Of a DNA stretch of 34,577 nt, positions 1 to 34,577 are shown one piece after another. The translations under genes and the position numbers were made by a program. Below the pieces are notes generated by a model. That model did not search any database, was not told the DNA's origin, and worked only from the letters and a program-made list of their open reading frames with translations. The stretch comes from a virus, in the IMG/VR virus record IMGVR_UViG_3300038701_001877, positions 1-34,577 of that record; one strand, given 5' to 3'. Numbering within the stretch: the stretch's first letter is position 1; the number at the start of each line of letters is the position of its first letter.

Positions 1-1
1 T

Positions 2-286
2 GCTACCTGGATTAATGTAGTTGCTTATGGTGGGCTTGTTCAAGTTGTAAAAAACTATGTTGATAAAGGCAGTAAGCTATATATTTCTGGTAAGTTTAAT
101 ACGAGAAAATGGCAAGATCAAAACGGCAATGATAGATATTCGACTGAAATAGTGCTACAGGGTTTTGATGCAAAATTAGTTTTGTTAGGTAAGCCAGGTT
201 CGGTTTATGAAAAAAATCAAAATGAAGCAAAAATTAGCGAGCAAGATGATAGTTATGACGACCTAGATGATGAAATAGGTTTCTAA
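2..286 (+). CDS. ssb: Single-stranded DNA-binding protein, C-terminal part (completes the gene at 34304)
   Basis: This is the 3' part of the SSB gene whose start lies at 34304; closing the genome through the terminal repeat gives a 142-residue protein. SSB coats single-stranded DNA during replication and recombination. The visible part holds the last strands of the OB fold (around TTWINVVAYGG, YVDKGSKLYISGKF and STEIVLQGF), then a short acidic linker and the tip DDLDDEIGF. That acidic tip ending in Phe is the hallmark by which bacterial SSBs dock partner proteins. The tip differs from the common DDDIPF by Glu and Gly. The first codon in the window (Ala instead of Thr at the other copy) is probably a sequence-end error. 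Confidence 0.93.
   Translation, partial: ATWINVVAYGGLVQVVKNYVDKGSKLYISGKFNTRKWQDQNGNDRYSTEIVLQGFDAKLVLLGKPGSVYEKNQNEAKISEQDDSYDDLDDEIGF
3..128. repeat. Left copy of 126-bp terminal direct repeat
   Basis: Bases 3-128 are identical to 34449-34574, an offset of 34,446. The outermost bases (1-2 and 34575-34577) do not match. The repeat lies inside the ssb coding sequence and the reading frame continues across it, so the simplest reading is an assembly overlap of a circular or circularly permuted genome. A true short terminal repeat is the alternative. Confidence 0.93.
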
Positions 287-343
287 TGCGTCAAATCTTA
301 ACATACTTACTAGGACTATAAACGTAAAAAACAAGGCTTTAAA

Positions 344-652
344 ATGAGAATAATACATAGATATAAATATAGGCTTGCTAAAAAAAGAATAGAAAACGAT
401 ATGTTTTTTAAAAATAAATTTATAGAAAGATTGCTTGGTAATGTTTTTAGGCATGGATTTAATTTAAGAGAATATAGCGATGATCAATTGGAGTATAGTT
501 ATAGAATCTGCTGCATGTTAAGTCGAGTTAATTATGTTTACTACAGTTCTTTTGTGTTTACGCGTATGGTGAGAAATGAAAAAGAAAGAAGGGCTTTTAC
601 TAGAAATAATGTTATTAACTTTAAATCTTATGCAAATGACGGAAAAAGATAA
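344..652 (+). CDS. Hypothetical basic protein, 102 aa
   Basis: I do not recognise this protein. It is rich in Arg, Lys and Tyr, with a basic N-terminus (MRIIHRYKYRLAKKR) and no membrane segment or clear motif. It begins 57 bases after ssb and is preceded by an AAGG ribosome-binding site (ACAAGGCTTTAAA-ATG). It belongs to the rightward early block, so a role in DNA replication or host takeover is possible but not shown. Its 3' end overlaps the next gene in another frame. Confidence 0.6.
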   Translation: MRIIHRYKYRLAKKRIENDMFFKNKFIERLLGNVFRHGFNLREYSDDQLEYSYRICCMLSRVNYVYYSSFVFTRMVRNEKERRAFTRNNVINFKSYANDGKR

Positions 653-842
653 ATTATACAAGCAAGCTTTGTTAGATTCGTGGCAAAAAATCAAAAAAGA
701 ATTAAAGAATCAGCAGAAAGGGCATGACAAAGATGCTCATGAAAGTGGATATAAGAAACTTTTTCAAGTTGAGGTTAAGCCAGAAAAACAAAGGCAATTA
801 GAAAGAGGCTTAGATAATTACACGCCAAGAAGTAATTATTAA
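630..842 (+). CDS. Hypothetical charged protein, about 70 aa
   Basis: Unknown protein, very rich in Lys, Glu and Gln, probably helical (residues such as LLDSWQKIKKELKNQQKG). The frame is open from an ATG at 576, with further ATGs at 609, 630 and 636. I prefer 630 or 636 because the protein-like part begins at MTEKDKLYKQ and these starts give a short overlap with the upstream stop at 652. No convincing ribosome-binding site separates the choices, so translation may be coupled to the upstream gene. Confidence 0.55.
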   Translation: MQMTEKDKLYKQALLDSWQKIKKELKNQQKGHDKDAHESGYKKLFQVEVKPEKQRQLERGLDNYTPRSNY

Positions 843-856
843 TGTTAAGAAATTAC

Positions 857-909
857 TTTACATATAATTTTATTATGTTATAAGATTAGATATTAACAAA
901 AACGAGGGA
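857..909 (+). promoter_or_regulatory. Sigma70-like promoter with AACGAGGGA leader for the gene at 914
   Basis: TTTACA (857-862), a 16-base spacer and TATAAG (879-884) form a good sigma70-type promoter with an extended -10 (TGT before the hexamer). Transcription would start near 891, giving an untranslated leader of about 23 bases that contains AACGAGGGA at 901-909, directly before the ATG at 914. The same leader word precedes three other genes. Confidence 0.6.
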
Positions 910-913
910 AACA

Positions 914-1282
914 ATGACTAAATTATATTATGATTGTCCGATAGAAGCCGCTTATATGGCTAAATATCACGGCGTTAAATTTGATGCTGAAATACCGATA
1001 AGCTTTGATGAGGGATATATTAATTATGTGCAAAATAATACTTATACAACTTTATCATATTATCAAGAACATGTGCAAGATGAGCTTTACATAGCCCCAG
1101 AATCAATGGAGATTTTTGAGCCAAAAGTTGGGGATTTTATTTATAAAGGGTGGGATGACTGTAAAGGTAATCCGCATTGGATAACGCCCCAAACTATAGA
1201 AGATGATTTATCAACTCAACTACCAGTAAAAATAGTCGAACGAAACAACAAACCATTTATAATGCCAAAGGAGGAAAAATGA
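914..1282 (+). CDS. Hypothetical protein, 122 aa
   Basis: Not recognised. It is an acidic soluble protein with no membrane segment. The middle reads FEPKVGDFIYKGWDDCKGNP, and the C-terminus is Lys/Glu-rich. It has its own promoter (857-884) and the strong ribosome-binding leader AACGAGGGA five bases before ATG, so it is probably well expressed and the first gene of a small transcript. It overlaps the next small ORF by four bases (ATGA), a coupling arrangement. Confidence 0.75.
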   Translation: MTKLYYDCPIEAAYMAKYHGVKFDAEIPISFDEGYINYVQNNTYTTLSYYQEHVQDELYIAPESMEIFEPKVGDFIYKGWDDCKGNPHWITPQTIEDDLSTQLPVKIVERNNKPFIMPKEEK

Positions 1283-1457
1283 AAAAATTATATAATATAA
1301 TAAAAAACTGGTGGCTTGAAGAAGAGCTGGAAGAGAAGTATTATATCATCATATGCCAAGCGGTGAGGTAATAGCAGAACCAAACTCTACTGCTGATAAT
1401 ATTAAATATAATTTAGCTTATGCAACAATAAGATTAATAGTGTGTGTTGAGGATTAG
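1279..1457 (+). pseudogene. Small gene split between two frames (30 aa, then 34 aa)
   Basis: An ORF starts at the ATGA overlap at 1279 behind AGGAGG-like AAAGGAGGAAAA and reads MKKLYNIIKNWWLEEELEEK before stopping at 1371. A second ORF (1353-1457, starting MPSGEVIAEPNSTADN) overlaps it in the -1 frame and also looks like coding sequence. A one-base deletion or a programmed -1 shift near 1335-1352 would fuse them into one protein of about 60 residues. Two separate microproteins are the alternative. No function is recognised. Confidence 0.4.
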
Positions 1458-1517
1458 TATGAATAAGGAAGCTTTTGTTATTATTTAAGATATTATTAAC
1501 CAACTAAAGAGGATACT

Positions 1518-1655
1518 ATGGGAGTACTAGCAATAATAGTTACTTTAGGTATTGGAGTTTATGGCGGTGCGGCTATACAAGAGCAGCATGAAGTTGTAGA
1601 TTCTAAAAAAGAGCCTAAAGAGCCAGTTACAGTGACTTATAACTATAATAAATAA
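1518..1655 (+). CDS. Small membrane protein, 45 aa
   Basis: It begins with an ATG behind a good ribosome-binding site (AAGAGGA). Residues 2-20 (GVLAIIVTLGIGVYGGAAI) form one hydrophobic segment, followed by a polar tail rich in Lys, Glu and Pro. There is no lipobox Cys. It is the last gene of the rightward early block before the terminator at 1694-1725. The function is unknown; a small inner-membrane peptide acting on the host envelope is possible. Confidence 0.55.
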   Translation: MGVLAIIVTLGIGVYGGAAIQEQHEVVDSKKEPKEPVTVTYNYNK

Positions 1656-1662
1656 ATTATAG

Positions 1663-1696
1663 TTGTTTATATACAAATTTTGTAGTATATTATACT
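1663..1696 (+). promoter_or_regulatory. Candidate late promoter overlapped by a 13-nt palindrome
   Basis: TTGTTT (1663-1668), a 17-base spacer and TATATT (1686-1691) resemble a sigma70 promoter. The -10 lies inside the perfect palindrome AGTATATTATACT (1684-1696), an operator-like arrangement. Transcription would begin at or inside the hairpin of the following terminator. It is the only promoter-like site seen just ahead of the morphogenesis block. Confidence 0.4.
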
Positions 1697-1725
1697 ACCA
1701 AGGGATTAACTTTGGTAGTTTTTTT
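1694..1725 (+). terminator. Rho-independent terminator between early and late blocks
   Basis: ACTACCAA (1694-1701) pairs with TTGGTAGT (1712-1719), a perfect 8-bp stem with a 10-base loop, followed by an unbroken T tract to 1725. It would end transcripts of the early rightward block. The next ATG (1726) follows the T tract directly. Confidence 0.8.
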
Positions 1726-1899
1726 ATGAGGCAATTAGAATTTATATTATTAGACTTTAAGAGTTTACGAGATGCGGAGTATAAACAGGCCTTAATAAAA
1801 TCTGCTAATAGATGCAATAGAGTAGAAAGCCTTAAAATTCATAGAGAAGATATTAATTATAATAAATCTTTTAAGGGTAAGGATTGGAATGAAGTTTAA
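1726..1899 (+). CDS. Hypothetical protein, 57 aa, starting right behind the terminator
   Basis: The frame reads MRQLEFILLDFKSLRDAEYK and ends GKDWNEV; it is not recognised. The ATG abuts the T tract of the terminator, so no normal ribosome-binding site exists. Only a transcript that reads through the terminator or starts in it would include it. The frame is open further upstream to 1663, but that part overlaps the promoter and hairpin and is unlikely to be translated. Helical, mixed charge. It could be a terminase-adjacent accessory gene. Confidence 0.45.
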   Translation: MRQLEFILLDFKSLRDAEYKQALIKSANRCNRVESLKIHREDINYNKSFKGKDWNEV

Positions 1900-1953
1900 T
1901 TTTTTTAAAAAGGAAATTTAAGTTTTTACTTGAAAAAAAATCAATAAAAATCA

Positions 1954-2289
1954 ATGGCAGGATACGGAGGAAAAAGAAAAAACGCAGGAAGACCTAAGGG
2001 CGTTAAAAACAAAAGCACTCAGAAAGTAAGAGATGCTATTGCAAAGTTTTCTGAAGACAATGTAGAGCAATTTGCTGAATGGGTCAAGAGAGTTGCTGAA
2101 GATGATCCAAAAGGTGCGGCAGATATTTTTCTTAAAGCTATTGAATACCATATACCTAAGTTAGCTAGGCAAGAAATAACAGGTAAAGACGGGGAAGATA
2201 TAAGCATTAAATCTAACCTTGATGTAAGTAAGTTGACTACTGAGCAATTAAAAGCTATCCAAGCCGCTAAAATAAATGAACCTAACTAA
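1954..2289 (+). CDS. terS: Terminase small subunit
   Basis: The small terminase subunit recognises phage DNA and regulates the large subunit during packaging. The N-terminus (MAGYGGKRKNAGRPKGVKNK) carries the Gly/Arg/Lys-rich AGRPKG element common at the start of small terminases, and the rest is helical with VRDAIAKFSEDNVEQFAEWV. At 111 residues it is short but within the family range. It lies directly before, and overlaps by 14 bases, the large subunit. No Shine-Dalgarno sequence is visible; the leader is almost pure A/T. Identification rests on the N-terminal motif and position. Confidence 0.75.
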   Translation: MAGYGGKRKNAGRPKGVKNKSTQKVRDAIAKFSEDNVEQFAEWVKRVAEDDPKGAADIFLKAIEYHIPKLARQEITGKDGEDISIKSNLDVSKLTTEQLKAIQAAKINEPN

Positions 2290-3682
2290 TGCAGATTTTG
2301 AATTAATAGATAAAGAGCTTTGCGAAAGAAGCTTATCTGAGTTTGTTAAACAAGCTTGGAATATATTAGATCCTGGCCAGCCATTAATTTGGAATTGGCA
2401 TATGGACGCTATTTGTAATCATTTAGAGGCTATAACAAATAATGAAATAAATAGATTATTGATTAATATTCCACCGGGGACATCTAAATCATCTCTAGTT
2501 AATGTTTATTATCCCGCGTGGGAATGGATAAAAAAGCCATATCTTAAAATTATCAGCTCTTCACACGAACAAGGCTTGGCAACTCGTGATACTAGGAAAA
2601 TGAGAAATATAATATCATCTGATTGGTATCAGAATAAATGGAATATAGAGTTGCAGGGTGATCAAAATCAAAAAACATACTATGAAAACGAGCATACTGG
2701 TTTTAGGCAGGCATGTGCCGTTGCTTCTATGACTGGAAGGCGTGGCGATAGAATAATATGGGACGACCCTCATAGCCCTGAAAAAGCTTATTCAGACGCT
2801 CATAGAGAAACTGCTTTAAGAGTTTTTAGAGAAACTTTACCAACTAGGTTAATAAACCCTGATAGCTCTGCTATTATTATTGTTATGCAGAGAATACACG
2901 AGGAGGATATATCTGGCTATATTTTAGAGCATGATTTAGGTTATGAGCATTTAATGTTGCCTATGGAGTTTAACTCAAGTCGCAAATGTTATACTTCAAT
3001 TGGATTTGAAGACCCTAGAAAAAAAGATGGTGAACTTTTATTTCTTGAAAGGTTTTCTAGAGAGGTTGTTGACAGAGATAAAAAAGCAATGGGAGCGAGA
3101 GCCGTTGCGGCTCAATTTCAGCAAGAACCCTCACCAGCCGAAGGTAATATAATTAATATAAATTGGTTTAATTATTTTGATCAAATTAATCCTGATGAAA
3201 TATATCAATCTTGGGATACTGCTAATAAAGATGGTGAAGAAAATGATTATTCAGCTTGCATAACTTGGGGGATTAAAGAAAATGAAATGTATATTTTGGA
3301 TATATTTAAAGATAAAATGCAATATCCAGACTTAAAAAAAGCTATGATTCAGCAATATGAGAAATGGAAGCCAATTCAATTAATTATTGAGGACAAAGCA
3401 AGTGGTCAGCAAGTTTTACAAGAGCTAAGAAGATCAACGCAATTACCTATTGTAGCGTATAACCCCGGTCAAAGAAATAAAACAGAGCGTATGTTTGACG
3501 CATCTCTTGATGTTGAGAGCGGAAGGGTGTATCTTAAAAACAAAGCCCATTGGTTAGAAGAGTTTTTGCACGAAATAAAACTTTTTCCTAATGGCAAATA
3601 TAAAGATACAGGCGATGCATTTTCGATGTTTATTAATTGGTTTAAATCGCAAAAAGTAACATTTTTTATAAAGAGTTTTTAG
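2276..3682 (+). CDS. terL: Terminase large subunit (ATPase and nuclease)
   Basis: This is the packaging motor that cuts the concatemer and pumps DNA through the portal. Residues 66-72 (PPGTSKS) match the variant Walker A loop of the TIGR01630-type terminases; 160-165 (IIWDDP) is Walker B; TGRRGDR just before it is typical of the family. The C-terminal RNase H-like nuclease shows D314 (SWDT), E372/D373 (LIIED) and D447 (GDAF). The length of 468 residues is normal. It starts inside the end of the small subunit and stops directly before the portal ATG, so the three genes are cotranscribed. Confidence 0.95.
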   Translation: MNLTNADFELIDKELCERSLSEFVKQAWNILDPGQPLIWNWHMDAICNHLEAITNNEINRLLINIPPGTSKSSLVNVYYPAWEWIKKPYLKIISSSHEQGLATRDTRKMRNIISSDWYQNKWNIELQGDQNQKTYYENEHTGFRQACAVASMTGRRGDRIIWDDPHSPEKAYSDAHRETALRVFRETLPTRLINPDSSAIIIVMQRIHEEDISGYILEHDLGYEHLMLPMEFNSSRKCYTSIGFEDPRKKDGELLFLERFSREVVDRDKKAMGARAVAAQFQQEPSPAEGNIININWFNYFDQINPDEIYQSWDTANKDGEENDYSACITWGIKENEMYILDIFKDKMQYPDLKKAMIQQYEKWKPIQLIIEDKASGQQVLQELRRSTQLPIVAYNPGQRNKTERMFDASLDVESGRVYLKNKAHWLEEFLHEIKLFPNGKYKDTGDAFSMFINWFKSQKVTFFIKSF

Positions 3683-4975
3683 ATGTTTGGAAAAAAAAAT
3701 AAGAATACTACTAAAGCTTATCCAGCTGCTAGTTATTTTGTTAATCAGTCGCAAGTTCAATTTCAACAGCTTTCATATGAGGCATTAGCTAAAGAAGGCT
3801 ATAAATTAAATGCAATAGCTTATAGATGTATTTCGATGATAGCTCAATCAGCTAGTTCATTAAACTTTAAGCTAAAAATTAATGATGAAATAATAGAATC
3901 CCACCCTATAATTAATTTGCTTAATAATCCTAATGCGGCTATGAGTTTTAGCCAAATGATGAAATGGTTAGTAAGTTATTATTTGGTTAATGGTAATACA
4001 TATCTATATAATGCTAGTATTGATAGACAGCCAGCCATGATATTTGTGCTTAATCCAAAAGATGTTAAGGCTATCCAGGGTAATTCTATGGCATCTGCTT
4101 ACGAGGTTGAGGGTTTTAAAAGATCAAATATGCAATATAGATTTCCAGTTAACGAGTTAACAGGTGAATCAGCTATTTTACAAATTAAAGACTTTGATCC
4201 GTTGAGTTATTTTTATGGGCAATCAAAATTACAAGCTTGCTCTCATGCTATAGATATCTTTAATGAATCGATGAGATGGAATTATTCTTTGCTTAAAAAT
4301 GGTGGTAAGCCAGACGGATTTTTATCTCCAAAAGATGGCGTTCAGATGACTGAAAAACAGTATGAGCAAGCTTATGAGATGCTTGAGCGAGAGTTTAATG
4401 GTGCTTCAAATGCAGGCGGCACTAAAATATTGGGCAACCTTGAGTGGACAGCTGCAAGTTTATCGCCAAAAGATATGGACTTCAGAGAATCACAAATTAT
4501 GGCGGCAAGATATATTGCTAATTGCTTTGGAGTACCTAGTCAGCTACTTAACATACCAGAAAGCCAGACATTTAGTAATTATGAGCAAGCTAACTTAGCT
4601 TATTGGCAGGATACTGTAATTCCTGTTGTTAATGAAATTTACTCAGCAATAGGAAGGTGGTTAAACGTATATTATAAAGAGAGTAATTTATCTTTAGAGG
4701 TTGATCTTGATAAAGTAACGGCTCTTGACGTTGTAAGAAAATTTAAATCAGAAAGATTGAGGCAGGAAGTTGATGCAGGCATAAGAACTATAAACGAGGC
4801 TAGGCAATCTTTAGGATTAGACCCTATTGCAGGCGGTGATGAATTATATATTAATGCTTCGCAAGTACCTATAAGCTTTGCTAGTGATCCCATGGCTCAG
4901 GTTGAGGAAGAGGCGAAGGCGGAGTATGAACAATTTGTAAGAAAGCAAGATGATGATAAGGGAAATAGAGATTAA
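3683..4975 (+). CDS. HK97-type portal protein
   Basis: The portal forms the dodecameric ring at the head vertex through which DNA passes and to which the terminase and neck attach. The sequence fits the HK97 portal family: a helical start (LAKEGYKLNAIAYRCISMIA), the crown/wing region PIINLLNNPNAAMSFSQMMKW, and the conserved later part with FGVPSQLLNIPESQTFSNYEQAN. Length (430 aa) is typical. It follows the terminase with no gap. The C-terminal tail is acidic and charged, as is common. Confidence 0.93.
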   Translation: MFGKKNKNTTKAYPAASYFVNQSQVQFQQLSYEALAKEGYKLNAIAYRCISMIAQSASSLNFKLKINDEIIESHPIINLLNNPNAAMSFSQMMKWLVSYYLVNGNTYLYNASIDRQPAMIFVLNPKDVKAIQGNSMASAYEVEGFKRSNMQYRFPVNELTGESAILQIKDFDPLSYFYGQSKLQACSHAIDIFNESMRWNYSLLKNGGKPDGFLSPKDGVQMTEKQYEQAYEMLEREFNGASNAGGTKILGNLEWTAASLSPKDMDFRESQIMAARYIANCFGVPSQLLNIPESQTFSNYEQANLAYWQDTVIPVVNEIYSAIGRWLNVYYKESNLSLEVDLDKVTALDVVRKFKSERLRQEVDAGIRTINEARQSLGLDPIAGGDELYINASQVPISFASDPMAQVEEEAKAEYEQFVRKQDDDKGNRD

Positions 4976-5034
4976 CGCATGTATTGTTTTTTTGCGAAAA
5001 ATATTAATAATAATAATTAACTAAGGATAAAAAT

Positions 5035-5328
5035 ATGGCTACAGAAAATTTAACAAGTGATGGAAATACGCAAGTATTTTTAAATGAATGGAATGATAAC
5101 GTAATAACTATTTTAGCAGATGGAACTTTTGGGGGTGGTACTTTAGAGGCTCAAATATCAGCAAATAATAGTGATTATGTTGGGTTAGGTACTGACGCAC
5201 AATTAACGGCTGATGGTGCTTATAACATTACTTTAGCAAAAAATACTTTTTTTAGAGTTAATTTATCTAGCTCAACTAGCCCTGATATTAATGTTAGTAT
5301 CTTGGGTGAAGGATTTACAACTATATAA
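5035..5328 (+). CDS. Small virion protein, probable decoration-like, 97 aa
   Basis: Unrecognised at family level. The composition (Thr, Ser, Asn, Gly, Asp rich, few Lys) and predicted beta pattern ending in FTTI are those of small capsid decoration or fibre-associated proteins. It starts behind AAGGA and sits with two other beta-rich virion proteins between the portal and the Mu F-like gene. It resembles the later 133-aa protein at 9730 in style (beta-rich, similar size), though I cannot show homology. Confidence 0.6.
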   Translation: MATENLTSDGNTQVFLNEWNDNVITILADGTFGGGTLEAQISANNSDYVGLGTDAQLTADGAYNITLAKNTFFRVNLSSSTSPDINVSILGEGFTTI

Positions 5329-5340
5329 AAGGAGAAAATA

Positions 5341-5760
5341 ATGGCTACATTTAACAAATTTCAATCGTACTCAGAAGCAATTGGCGAGGAAATTCATAAC
5401 TTTGACAGTGATACCTTTAAGGTTGCTCTAACCAATACAGAGCCTAATGTAGCAACTGACACTCAATTGTCAGATATAACGCAAATATCTGCTGGTAATG
5501 GTTATACAACAGGCGGTAATACTGTTGCCAACACTACTTATACTAGAACAGGATCGGTTTCAGTTTTAGATGGTGATAATGTCACTTTTACTGCATCTGG
5601 TGGTACTATGGCTACCTTTAGATACGCTGTTTTATATAACGACTCAGCACCTAACGATGAGTTAATAGGTTATTTTGATTATGGTTTGGAGGTTTCATTA
5701 CCAGATACTGAGCCATTTATTGTAGGTTGGAATGCAAGTGGAATTATAGCTAACAATTAA
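5341..5760 (+). CDS. Probable virion structural protein, 139 aa
   Basis: Beta-rich, Thr/Gly/Asn-rich protein (MATFNKFQSYSEAIGEEIHN; later FRYAVLYNDSAPNDELIGYF). The pattern 'TFKVALTN...P...T' followed by 'RYAVLYND...LIGYFDYG' is one often annotated as a phage head or tail structural protein. It has a good ribosome-binding site (AAAGGAG) and its stop overlaps the start of the fibre-like gene (TAATG), so the two are translationally coupled and may assemble together. Confidence 0.65.
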   Translation: MATFNKFQSYSEAIGEEIHNFDSDTFKVALTNTEPNVATDTQLSDITQISAGNGYTTGGNTVANTTYTRTGSVSVLDGDNVTFTASGGTMATFRYAVLYNDSAPNDELIGYFDYGLEVSLPDTEPFIVGWNASGIIANN

Positions 5761-6803
5761 TGTCTATTATAAAAAACATAGTTTCAAGTATAGCTTCAAA
5801 TATAGCCAAGCCTATAACTGGTGAAGTTAGTCAATCTGGTGAGCCTGGATCTTATATTTTAAATGTTGAAAGAGGATCTTTTACTTCTACAGGATACGAT
5901 CCAGACTTGAGAAGATTTAAGTTAGAGGTTGATAGAGGTTCTTTTACCTCCACAGGATACGACCCAGATTTGAGAAGAGAGAGAATATTAAATGTTGATA
6001 GAGGTTCTTTCACTTCTACAGGATACGATGTTACTTTTACGTATAATGCTGGCAATCCAAGTGTAGCAGATTCTGACGCTCAAGCAATTGTAGATGAGTC
6101 TATAGATGCTGGTTGGGATATGACACAAGATCAAGCAGATCAAATACAGACTTTAGTAAGTACACTAAAAACTGATGGTGTATGGAGTAAAATGGACACT
6201 CTATATATGATGCACTCTGATAATATAGATGCTGCTGCAATAGACTGGAAAAACCCTACAGGAACGCCAGCAACTCAAGTTAGTAGTCCTGCATTTACAG
6301 CTTTTGAGGGTATCGGGCTAAATGGCGGTTGTTTAGAGCCAGCTACAGATTTTGGTGATTATGCTAACTATGGTCAAAACGATAACCACGTTGGGGTTGG
6401 TTTATACGCTAATTCTGGTGTAACTAGACCAGTTTATGAGCAGAACGGTACAAATTCAGATCATTTCTTCTATCATAGGTATTCTGGAACTAATGAATGT
6501 CAATTAAAACACGACACTAATTCGTTTAACATTGTTTCAAATTCAAGCGATGGTCATGCTAATTTTTGTGTTGTAAGAACTAGCTCTACAAATATTAATG
6601 TTTACAGAAATGGTAGTTCTTTAGGTAGCGTTACTACAGGTGTGGCACAACCACCAGAATCAGATAATATAGAGTTACCAAGTAGAAATACAGCATCTAA
6701 CTACTATATTAAATACTGGCATGCAGGGCAAAGCTTAACAGCTACAGAGGCTAGTAATTTAGATACTGCCATGGATACTTATTTAGCTAACCAAACAGCG
6801 TAG
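5760..6803 (+). CDS. Fibre- or adhesin-like virion protein with lectin-like domain, 347 aa
   Basis: Residues 34-90 hold three copies of the motif RGSFTSTGYD, each within a repeat of about 21 residues, likely a short beta-strand shaft. The middle starts a helical segment (DQADQIQTLVSTLKTDGVWS) leading into a C-terminal region whose pattern (GVGLYANSG, FFYHRYSG, VYRNGSSLGSVTTG, YYIKYWHAGQSLTATEASNL) resembles concanavalin/LamG-like carbohydrate-binding domains found in many phage virion proteins. Its place in the head module, not with the tail fibres, suggests a head-attached fibre or decoration that binds host glycans; that is inference. Confidence 0.65.
   Translation: MSIIKNIVSSIASNIAKPITGEVSQSGEPGSYILNVERGSFTSTGYDPDLRRFKLEVDRGSFTSTGYDPDLRRERILNVDRGSFTSTGYDVTFTYNAGNPSVADSDAQAIVDESIDAGWDMTQDQADQIQTLVSTLKTDGVWSKMDTLYMMHSDNIDAAAIDWKNPTGTPATQVSSPAFTAFEGIGLNGGCLEPATDFGDYANYGQNDNHVGVGLYANSGVTRPVYEQNGTNSDHFFYHRYSGTNECQLKHDTNSFNIVSNSSDGHANFCVVRTSSTNINVYRNGSSLGSVTTGVAQPPESDNIELPSRNTASNYYIKYWHAGQSLTATEASNLDTAMDTYLANQTA
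5859..6029 (+). repeat. Three imperfect in-frame repeats of about 63-66 bp
   Basis: The three units encode LNVERGSFTSTGYDPDLRR, LEVDRGSFTSTGYDPDLRR and LNVDRGSFTSTGYD. Many differences are silent (for example GGATCT/GGTTCT and ACTTCT/ACCTCC), so the repeats are old enough to have diverged at synonymous sites while the protein motif is kept. Confidence 0.85.
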
Positions 6804-6808
6804 TTACT

Positions 6809-7015
6809 ATGATAATACTCACAAAAGAACAAAGAGATTTAGTTGAAGGATATAGTACTCCAAATGCAAAAATATCTTGCTTACCAATTGGCAATGATAA
6901 ATATTATTTACCAGAAGCAGTTTTGCAAGATCCTAAGCATGCAAGTAAATATGATATTTTACTGCAATGTGAGATAAGAGAATTAACAGATGATGAAGAG
7001 AATTATATTAATTAG
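6809..7015 (+). CDS. Hypothetical small virion-block protein, 68 aa
   Basis: Starts MIILTKEQRDLVEGYS and ends in an acidic stretch (RELTDDEENYIN). The pattern resembles short proteins that follow fibre-like genes in other tailed phages, but I cannot name it. It sits 5 bases after the fibre-like gene and its stop overlaps the GTG start of the Mu F-like gene, so it is part of the same translated string. Confidence 0.6.
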   Translation: MIILTKEQRDLVEGYSTPNAKISCLPIGNDKYYLPEAVLQDPKHASKYDILLQCEIRELTDDEENYIN

Positions 7016-7779
7016 TGGTTAATAAAAATACATATCTCAACAACTGGCTATCCGAAGGCAATAGGCAAGAGATTATATTGCGTAATCAAACTAGGCGTGC
7101 ATTAAATGCTTTTGTTATGCAATATGCTAGAGCTTATGAAAGTAGTGTTGTTTCTGTTGGTGAAGATATTTTGCTCAGGGATCATAGAGAAAGAATCCAA
7201 TCCATATTAGAGAAAAGGTATAAATATATTATACCAAGGTTTTCAAAATTTACGCTAGATGGTTTTGGTGAAGATATAACAAAAGCTGAAAAAGATATTC
7301 TAATTAATACTCAATCGCAATTAACTCAGGAATATATAGAGAATAATGCGGCTCAAAAAGCTATTGGAATAGCCGACACTTCAATAAAAAAAATCAGAGA
7401 AAGGGTTGGGCTTGGTGTTTCTGATGGCTTAGGTATATCAGAGATAGCTAGTAATATAAGGGGCATTAAATCGATTAATGCAGCTAGATCAGTTTTGATT
7501 GCTAGAACAGAAGTTAACGCCGCCGCTAATTATGGCTCTATTGAAACGGCAAGAAACGCGGAAAAGGAATTTGATATAGTAATGGAAAAAGAGTGGCTTG
7601 CTGTTAATGACTCTAGAACTAGAGATACTCATGACAGAGCAGATGGCCAAATTGTAGAAGTATCTGAGAAATTTAATATTAATGGCTTTGAAGCTGACAG
7701 ACCTCTTGATAATTCTTTACCCGCTGATGAGGTTATAAATTGCAGATGCACTATGTTATATCGTAGAAAACGAGATTAA
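7015..7779 (+). CDS. Minor head protein, Mu F / SPP1 gp7-like
   Basis: Phage Mu F-like proteins bind the portal and may be packaged in the head. The C-terminal half (about residues 160-250) shows the family signature: ARTEVNAAANYGS, EKEWLAVNDSRTRDTHDRAD and DEVINCRCTMLYRR, with the conserved His and the CRC pair. The start is GTG, overlapping the upstream stop (TAGTG). Length of 254 residues fits a single Mu F domain with a helical N-terminus and no fused toxin. It sits between portal and protease, the usual place. Confidence 0.88.
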   Translation: MVNKNTYLNNWLSEGNRQEIILRNQTRRALNAFVMQYARAYESSVVSVGEDILLRDHRERIQSILEKRYKYIIPRFSKFTLDGFGEDITKAEKDILINTQSQLTQEYIENNAAQKAIGIADTSIKKIRERVGLGVSDGLGISEIASNIRGIKSINAARSVLIARTEVNAAANYGSIETARNAEKEFDIVMEKEWLAVNDSRTRDTHDRADGQIVEVSEKFNINGFEADRPLDNSLPADEVINCRCTMLYRRKRD

Positions 7780-7848
7780 TTGCACGTATTGCATTTATTT
7801 TCTAATCAATATAAAATCAATACATAATTAAAACAAAATAAACAAATT

Positions 7849-8520
7849 ATGTATATTAGAAAAAATTTTGATCCAAGCGAATTTGAAGTAAAAATGGAAG
7901 ATGAGCAGATGATTGTTGAGGGTTATGCTACTACCTTTGGCAACACAGATGCAGTTAACGATGTTATTGAGCGTGGTGCATTTGGCAAAAGGCTTACTCC
8001 TAAAAAAATTAAATTTCTTTATCAGCATGACATGACTGAGCCTATAGGCACTATTAAGGAGGTTAGGGAAGATGATAAGGGTGTTTTTATTAAGGCAAAG
8101 TTTTCAGACACTACTAGAGGGCGTGATTCTTATACGCTTATGAAAGATGGTGCGATTGATGCTTTTTCGATAGGTTTTAGAATAGATGAAAAAGGCTGGC
8201 GTTATGATTCTAAGACGCAAGTTAGGTATATAAGCAAAGCTAAATTAATGGAAGTATCGGCTGTTACTTTTCCGGCGAATGATAAGGCACAGGTAACAAT
8301 GGTTAAAAGTCTAGGTGAATCAGGTTTTAAAACCAAAAGAGATTTTGAAGAAGCTCTAAGATTTATGGGCTTTTCTCAAAAAGAATCAGCAATAATAGTT
8401 TCTAAAAGCTACCCAGCCTTAGAAAGTCACTGGGATGGTGATTGCGAAAAGGGTAATCAGAGTGATTCTGATTTAAAAAAATCTTTAGAAAATTTATTAA
8501 ATACAATTAAGGTAACTTAA
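7849..8520 (+). CDS. HK97-family prohead protease
   Basis: This serine protease (family S78) cleaves the scaffold part of the capsid protein during maturation. Visible features are the N-terminal VEGYATTFGNTD, catalytic His60 in FLYQHD, Ser107 in DAFSIGF and the conserved Glu135 in LMEVSAVTFPAN. The last 50 residues are charged and may be autocleaved. The ATG follows an A-rich leader with no Shine-Dalgarno sequence; the 69-base gap before it contains a small TGCA-CGTAT-TGCA hairpin. Confidence 0.93.
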   Translation: MYIRKNFDPSEFEVKMEDEQMIVEGYATTFGNTDAVNDVIERGAFGKRLTPKKIKFLYQHDMTEPIGTIKEVREDDKGVFIKAKFSDTTRGRDSYTLMKDGAIDAFSIGFRIDEKGWRYDSKTQVRYISKAKLMEVSAVTFPANDKAQVTMVKSLGESGFKTKRDFEEALRFMGFSQKESAIIVSKSYPALESHWDGDCEKGNQSDSDLKKSLENLLNTIKVT

Positions 8521-8521
8521 A

Positions 8522-9706
8522 ATGGAAAATGAAGTTAAAAAGGTTGTTGATGATATTCAGAAAAGTTTTCATGACTTTAAAGAAGCCAACGACAAATTAA
8601 TATTGGATACTAAATCTGATATTTTACAAGAATTGAAAGTTGATAAAATCAATGATCATATTTCTGACTTAGAAGAAAAAATGGAAAAAATAATTGCTTC
8701 TCAATCTGCACCAAAGCAAATTGAATCAGAAGGTAACGAAGCTTTAAGTGATTATAAATCCGCTTTTGTCAGTTATTTAAGAAATGGTAACTCTTCGGGT
8801 CTTAAAGATTTAGAAAGAAAATCTCTTTCAGTTGGTACTGATACTGATGGTGGTTTTTTAATTACTCCTGAAATGACTGGAATAATTGAGGGTATTTTTA
8901 CCGAAACATCTCCAATGGAATCTATTGCATCTGTTCAATCTATATCAACGGATTCTTTAGAGCTTCCAATAAGAGTAACAAATGCGGCTACAGCTACTAA
9001 ATCTGAAAAAGGTTCTGTTTCTGAAACTGATACTTTTGAGCTTGCTCTTAAAACTATACCAACTCATGAGATATATGCAGAGCCTGCAATCACTCAAAAG
9101 ATGCTAGATGATGCCGATATTAATATTGAGGGTTATCTTGCAAATGAAGTTGCAACTAGGTTGGCTGAAAAGAAAAACGCAGCTTATGTTTCTGGTGCTG
9201 GTGTTTCTGGTGCTAAAGGCTTTTTGTCTAATACAGCCGCATCTCCTGCCCTTGGTTCTGATCAAGTTCAGTTTATTCTTTCTGGTTCTGATGGTAGTTT
9301 TGATGGTGATGATATTATTGACTTATTTTACACGTTAAAAGATAAGTACGTTAATAATAATACTAGATTTGTTATGCCTAGAGCTGCTGAAAAAATCCTT
9401 AGAAAGCTTAAAGAGGGTTCTTCTAATGAGTATATTTACAGCTTTGATTCAGTTGGTAAAGTTGGAATGGCAATGGGCATTCCTATTGTTAGATTTGATG
9501 ATATGACTGATCCCGCTGCTGATTCACTTTCAGTTGCTGTTGGTGATTTTAATCAAGGTTATCAAGTTGTAAATAGAGTTGGTCTTAGAACAATCAGAGA
9601 TGATGTTACTTCTAAGGGCTTCATTAAGTATTATACTACTACTCGTTATGGTGGCGATGTTAAAGTTGCTGAAGCGATTAAAGTATTAAAACTTGGAACT
9701 AGTTAA
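8522..9706 (+). CDS. HK97-fold major capsid protein
   Basis: Builds the icosahedral shell. Residues 1-90 are a charged, coiled-coil delta-like scaffold domain that the upstream protease is expected to remove; cleavage probably falls near the ERKSLSVGTDTDGGFLITPE region (about residues 97-115). The rest matches the HK97 fold family, with ESIASVQSISTDSLELPI, AEPAITQKMLDDADINIEGY and the C-terminal RVGLRTIRDDVTSKGFIKYY. Length of 394 is typical. It begins one base after the protease stop. Confidence 0.95.
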   Translation: MENEVKKVVDDIQKSFHDFKEANDKLILDTKSDILQELKVDKINDHISDLEEKMEKIIASQSAPKQIESEGNEALSDYKSAFVSYLRNGNSSGLKDLERKSLSVGTDTDGGFLITPEMTGIIEGIFTETSPMESIASVQSISTDSLELPIRVTNAATATKSEKGSVSETDTFELALKTIPTHEIYAEPAITQKMLDDADINIEGYLANEVATRLAEKKNAAYVSGAGVSGAKGFLSNTAASPALGSDQVQFILSGSDGSFDGDDIIDLFYTLKDKYVNNNTRFVMPRAAEKILRKLKEGSSNEYIYSFDSVGKVGMAMGIPIVRFDDMTDPAADSLSVAVGDFNQGYQVVNRVGLRTIRDDVTSKGFIKYYTTTRYGGDVKVAEAIKVLKLGTS

Positions 9707-9729
9707 TAATTGTAAAAAAGGAGATTGTT

Positions 9730-10131
9730 ATGCCTAATAGAGATGGTGCAAACGATAAAGTCGGTTCTATAGGAACTGTAGTAACTGCAATTTCAAGTGA
9801 TACTACTACTGCTGGTGCGGTTGTTGATTGCTCTGGATTTGATATAGTAACTTTTGAGATTTTCTCAAATGCTTATACTGATGGTACTTATACGCCATTA
9901 ATCAACGAAAGTGATGATTCTGGTATGTCAGGTGAATCTGCTGTTGCTGATATTGATTTAACTGTAACAGAAGCTGATGCGGCTGTTGATGCAGCTAATA
10001 CAGTTAAATATATATCTTATATTGGTAATAAGCGTTACATTACTTGTGATATAGTCTCAACTAGCACTAGTTCAGGTGCTTCGGTTGGCGTTAACGTTAT
10101 CAAGGAAAAAGGTGCTTTACTCCCTGAGTAA
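9730..10131 (+). CDS. Probable capsid decoration / head protein, 133 aa
   Basis: Follows the capsid gene behind a strong ribosome-binding site (AAAAAGGAG). It is beta-rich and has Thr/Ser/Ala/Asp-rich segments (AISSDTTTAGAVVDCSGF, ITCDIVSTSTSSG) like small head proteins placed after the capsid gene in many siphoviruses. The ordered strands and size fit a decoration or head-completion role; no diagnostic motif is seen. A hairpin terminator follows, so this gene and the capsid gene may be expressed more than the genes downstream. Confidence 0.65.
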   Translation: MPNRDGANDKVGSIGTVVTAISSDTTTAGAVVDCSGFDIVTFEIFSNAYTDGTYTPLINESDDSGMSGESAVADIDLTVTEADAAVDAANTVKYISYIGNKRYITCDIVSTSTSSGASVGVNVIKEKGALLPE

Positions 10132-10137
10132 ACATTT

Positions 10138-10173
10138 AGGGGGTATGTATTTAGTTGCATGCCCCTTTATTTT
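10138..10173 (+). terminator. Hairpin terminator or attenuator after the capsid genes
   Basis: AGGGG (10138-10142) pairs with CCCCT (10162-10166), and TATG (10144-10147) with CATG (10158-10161), leaving one bulged G; the tract TTTATTTT follows. It may lower expression of the neck and tail genes relative to capsid. The next gene has its own ribosome-binding site (TAGGAG). Confidence 0.6.
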
Positions 10174-10187
10174 AATAGGAGATAGTT

Positions 10188-10397
10188 ATGCAGAAAGTTA
10201 AAATATTAAAAAATTTTTCAATAGCTTTTGATGGTATTAATATATCTAGGCTAAAAAAAGATGAAGAGATTGAAGTTAATGATTATGAGCTTTCTAGGTT
10301 AATTCATTATGGTGTTGTCGAGATAAAAGAAAAGCCTAAGAAAAAAGGCAAAACTAAAAATTTAGATATTGAAATAAAAGAAAAGCCTAAAAAATAA
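10188..10397 (+). CDS. Hypothetical small protein with duplicated Lys-rich tail, 69 aa
   Basis: The N-terminal 45 residues (start MQKVKILKNFSIAFDGINIS) resemble small proteins often found between capsid and connector genes in siphoviruses. The C-terminus contains EIKEKPKK twice, separated by a Lys-rich spacer, giving a strongly basic tail that may touch DNA or neighbouring head proteins. The function is unknown. Its stop overlaps the next ATG (TAATG). Confidence 0.65.
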   Translation: MQKVKILKNFSIAFDGINISRLKKDEEIEVNDYELSRLIHYGVVEIKEKPKKKGKTKNLDIEIKEKPKK

Positions 10398-11071
10398 TGA
10401 CAAGATTTTTAAACAAGAAAACATCTGTAGTTACTCCGCCTGAAAGCGAGCCTGTTACCACAAATGGCTTTAAGGCTTTTTTAAGGGTTGAGGGTGACAC
10501 AGATGATAGTTTAATTGCTGATATGTTAGTTGCGGCGAGAGAGGCTTGCGAAAATTATACTAATACGGCTTTTATAAATACTGTTTTTAAACAAGTACAA
10601 AATGATTTTGAATATAGTGATTTAGCTCATTATTCAATAAGAGATGAATTAGCTTATAGGCAAGATGTTATGACGCTTGATCTAAAGCAACCTTATATTA
10701 AACTAAATAAATCTGGGCTTAGTTCGGTTGCTAGTGTAGTTACTTATGATGAGAATAATAATGCATCTACGTATAGTTCTGATAATTATTTTGTAGATGA
10801 CTCTAATAATCAAATTATAATAAATGAAAATGCTTCATTGCCAACTAATATAAGAAGTCGAAGAGGTGTTGAGGTAATATATACGGCTGGTTTTGGTGCT
10901 AATGCATCTGATGTGCCAATGGCTATTAGGCAAGCTATATATATATATACGCAATCAATGTATGATTTTAATCGTAATCCAGAGGATCTAATAGCGGAAG
11001 CATATGACTTGCCTATAGGTGCTAAGAGTTTATTAAATCCGTACAGAATGGAGATTGGCATTAATGGTTAG
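10397..11071 (+). CDS. Head-tail connector, gp6-like
   Basis: Connector proteins form the ring under the portal. The start of the fold is seen in FKAFLRVEGDTDDSLIADML and VAAREACENYTNTAF, which is the conserved helical opening of gp6-like adaptors; later come a beta region, GVEVIYTAGFG and PMAIRQAIYIYTQSMYDFNR, the typical C-terminal helix. The length (224) agrees with the larger connector subfamily. The gene lies between capsid and the HK97 gp10-like gene, as expected. Confidence 0.88.
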   Translation: MTRFLNKKTSVVTPPESEPVTTNGFKAFLRVEGDTDDSLIADMLVAAREACENYTNTAFINTVFKQVQNDFEYSDLAHYSIRDELAYRQDVMTLDLKQPYIKLNKSGLSSVASVVTYDENNNASTYSSDNYFVDDSNNQIIINENASLPTNIRSRRGVEVIYTAGFGANASDVPMAIRQAIYIYTQSMYDFNRNPEDLIAEAYDLPIGAKSLLNPYRMEIGING

Positions 11072-11486
11072 TATTGAAGTATCGGGGCTTAGAAAATTAC
11101 AGCAAGAAATGATAGATGATGCTTCTGCAGTTTATAAAGGTGTTAGAGGTGCAATAGTTGAAACTGCTTATGAAATTCACAATGACGCTAAAAAAAGCCT
11201 TAATGAAGGTGGCAAAAGTGGAAAAACATATAAGAAATATAGACCTAGAAGAACTCATAAAGCATCTGCAAAAGGTGAAGCTCCTGCAACAGATACTGGC
11301 AATTTAGTTAATTCTATTAAAGTTAATGAGCAAATTGGTTTAAAGGCTAAAGTAGAAGCTAGTGCTAAATATGCAGGTTATTTAGAAGATGATTTAGATA
11401 GACCTTTTATGCAACCAGCTTATGAGGAAAATTTAGATTTTTTAGATAGGAAATTAAATAAAGCAATTGATAAGGCGTTTCGATAA
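11064..11486 (+). CDS. HK97 gp10-like neck / head-closure protein
   Basis: HK97 gp10-family proteins act at the head-tail joint or as tail completion factors. Signature elements are ISVSGL-like SIEVSGLRKL near the start, DAKKSLNEGGKSGKTY, APATDTGNLVNSI and EASAKYAGYLE...RPFMQPAYEEN, all in family order. I choose the ATG at 11064, ten bases behind GGAG, over a TTG at 11055. It overlaps the connector by 8 bases. Confidence 0.87.
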   Translation: MVSIEVSGLRKLQQEMIDDASAVYKGVRGAIVETAYEIHNDAKKSLNEGGKSGKTYKKYRPRRTHKASAKGEAPATDTGNLVNSIKVNEQIGLKAKVEASAKYAGYLEDDLDRPFMQPAYEENLDFLDRKLNKAIDKAFR

Positions 11487-11986
11487 TGGCTAGATACGAT
11501 ATAGAGCAATATATAGATGATTTTTTAGATAAGTTAAAAGGTGAGCTTAATACTAAAATCACAGCTATTAATACTGATAAAGGCGATACTTTATTATCAA
11601 CTGTTGCTAATTCAGCTTATTATTTTAAAAAGCAAAGCCCTAAAAGAAAGGCTGATTCGGTTTTTGTATATTACGAGCCTTACGAAACTGTAGAAATTGA
11701 TGATGAGAAAAATATGAGAGGGCTTGCTAATCCTGCAAAAACATATCCATTTGAAGTGGGTATAGCTTTTGGGAATAACAATAGATATGCAGATGATGAT
11801 TTAACAAATTTTAAAAGGGTTATTAGATATCAAAAGGCTTTTGAATCTGCTTTGAGATGCGTTAATAACAAGTTACGAGGGTATGGACAATTAACCCTTT
11901 CTCAAATACAATCAAGTCAAGTGCAGAGAAATGAAGGCTTGCTTCATGTTTCTGCTTTTACAGTAAATATAACTTTAGGTGGTTAA
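11486..11986 (+). CDS. Probable tail terminator / tail completion protein, 166 aa
   Basis: The start (MARYDIEQYIDDFLDKLKGE) and the central ADSVFVYYEPYETVEIDDEK with a C-terminal SAFTVNITLG strand fit the size and layout of proteins that cap the tail tube next to the head. It directly overlaps the gp10-like gene (TAATG) and precedes the tube gene, where the terminator gene is normally found. Position is stronger evidence than sequence. Confidence 0.6.
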   Translation: MARYDIEQYIDDFLDKLKGELNTKITAINTDKGDTLLSTVANSAYYFKKQSPKRKADSVFVYYEPYETVEIDDEKNMRGLANPAKTYPFEVGIAFGNNNRYADDDLTNFKRVIRYQKAFESALRCVNNKLRGYGQLTLSQIQSSQVQRNEGLLHVSAFTVNITLGG

Positions 11987-11987
11987 C

Positions 11988-12170
11988 ATGGTTAAGATTA
12001 TACCTGCAAAAACAGGCTTATATGAAAAAACAGAAAATAAGTTAAGGTGGAGATATTCTTTTATTGAGGGTGTTGAAATTGAAATTGATGAGCGTGTAAA
12101 AAATGACGTTCAAGCAAAGGGATTTATTAAAAAACCAACTAAAAAAACTAAAATAAATAAGGAGAATTAA
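11988..12170 (+). CDS. Hypothetical small basic protein, 60 aa
   Basis: I use the ATG at 11988, just after the upstream stop, rather than the GTG at 11979. It begins MVKIIPAKTGLYEKTENKLR and ends in a Lys/Thr-rich tail (KKPTKKTKINKEN). Not recognised. It lies between the tail terminator-like and tube genes and is presumably a minor tail or assembly factor. Confidence 0.6.
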   Translation: MVKIIPAKTGLYEKTENKLRWRYSFIEGVEIEIDERVKNDVQAKGFIKKPTKKTKINKEN

Positions 12171-12172
12171 AA

Positions 12173-13099
12173 ATGGCTATAGTTGAAACTAATAAAAGGT
12201 TTGGCGTTCACTCAATGATGTTGCATGATATTTCTAATGGATTTAGGCCGTATCAAAACTCATTTATTAAGATATTAAATAATTTTAATATTAACTCTAC
12301 TACTGAAATGATATCTTTAAATGGAGGTAGTAGAAAAGATGCTTGGGCTGCTGAAGATGGCTTAAGGACAAATGAAATATCGTTGTCGGTTTCTCAATTT
12401 GAGCCTGCTATGTTTCAGCAATTTGCGGGTGCTGTTATGACGCAAATATCAGCAAGTGCTACTGGTTCTATAGTAAATGCTTTGATTAATACTAAAGGCA
12501 CTTCTATGGTTGATGCTACAACAGGCTTCGCATCTGTTGGTGTAAAATCTTCTGATGAAGCTGATTTAAAAACTGGTAATTACTTTGTTGTTGCAACTGG
12601 TGCAGCTACTTTTAATCTTTATATAGATACTGATTTGCAGTTTAATCGTGGTACTGATGTTAATTTTCAAGATCAAACTTATAAATTGTTAGCATCTGAT
12701 TTAACTTTGCCTGGCTCTGATGGAACTGTTGATGCTAGTGATTATGGTTTAGAGTTTACTGGTGGATCAGGCACTATAGCATTAACTGAAGGCGATGTTG
12801 CTATGTTTACTGTTTCTCCTCCTCACTCTGGAATTAACAAATATTCTGTTGGTGAGATTGGTGAAGGCTCTAATTACGTAGGCGTTACTTGTTGGAGTGA
12901 AGTTCAAAGTGATGGTTCAGTTGATGGTATTATTTTGCCTAAAGTTAAATTTAGTGGGTTACCTTTGAATTTTACAGCAAAAGAATTTGCGACTGCTGAC
13001 ATTACGGGTACTCCTGTAATAGGTTGCTCACCTATAGATGGAAAGCAAAAATTATATGATGAAATTCAAATTAGAGGCGTAAACACTGATGACTGCTAA
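12173..13099 (+). CDS. Major tail tube protein
   Basis: The tube protein stacks into the hollow tail. This protein has 308 residues, is beta-rich, has a strong ribosome-binding site (AAGGAG) and sits immediately before the frameshifted chaperone genes and tape measure, the invariant place for the tube gene. An internal Ig-like or inserted region (about residues 100-210: GTSMVDATTGFASVGVKSSD, YIDTDLQFNRGTDVNF) separates the N- and C-terminal parts. Identification rests mainly on order and composition. Confidence 0.82.
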   Translation: MAIVETNKRFGVHSMMLHDISNGFRPYQNSFIKILNNFNINSTTEMISLNGGSRKDAWAAEDGLRTNEISLSVSQFEPAMFQQFAGAVMTQISASATGSIVNALINTKGTSMVDATTGFASVGVKSSDEADLKTGNYFVVATGAATFNLYIDTDLQFNRGTDVNFQDQTYKLLASDLTLPGSDGTVDASDYGLEFTGGSGTIALTEGDVAMFTVSPPHSGINKYSVGEIGEGSNYVGVTCWSEVQSDGSVDGIILPKVKFSGLPLNFTAKEFATADITGTPVIGCSPIDGKQKLYDEIQIRGVNTDDC

Positions 13100-13601
13100 T
13101 ATTGAAAGCCTCTCTTCTTTTGGGGAGAGGTTTACTATTAAATCTCCAAAAAGAGAAAGGGCTTTGGCTTTCCAGTTTAAGCCTCATACTCTTACTTTGA
13201 TTGGTAAAATTAATAATGAGTTTAAAACTGATGAAGATGTTGAGGGTTATAACCTTGCTATGAAAAAAATATCTGAGTTAGATTTTAAGGTTGCTAGTAA
13301 ATTTATCTGGTTATGTTTGGAAAAAAAGCCTAGTGAATTTGATGAGTATGAAAAATTTGAAGATTTCCTGTTAAATGAAGTCAACGATATGGAGTTAGTT
13401 TTTAAGTTAGTTGGTTATGCTAGAGAAACAATGATGCCGGACTTTACTTATGAAAAAACAGATAAAAAAAAAGTAATGATAGGCAGTCTGATAATTATAT
13501 TAGCAATGATTGGTATGACAAATATGCTTTTTTGGCTTTACGAACAAGCCTCACCTATCAAGAGTTTCTTAATCTCACTCCTAGGCAAATTCAGCGTTTA
13601 A
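13089..13601 (+). CDS. Tail assembly chaperone, short form (lambda gpG analogue)
   Basis: Tail chaperones coat the tape measure before tube polymerisation. This 0-frame product has 170 residues, overlaps the tube gene by 11 bases and is acidic/helical up to residue 128. After the A9 run at 13464-13472 the 0-frame tail becomes hydrophobic (GSLIIILAMIGMTNMLFWLY) and looks less conserved than the -1 frame. The gene is followed by the T-like frame, giving the standard G/GT arrangement. Confidence 0.83.
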   Translation: MTANIESLSSFGERFTIKSPKRERALAFQFKPHTLTLIGKINNEFKTDEDVEGYNLAMKKISELDFKVASKFIWLCLEKKPSEFDEYEKFEDFLLNEVNDMELVFKLVGYARETMMPDFTYEKTDKKKVMIGSLIIILAMIGMTNMLFWLYEQASPIKSFLISLLGKFSV

Positions 13602-13783
13602 CTTATGCCGTTCACAAAGCTGATTATGAAAAGCAAGGCGGTGATCCAGTTAAATATAAAGACCCTATAAATACAAGTGATCAAGTCTTGGAATCAAAAG
13701 ATAAAAAAGCAGAAGATTTATTAAACTTTTTTGAAAATAATCAAGGAAATTTAAGCACTGTTATTAAATCATCTAAGGTTTAG
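13089..13783 (+). CDS. Tail assembly chaperone, -1 frameshift form (gpGT analogue)
   Basis: The -1 frame is open only from 13466 (stop TAA at 13463-13465) to 13783 and carries a good chaperone-T-like sequence (WYDKYAFLALRTSLTYQEFL, then NLTPRQIQRLTYAVHKADYE) without its own plausible start. Slipping one base back in the nine-A run adds 103 residues to the 128 upstream, giving about 231 residues. Low-frequency production of the long form is typical for long-tailed phages because the T part recruits the tape measure. Confidence 0.85.
13464..13472 (+). promoter_or_regulatory. Slippery A9 frameshift site
   Basis: Nine consecutive A read as AAA-AAA-AAA in the 0 frame, followed by GTA. A slip back by one base puts the ribosome in the T frame. 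It is the only long homopolymer within the window where the two frames can be joined, because a stop in the -1 frame lies directly upstream. Confidence 0.85.
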
Positions 13784-13823
13784 CAATATTGTTATTTAGG
13801 TAAATTTATATCATAATATATTT

Positions 13824-15992
13824 ATGGCTGATGTTAAAAAAAGAGTAGTAATAAATATAGTTGGTGACGACTCAAAGTTTAGAAAAACTATGAGCGGAAT
13901 TGGTGGTATTGCCAAAACTGCGGCAGTAGCGGCAACAGCTGCTTTTGGTGCGGTAACAACTGCCACAATTAAAACAGTAAATGCTTTTAGTAGGTTTGAG
14001 AGTCAATTTACTACTGTAGTTACTTTGCTTGATGAATCTAGTTTTAAAACAAAGACTTTAACTCAGGGTATTAATGATTTAAAAAGCGGAGTATTAAAAT
14101 TAAGATCAGAAACTGGTGAAAGTTTCGAAAACCTTAATAAGGGTTTGTTTGACTTAATATCGGCTGGTATTGATGCAAGTGAGGCAATAGACACTTTGAG
14201 AACTGCTACTAAGTTAGCTAGAGCTGGTGCAACTAACACATCTATTGCAGTTGATGGGCTTACAAGTGTAATAAAAGCGTATGGACTTAATGCTAGTGAA
14301 GCTGAGTCTATTTCTCAAAAATTCTTTACTGCTCAAAAATTCGGTAAAACGACAATAGAGGAATTATCTACTGGCTTTGGTGATGTTGCATCAAACGCTA
14401 AGTCTTTGGGTGTTAGCTTTGAAGAAGTAGTATCTGCTGTTAGTGCCGCAACTTTAGGGGCTGTTGAAACTAATAAAGCTTATACTGGTTTAAGAGCTGT
14501 TTTTGCAAATATTATTAGACCTACAAAAGAAGCAAGGGACGAAGCTAAGAGATTAGGTATTGAGTTTAATTCAACGTCTTTAAGAAGTAAGGGGCTGAAT
14601 AAATTTCTTAAAGATATTACGGAATCGGCTAATTTTAACTCAACAAGTTTAGAAAAACTATTTAGCTCAGTTGAGGCAACAACTACTATTATGGCTTTAG
14701 CTGGTGAGCAATCTGGGGATTTTGATAGAATTCTCGGTGAGTTAAATGACGAAACTAAACTGGCAACTAATTTTAATAAGGCACTTGCTGAGCAATCTGG
14801 CAATGTAAAACAAAAATTCGATGAGATAAGGGGTGTTGTCGAAACTTTGATTGTTAGAATAGGTGAAAAGTTAGCACCAGCAGTAGGTAAGTTAGCAGAT
14901 GAGTTTCAAGGTTATTTAGATACTGTAACAGATGATGAGTTGCAAAGAATTGCTGATGGCATGTCTGCAATATTTGATGTTGTTATAGCAATAGCCAAAG
15001 CCATTAATACTGTGGTTCAGGGCTTTGGTAAGCTTGCTGAGTATGGCAGAAGCGTTGGAAAGAGAAAAGCTAATTTTGAAACGTGGGCAAGTTCTGGTTC
15101 ATCTATGGGCTTTTTTGAATGGCAAGAAGCTCAAAGAAAACAAGAACAACAAACAGAGCCTACTGTTGTTGGTAACGGTGGTAGAAGCTTCCCTATTGAG
15201 GGTGGTTTTAGCACTGAAAAAAATCAATCTATGCCAGAAGATGCAGAAGATGATCCTGTATCAACTGGCGTGGCTAAAATCCAGTCTGGGTTGCCAGCAA
15301 ATGAAGAGGAATACGATGCTGTAAAAGAAGAAAAGGCAAAGCAAGATGAGGAGTTAGCTAATCAAGAAAAGGAAAAAAGAGAGAGGGAGTTAAAAGCAGA
15401 AAGAGAGCATAGAGAAAGAATGAATAAACTTCTTTCGACTAGCTTACAAGATAAAATCGATATTTTAAATGATGCAAATGCTACAGAGCAACAAAAAAGT
15501 CAGGCTCAATATGCTATATTAGAACAATTAGGCAAGGCTTATGGTGGTAAATTGCTAGCACTAAATAAGATATTAACTATTAAGAATTCTATATTAAATA
15601 TTCAAGAGGGTATAACTGAGGCTTTATCTTTGCCGTTTCCTGCTAATTTAGCGGCGGCGGCAACTGTTGCGGCTCAAGGTGCTGGTGTTTTAGCCACCGC
15701 AAGAAATGTTTCTGACACAATTAGCGGTGCGGCTCAAGGCACTATTGTAGGTGGCACGGATACAGGTCAAGATAATAGAATGATGGCTGTTAGAAGTGGT
15801 GAAATGATATTACCACCTGATCTGGCTGTCAGTGCCGCACCTACAATAAGAGATATTATAAGAAATGAAGATCAAATAGGAAATCCTCAATCTGCAACGA
15901 GTAGTAACAGAGTTCAAGTTGAGTTTGTTGGTGATGCTGGTAGATTGCTAAGGGAAATTGATAGAGAAACTAATTACGTGCAAGGCTTATGA
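13824..15992 (+). CDS. Tail tape measure protein (TP901 type)
   Basis: Sets tail length and is ejected with the DNA. The N-terminus has an Ala-rich hydrophobic helix (IAKTAAVAATAAFGAVTTAT), then the TP901-family core: FESQFTTVVTLLDESS, GESFENLNKGLFDLISAGID, IAVDGLTSVIKAYG, EELSTGFGDVASNAKSLGV and AFANIIRPTKEA-like AVFANIIRPTKEA. A charged coiled coil follows (about 490-540), then an Ala-rich segment. At 722 residues and about 0.15 nm per residue the tail would be near 110 nm. Confidence 0.93.
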   Translation: MADVKKRVVINIVGDDSKFRKTMSGIGGIAKTAAVAATAAFGAVTTATIKTVNAFSRFESQFTTVVTLLDESSFKTKTLTQGINDLKSGVLKLRSETGESFENLNKGLFDLISAGIDASEAIDTLRTATKLARAGATNTSIAVDGLTSVIKAYGLNASEAESISQKFFTAQKFGKTTIEELSTGFGDVASNAKSLGVSFEEVVSAVSAATLGAVETNKAYTGLRAVFANIIRPTKEARDEAKRLGIEFNSTSLRSKGLNKFLKDITESANFNSTSLEKLFSSVEATTTIMALAGEQSGDFDRILGELNDETKLATNFNKALAEQSGNVKQKFDEIRGVVETLIVRIGEKLAPAVGKLADEFQGYLDTVTDDELQRIADGMSAIFDVVIAIAKAINTVVQGFGKLAEYGRSVGKRKANFETWASSGSSMGFFEWQEAQRKQEQQTEPTVVGNGGRSFPIEGGFSTEKNQSMPEDAEDDPVSTGVAKIQSGLPANEEEYDAVKEEKAKQDEELANQEKEKRERELKAEREHRERMNKLLSTSLQDKIDILNDANATEQQKSQAQYAILEQLGKAYGGKLLALNKILTIKNSILNIQEGITEALSLPFPANLAAAATVAAQGAGVLATARNVSDTISGAAQGTIVGGTDTGQDNRMMAVRSGEMILPPDLAVSAAPTIRDIIRNEDQIGNPQSATSSNRVQVEFVGDAGRLLREIDRETNYVQGL

Positions 15993-16912
15993 GTATAACA
16001 GAAAATAGCGGAATATATTTTTTTACAGATAGTAAATGTCTGGGGCGTGATGGTGCATCTTGTGTTGCCTCAAGCGGCACCTTGTCACAAGACTATATAT
16101 TAAATTTTAACAAGGCTTTTGTTTGGCAAAGCTCTGGGAGTGATGACACTACTACAGAAACCTTAACTATTACATTTCCATCAACGCAAACTATAAATAG
16201 TTTGTTTTTAATTAATCATAATTTTAAAAAGTTTAAAATAACTTATAACTCTGGTAATAATTTTACTAATGTAAAAACTGCTAATATATATGATATTGGT
16301 GCTTTCGCAGATGAAGATGGGGCTATATTTACAGATAATGATAGTAATTATTTTACAGATGGCGAAGATGATTTTAGCACAACTACTCAAGAGATTTATT
16401 TTGAAGATTATAATAAAAACACAGCTTATTTTGAATTTGATTCAGTATCGGTATCTACAATTGAAATTACAATATATACTACTCAAACAGCAGATGCGGA
16501 AAAAACATTAAATATATTTTCAGCTCAAGAGATTATTGGTAATTTTAGCAATTCTGGCTTAGATCAAAATAATCCAAATATAAATTATAATGAGAAACAA
16601 TATAACAATATATTAAATAAGCCTTTTATTAGAAAAGGTATAGAAACTTTTAGTTGCTCAATTAGAGTGCCGTATGCTTTTACGCAAGCTGATGTGGATT
16701 TAATAGAAACATTGCAGGATAGGGAAGAGCCTTTTATGGTTTGGTTATGTGGCGGTAAACAAGGTAACAATTATTTCAGAGTTAATGCAAAACCATATAG
16801 ATTAGAAGATGTATATCGGGTTCAAAATGTAAGAAACTCAAGCCCTAGTTTTAATCAGAATATTTACGTAACTGGATATAATAATTCATTAAATGTTGTT
16901 GAGGTTGCTTAA
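15989..16912 (+). CDS. Tail tip protein, distal tail-like, 307 aa
   Basis: Overlaps the tape measure end by 4 bases and is the first gene of the tip module. Beta-rich, with a jelly-roll-like middle (ETLTITFPSTQTINSLFLIN) and a C-terminal part with EPFMVWLCGGKQ and RLEDVYRVQNVR. Position and size suggest the distal tail/initiator protein that links tube and fibres, but no decisive motif is seen. Confidence 0.6.
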   Translation: MSITENSGIYFFTDSKCLGRDGASCVASSGTLSQDYILNFNKAFVWQSSGSDDTTTETLTITFPSTQTINSLFLINHNFKKFKITYNSGNNFTNVKTANIYDIGAFADEDGAIFTDNDSNYFTDGEDDFSTTTQEIYFEDYNKNTAYFEFDSVSVSTIEITIYTTQTADAEKTLNIFSAQEIIGNFSNSGLDQNNPNINYNEKQYNNILNKPFIRKGIETFSCSIRVPYAFTQADVDLIETLQDREEPFMVWLCGGKQGNNYFRVNAKPYRLEDVYRVQNVRNSSPSFNQNIYVTGYNNSLNVVEVA

Positions 16913-18111
16913 TGGCTATTGAACAATACAAAGTTGAAATTAATCCGCTAGAAAAAGATGGCGTTTACAAGGGTGCTACTGACTATACTGAATGGGTAGG
17001 TAATATAAGTGAAATTACTAGGCAGGTTGATGATGGTGATTTTGATATAGGTATATTTAGCTTTGATACTGTTAAGCTAGATATGATTGGAGATACTGGG
17101 TCAATAACAACAGATGGAAAGTTCTTTGATGTAAATTCTACTAGCTCTATATTTAAGTTTAAAAGAGACTTAGCAAAGGTTGATGTATCTTTTATGGATA
17201 AAAACGCAACAAGTAATTTACAGTTTTCTGGATTAGTAAATGATACTGCCTGCGTTGATAATATTAATAATGGCAATACAAAATTAGTAGTAATTTCTAA
17301 GGCTGGTATATTTAATAAAAATGTTGTTGTTGGTGGTGCGGTTTCTAATGGTATGACTGTTAAAGAGGCTTTGGAAAGCTTATTAAATAGACCTATAATA
17401 ACAAACTATATTAATTATAATGCGGCTAATATGAATCCAGCATTAAACGTAACAATAGATAGGGGTTCTGAGTTAGACAATTTATCTTACAAAGCGGCTT
17501 TAGATAAGGTTATGCTTGCTAGTGGCTCTGTTTTGTTAATAAATTCTAGTGGTGATATAATTGTTAAGGATAGATCAGATAACGGCAATGCAGTTCATAA
17601 TTATTATAATGCTGGTGATCCGCTAGGCAGAAATAATATAATTGCACTTGCTAAATATAATACAGGCGTTCAACGCTCTTTTAACTTTTTTGAAATAGAT
17701 AAAACAGTAGCGTTTGATAATAACTTAATAAATGCGTATGGATTGCGTAAGAAAAGCATAGCTGTTGATGATATAATTACTAATATAGAAACTAGACAAC
17801 AAATAGTTGATTATTATCTAGATAATTTTAGCTACCCTAAACAAGAGCTAGAATTAATTGTTCAAAATGAAGAGGCAAAAAATGTTGAAATACTAGATTT
17901 ATGTAGTTTGGATTATAAGCCTATATTAAAAAACTCAAATGTTAATACGCCTTTTAGCTTCCCTGATAATACGCCAGTAGTCTTGAATAAAAAAACAATA
18001 TCAGCTAATATAGGTTTTAAGGTTATAGGAATATATATTGATCCTAAATCAAATAGAACGACTTTAAAATTACGTGAAATAGGCAAAAATACTAAGGATA
18101 ATACTATTTAA
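16912..18111 (+). CDS. Tail tip hub-like protein, 399 aa
   Basis: Overlaps its neighbours by one base on each side (TAATG at both ends), so all tip genes are coupled. The sequence is beta-rich with segments such as YTEWVGNISEITRQVDDGDF, VSFMDKNATSNLQFSGLVND and KSNRTTLKLREIG, consistent with baseplate hub folds in which repeated beta barrels surround the tape measure exit. Role assigned from order and size. Confidence 0.55.
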   Translation: MAIEQYKVEINPLEKDGVYKGATDYTEWVGNISEITRQVDDGDFDIGIFSFDTVKLDMIGDTGSITTDGKFFDVNSTSSIFKFKRDLAKVDVSFMDKNATSNLQFSGLVNDTACVDNINNGNTKLVVISKAGIFNKNVVVGGAVSNGMTVKEALESLLNRPIITNYINYNAANMNPALNVTIDRGSELDNLSYKAALDKVMLASGSVLLINSSGDIIVKDRSDNGNAVHNYYNAGDPLGRNNIIALAKYNTGVQRSFNFFEIDKTVAFDNNLINAYGLRKKSIAVDDIITNIETRQQIVDYYLDNFSYPKQELELIVQNEEAKNVEILDLCSLDYKPILKNSNVNTPFSFPDNTPVVLNKKTISANIGFKVIGIYIDPKSNRTTLKLREIGKNTKDNTI

Positions 18112-19913
18112 TGGGAACTAATAATTATACAGATTATACATCAACGCCAGTAGCTCAAAGTCCAGCTAACAGGTTTGATCAATATTTTAATGGTTTAGTG
18201 ACTGATTTAGTGCCTAGGAATTCAAGCGGTATTCCAACAGCTAGTGCTGGTAAAAATGGAACTCCTCTCTATCCTTGGGCTGAGATTAATACTGATGCGA
18301 TTGTGATAAACGGCACGCCATTTGATCCTAATGTTAGATTAACAGATGCCAATCAAATTAATTCAGGTGCTACACGTTCTGGAAGTGAACAACCTTTATT
18401 TTTACAAGCAGATGGATCAACAAACGCTTTAACTATATTAGCAACTACTACTGATTTAAAATTAACTATTAATAGTGTTGCTGTTACCTTTGACACAGAT
18501 GTTGCAGTTTCAAGCTTAACTGTTGCACCAAGCTCAAATAATACTTGCGATATAGATAATTCTGATTTTTCAGATCAAGAGTTTACTAAGTATGTAAAAG
18601 AAATTGCTTATGATAATGCAGGCTCAGAAATAACATCTTTAGATGGTCAATTTGCTGCTTTTAAAAAAGATACTGAATATTTTATAGCAAAAATAGACAA
18701 TACAAATTCTGTATTAAAAGTGTATCAAAGAGGGTTTTTCTTTGATGATAATAATGATCCTATAGCTAGGGTAACTTTAGCCGATAATGATACTATAACA
18801 TTAATGCAATTAGCTTGGATTTATGCAGATGATTCTGGTAGCTCCGCAAGTGTTGGTTATACAACCCCTACATATTCAGCTTCGCAACCTGTAAGTGCGG
18901 TGACTAATGATTATTGGTTTGATTTAGCTAACGAAGTTTGGAAAAGGTACGATGGAGCGGCATGGCAACAAGTTGATAGGATATTAATAGGTTATGCGGT
19001 TATTGATTCAAGTAATTGCGTTGCAACAAGATGCATAGATTTTAGCAAGGAATATAAATCAGAAAATACATTTAGATTAGAAAAAGCTACTGATAGTACG
19101 CTTCAAACTACTACTGATTTTGAAAATAAAATATCTGTTTATGGCAATAACTTTTTTTATAATGGGCTTGTTACATGGGATATGGCAACAGATTTAGAAT
19201 CTGGATTAACAGAGGCAAGTAATACTACTTATTATTTTTATATTACCAATACAGGAGCTGTTAAAATAAGTGATGAAGCCCCTGATTATTTTATTAATCG
19301 GAAGGGTGCTTATCATCCTTTTCATACTTGGCGTTTTGTTGCGGTGTGTAATAATGATTCTAGTAGTGATTTATCTCAATATGTTAATAATTTTCGCATA
19401 GGCGATAAAGAAATTTTGTATGAAGACTCCTACTTTGTTAACGCTTTTGGTTTAAAGGAAGTTAACGTTTTTATGATTGGTGGTGGTGGTTCAGGTGTTC
19501 CGCAGATTGGATCTGGGGTTAGTGGGACTGATAGCAAGATTAATGAAGATTTTATAGCTGAAGGGGGTGTAGGCGGCTCTTCTGGTGGTGCGGGAGGGTC
19601 AACTTCGGGAGTTGATATTGGATATGATGGTGGTAGTGCTTCAAGTGGCACAGGTGGATTAGTAAGTGATTATTTTCAACATAAAATACAAATATCACAA
19701 ACTGCCGCAGCTGGCAATAGTGATGCTAATTTGTATGGTAATGGCGGAGGAAGTGCCTTAAGCACTGCAGGTGGTGCAGGAGGAATGGCGTCTCATACAT
19801 TAAAGTTAATAAATGATGTTTATTTTTTGCAAGTTGGTCAAGGTGGTGCAAGGGGTGGCGGTGCTAATCCAGGTGGTGCAGGTGCTAATGGTGTTATAAT
19901 AATACAATTATAA
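18111..19913 (+). CDS. Tail fibre / receptor-binding protein with Gly-rich tip, 600 aa
   Basis: The first 430 residues are beta-rich and carry typical fibre elements (YWFDLANEVWKRYDGAAWQQ; NTTYYFYITNTGAVKISDEA). From about residue 455 the protein changes to a glycine-rich domain (MIGGGGSG, GGSSGGAGGSTSG, GGAGGMASH, GGGANPGGAGANGVIIIQ). Such Gly-rich ends occur in adhesins of other phages, where loops between polyglycine helices contact the receptor. It is probably the main host-range protein. Confidence 0.75.
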   Translation: MGTNNYTDYTSTPVAQSPANRFDQYFNGLVTDLVPRNSSGIPTASAGKNGTPLYPWAEINTDAIVINGTPFDPNVRLTDANQINSGATRSGSEQPLFLQADGSTNALTILATTTDLKLTINSVAVTFDTDVAVSSLTVAPSSNNTCDIDNSDFSDQEFTKYVKEIAYDNAGSEITSLDGQFAAFKKDTEYFIAKIDNTNSVLKVYQRGFFFDDNNDPIARVTLADNDTITLMQLAWIYADDSGSSASVGYTTPTYSASQPVSAVTNDYWFDLANEVWKRYDGAAWQQVDRILIGYAVIDSSNCVATRCIDFSKEYKSENTFRLEKATDSTLQTTTDFENKISVYGNNFFYNGLVTWDMATDLESGLTEASNTTYYFYITNTGAVKISDEAPDYFINRKGAYHPFHTWRFVAVCNNDSSSDLSQYVNNFRIGDKEILYEDSYFVNAFGLKEVNVFMIGGGGSGVPQIGSGVSGTDSKINEDFIAEGGVGGSSGGAGGSTSGVDIGYDGGSASSGTGGLVSDYFQHKIQISQTAAAGNSDANLYGNGGGSALSTAGGAGGMASHTLKLINDVYFLQVGQGGARGGGANPGGAGANGVIIIQL

Positions 19914-19921
19914 GGTAAATT

Positions 19922-20617
19922 ATGGTAAATACATTTGATTTTAATAACGTTAAACCTTCGATAAGTAGTTTTTCTATCAACGATAGGGTTGTTGCTGGTG
20001 ATGAATCGGGCGGTTCTTATACGCTTGGCTTTGGTTCAATAGGTAATTTATTCTCTAGTTCTGTGTATAGCAATATCCAAGCTTCTGGTTCTGGTGGTAT
20101 TACTTTTCGCACATCAAACGGTACTCTTGTCGGTCAATTTGGTGGCGGTGGAAGTACTACTTTTAACGTTCCTGTTGCTTTGCGGGTAAACAGCATTGAT
20201 TTAACGCCCGAAGAAGGAACTTGGCCAGCAGAATTAGCTGACGCCACAACTGGGGGTAATGTTTCAAATACATCTGCTGATTTTGCAAACTACACTAAAG
20301 TTGGTGATTGGTGTGATTTAACTTGTCAATTTACTAATGTTGACTTAACTGGTTTAACGCTAGGGAATGACGTTATTCTGCGTGGTTTACCTTTTAATGC
20401 GAAGAATATATCAGCAACGGCATTTTTATTTATTGGAGGTGTAATGACAAGTGTTGTTACTTTTACAGACCAAATACATCCAGTTATTTTGGACAATTCA
20501 AACTATATAAGGTTTGTTCAAAATGAATCAGGTGCTGGTTTTAGCTATACAACCTTTGATGATTTAGGTGCGGGAACTTCAACGTTTAGGGTTCAAATTA
20601 GATACCAAACAGCTTAA
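19922..20617 (+). CDS. Tail fibre-associated tip protein, 231 aa
   Basis: The C-terminal half (GTWPAELADATTGGNVS, YTKVGDWCDLTCQFTNVDLT, GLTLGNDVILRGLPF) matches a jelly-roll-like end domain very common on tail fibres and endosialidase-type spikes. The N-terminal half is low-complexity Gly/Ser (SGGSYTLGFGSIG, GQFGGGGSTTF). It follows the long fibre gene and probably adds a second receptor-binding element or a tip cap. Confidence 0.72.
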   Translation: MVNTFDFNNVKPSISSFSINDRVVAGDESGGSYTLGFGSIGNLFSSSVYSNIQASGSGGITFRTSNGTLVGQFGGGGSTTFNVPVALRVNSIDLTPEEGTWPAELADATTGGNVSNTSADFANYTKVGDWCDLTCQFTNVDLTGLTLGNDVILRGLPFNAKNISATAFLFIGGVMTSVVTFTDQIHPVILDNSNYIRFVQNESGAGFSYTTFDDLGAGTSTFRVQIRYQTA

Positions 20618-20641
20618 TAATAATTAAAACGGAGAAATAAA

Positions 20642-20875
20642 ATGGAAAAGAAAACAATATTTAAAGTAAATTTAGAAGGTGAAGATTTAAATAGTTTATC
20701 TATTGCTAAGATTACTGAATTTTATGAAGGCGGTGAGAAAGTAGCAGAAAGTAAGCCTCTAAGAAAATCTTTTAGAAAATTAGATGAAGAAGGTAAAGAA
20801 AACCCTAACTTTGAAGAAGATATAGACAAGTTTACAGGTGAGAAAGACTTTATAAAAAACAAAGTTAATTTTTAG
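20642..20875 (+). CDS. Hypothetical charged protein, 77 aa
   Basis: Starts MEKKTIFKVNLEGEDLNSLS behind ACGGAGA. Highly charged (Lys/Glu), soluble, no motif recognised. It lies between the fibre genes and the lysis cassette. A fibre chaperone or late regulatory protein is possible. Confidence 0.6.
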   Translation: MEKKTIFKVNLEGEDLNSLSIAKITEFYEGGEKVAESKPLRKSFRKLDEEGKENPNFEEDIDKFTGEKDFIKNKVNF

Positions 20876-20878
20876 AAA

Positions 20879-21301
20879 GTGAGTGATGGTCAATACAAAG
20901 AAGCCGTAGATTTGGCTAACAAAGCTTTTGATGTAGGTGCTACATTAGCAAAATCATCTCAAGGCTTAGACGATTTAAAAAGTAATTTTCAAAGCCACAA
21001 AGAAGATATCTACAGGCGTATTGATGATTCAAATAAAAAACTTGAATCTTTACCTGATAAAAATGAAATTCAAGTTATGTTTACAAAAGAATCTGAGAAA
21101 CTTGCTAATGGTATAATGAAGCATATAGATAAATTATACGATAATATTGAAGATGCCAAAAAATTAGCTAACCAAGCTGAAAAACTTGCTAAAAGTGTAG
21201 ATCAAGAAATTAAAATAAGTAAACGCCACGGCTATATATTTGCAACATTAGTCGGATTGCCAATTATTGGCTGGATTATTAAATCAATCTTGGGAGAGTA
21301 A
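20879..21301 (+). CDS. Coiled-coil protein with C-terminal membrane anchor, 140 aa
   Basis: GTG start 3 bases after the upstream stop. Residues 1-115 are helical with heptad-like charge (HKEDIYRRIDDSNKKLESLP; IEDAKKLANQAEKLAKSVDQ); residues 116-136 (YIFATLVGLPIIGWIIKSIL) form one membrane segment. It is tail-anchored and lies directly before the endolysin-like gene with a one-base overlap, so it may take part in lysis or its timing. Confidence 0.65.
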   Translation: MSDGQYKEAVDLANKAFDVGATLAKSSQGLDDLKSNFQSHKEDIYRRIDDSNKKLESLPDKNEIQVMFTKESEKLANGIMKHIDKLYDNIEDAKKLANQAEKLAKSVDQEIKISKRHGYIFATLVGLPIIGWIIKSILGE

Positions 21302-21774
21302 TGCACATAGATCAGTACAGGTATTTAGTTATAGAACCCACTCTTCTGCATTTAAAAAAGTATGATAGTAAACTTTGCACAAAAGATGCTATAGATTTAA
21401 TGCATGGAACTGTTTTACTTGAGGGTAGCAAAGGTAATGATGTTTATTATCATACTCAAATAAAGGGGCCAGCAAGAAGCCCTTTTCAAGTTGAACCAAA
21501 TACTATGCTAGATAATTATACTAATTATTTAGATTATAGACCTGATTTTAAAGATATCATAGATGAGCTACTTATAGGATCTGATTTAGTAGAGAACTTA
21601 TACTGCAATCCTTTTTTTGCCTGTGCAATGGCTAGGCTTGTTTATTGGCGTTCACCGGTTGCTATACCTGATCATTACAAAGGTAAAGCTACAATCTACA
21701 AAGAAATTTATAATACTGTTAATGGCAAGGCTAATTTAGAAAAAGCGATTGAAGTGTTTAGAAAAATAAGCTAA
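21301..21774 (+). CDS. Lysozyme-like cell-wall hydrolase (putative endolysin), 157 aa
   Basis: The pattern IEPTLLHLKKYDSKLCTKDA, HGTVLLEGSKG, SPFQVEPNTMLDNYTNYL and FACAMARLVYWRSPV, ending in YKEIYNTVNGKANLEKAIEV, corresponds in order to a family of phage proteins of about 150-170 residues, usually with a glutamate after a GTxxxE-type helix (here E in VLLEGS), that look like compact lysozyme folds. No signal peptide, so it would need the holin. It ends the main late string, followed by a terminator. Enzyme activity is inferred. Confidence 0.55.
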   Translation: MHIDQYRYLVIEPTLLHLKKYDSKLCTKDAIDLMHGTVLLEGSKGNDVYYHTQIKGPARSPFQVEPNTMLDNYTNYLDYRPDFKDIIDELLIGSDLVENLYCNPFFACAMARLVYWRSPVAIPDHYKGKATIYKEIYNTVNGKANLEKAIEVFRKIS

Positions 21775-21795
21775 TATCTATCTGTTTATCTAAGT

Positions 21796-21835
21796 ACCTC
21801 AAAGCAACCTCTCAACGATGTCTTTGGGGTTTTTT
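21796..21835 (+). terminator. Terminator inside the lysis cassette
   Basis: ACCTCAAAG (21796-21804) pairs with CTTTGGGGT (21822-21830), nine pairs including one G-U, followed by five more T. It separates the endolysin-like gene from holin and spanins and may delay or reduce holin expression. The remaining 126 bases to the holin contain CCTTATT/AATAAGG and TTGCT/AGCAA inverted repeats but no convincing promoter. Confidence 0.75.
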
Positions 21836-21961
21836 ATTTCATATTGCAAAATTAGCTAAAATAGGTTAAGCTTTAAAAGCAAAGTAATTCCCTTATTCGT
21901 GAGTTTCTGGAAGTTGCTCAATATAGCAAATAAGGTTTTTGCATAACAAAAGAGGATTGAT

Positions 21962-22129
21962 ATGGAATTTATAACTAATAACTGGGAACAAATAGTTTTT
22001 ATCTTTACAGGTATTGTTACTGTTGCATCTGCTATAGCTGCTTTAACCCCGTCAGACAAAGACGATAAGTTTATAGCTAAGATTGTTAATCTATTTGCGT
22101 TAAACATCGATAGAGTTAAGAAAAAATAA
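21962..22129 (+). CDS. Small holin, 55 aa
   Basis: Starts behind AGAGGA. Residues 9-30 (EQIVFIFTGIVTVASAIAAL) are a single membrane helix; the next part, TPSDKDDKFIAKIVNLFALN, and a basic end (IDRVKKK) reproduce a pattern of very small phage lysis-cassette proteins with a Pro/Asp-rich turn and second amphipathic helix. The position between endolysin-like and spanin genes supports the holin role: it would release or activate the hydrolase at the set time. Confidence 0.7.
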   Translation: MEFITNNWEQIVFIFTGIVTVASAIAALTPSDKDDKFIAKIVNLFALNIDRVKKK

Positions 22130-22130
22130 A

Positions 22131-22343
22131 ATGATTGATATATTAGAGATTATAAAATGGGGTGGTTATCCTTTAGCGGTAGCCGCCTTTTTTTATGGAA
22201 AGTGGATAGAAAGAAAAATCCAAAAAGGTAAATATAAAGACCATATTATAAAAGGAATTAGAAAAGCTAAGTTAAAAAGAGATGAAATTGAAAACCTTAA
22301 CGATGATGATTTGTGGGAGCGTGCTTCTCGCTTCATGCGATAG
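22131..22343 (+). CDS. Probable inner-membrane spanin, 70 aa
   Basis: Residues 6-22 (EIIKWGGYPLAVAAFFYGKW) give an N-terminal membrane anchor, followed by a very basic helix and the motif ENLNDDDLWERASRFMR, similar in form to the short D-D-L ends of small spanin-like proteins that follow holins. The outer spanin starts inside its last codons in another frame. It is shorter than classical Rz proteins, so the periplasmic reach is small. Moderate certainty. Confidence 0.55.
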   Translation: MIDILEIIKWGGYPLAVAAFFYGKWIERKIQKGKYKDHIIKGIRKAKLKRDEIENLNDDDLWERASRFMR

Positions 22344-22488
22344 CTTCTATACTGCTGAATATGTATGCGGTAGGTATAATTATATATCTATACCCGAAAA
22401 CGCTGATAGGCAATTACTAGAGGATTTAGTAAACTATAACGAAAACTTAGAAGAGGATTGTAAACATTATTTAGGTTTTAATCTATAA
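22282..22488 (+). CDS. Outer-membrane spanin lipoprotein, 68 aa
   Basis: The signal peptide MKLKTLTMMICGSVLLASC ends in a good lipobox (LLAS before Cys19), giving a mature lipoprotein of 50 residues (DSFYTAEYVCGRYNYISIPE at the start). It overlaps the inner spanin gene by 62 bases in another frame, the usual Rz/Rz1 architecture, and directs disruption of the outer membrane. This implies a Gram-negative host. It is less proline-rich than Rz1. Its end overlaps the last leftward gene by 6 bases. Confidence 0.68.
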   Translation: MKLKTLTMMICGSVLLASCDSFYTAEYVCGRYNYISIPENADRQLLEDLVNYNENLEEDCKHYLGFNL

Positions 22489-22623
22489 CAAATAATTAAT
22501 TACATCGTTGCAATACATATTTGTATAATTCTGCTTGTCTATAACCTCGATAAGCTTATCATTTGCGTAATACTGAGCTAGGATAAAACCTACTAAAATC
22601 ATAATTGCTATATTTTTAAACAT
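22483..22623 (-). CDS. Small membrane protein, 46 aa, end of the leftward block
   Basis: Starts MFKNIAIMILVGFILAQYYA: an uncleaved signal anchor at residues 4-20, then a short polar domain with one Cys. The start lies 8 bases inside the end of the HTH gene. It overlaps the spanin stop on the opposite strand by 6 bases, so the two large transcription units meet here without a visible terminator. Function unknown. Confidence 0.55.
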   Translation of the reverse strand: MFKNIAIMILVGFILAQYYANDKLIEVIDKQNYTNMYCNDVINYLL

Positions 22624-22930
22624 CGATGCTAGCCTTTATTAGTTTTTTAATATACGCAGGATCTCTTTTAAGTTCTAGGTCAGCTATATACCTAGTGATT
22701 TGATTGTGTTGCATATCAAAGTGTTTAGCTATATCAGCAACTCTAATACCAAGCTTGTATAAATATTCTATATCATCTCCGTGTTTCTGTAATTTTGTAG
22801 TATCTTTCTTTCTAGGAAAGCCGTTTCTTGTTAGTGTGTCACGACATACGTTAAGAGCCTCGCAGGTTTCCTTCATAGAATAGCCTTTATTAATATAAGG
22901 TTGTAATATTTCTTTAGTAATTTTTCTCAT
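22616..22930 (-). CDS. Two-HTH DNA-binding protein, 104 aa
   Basis: Two helix-turn-helix-like segments are visible: MKETCEALNVCRDTLTRNGF (about residues 19-38) and VADIAKHFDMQHNQITRYIA (about 64-83). Such paired HTHs occur in small phage regulators. It is the only clear regulator-type protein in the genome, and it may act on one of the palindromic sites described here. It overlaps the upstream gene by 4 bases. Confidence 0.6.
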   Translation of the reverse strand: MRKITKEILQPYINKGYSMKETCEALNVCRDTLTRNGFPRKKDTTKLQKHGDDIEYLYKLGIRVADIAKHFDMQHNQITRYIADLELKRDPAYIKKLIKASIDV

Positions 22931-23130
22931 ATTCTTTCTGCTTTTAAATAATAATTTACTGTTTTATATGACTGGCGTTTACTGTGTGTCTTTAAATAAA
23001 ACAACTCAGATGATTTTAACATAGCTCTATAGCCCCGGGCATCTAATCCTATCAACATCTTGCAAATTGATAAATCTATCTCACCTTGGAGGTGTAGTAA
23101 AAATACTGTCATTTTATCATTATAATCCAT
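22927..23130 (-). CDS. Hypothetical protein, 67 aa, possibly HTH-like
   Basis: Basic protein with Cys24 and a Lys/Tyr-rich end (SKRQSYKTVNYYLKAERI). LSICKMLIGLDARGYRAMLK could be a helix-turn-helix but is not convincing. It overlaps the next HTH gene by 4 bases, and the 21-residue membrane peptide gene upstream by 22 bases. Function unknown. Confidence 0.5.
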   Translation of the reverse strand: MDYNDKMTVFLLHLQGEIDLSICKMLIGLDARGYRAMLKSSELFYLKTHSKRQSYKTVNYYLKAERI

Positions 23131-23174
23131 AAGCCTAAAATTATTATTGCTACTGTTAAAGCTAAGATGTCCAT
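23109..23174 (-). CDS. Micro-membrane peptide, 21 aa
   Basis: ATG with GAGG in front (TATGAGGATTAA-ATG) and only 21 residues, MDILALTVAIIILGLWIIMIK, practically one membrane helix. It starts right after the upstream stop (TAAATG) and overlaps the next gene, so it fits the packing of the block. Could be a real microprotein; chance is not excluded at this size. Confidence 0.4.
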   Translation of the reverse strand: MDILALTVAIIILGLWIIMIK

Positions 23175-23396
23175 TTAATCCTCATAATACTCCCTTATTA
23201 TCCATGATTCAAAGTAAGTCACTATCCACTCGTCATAGAATTCTGCTAACGCTGAATCCCTAAGCTTGCCACATCTTAACCACTCCGCAACATCACAACA
23301 TGAGAAGAAAAATATTCCTAACGCTAAAAAGAATAATGCTATAGGCGATGCTATTAAGTGAATTAGAATTACTATTATCTGTCTAAGTATTTTCAT
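23175..23396 (-). CDS. Membrane protein, 73 aa
   Basis: I take the ATG at 23396 behind AACGAGG (the frame is open to 23414). It starts MKILRQIIVILIHLIASPIA and has a membrane region of about 30 residues (with LFFLALGIFFFSCC), possibly two short helices, then a Trp/Tyr/Glu-rich soluble tail ending YYED. It overlaps the upstream gene by 14 bases. No family recognised. Confidence 0.55.
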   Translation of the reverse strand: MKILRQIIVILIHLIASPIALFFLALGIFFFSCCDVAEWLRCGKLRDSALAEFYDEWIVTYFESWIIREYYED

Positions 23397-23664
23397 ATTT
23401 AGCCTCGTTCCCATTAATAAAATATTCCTGCATAGATTTACTTTTTGGAAACCACTGTAGCCAACCCTTATTTGTTATTCCTTTCTTAAATAAAATTATG
23501 GTTATATCATTTTTATGTTCTACTGGCGACCATTCGTAACCGCCTTTTACAACATAATTATCTTTAACTTTTTTTACACTTCTAACAATTATTTCTTTAT
23601 ACGGACATGCATCATTTAAAAACGCACAAAGATATATTTTTTTACTAAACATATCAAAACTCAT
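23383..23664 (-). CDS. Hypothetical protein, 93 aa
   Basis: The likely start is the ATG at 23664, overlapping the stop of the outer-membrane protein gene; the frame extends to a GTG at 23682. MSFDMFSKKIYLCAFLNDAC begins the protein; DNYVVKGGYEWSPVEHKNDI and WLQWFPKSKSMQEYF follow. The pattern (phage 'protein needing only surface tension': short beta, W-rich) resembles small phage proteins of unknown role. Three Cys/Trp clusters but no metal motif. Confidence 0.5.
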   Translation of the reverse strand: MSFDMFSKKIYLCAFLNDACPYKEIIVRSVKKVKDNYVVKGGYEWSPVEHKNDITIILFKKGITNKGWLQWFPKSKSMQEYFINGNEAKYENT

Positions 23665-24133
23665 ATTTATAATTAATAACACTTACTCTATCAGTAATCT
23701 GAAATAAGAATCCATAATTGTTATACATAGTTTCTATCTGCAAAGCACCACTAGGAATAAAATCTGAATCACTTCTATTTTCTGACTTCTTACCATATCC
23801 ATTTCTAACCCCACCTGCTAAACCTACAGATAGCCAATCATTGACATTATACATATACTCAGCATGTAAGAATATAGATTCGTTATTAACACTATTCTCG
23901 TTAACGTATATAGCCTGTAAGCCGTAACCTGATTCATGCCTATATCCAAAACCTAGGCTATCCCAGTAATTCTCGTTCCAGTCTTTGCCTTGATAATTTC
24001 TATCCTGATAATGATAGCCTGTTATTGGCTTGATTATACTGTATTCACCTGCCATAGCTACGCAACCAAACATAGTTAAACAAATAGCTACTACTGAATA
24101 CCATAGTAAATTTGCTTTATCGTATAAATTCAT
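23654..24133 (-). CDS. Secreted outer-membrane beta-barrel-like protein, 159 aa
   Basis: A signal peptide ends at about residue 28 (VVAICLTMFGCVAMA-GEY). The mature 131 residues alternate in barrel style (SLGFGYRHESGYGLQAIYV, SIFLHAEYMYNVNDWLSVGL, ALQIETMYNNYGFLFQI) and the chain ends in Phe after YKY, the C-terminal signal recognised by the barrel assembly machinery. This suggests an eight-strand barrel placed in the host outer membrane, perhaps masking a receptor or modifying the surface. Ribosome-binding site AAGGAA. The role is inferred. Confidence 0.6.
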   Translation of the reverse strand: MNLYDKANLLWYSVVAICLTMFGCVAMAGEYSIIKPITGYHYQDRNYQGKDWNENYWDSLGFGYRHESGYGLQAIYVNENSVNNESIFLHAEYMYNVNDWLSVGLAGGVRNGYGKKSENRSDSDFIPSGALQIETMYNNYGFLFQITDRVSVINYKYEF

Positions 24134-24136
24134 CGT

Positions 24137-24691
24137 TTATTCCTTAATATTAATTTCAAACGCACCTTCTTTAAAACTAATCTTTTTAGCACTAGTAACA
24201 TTTAATAAATCTTGAGTGGCTTCATTTAAGATAATTTTTTCTAACTTAGTGCAAGTAATTTCTATTTCCTCAATAGGAGTCTTAATAGATACTTTTTTCT
24301 CTGCTTTATATTTTCTAACAAAATCTATAATTTTAACAATTAACTTGCCTGCTATTAAAGCTTCTTCATTATCTTCTCTAGGTTTTTCAAACTCTGTTAA
24401 AATAAAATCTAAGCATGCAAAAAAAGCTACAATTGCACTTTGATCTTTTTCATAAATTCTGATTTTAACAAGCTCTAAATAATTATCGCAGAAGTTCCAG
24501 AAAAACTCTTCTTTAACATGCCTAGCTCTTCCTGGGTTATTTTTATTTAAAGCTTTTTGTATTTCCAATTTAGTTTGATATAATTCTTCCAAAATCCATT
24601 GGTCAGAGGCATTATCTATTCCGTGCAAGCTACTAAAATTCTTTAAGCTCTTTATCTTATTTTCGTATAACTGATTTAGATCCTTTGCCAT
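24137..24691 (-). CDS. Hypothetical helical protein, 184 aa
   Basis: Starts MAKDLNQLYENKIKSLKNFS behind AGAGGTAAAA. Almost entirely helical and charged (ELYQTKLEIQKALNKNNPGR; EEALIAGKLIVKIIDFVRKY), ending in ISFKEGAFEINIKE, a beta pair. It is the largest unknown in the leftward block and is separated by 3 bases from the barrel gene. I recognise no family. Confidence 0.6.
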   Translation of the reverse strand: MAKDLNQLYENKIKSLKNFSSLHGIDNASDQWILEELYQTKLEIQKALNKNNPGRARHVKEEFFWNFCDNYLELVKIRIYEKDQSAIVAFFACLDFILTEFEKPREDNEEALIAGKLIVKIIDFVRKYKAEKKVSIKTPIEEIEITCTKLEKIILNEATQDLLNVTSAKKISFKEGAFEINIKE

Positions 24692-24693
24692 TT

Positions 24694-24867
24694 TTACCTC
24701 TGTTTAAATTTATAATATCGTTTATTTATTAAATCCTTTAGCTTTGTAGGCTCATTAGAAACCCAATATATTAGAGTCCAGTTGCGACTATAATATTTCC
24801 GCATCTCGTTTCTATGGATAAACTCATAAAGCTTATTCCCTATTGTGAGCCAGTAAAGTCTCTTCAC
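24694..24867 (-). CDS. Small basic protein, 57 aa, GTG start
   Basis: The frame starts at a GTG (24867) behind the good ribosome-binding site TTGAGGTAAAAA, inside the end of the upstream gene (35-base overlap). It reads MKRLYWLTIGNKLYEFIHRN and ends in a basic tail (DLINKRYYKFKQR). Without it the stretch would be an unexplained gap of about 140 bases, so I think it is real. No function recognised. Confidence 0.5.
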   Translation of the reverse strand: MKRLYWLTIGNKLYEFIHRNEMRKYYSRNWTLIYWVSNEPTKLKDLINKRYYKFKQR

Positions 24868-25222
24868 TTTTTACCTCAATTTTTCTTATGCAATCAAATA
24901 AAATATCTACAAGCTCCTCATCAGAATGCGGTATATTCCTATATTCATTTAGAGCTTTGCTAATGTTTACCTGAATATCTTCGAATTTATCCAATAAATA
25001 ATTTGGTAAATTTTCGTTAAAGCCTTCTATAGATTGCCAAGCGTGTATATTCTTATGATCAATCTCAACATCGGTGCAAAGCCATCTATGCGAGCCGTCT
25101 TTATTCCTTCCTAAATAGCAAGCAACATCATAGTTATAATCACCTTGCCCTTGCGTATGGCAGATTAAAACTTGCACATCTGTAGGCGGTAATATGTTTT
25201 TTGTTAATTTTACCCAGTTCAT
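24833..25222 (-). CDS. DUF551-like protein, 129 aa
   Basis: The N-terminal half (MNWVKLTKNILPPTDVQVLI, later DVACYLGRN and IHAWQSIEGF) follows the DUF551 layout: W at the start, 'P..D..VLI' and a C-terminal 'HW.P'-like motif. The C-terminal half is helical and acidic. DUF551 proteins are frequent in phages with no known biochemical function. Start behind GAGGTGAGG. Overlaps the upstream gene by 4 bases. Confidence 0.55.
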   Translation of the reverse strand: MNWVKLTKNILPPTDVQVLICHTQGQGDYNYDVACYLGRNKDGSHRWLCTDVEIDHKNIHAWQSIEGFNENLPNYLLDKFEDIQVNISKALNEYRNIPHSDEELVDILFDCIRKIEVKSEETLLAHNRE

Positions 25223-25593
25223 TCCTCACCTCTGATATATTTTTGGACTGCTTTAACCTTTCCACTAAAGCCAATAGGATAGCTTTTTACAAGCATATAT
25301 TTAATTTTTTGCTCATCCTCAACCCTATCAATCATAGCCTGATAGTCTTGGAGTGTTTTCTTTACATCTTTATACAGAGGTATAGGCATCGAAGCTTTAT
25401 CAGTCCAAACTACTTCGTTACGCATTTTCTCAATTAATTCTGATTCTGTATATTTTGTAGGGAATGGCAATCCTGTTATTTTATTTTCTTCTGACACTTT
25501 CTTAACAGGCACTGGATTATATTGCCCATCACCATTTACTTCCCATACAATTCCATCAGCTTCTTCAAAGTTATCTACTTTTTTGTATGTCAT
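25219..25593 (-). CDS. Hypothetical protein with shared C-terminal module (copy 1), 124 aa
   Basis: The N-terminal part (MTYKKVDNFEEADGIVWEVN) is unique. The C-terminal 50 residues (TLQDYQAMIDRVED ... AVQKYIRGEE) are nearly shared with the upstream neighbour at 25590. The gene overlaps both neighbours by 4 bases and starts behind GAGGTGAGGT. The module may be an interaction element. Function unknown. Confidence 0.55.
   Translation of the reverse strand: MTYKKVDNFEEADGIVWEVNGDGQYNPVPVKKVSEENKITGLPFPTKYTESELIEKMRNEVVWTDKASMPIPLYKDVKKTLQDYQAMIDRVEDEQKIKYMLVKSYPIGFSGKVKAVQKYIRGEE
25315..25355. repeat. 41-bp exact direct repeat, copy 1
   Basis: Identical to 25701-25741. On the minus strand it codes for LQDYQAMIDRVED in both genes. 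A second identical stretch of 19 bases (25224-25242 and 25595-25613) codes the end of the modules. Confidence 0.9.
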
Positions 25594-25865
25594 ACCTCAC
25601 CTCTGATATATTTCTGTATTCTTGATGCAGTAATTTTCGACCATAAAATATTACTTTCAGATGGTATAAAATCTTGCATATATTTAGCTAGCGTATCTCT
25701 ATCCTCAACCCTATCAATCATAGCCTGATAGTCTTGGAGTGCTATTTTAGAATCTTCAAACAAATTCTTTGCCTCAAGTGGGTCTACACCTTCATCACTA
25801 TAAAAATCATCCAAGATGTTTTCTAGTCTCTCAATCAACTCTTTTATTTCTTTGCTATTTGTCAT
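25590..25865 (-). CDS. Hypothetical protein with shared C-terminal module (copy 2), 91 aa
   Basis: Starts MTNSKEIKELIERLENILDD behind AGAGG. Residues after about 42 (ALQDYQAMIDRVEDRDTLAK, ending RIQKYIRGEV) repeat the C-terminal module of the next gene. The rest is acidic and helical. It overlaps the small membrane gene upstream by 11 bases. Function unknown; it is one half of a tandem duplication. Confidence 0.55.
   Translation of the reverse strand: MTNSKEIKELIERLENILDDFYSDEGVDPLEAKNLFEDSKIALQDYQAMIDRVEDRDTLAKYMQDFIPSESNILWSKITASRIQKYIRGEV
25701..25741. repeat. 41-bp exact direct repeat, copy 2
   Basis: Second copy of the 25315-25355 repeat, 386 bases away. The bases between the two identical stretches have diverged, so the core is either recently converted or under strong constraint. 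Confidence 0.9.
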
Positions 25866-26049
25866 TTGTAACCTCTATTATTTCCGTGCAGTCTTTAGCC
25901 AAATACATTCTAATCTCTTGGTTAAATTCGTAATAAAATAATACCACTATAAAAAATAACCACATTCCAAATATATAAAAATAATGACTTAGCTTTTTAG
26001 TAACCAACTTAGCCAACCATTCGTCAAATTTTTCTTCTTTATCACTCAT
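25855..26049 (-). CDS. Membrane protein, 64 aa
   Basis: I choose the ATG at 26049 (an ATG at 26052 is equally placed). The N-terminal part is charged (MSDKEEKFDEWLAKLVTKKL), followed by one membrane segment (YFYIFGMWLFFIVVLFYYEF) and a short tail. It overlaps the upstream mini-gene by 8 bases (ATGAGTGA). N-in topology is likely. Function unknown. Confidence 0.55.
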   Translation of the reverse strand: MSDKEEKFDEWLAKLVTKKLSHYFYIFGMWLFFIVVLFYYEFNQEIRMYLAKDCTEIIEVTNDK

Positions 26050-26149
26050 CATCACCCCCAAAAATCTCTGAAGTTTTATCAGTAAATACAAAGTAAGCTA
26101 CTACCATTGCTAAACCCATAAAAATAAATAAACCTGTTAATAAAAACAT
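26042..26149 (-). CDS. Small membrane protein, 35 aa
   Basis: Reads MFLLTGLFIFMGLAMVVAYF then FTDKTSEIFGGDDE: one membrane helix with a short acidic tail. It begins at the stop of the upstream gene (TGATG) and ends inside the next gene, fully consistent with the packing of this operon. Function unknown. Confidence 0.5.
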   Translation of the reverse strand: MFLLTGLFIFMGLAMVVAYFVFTDKTSEIFGGDDE

Positions 26150-26349
26150 CACTCTTTACCTTTGTTTAATATTTGTTTTGCTTTCTTATATTCAGGAAAT
26201 AATGGCTCACTTGTTACATCACCAAATAGCTTTTCATTCGCCCAATGTGACCAGTTGCACATACCCTGTAAAGCCTTCTCTAACTCCGCTATCCTATCCA
26301 AAGCATTATATAAAGCCTGTGTGTTATCTGTTTTTATTGTTTCGGTCAT
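26149..26349 (-). CDS. Hypothetical protein, 66 aa
   Basis: Start behind AAGGAA. Helical start (LYNALDRIAELEKALQGMC) then a Trp/His-rich turn (NWSHWANEKLFGD) and a basic end. It resembles short phage proteins of unknown role that carry a leading heptad helix. It is the first gene downstream of the tRNA-like gene. Confidence 0.5.
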   Translation of the reverse strand: MTETIKTDNTQALYNALDRIAELEKALQGMCNWSHWANEKLFGDVTSEPLFPEYKKAKQILNKGKE

Positions 26350-26363
26350 AACTATTCCTTATT

Positions 26364-26449
26364 TGGTGGCGGTGGCAAGATTCGAACTTACATCAGTCTT
26401 CAAAGGACTTACTATCTAGAATTGAGCTTTTCCGTTAAGCTACACCGCC
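26364..26449 (-). tRNA. tRNA-Gln(UUG)-like gene with a 14-nt insertion in the anticodon stem
   Basis: On the minus strand the 7-bp acceptor stem GGCGGTG/CACCGCC is perfect, followed by discriminator A and an encoded CCA. D stem GCTT/AAGC with loop AACGGAA, and T arm GTAAG-TTCGAAT-CTTGC are normal. The anticodon loop CTTTGAA (UUG at 26403-26401) closes with AGTC/GACT. The stem becomes a perfect five pairs (CAGTC/GACTG) only if the 14 bases AATTCTAGATAGTA after T-C are looped out. The variable region is only two bases. Whether it is charged is unclear. Confidence 0.6.
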
Positions 26450-26457
26450 ATAAATTA

Positions 26458-26604
26458 TTAATTACTAAAAAACTTAATCGCCCATACCCAAGTATAACCA
26501 ATAGATAAGCCCATTAAACAAAATATAAAAACCGCAATTACAAACTCCGTAAAAGTTGCATCTTCCATTTCTAACTGTTTCATTTTATCATTTACTTCGT
26601 ACAT
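26458..26604 (-). CDS. Small membrane protein, 48 aa
   Basis: Starts behind GAGGAAAAA and reads MYEVNDKMKQLEMEDATFTE, then one membrane segment (FVIAVFIFCLMGLSIGYTWV) and FFSN at the end. It lies immediately upstream of the tRNA-like gene on the same strand, and its start lies inside the preceding gene (13-base overlap). Function unknown. Confidence 0.5.
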   Translation of the reverse strand: MYEVNDKMKQLEMEDATFTEFVIAVFIFCLMGLSIGYTWVWAIKFFSN

Positions 26605-26723
26605 TTTTTCCTCACTATTCTGTTAATTTGATCTTTACTCCAAAACTTATATTCTCTTTTGTCGGTGCTAAATTTTAGCGTATAATAATCTAGCAACCAT
26701 ATATATCTAATTTCATAACTCAT
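26592..26723 (-). CDS. Small basic protein, 43 aa
   Basis: Begins MSYEIRYIWLLDYYTLKFST at an ATGA overlap with the upstream stop, and ends in RKKCTK. Tyr/Trp-rich and basic. The overlap-type start supports that it is expressed with its neighbours. No function recognised. Confidence 0.5.
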   Translation of the reverse strand: MSYEIRYIWLLDYYTLKFSTDKREYKFWSKDQINRIVRKKCTK

Positions 26724-27034
26724 AAGTCCTCGTCATTACGTTCAGCGATAGATTCTATTTCATCTTGTTCATATCTATTGCGTTTTTCCTCTTCATCTTG
26801 CCATTGGTAATGCTCTTCGTATGCTAACCAAGCATTGCTAGATAAATCCTCAATAGATATTTTGCCATCTTCAAAACAAATAGTATGCTGGTAATCATCT
26901 ATATTGTTTTCACATCTTGGACTATGTGCAAAACCCAACTCTTTTATAGCCTCTTTTTTAGTCCAGCAAAAAGGTTCATCGGCTTCGTTGTATATATCTC
27001 TAATGCATGCAAAAATGTTAATGTAGTATTTCAT
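26720..27034 (-). CDS. Hypothetical acidic protein, 104 aa
   Basis: First gene behind an internal promoter and the AACGAGGGA leader, so likely well expressed. It reads MKYYINIFACIRDIYNEADE and contains CWTKKEAIKELGFAHSPRCE, then an acidic Glu/Asp-rich end (QDEEEKRNRYEQDEIESIAE). No motif is recognised; acidic, DNA-mimic-like composition at the end is only suggestive. Confidence 0.6.
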   Translation of the reverse strand: MKYYINIFACIRDIYNEADEPFCWTKKEAIKELGFAHSPRCENNIDDYQHTICFEDGKISIEDLSSNAWLAYEEHYQWQDEEEKRNRYEQDEIESIAERNDEDL

Positions 27035-27038
27035 ATTT

Positions 27039-27089
27039 TCCCTCGTTTGTTGTTAAGGGTACTATATCAGATAATATATTATTTGTTAA
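27039..27089 (-). promoter_or_regulatory. Internal leftward promoter with AACGAGGGA leader
   Basis: On the minus strand TTAACA (27089-27084), 17 bases and TATAGT (27066-27061), preceded by TGA, form an extended -10 promoter. Start would fall near 27054, and the leader contains AACGAGGGA (27047-27039) five bases before ATG. The leftward block is therefore probably more than one transcript. Confidence 0.6.
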
Positions 27090-27357
27090 GTAATTTCTTT
27101 ACAGTAGATTTATTATTATCTATATAGTCGCAAATATCGCACAGTGTGTTGATGTTGACATTAAGATTAATTTTATAATTTTCCTTTTTTTCTTTAGCTC
27201 CCAAATAATTATATTCGGTTATTCTGCTATCGCCTCTTACAATCTCTGCTTTATGCAAAAGTTTAAATAACTCGTCCCCGGTAATACCAATTTCACTTAT
27301 AGCTTTCCTGATATATTCCTGCCTTTCTTTTATTAGTTCAAGTTTAGTTTTCATCAT
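27079..27357 (-). CDS. Hypothetical protein, 92 aa
   Basis: Starts MMKTKLELIKERQEYIRKAI (two ATGs). Helical; the C-terminal KINLNVNINTLCDICDYIDN contains a closely spaced Cys pair (C-D-I-C) that could bind metal or form a disulfide. The internal promoter overlaps its end. Function unknown. Confidence 0.55.
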   Translation of the reverse strand: MMKTKLELIKERQEYIRKAISEIGITGDELFKLLHKAEIVRGDSRITEYNYLGAKEKKENYKINLNVNINTLCDICDYIDNNKSTVKKLLNK

Positions 27358-27420
27358 TTACATCTTCATTAATTCATCAGTTAAAACTTTTAATCCTGTT
27401 TTCTCAATTCGATTTTCCAA
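27358..27420 (-). CDS. Possible microprotein, 20 aa, TTG start
   Basis: The frame reads MENRIEKTGLKVLTDELMKM from a TTG at 27420, inside the end of the upstream gene, and stops directly before the next ATG (TAAATG). The composition looks coding and there is no other use for this stretch, but the size is tiny and the start weak. Confidence 0.3.
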   Translation of the reverse strand: MENRIEKTGLKVLTDELMKM

Positions 27421-27727
27421 GATATTTACTTGCTTCTTCTGTTTCCATTGATTGCCGAATTACAGAATACTCCTCGACGTAAAATTTCTTATATTCATTT
27501 GGAATTTCTTTGCCCCTTACCCAATAAGGAAAGCCACTTTTAGGTTTGCTTTCTAAGCTCCATTCGTGCGTTAAACTTTTTAAATGAGACCTAACAGTTT
27601 CGGGCTTACGAAAAAAAGATCCTAAATGAGTATAAATAGGATCTTTATAGCTAATGAAGCCTTGAAAAGCCTTGTTATTTTCCCGATTGCATATTCTGTA
27701 TAATTTAAATTCTGGTTTTTTAACCAT
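27404..27727 (-). CDS. Hypothetical protein, 107 aa
   Basis: Starts MVKKPEFKLYRICNRENNKA and contains GFISYKDPIYTHLGSFFRKP and SLTHEWSLESKPKSGFPYWV, a compact beta-rich pattern with ordered aromatic residues, reminiscent of small phage proteins with a bread-slice-like fold of unknown role. No family assigned. Confidence 0.55.
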   Translation of the reverse strand: MVKKPEFKLYRICNRENNKAFQGFISYKDPIYTHLGSFFRKPETVRSHLKSLTHEWSLESKPKSGFPYWVRGKEIPNEYKKFYVEEYSVIRQSMETEEASKYLGKSN

Positions 27728-27753
27728 ATCAATTTTCCTTATTTATTTTGTTA

Positions 27754-27978
27754 TTATTTTTTAAAAGGGTTTTTAAAGTTAAAAATATCTTGAAAGAAGC
27801 AATAGACATGTGTCAACCCCATATTTACTGCCCATTCAGGAATTTCATTTACTAATGGGTAAATTTCTATTCCTTCATTCCACCACTGATCTAAGTATTT
27901 TTTATCCGCATATACGTCAAAACTATATTCTTTGCCTGACTTTCCCTTTACTGATAGTGTCATTTTAATTTTACTCAT
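27754..27978 (-). CDS. Hypothetical protein, 74 aa
   Basis: ATG at 27978 (the frame is open further to a TTG). Reads MSKIKMTLSVKGKSGKEYSF, then Trp-rich QWWNEGIEIYPLVNEIPEWA and a C-terminal region with Cys60. Its start overlaps the stop of the mini-gene upstream by 8 bases. Function unknown. Confidence 0.5.
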   Translation of the reverse strand: MSKIKMTLSVKGKSGKEYSFDVYADKKYLDQWWNEGIEIYPLVNEIPEWAVNMGLTHVYCFFQDIFNFKNPFKK

Positions 27979-28108
27979 TTTCAACCTCAACTCTTAACCC
28001 TATTTTCTCACTATACTCTTTTAGATACTCGATACGCTCTTTTAAATAGCCGTCTTTCTCATCGTATATAGTAGTGCTATTGTCTATGTTATGTATTGTT
28101 ATTTTCAT
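27971..28108 (-). CDS. Small protein, 45 aa
   Basis: Begins MKITIHNIDNSTTIYDEKDG and ends in a Glu-rich tail (LRVEVENE). It is the first gene after a 45-base gap that carries the palindrome at 28133-28145. No strong ribosome-binding site (GTCGAAA). The overlap with the next gene supports translation. Confidence 0.5.
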   Translation of the reverse strand: MKITIHNIDNSTTIYDEKDGYLKERIEYLKEYSEKIGLRVEVENE

Positions 28109-28132
28109 TTTCGACACTTTTAATTAATAATC

Positions 28133-28145
28133 AGTATATCATACT
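28133..28145. promoter_or_regulatory. 13-nt palindrome AGTATATCATACT, possible operator
   Basis: Differs by one base from AGTATATTATACT at 1684-1696. Both lie in gaps just ahead of gene strings. On the minus strand TTGACT occurs 13 bases before TATACT, too close for a standard promoter. Candidate binding site for a phage regulator. Confidence 0.35.
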
Positions 28146-28153
28146 ATGAGCAG

Positions 28154-28345
28154 TCAAGCTTTCTTTTCCTTGGTTTCGTCGGGCTTGGCTGCTTCTTTCC
28201 AATAATCATCTTCTATTTTTTGCCATATAACTTCACGTTGCTTTCTGGTTATAAAACCATGCGTATAAAGCAGCTTAACGCTAAAGTTACACGCCTCTAA
28301 AAAAGTCATCCCGTTTGGCAAAGGTAATTGATTGTTATATTTCAT
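28154..28345 (-). CDS. Hypothetical protein, 63 aa
   Basis: Starts MKYNNQLPLPNGMTFLEACN behind GAGGTTAAGAT; FITRKQREVIWQKIEDDYWK is helical, and the tail is Lys/Glu-rich. It overlaps the upstream gene by 4 bases. The layout resembles small proteins in which an N-terminal loop precedes one long helix. Not recognised. Confidence 0.55.
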   Translation of the reverse strand: MKYNNQLPLPNGMTFLEACNFSVKLLYTHGFITRKQREVIWQKIEDDYWKEAAKPDETKEKKA

Positions 28346-28659
28346 ATCTTAACCTCGTATAAAGCTTTGCTCGCAATGCGTTGTAACTTATCAATGTCCT
28401 GCTTATAAAAATTTGCCCACTGTTCAGCGTTCCAATTTTCTGCAATATCTCTAGCAGGAAACGTATTTATTTCCCTTAAAGCATCTTTATACTTAGCTAC
28501 ATATTCAGGGCTGTATGGCGATTCTAATTTGGCTTTATTAACTAAGTCTAAATACCTGTATATTTCCTCGGCAGCTTCCCTAGCTTCTGTAAACTCAACT
28601 CGCCATACATAATCTTCAATTATTTTATGTATATCTTTTATAAGCTCATCTTTGTTCAT
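28342..28659 (-). CDS. Hypothetical helical protein, 105 aa
   Basis: Starts MNKDELIKDIHKIIEDYVWR. The rest is helical and charged (ARDIAENWNAEQWANFYKQD, ending IASKALYEVKI). Probably soluble. It is coupled to the next gene by an ATGA-type overlap. Function unknown. Confidence 0.55.
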   Translation of the reverse strand: MNKDELIKDIHKIIEDYVWRVEFTEAREAAEEIYRYLDLVNKAKLESPYSPEYVAKYKDALREINTFPARDIAENWNAEQWANFYKQDIDKLQRIASKALYEVKI

Positions 28660-28661
28660 AC

Positions 28662-28886
28662 CTAAACCCCCTCATAAAACATAGAATAAATAAGGCTAGA
28701 AAGACCTAAAAAAATTAAAGTTAAGAAGAAGAATCCGTAATAGCCATCTAGTTTGTTATTATTAACGCTTAAATACTCGCTTATTAATAAAACATTAGCT
28801 AACAATAACCAAAAAATACAAACATATAAAGTTGCCCTTAAATGTTTAAAAAGTTTGTGGCTTAGCAACTTCACTTCCACCCCCAT
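28662..28886 (-). CDS. Membrane protein with two helices, 74 aa
   Basis: Two hydrophobic segments are visible: LYVCIFWLLLANVLLISEYL (about 20-39) and YYGFFFLTLIFLGLSSLIYS (about 49-68), joined by a short polar loop. ATG at 28886 lies in the end of the upstream gene; a GTG at 28874 behind GGGGGTGGAA is an alternative start. Role unknown; it could be a second holin-like or exclusion protein. Confidence 0.6.
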   Translation of the reverse strand: MGVEVKLLSHKLFKHLRATLYVCIFWLLLANVLLISEYLSVNNNKLDGYYGFFFLTLIFLGLSSLIYSMFYEGV

Positions 28887-29071
28887 CTACACATTTTATT
28901 AATTTTACTAGCTTCCTTGCTCAATTCAGGTGCAAGGTTTTTAATAGTTCCACTTGCTCTATCTTGACAAGCTTTCTCATCAAGCATAGTAGCTGATTGA
29001 AGTATTTTCTGTGCAAGCGTATTTATATATTTTGCCTGCTCTATTATATCTATCTTTGATGCACTGCTCAT
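28871..29071 (-). CDS. Hypothetical protein, 66 aa
   Basis: Starts MSSASKIDIIEQAKYINTLA behind CGGAGA, helical, ends KMCRWGWK. A Cys pair (C35 in KACQD, C62). It overlaps both neighbours. Function unknown. Confidence 0.5.
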   Translation of the reverse strand: MSSASKIDIIEQAKYINTLAQKILQSATMLDEKACQDRASGTIKNLAPELSKEASKINKMCRWGWK

Positions 29072-29235
29072 TCTCCGCTCTCCTTTTTGTTACTATCTAA
29101 CCAAGCTTCTTCAAGTGCAACATTCACATTTTGCCTTGCTACTGATATTTCTTTCTTGCTATATTTCTCGTTTATAACATGCTTCATCATATCGTAATGG
29201 TACATGATGTTGTCTAGATGTTGCTCTTTGCTCAT
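29068..29235 (-). CDS. Hypothetical protein, 55 aa
   Basis: I choose the ATG at 29235 because GGGCGGAGA lies directly in front; the frame extends to 29274. Reads MSKEQHLDNIMYHYDMMKHV, with a His/Met-rich helix and an acidic end. It overlaps an alternative ORF (29159-29314) in another frame. Function unknown. Confidence 0.5.
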   Translation of the reverse strand: MSKEQHLDNIMYHYDMMKHVINEKYSKKEISVARQNVNVALEEAWLDSNKKESGE

Positions 29236-29314
29236 TCTCCGCCCTCTTTTTAATCTCCCACATTCTTTTATCATATGGGATTGGTCTATAAACTGGTTGT
29301 ATTGGGTTAATCAT
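29159..29314 (-). CDS. Possible overlapping gene, 51 aa
   Basis: Starts at an ATGA overlap with the stop of the MazG-like gene, reads MINPIQPVYRPIPYDKRMWE, and runs for 77 bases in another frame over the start of the next gene. The first half has a protein-like composition; the second half may be just tolerated by the overlap. Without it 75 bases would lack a gene. Confidence 0.35.
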   Translation of the reverse strand: MINPIQPVYRPIPYDKRMWEIKKRAENEQRATSRQHHVPLRYDEACYKREI

Positions 29315-29730
29315 TTTAATAAATCCGCTAACTCAACGATTTTATAGCCTTGTGGTTTTACGGCTTTGCCTTCTTTATTAAATTCTGGCTTGCCGTTAGC
29401 ATTAAGTTTTGTGAGATTATTCTCACAAACACGCTTAAAACCTTCTTCAGTACGTTTTGCGGCTTTTTCTGGCTCAAATCCCTTCATACGCAAAAGTTTA
29501 TAAGCAATATTTAAAGCCACGATTGCAGTATCAAATGCACCATCTAAAACCTCAACATCATCTTTTTGAGCTAAGGCGGCACCTATCTCGCTAGTTTCTT
29601 CTCTTAGGATATTATCCCATGAAAAAGTTAAATAACTATAATCAAGCCCATATTTCTGCAAATGAGTATTACGTGGGTCAAGCTCTATCTTTTCTGCAAA
29701 TTCGCAGTTTAATTCTATTGGTGTTTTCAT
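29311..29730 (-). CDS. MazG / HisE-like nucleotide pyrophosphohydrolase
   Basis: All-alpha NTP pyrophosphatase that splits NTPs to NMP and pyrophosphate with Mg2+. The catalytic pattern EETSE (residues 44-48) and ExxDGxxD (60-67: EVLDGAFD) matches the family's EExxE and ExxD metal ligands. The C-terminal NNLTKLNANGKPEFNKEGKA and PQGYK also fits phage members. Its role may be altering nucleotide or alarmone levels in the infected cell. Strong ribosome-binding site AAGGAG. Confidence 0.82.
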   Translation of the reverse strand: MKTPIELNCEFAEKIELDPRNTHLQKYGLDYSYLTFSWDNILREETSEIGAALAQKDDVEVLDGAFDTAIVALNIAYKLLRMKGFEPEKAAKRTEEGFKRVCENNLTKLNANGKPEFNKEGKAVKPQGYKIVELADLLK

Positions 29731-29731
29731 T

Positions 29732-29980
29732 TTACTCCTTTATTTTATATTCAAAAATCCTTCTTTTATACCCTTGCTGATAATCAATTATCTCTTGCGT
29801 ATTAACTTCAACGCCTTTGTTTCGTATTTTCCATATCCAATGAGATAATCTATAACCAGCAGGAAAATCATTAACTGTTACTTTGCCTTTGCGTTTTATA
29901 AGCCTAACAATCTCAGCCTCTCTATTAGTTAATGGCTTAATTGTTTTTTTGCCTAGTAGGTCTTTTATCCAGTCAAACAT
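29732..29980 (-). CDS. Winged-helix-like DNA-binding protein, 82 aa
   Basis: Start ATG at 29980 behind GCGAGG; a GTG at 29986 is possible. The middle NREAEIVRLIKRKGKVTVND followed by YRLSHWIWKIRNKGVEVNTQ is the layout of a winged helix (helix-turn-helix, then a wing with YKRRIFEYKI). It follows the NinB-like gene and may be a regulator of this block. Confidence 0.6.
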   Translation of the reverse strand: MFDWIKDLLGKKTIKPLTNREAEIVRLIKRKGKVTVNDFPAGYRLSHWIWKIRNKGVEVNTQEIIDYQQGYKRRIFEYKIKE

Positions 29981-29982
29981 TA

Positions 29983-30414
29983 TCACCTCGCTATTATTTT
30001 TAAATACTGTTCATAAGCTTGCATTAATTGATCTTCATTAGGATTTGGTATTCTAAACCCTAAATCGTGATAGCAATCATGCTTGATATTCTCGACATAA
30101 TCGAAAAATTTTCTAGTATCCAAAAACGCAGTTGAGTTTACTTTATATTTTCTTTTACAATACTCATGTATAAAATCTTTATTAAGTCCGACTTGCAATA
30201 AATACTCTAAAAACTCCCGAGGATTATCTTTAAAATATTTAAGCATCTCGTTATAAACAACTCCCCATAAATATTTGTTCTGTTGATTAGATCGTATATC
30301 ATTATCATCTAACTTGCTACTTAAACTAACTTTAAAAGGCTTCCTACCTATTGCAGGTTTTACAGTATCGCATAAATCAAGCCAATCTTTCTCGCTTAGT
30401 ATTATTTTTTCCAT
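29983..30414 (-). CDS. NinB-like recombination accessory protein, 143 aa
   Basis: NinB-type proteins bind single-stranded DNA and aid homologous recombination. The segment IRSNQQNKYLWGVVYNEMLK and the C-terminal FLDTRKFFDYVENIKHDCYH...LGFRIPNP agree with the QN-rich core and following helix of this family and with its habitual neighbours. The start overlaps the exonuclease stop by one base. Assignment is moderate because the family is diverse. Confidence 0.65.
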   Translation of the reverse strand: MEKIILSEKDWLDLCDTVKPAIGRKPFKVSLSSKLDDNDIRSNQQNKYLWGVVYNEMLKYFKDNPREFLEYLLQVGLNKDFIHEYCKRKYKVNSTAFLDTRKFFDYVENIKHDCYHDLGFRIPNPNEDQLMQAYEQYLKIIAR

Positions 30415-31073
30415 TAAAACCCCATTCTTTTAGCTAAATCCCAAGTTAATTTAGTATCCTGTAAATTATAGCTTCTTAATTTATCTCTACCCTCTTGAGT
30501 AGTTATCATTTGAGCAATTTTAGTTACATCAAAATCATCTTTTTGCTCACCTTTTAGAATAAACCTTGCAAGATTATCTAATTTTTCAAACTTACCAAAA
30601 TCACAAAACTCAGCCATAACATCTATATGCTTAGATTCTGATTTAAACCTATCTGTATATTGTTTCATATTTCTGATAGTTGCCCATTCAAGCTTATGAA
30701 TAATCCCGCGTTTAAAAATATAAGGAACATCAAACGATTTTCCGTTATATGTAATAATTTGCTTGCCTATAATTTTTTTCCAAAAGTTATTTAACAACTC
30801 TATTTCATTATCATCTGTTATTATATCAACCTCTTGTATTTCGTTATTATAATAAGCAATAGAAGCTATTTTGCCAGTTAGAGGCGATAAAGCCATTTTT
30901 TCTATTTGCTCTATTTTAGCTTTAACTTTAGCGTCCTCTATTTTATCAGGGTCTTTTAACCTGCTATCAATGCTTGGTTCTGGCAACAAACCAACAACAG
31001 ACTTATCTGGCATAGTTTCAATATCAATAGCTATTTGATTAGATTCCTTTATTTGTTTAGTATAATTATTCAT
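30414..31073 (-). CDS. DEDD-type 3'-5' exonuclease
   Basis: RNase H-fold exonuclease similar to the proofreading domain of family B polymerases. Exo I is D17/E19 in IAIDIETM; Exo II is N110 and D115 in TYNGKSFDVPYI; Exo III is Y202 and D206 in YNLQDTKLTW. At 219 residues it is only the exonuclease domain, with no polymerase. It is between the annealase and the NinB-like gene, so it likely trims 3' ends for strand annealing or repair. Ribosome-binding site AGGAAAA. Confidence 0.85.
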   Translation of the reverse strand: MNNYTKQIKESNQIAIDIETMPDKSVVGLLPEPSIDSRLKDPDKIEDAKVKAKIEQIEKMALSPLTGKIASIAYYNNEIQEVDIITDDNEIELLNNFWKKIIGKQIITYNGKSFDVPYIFKRGIIHKLEWATIRNMKQYTDRFKSESKHIDVMAEFCDFGKFEKLDNLARFILKGEQKDDFDVTKIAQMITTQEGRDKLRSYNLQDTKLTWDLAKRMGF

Positions 31074-31092
31074 TTTGTTTTCCTATTAATTA

Positions 31093-31917
31093 TTAAAATG
31101 GTATATCATCATCTATAAGCTCATTTTCTTTTGGCGGTTCATAAGCTTTAGCTAATAATAAAAATTTATCATTTAATTGATCTGCGTATTCTTCTCCAAA
31201 TGTTTTTTCTGACCACGTTACCCACTTATCCTTCAAAGGCTTAACCTGATTATATTTATCAGCATCATCAACCCTATCCAATGTTGCAAATCTATCTTCA
31301 TATGTCTTTTTTAACTTAGCTTTATTAGGTTTTTCTTGCTTAGGATTATCATCTGTTATTTCTGGCTTTGCATTATCAACCTTTTTAAGGTTGCTCCAAA
31401 CTTCTTTATTATCATAAGTTATAGTAAAATGCGGAATGCCTTTTTTAACTTCAAAAGCCGAAACATCTAAATTATTAGCAAAAAACTTCTTAGGTTTATA
31501 TTGAGTTTTATTAGTTTTTGGATTTGTGAACTCTTGCATATCCCATTTTATAAAAATAAAAGGGCTTCTATATAACTCAATACCGATTCCAAATTTATAC
31601 CCTGCACGCTTAAAAGCATCTGAATAAGAACCCTTTTCTTTTTCTGTCATAGATTCTGTGCCAACGTCAGTACGGCTAACCCACTCATCGCCTGATTTAA
31701 CTGTTATAGTGCAAGCTAATATACCTTTATTATCGTAATGATATGAGTTTTGCCAATTTAAACCAAATACATCGTTTAATCTTTTTACATCAGTTCTTGC
31801 GGTTTTATATAACAACAATGAAAAGCCATTTTTAAAATTAGAACCAACTCTTAATTCTACATCTTCAGCAGATAAAGGTTCGCATAACTTTTCTATAATA
31901 GTTTTTTCTTTACTCAT
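31093..31917 (-). CDS. Rad52-like single-strand annealing protein with SSB-like tail
   Basis: The N-terminal 150 residues match the Rad52/Rad22 annealase family: LSAEDVELRVG, the beta region CTITVKSGDEWVSRTDVGTE and the signature KEKGSYSDAFKRAGYKFGIG-IELY. It pairs complementary strands during recombination-dependent replication. The C-terminal third is charged linker and ends in DDDIPF, the same six residues that end E. coli SSB. It is the first gene of the leftward block with the AACGAGGGA leader. Confidence 0.85.
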   Translation of the reverse strand: MSKEKTIIEKLCEPLSAEDVELRVGSNFKNGFSLLLYKTARTDVKRLNDVFGLNWQNSYHYDNKGILACTITVKSGDEWVSRTDVGTESMTEKEKGSYSDAFKRAGYKFGIGIELYRSPFIFIKWDMQEFTNPKTNKTQYKPKKFFANNLDVSAFEVKKGIPHFTITYDNKEVWSNLKKVDNAKPEITDDNPKQEKPNKAKLKKTYEDRFATLDRVDDADKYNQVKPLKDKWVTWSEKTFGEEYADQLNDKFLLLAKAYEPPKENELIDDDIPF

Positions 31918-31921
31918 AATA

Positions 31922-31970
31922 TCCCTCGTTTTGTATACCTAATTTATACACATTACTAAAACCATGTAAA
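31922..31970 (-). promoter_or_regulatory. Leftward early promoter with AACGAGGGA leader
   Basis: On the minus strand TTTACA (31970-31965), 16 bases and TATAAA (31948-31943). Start near 31936 would leave a leader of about 19 bases containing AACGAGGGA (31930-31922) before the annealase ATG at 31917. The architecture matches the promoter at 857-884. Confidence 0.65.
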
Positions 31971-32022
31971 GAAATATTTTAACATTTTTTGCTTTATTTT
32001 AAATTTTAGTTGTGTATAAATT
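31941..32022. promoter_or_regulatory. Divergent control region with 12-bp inverted repeat
   Basis: AATTTATACACA (31941-31952) and TGTGTATAAATT (32011-32022) are exact inverted copies. Each contains a TATAAA -10 pointing outwards, so one protein could control both operons. The rightward copy has only a weak -35 (TTTATT, 31993-31998). The 58-base middle is AT-rich and may be a replication origin or regulator site. Confidence 0.55.
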
Positions 32023-32061
32023 GACATAAGATAGTTTTAGTAGCAGGGAATAGACTCACTT

Positions 32062-32421
32062 ATGAACAAGCCTAAAGAAATAAAAATTAAACCTATAGCA
32101 AAGCCTAGAATGACTAGGCGAGATAAATGGCTTAAGCCACCTAGAAAATGCGTTTCTGAATACTGGGCTTTTAAAGATGAGTTAAATAAGCATAATATAT
32201 ATATTGATGATAGTTTGAATATTACGTTTATGATTGCTATGCCAAAATCATGGAGTAAAAAGAAAAAAAGAATATTTGCTGGCACGCCACATAAACAGAG
32301 GCCGGATGCCGATAATCTAGTTAAGTCAGTATTAGATTGTTTATTAAAAGAAGATTCGCATGTTTATAAAATCCATGCTGAGAAATACTGGGATTATGAT
32401 GACAAAATTATGATCTGGTAA
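32062..32421 (+). CDS. RusA-like Holliday junction resolvase
   Basis: Cuts four-way DNA junctions from recombination before packaging. Family elements: KPRMTRRDKWLKPP near the start, the strand IAMPKSWSKKKK, and the catalytic core RPDADNLVKSVLD (D82, D84, K88, D92), followed by ED98 and a C-terminal EKYWDYDD strand. Length 119 is typical. It is the first gene of the rightward early unit; the ribosome-binding site (CAGGGA) is 14 bases away and weak. A stem-loop follows directly. Confidence 0.88.
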   Translation: MNKPKEIKIKPIAKPRMTRRDKWLKPPRKCVSEYWAFKDELNKHNIYIDDSLNITFMIAMPKSWSKKKKRIFAGTPHKQRPDADNLVKSVLDCLLKEDSHVYKIHAEKYWDYDDKIMIW

Positions 32422-32427
32422 AGAACA

Positions 32428-32496
32428 GGCTGGCTAAGTTTCTTCCTCGTTGCTTAGTCAGTCACTTTATTAAACGAGGAACAACAAAACGAGGGA
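32428..32496 (+). ncRNA. Candidate H-type pseudoknot / RNA switch in the leader of the gene at 32502
   Basis: GGCTGGCTAAG (32428-32438) pairs with CTTAGTCAGTC (32453-32463), 11 pairs with two G-U. The 14-base loop holds TTCCTCGTT (32443-32451), exactly complementary to AACGAGGAA at 32473-32481, and with one G-U to the ribosome-binding leader AACGAGGGA at 32488-32496. Loop and linker lengths (4, 1 and 9) suit an H-type pseudoknot. No T tract follows, so it is not a simple terminator. Confidence 0.55.
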
Positions 32497-32501
32497 AAAC
32501 T

Positions 32502-32612
32502 ATGAAAGACTATCAATCTTTTTTAGAATCTAAAAGTTTAATTTTTCAAGCTGAAGGGTTGGACTTAAATATTAACCATGATAATTTCCTGATTATCCTT
32601 CCTTACTTTTAA
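32502..32612 (+). CDS. Small protein, 36 aa, possible remnant
   Basis: Starts MKDYQSFLESKSLIFQAEGL behind the AACGAGGGA leader. The 'YQ.FLESK' opening and following 'GLDLN' resemble the N-terminal end of phage DEAD/SNF2-type helicase or methylase proteins, after which this frame stops. It may be a degenerate beginning of such a gene or a functional microprotein under control of the upstream structure. Weak evidence on function. Confidence 0.45.
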   Translation: MKDYQSFLESKSLIFQAEGLDLNINHDNFLIILPYF

Positions 32613-32644
32613 TATCAGGAGTTACCAACTACAGGAGGTTGTGT

Positions 32645-33307
32645 ATGAAAATATACGAAATAAAAAACTGGCAAAATTATCAGCACTATAAGGATAGAAA
32701 TCCCCCTTGGATTAAACTTCATTATGAACTTTTAACCTCTAAGGATTGGGTTAAATTTGATGATGATAGCAAGTTGCTAGCAATTGTTTGCATGATGATT
32801 GCAAGTCGCAATCAAGGTAAAATTGAAGATGATGTTGATTATCTTAAATCAGTAGCTCAATTACGAAAGAAACCAAAGCTAGAACCTCTTATAAATAGCG
32901 GTTTTCTTATACTTATAGAGGATACGCAAGCAGATGCTAGCATGATGCAAGCAGATGCTATAATAGAAACAGAGACAGAGACAGAGACAGAGACAGAGAC
33001 ATATATATCCGTGTTTAATTCTGTTTTATCCAAACAAGCTAGATTAACTGATAGTAGAAGAAGAGCGATAGTTAGTTTTGCTAAAAAAGTTTCTATTGAA
33101 GATTTTGAAAAGGCAATGCAAAAAGTTAAAGAATCTAAATTTCTTAATACTCAATGGACTAACTGGGGCTTTGATTGGTTTTTGAATGAAAAAAATTTTA
33201 CCAAAGTTATTGAAGGAAATTATGATGATAAAATTAGTAAAGCTAAAACATCAAATTTTGAGCAACAAGATTATTATAAGGGAACGGAGGATTTAAATGT
33301 CGTATGA
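32645..33307 (+). CDS. Replication initiator / replisome organiser-like protein, 220 aa
   Basis: Start ATG at 32645 behind a full AGGAGGT site. The N-terminal domain (YEIKNWQNYQHYKDRNPPWI, KLHYELLTSKDWVKFDDDSK, then VDYLKSVAQLRKKP) matches winged-helix N-terminal domains of phage replication proteins. A variable linker with six Glu-Thr pairs separates it from a C-terminal helical domain (RRAIVSFAKKVSIEDFEKAM; TNWGFDWFLNEKNF). The helicase loader gene overlaps its end, which supports a role in opening the origin and recruiting the helicase. Confidence 0.7.
   Translation: MKIYEIKNWQNYQHYKDRNPPWIKLHYELLTSKDWVKFDDDSKLLAIVCMMIASRNQGKIEDDVDYLKSVAQLRKKPKLEPLINSGFLILIEDTQADASMMQADAIIETETETETETETYISVFNSVLSKQARLTDSRRRAIVSFAKKVSIEDFEKAMQKVKESKFLNTQWTNWGFDWFLNEKNFTKVIEGNYDDKISKAKTSNFEQQDYYKGTEDLNVV
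32966..33001 (+). repeat. Hexanucleotide microsatellite coding (Glu-Thr)6
   Basis: GAAACA followed by five GAGACA units, in frame. Just upstream GCAAGCAGATGCTA occurs twice (32926-32939 and 32947-32960) 21 bases apart. The whole linker looks prone to length change in steps of two residues without frame loss. Confidence 0.9.
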
Positions 33308-34097
33308 GATTAAAGAAATAGAAGAAAATATCTATGAAAGATATATTGATTGCGAAATACATGGTAAGCAAATTCAAAGAGGCTATAGATTTACCTCTGA
33401 TAGTGATATTATGTGGCATGGCTGCGGTTTATGCTATGGTGAAGAAAAAGAAAGAAAAAAAGAAGAAGAGCAAAAAGAACTTAAAAATAAGCGTTTAAAA
33501 GAATTAAATGCTTTAAAATTAAAACTAAAAAAACAATCTGAAGTTCCTGTTAGGTATCAAGAATCTGTTATTAATTCTTTTGTTTCTGAAAATAATCAAC
33601 AAGAAGAAAAAAAGCAATTTTGCAAGAAATATATAGAAAATTTTATTGAAGGTTTGAGTGTTGGGCGTTCTATGATTTTTTGTGGCACTACAGGAACAGG
33701 AAAAACATTGTTAGCCTGTGCAATTGCTAATGAAATAATTGAAAAGCACCAAAGGTCAGTTTTATTTACTACCACCATTAAAGCTATTAGAAAAATTAAA
33801 TCAACTTATTCTAGTTCTTCTGAAAAAACAGAGCAAGAAATAATCAACGAATTTTTAAGTTATGATTTGTTGATATTAGATGAATTAGGTGTTCAATTTG
33901 GATCTGATTCTGAAAAAGTTATTTTATTTGAAATCATTAATGAAAGATATCAAGAAAAAAAACCAACAATTATGATTAGCAACTTAGCTTATGAAAGTTT
34001 AAGAAATTATGTTGATGATAGGGTTTTAGATAGAATGAAAGAAGGTGGCGGCGGAGTTTTGATTTTTGACTGGAAAAGCAAAAGAGGAAAAGTTTAA
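33297..34097 (+). CDS. DnaC / IstB-like helicase loader ATPase
   Basis: AAA+ ATPase that loads the host replicative helicase. Walker A is GTTGTGKT (130-137), Walker B is DLLILDE (190-196), the sensor I segment is TIMISNL (224-230) and an Arg-finger-type end DDRVLDRM follows. The N-terminus has a possible zinc site C19-x2-H22 ... C43-x2-C46 and a Lys/Glu coiled linker. At 266 residues the length is typical. It starts in the end of the initiator-like gene. Confidence 0.88.
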   Translation: MSYEIKEIEENIYERYIDCEIHGKQIQRGYRFTSDSDIMWHGCGLCYGEEKERKKEEEQKELKNKRLKELNALKLKLKKQSEVPVRYQESVINSFVSENNQQEEKKQFCKKYIENFIEGLSVGRSMIFCGTTGTGKTLLACAIANEIIEKHQRSVLFTTTIKAIRKIKSTYSSSSEKTEQEIINEFLSYDLLILDELGVQFGSDSEKVILFEIINERYQEKKPTIMISNLAYESLRNYVDDRVLDRMKEGGGGVLIFDWKSKRGKV

Positions 34098-34303
34098 TGT
34101 TTTATTTCACTGAAAAAATACCCGATGCAAATCGAGTTATAGACATTTACCAAAAAGGTAAGTTTCTAACTTTGGCAGAATATCAGCCAGAAAAAAATAA
34201 TCTCAAATACTGGGATTTAAGGTCACCAATTGAAATTGACATAGAAGTTGATTTTGAATGGTGCTATAGTAATTATAAATCAATAAGAGCATGGAGTGTG
34301 TAA
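34097..34303 (+). CDS. Hypothetical protein, 68 aa
   Basis: Start overlaps the loader stop by one base. Reads MFYFTEKIPDANRVIDIYQK, with beta-rich aromatic middle (NLKYWDLRSPIEIDIEVDFEW). No recognised family. It lies between helicase loader and SSB in a replication operon, so a replication accessory role is possible. Confidence 0.6.
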   Translation: MFYFTEKIPDANRVIDIYQKGKFLTLAEYQPEKNNLKYWDLRSPIEIDIEVDFEWCYSNYKSIRAWSV

Positions 34304-34577
34304 ATGTTAAACCAGTGTAATTTTATAGGGAATGTAGGCAAAGAGCCAGAAATTAGAGCTATGAATAACGGCAATGAAGTAGCTAATTTTAGCTTAGGTT
34401 GCTCAGAATCATGGACTGATAAACAGACAGGCGAAAAGAAAACTAACACTACCTGGATTAATGTAGTTGCTTATGGTGGGCTTGTTCAAGTTGTAAAAAA
34501 CTATGTTGATAAAGGCAGTAAGCTATATATTTCTGGTAAGTTTAATACGAGAAAATGGCAAGATCAAAACGGCACCT
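34304..34577 (+). CDS. ssb: Single-stranded DNA-binding protein, N-terminal part
   Basis: Starts MLNQCNFIGNVGKEPEIRAM right after the upstream stop (TAA-ATG), followed by VANFSLGCSESWTDKQTGEK and TTWINVVAYGG, the OB-fold core of bacterial and phage SSBs. The gene runs off the window and continues at 2-286; joined length is 142 residues. The last codon (Thr for Asn) is likely a sequence-end artefact. Confidence 0.92.
   Translation, partial: MLNQCNFIGNVGKEPEIRAMNNGNEVANFSLGCSESWTDKQTGEKKTNTTWINVVAYGGLVQVVKNYVDKGSKLYISGKFNTRKWQDQNGT
34449..34574. repeat. Right copy of the 126-bp terminal direct repeat
   Basis: Second copy of bases 3-128. Both copies are in the same reading frame of ssb. See the left copy for interpretation. 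Confidence 0.93.

Follow-up and report, generated by a model that had tools for sequence, protein, structure and literature searches.

A hairpin loop complementary to a recurring ribosome-binding leader in a phage replication module: a possible cis pseudoknot

The stretch of DNA analysed here (the window, 34,577 bases) is an AT-rich phage record with a GC content of 33%. An identical repeat of 126 bp lies near both of its ends (3-128 and 34449-34574), and an SSB-like gene that begins at 34304 on the plus strand passes through the right-hand copy and is cut by the end of the window. The end repeat and the cut gene suggest that the genome is circularly closed or permuted, and the record appears to be a whole genome assembled as a circle, apart from a few bases at its tips that do not match. 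The structural region at 5859-6044 holds a coding repeat of about 57 nt in three near-tandem copies. A 62-nt repeat with 87% identity (25315-25376 versus 25701-25762) is found between small ORFs that are neighbours on the minus strand; the start regions of these ORFs match too, and a gene duplication is the likely origin of this arrangement.

The replication module occupies the right side of the window. An Erf/Rad52-like annealing protein gene (31093-31917, minus strand) is read leftwards, and is followed by five genes or ORFs read rightwards: rusA, an ORF of 36 amino acids (ORF36), an O/DnaD-like replication initiation gene, a DnaC-like loader gene (33297-34097) and the SSB-like gene. The rusA-like gene (32062-32421; Pfam RusA, E 4.9e-12; phrog_140, E 2.8e-20) encodes a Holliday junction resolvase of 119 aa, and its stop codon (32419-32421) lies 6 nt upstream of the hairpin described below. 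The O-like gene (32645-33307; phrog_10469, E 1.9e-16, and others) has its own Shine-Dalgarno sequence, CAGGAGG. In the interior of this gene, at 32930-33000, two copies of GCAAGCAGATGCTA are followed by a GAGACA run, and these are possible replication-origin iterons. The divergent intergenic region between Erf and rusA contains a perfect 12-nt inverted repeat, AATTTATACACA / TGTGTATAAATT (31941-31952 and 32011-32022), which is a candidate repressor operator pair.

ORF36 (32502-32612, plus strand; MKDYQSFLESKSLIFQAEGLDLNINHDNFLIILPYF) is a candidate target of the hairpin or a candidate leader peptide. No relatives of it were detected by Pfam/PHROG-type profile searches and protein homology searches. 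The preliminary description had spoken of the leader of the "next gene"; what follows is this 36-aa ORF without detectable relatives, whereas the replication gene starts only at 32645. Inside ORF36 there is a further hairpin of 15 bp (32534-32566), with several G-U pairs and a 3-nt loop.

The gap between rusA and ORF36 is occupied by a hairpin, S1 (32428-32463, plus strand), with an 11-bp stem and a 14-nt loop. Its arms, GGCUGGCUAAG (32428-32438) and CUUAGUCAGUC (32453-32463), form 11 pairs including two G-U, and the loop could be closed by a twelfth pair, U-G. Folded by itself, S1 is stable (-17.5 kcal/mol), with a z of -4.2 for 32422-32470. A segment of the loop, UUCCUCGUU (32443-32451), is complementary at 9/9 positions to a downstream copy of the leader, AACGAGGAA (32473-32481), referred to here as the upstream copy and the preferred partner. 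The same segment can also pair, with a single G-U among the nine pairs, with AACGAGGGA (32488-32496), the Shine-Dalgarno leader of ORF36, which ends 5 nt upstream of the ATG of this ORF (32502). The complementarity of the loop reaches 11/12 and then stops. Direct reading of the sequence agrees base for base with the stem, the exact complement and the one-G-U match that had been described previously, and the hairpin with a leader-complementary loop is a real sequence feature. Positions 32473-32502 (plus strand) are made up of near-tandem 15-nt units, AACGAGGAACAACAA / AACGAGGGAAAACTA, identical at 12/15 positions; the putative decoy copy thus resembles a leader duplicate that has diverged, of the kind left by simple tandem duplication. 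An intrinsic terminator was sought at S1 and not found, and the stem sequence does not stand out as a repeated DNA operator (9 matches at 2 mismatches, versus 6.7 by chance).

The leader itself recurs. The motif AACGAGGRA occurs six times in the window against 0.14 expected, a count of six was reached in 0/100 shuffles, and the recurring leader is therefore a solid fact for this phage. One of the six sites is the loop complement (minus strand), one is the upstream copy, and four lie 13-14 nt before start codons, at 914 (+), 27034 (-), 31917 (-) and 32502 (+). As had been claimed, the leader is identical at the three distant sites: AACGAGGGA is found exactly at 901-909 (+), before the ORF that starts at 914, at 27039-27047 (-), before an ORF at 26720-27034 (-), and at 31922-31930 (-), before the Erf/Rad52-like gene, in each case 13 nt upstream of the start. 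An extended leader, AAACGAGGGA, is common to all four genes (901, 27039(-), 31922(-) and 32488), 13-14 nt from the start, which is far more than chance would give. The Shine-Dalgarno sequences of most other genes differ from AAACGAGGGA and are often weaker. The best evidence that ORF36 may be translated is that it shares this leader with real genes such as Erf.

How surprising the match of loop and leader is can be estimated by counting hairpins whose stem has 9 bp or more and whose loop finds a complement of 9 nt or longer no more than 60 nt downstream. The window contains a single such hairpin, where dinucleotide shuffling leads one to expect 0.033; the corresponding rate in real phage DNA, taken from 1.4 Mb of non-redundant loci, is 0.049 per 34.6 kb. 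The match is unusual, being somewhat improbable by chance, and is not decisive for function, because one hit was selected from the whole window and many kinds of pattern were possible. S1 may be an ordinary intercistronic stem-loop with a role in mRNA stability, processing or spacing, whose resemblance to the leader is coincidental or goes back to a single template switch that left a short, unused inverted copy. In all, 18 hairpins in the window reach 9 bp, each with a chance of about 0.001-0.002 of having a loop complement, and comparable loop complements also occur in unrelated phage DNA. In one apparent second case (locus L147), which was rejected, the complement is the arm of a terminator-like hairpin. 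The end of the complementarity at 11/12 also fits a coincidence, as does the lack of conservation among the homologues searched. Against it, the match sits exactly on the gene's own leader, in both copies. We put this explanation only a little below an even chance; if the knot is inactive, the locus would illustrate how a pyrimidine-rich loop can by chance match a purine-rich leader in its vicinity.

Close relatives of the phage were found neither by DNA searches (own record and phage collection) nor by searches with the RusA, O-like, Erf, DnaC-like, TerL and ORF36 proteins. The closest homologues are distant (at most 58% for RusA and at most 49% for TerL); the O-like protein has two partial matches in IMG/VR, and direct scans with the Erf and DnaC-like proteins gave zero. 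The combined hairpin-plus-leader pattern had no match in IMG/VR. The loop-plus-complement pattern was present in 11 records, about what chance could give, with no visible kinship in their flanks and no leader/start arrangement in the flanks read. The leader pattern was present in 44 records, with one match each, none recognisably related. In 14 of 102 RusA homologues, some hairpin with a stem of 8 bp or more lies in the first 160 nt after the stop, and none has a loop complement longer than 7 nt. In two distant neighbours read by eye (L118 and L120), a comparable hairpin was not noticed; the gene order in L118 is rusA, a 58-aa HTH ORF and an O-like gene. Thus, DNA, protein and pattern searches, including IMG/VR, yielded no relative carrying the element in which covariation or conservation could be seen. 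The collections searched may omit records very near the window, so that absence from these collections does not show absence in nature.

The predicted energies favour pairing of the loop. Stacking in S1 is predicted to contribute -14.5 kcal/mol and the duplex of loop and leader -11 to -13 kcal/mol, while pairing between the leader and the anti-Shine-Dalgarno sequence is weaker, at -5.9 to -7.0 kcal/mol. Pseudoknot formation typically carries a penalty of 7-10 kcal/mol, which the gain from the second stem (S2) on top of S1 should exceed. The layout is of the H-type, with a loop able to pair with a downstream strand, S1 of 11 bp, S2 of 9 bp and connecting loops of 4, 1 and 9 nt whose lengths can bridge the grooves; the whole knot would comprise 54 nt. 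In an A-form model, the distance to be bridged is about 16-21 A for the 4-nt loop, which crosses the deep groove over 9 bp, and about 40-42 A for the 9-nt loop, which crosses the shallow groove over 11 bp. Both distances appear bridgeable in the model, and an H-type pseudoknot is possible on steric and energetic grounds, so the earlier proposal that the spacings fit such a fold holds.

The same calculations bear on the suggestion of an even choice between a decoy and the true site, which they do not support. The upstream copy beats the true leader by a predicted 0.2-0.6 kcal/mol in the duplex, and its shorter connecting loop adds an estimated 1.1 kcal/mol or so, for a total modelled advantage of about 1.3-1.7 kcal/mol. 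The loop should be bound mostly to the upstream copy, because this copy comes first in transcription, matches it entirely through Watson-Crick pairs and has the shorter connecting loop. The simplest prediction is that the knot should form with the upstream copy and leave the true Shine-Dalgarno site mostly free. In nested folding, the cost of opening the ORF36 start is middling (rank 16/59).

These considerations lead to a tentative model in cis. The rusA-ORF36 gap of the rightward mRNA would fold into an H-type pseudoknot, in which the 11-bp S1 would form first and its loop would capture AACGAGGAA once transcribed, giving the 9-bp S2. The knot would end 21 nt upstream of the ORF36 start, so that the real Shine-Dalgarno sequence would be mostly exposed, and the knot would have a modest influence on ORF36 translation by marking how far upstream the ribosome landing site extends. 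While terminating on rusA, a ribosome would cover part of the 5' arm of S1; rusA traffic could open S1 and release the loop, which might then anneal to either leader copy. Sequence, complementarity and positions can be read directly and the energies are predicted from them; what we infer is the presence of the knot in the cell, an effect of it on translation and a tie to rusA termination. Cis pairing is favoured by the two complements at the leader, one exact at 9/9 and one with a single G-U, and by the fact that the target is a leader repeated at four starts. Against it, nested folding does not mask the ORF36 start to an unusual degree, and the leader copies resemble a simple tandem duplication. 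Overall, a functional cis pseudoknot between the loop and a leader copy is plausible, at somewhat less than even, with coincidence about equally probable. If the knot forms and acts, this phage would control translation by a loop complementary to its own leader, and the duplicated leader would be a built-in competitor.

The position of S1 also invites the reading that the knot is a recoding signal, with frameshifting or readthrough fusing RusA to ORF36. A spacing of about 6 nt between stop and stem is typical of recoding signals; S1 begins 6 nt past the stop of rusA, and no stop interrupts the -1 frame from the last part of rusA up to 32612. However, a slippery heptamer is absent before the rusA stop, ORF36 has its own Shine-Dalgarno sequence and ATG, and homologues align to residue 118/119, which shows that RusA is complete at this stop. 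Such a fusion is extremely improbable.

Since the leader recurs, the loop might instead act in trans, as part of an RNA made from the 3' region of rusA that represses the leaders at 901, 27039(-) and 31922(-) (Erf) by pairing with their Shine-Dalgarno sequences, in the manner of RNAIII. Three additional exact AACGAGGGA leaders are available, with a duplex of about -11 kcal/mol, and the Erf and 914 leaders are predicted to be open (1.8 and 3.7 kcal/mol, respectively). Yet the cis partner only 22 nt away should occupy the loop, a separate promoter or terminator delimiting a small RNA was not found, and pairing with all of the leaders follows automatically once one pairs. Regulation in trans is quite unlikely. 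A combined scheme, in which one loop controls the adjacent ORF in cis via the duplicated leader and Erf and other operons in trans, is very unlikely; if true, it would make the expression of several genes depend on how much rusA-O transcript is present.

The preliminary description knew of no phage element described with this design and presented novelty as an inference. The claim of novelty is too strong, since preQ1-I, ColIb-P9 repZ and T4 gene 32 all have pseudoknots that flank or pair with a Shine-Dalgarno site (PMC10622847, PMC9410914, PMC8383071, PMC535899), the last of these in a phage. The T4/RB69 gene 32 operator shares with our element a phage mRNA pseudoknot upstream of the start and the control of translation; it is about 28 nt long, lies 5' of the Shine-Dalgarno sequence and is bound, with UUAAA repeats, by gp32, an SSB (PMC535899). 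In contrast, the element described here is a 54-nt knot that would pair with a leader copy, before ORF36. The SSB-like gene at 34304 lies away from it, which differs from the autogenous arrangement of gene 32.

The preQ1-I riboswitch is a small metabolite-binding pseudoknot with short stems. It has in common with the phage element an H-type pseudoknot overlapping Shine-Dalgarno bases (PMC10622847, PMC9410914), but the phage element gives no sign of a ligand pocket. A search of Rfam gave no match at the gathering threshold and none meaningful at E<=5, and hence nothing that would place the element with preQ1 or SAM-type riboswitches.

A similar arrangement of genes is that of repY-repZ in the IncI-alpha plasmid ColIb-P9 (Asano and Mizobuchi 1998, via PMC8383071; PMC10724649). 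It shares a hairpin upstream of a short ORF and an initiator gene, and a pseudoknot that lies upstream of an RBS and is tied to translation (PMC8383071). By analogy, ORF36 might be a leader peptide under the control of S1, whose translation opens a stem over the start of the O-like gene. The order of hairpin, short ORF and replication initiator is indeed present, a predicted 15-bp stem (32577-32591/32632-32647) covers the O-gene Shine-Dalgarno sequence and start, and the opening cost of this start ranks 5/59. However, when the upstream sequence is shuffled, the start is masked at least as strongly in 147/200 cases, and the stem has a z of -1.0. The ColIb-P9 pseudoknot is also described as lying upstream of the initiator RBS itself, as needed for translation and as blocked by an antisense RNA (PMC8383071), whereas the phage loop complement precedes the short ORF and pairs at its leader, about 150 nt upstream of the O-like start. 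An antisense RNA is not evident, and no strong minus-strand promoter-like site was seen near S1. Coupling of this type is quite unlikely and amounts to a lead.

Finally, RNAIII of Staphylococcus aureus has C-rich loops complementary to the RBSs of several mRNAs, but it is a separate trans-acting RNA (PMC8383071), and no separate RNA is apparent for the phage element. Judged by their defining features, the element fits none of preQ1-I, ColIb-P9, gene 32 and RNAIII, and as a device it would be at most a variant.
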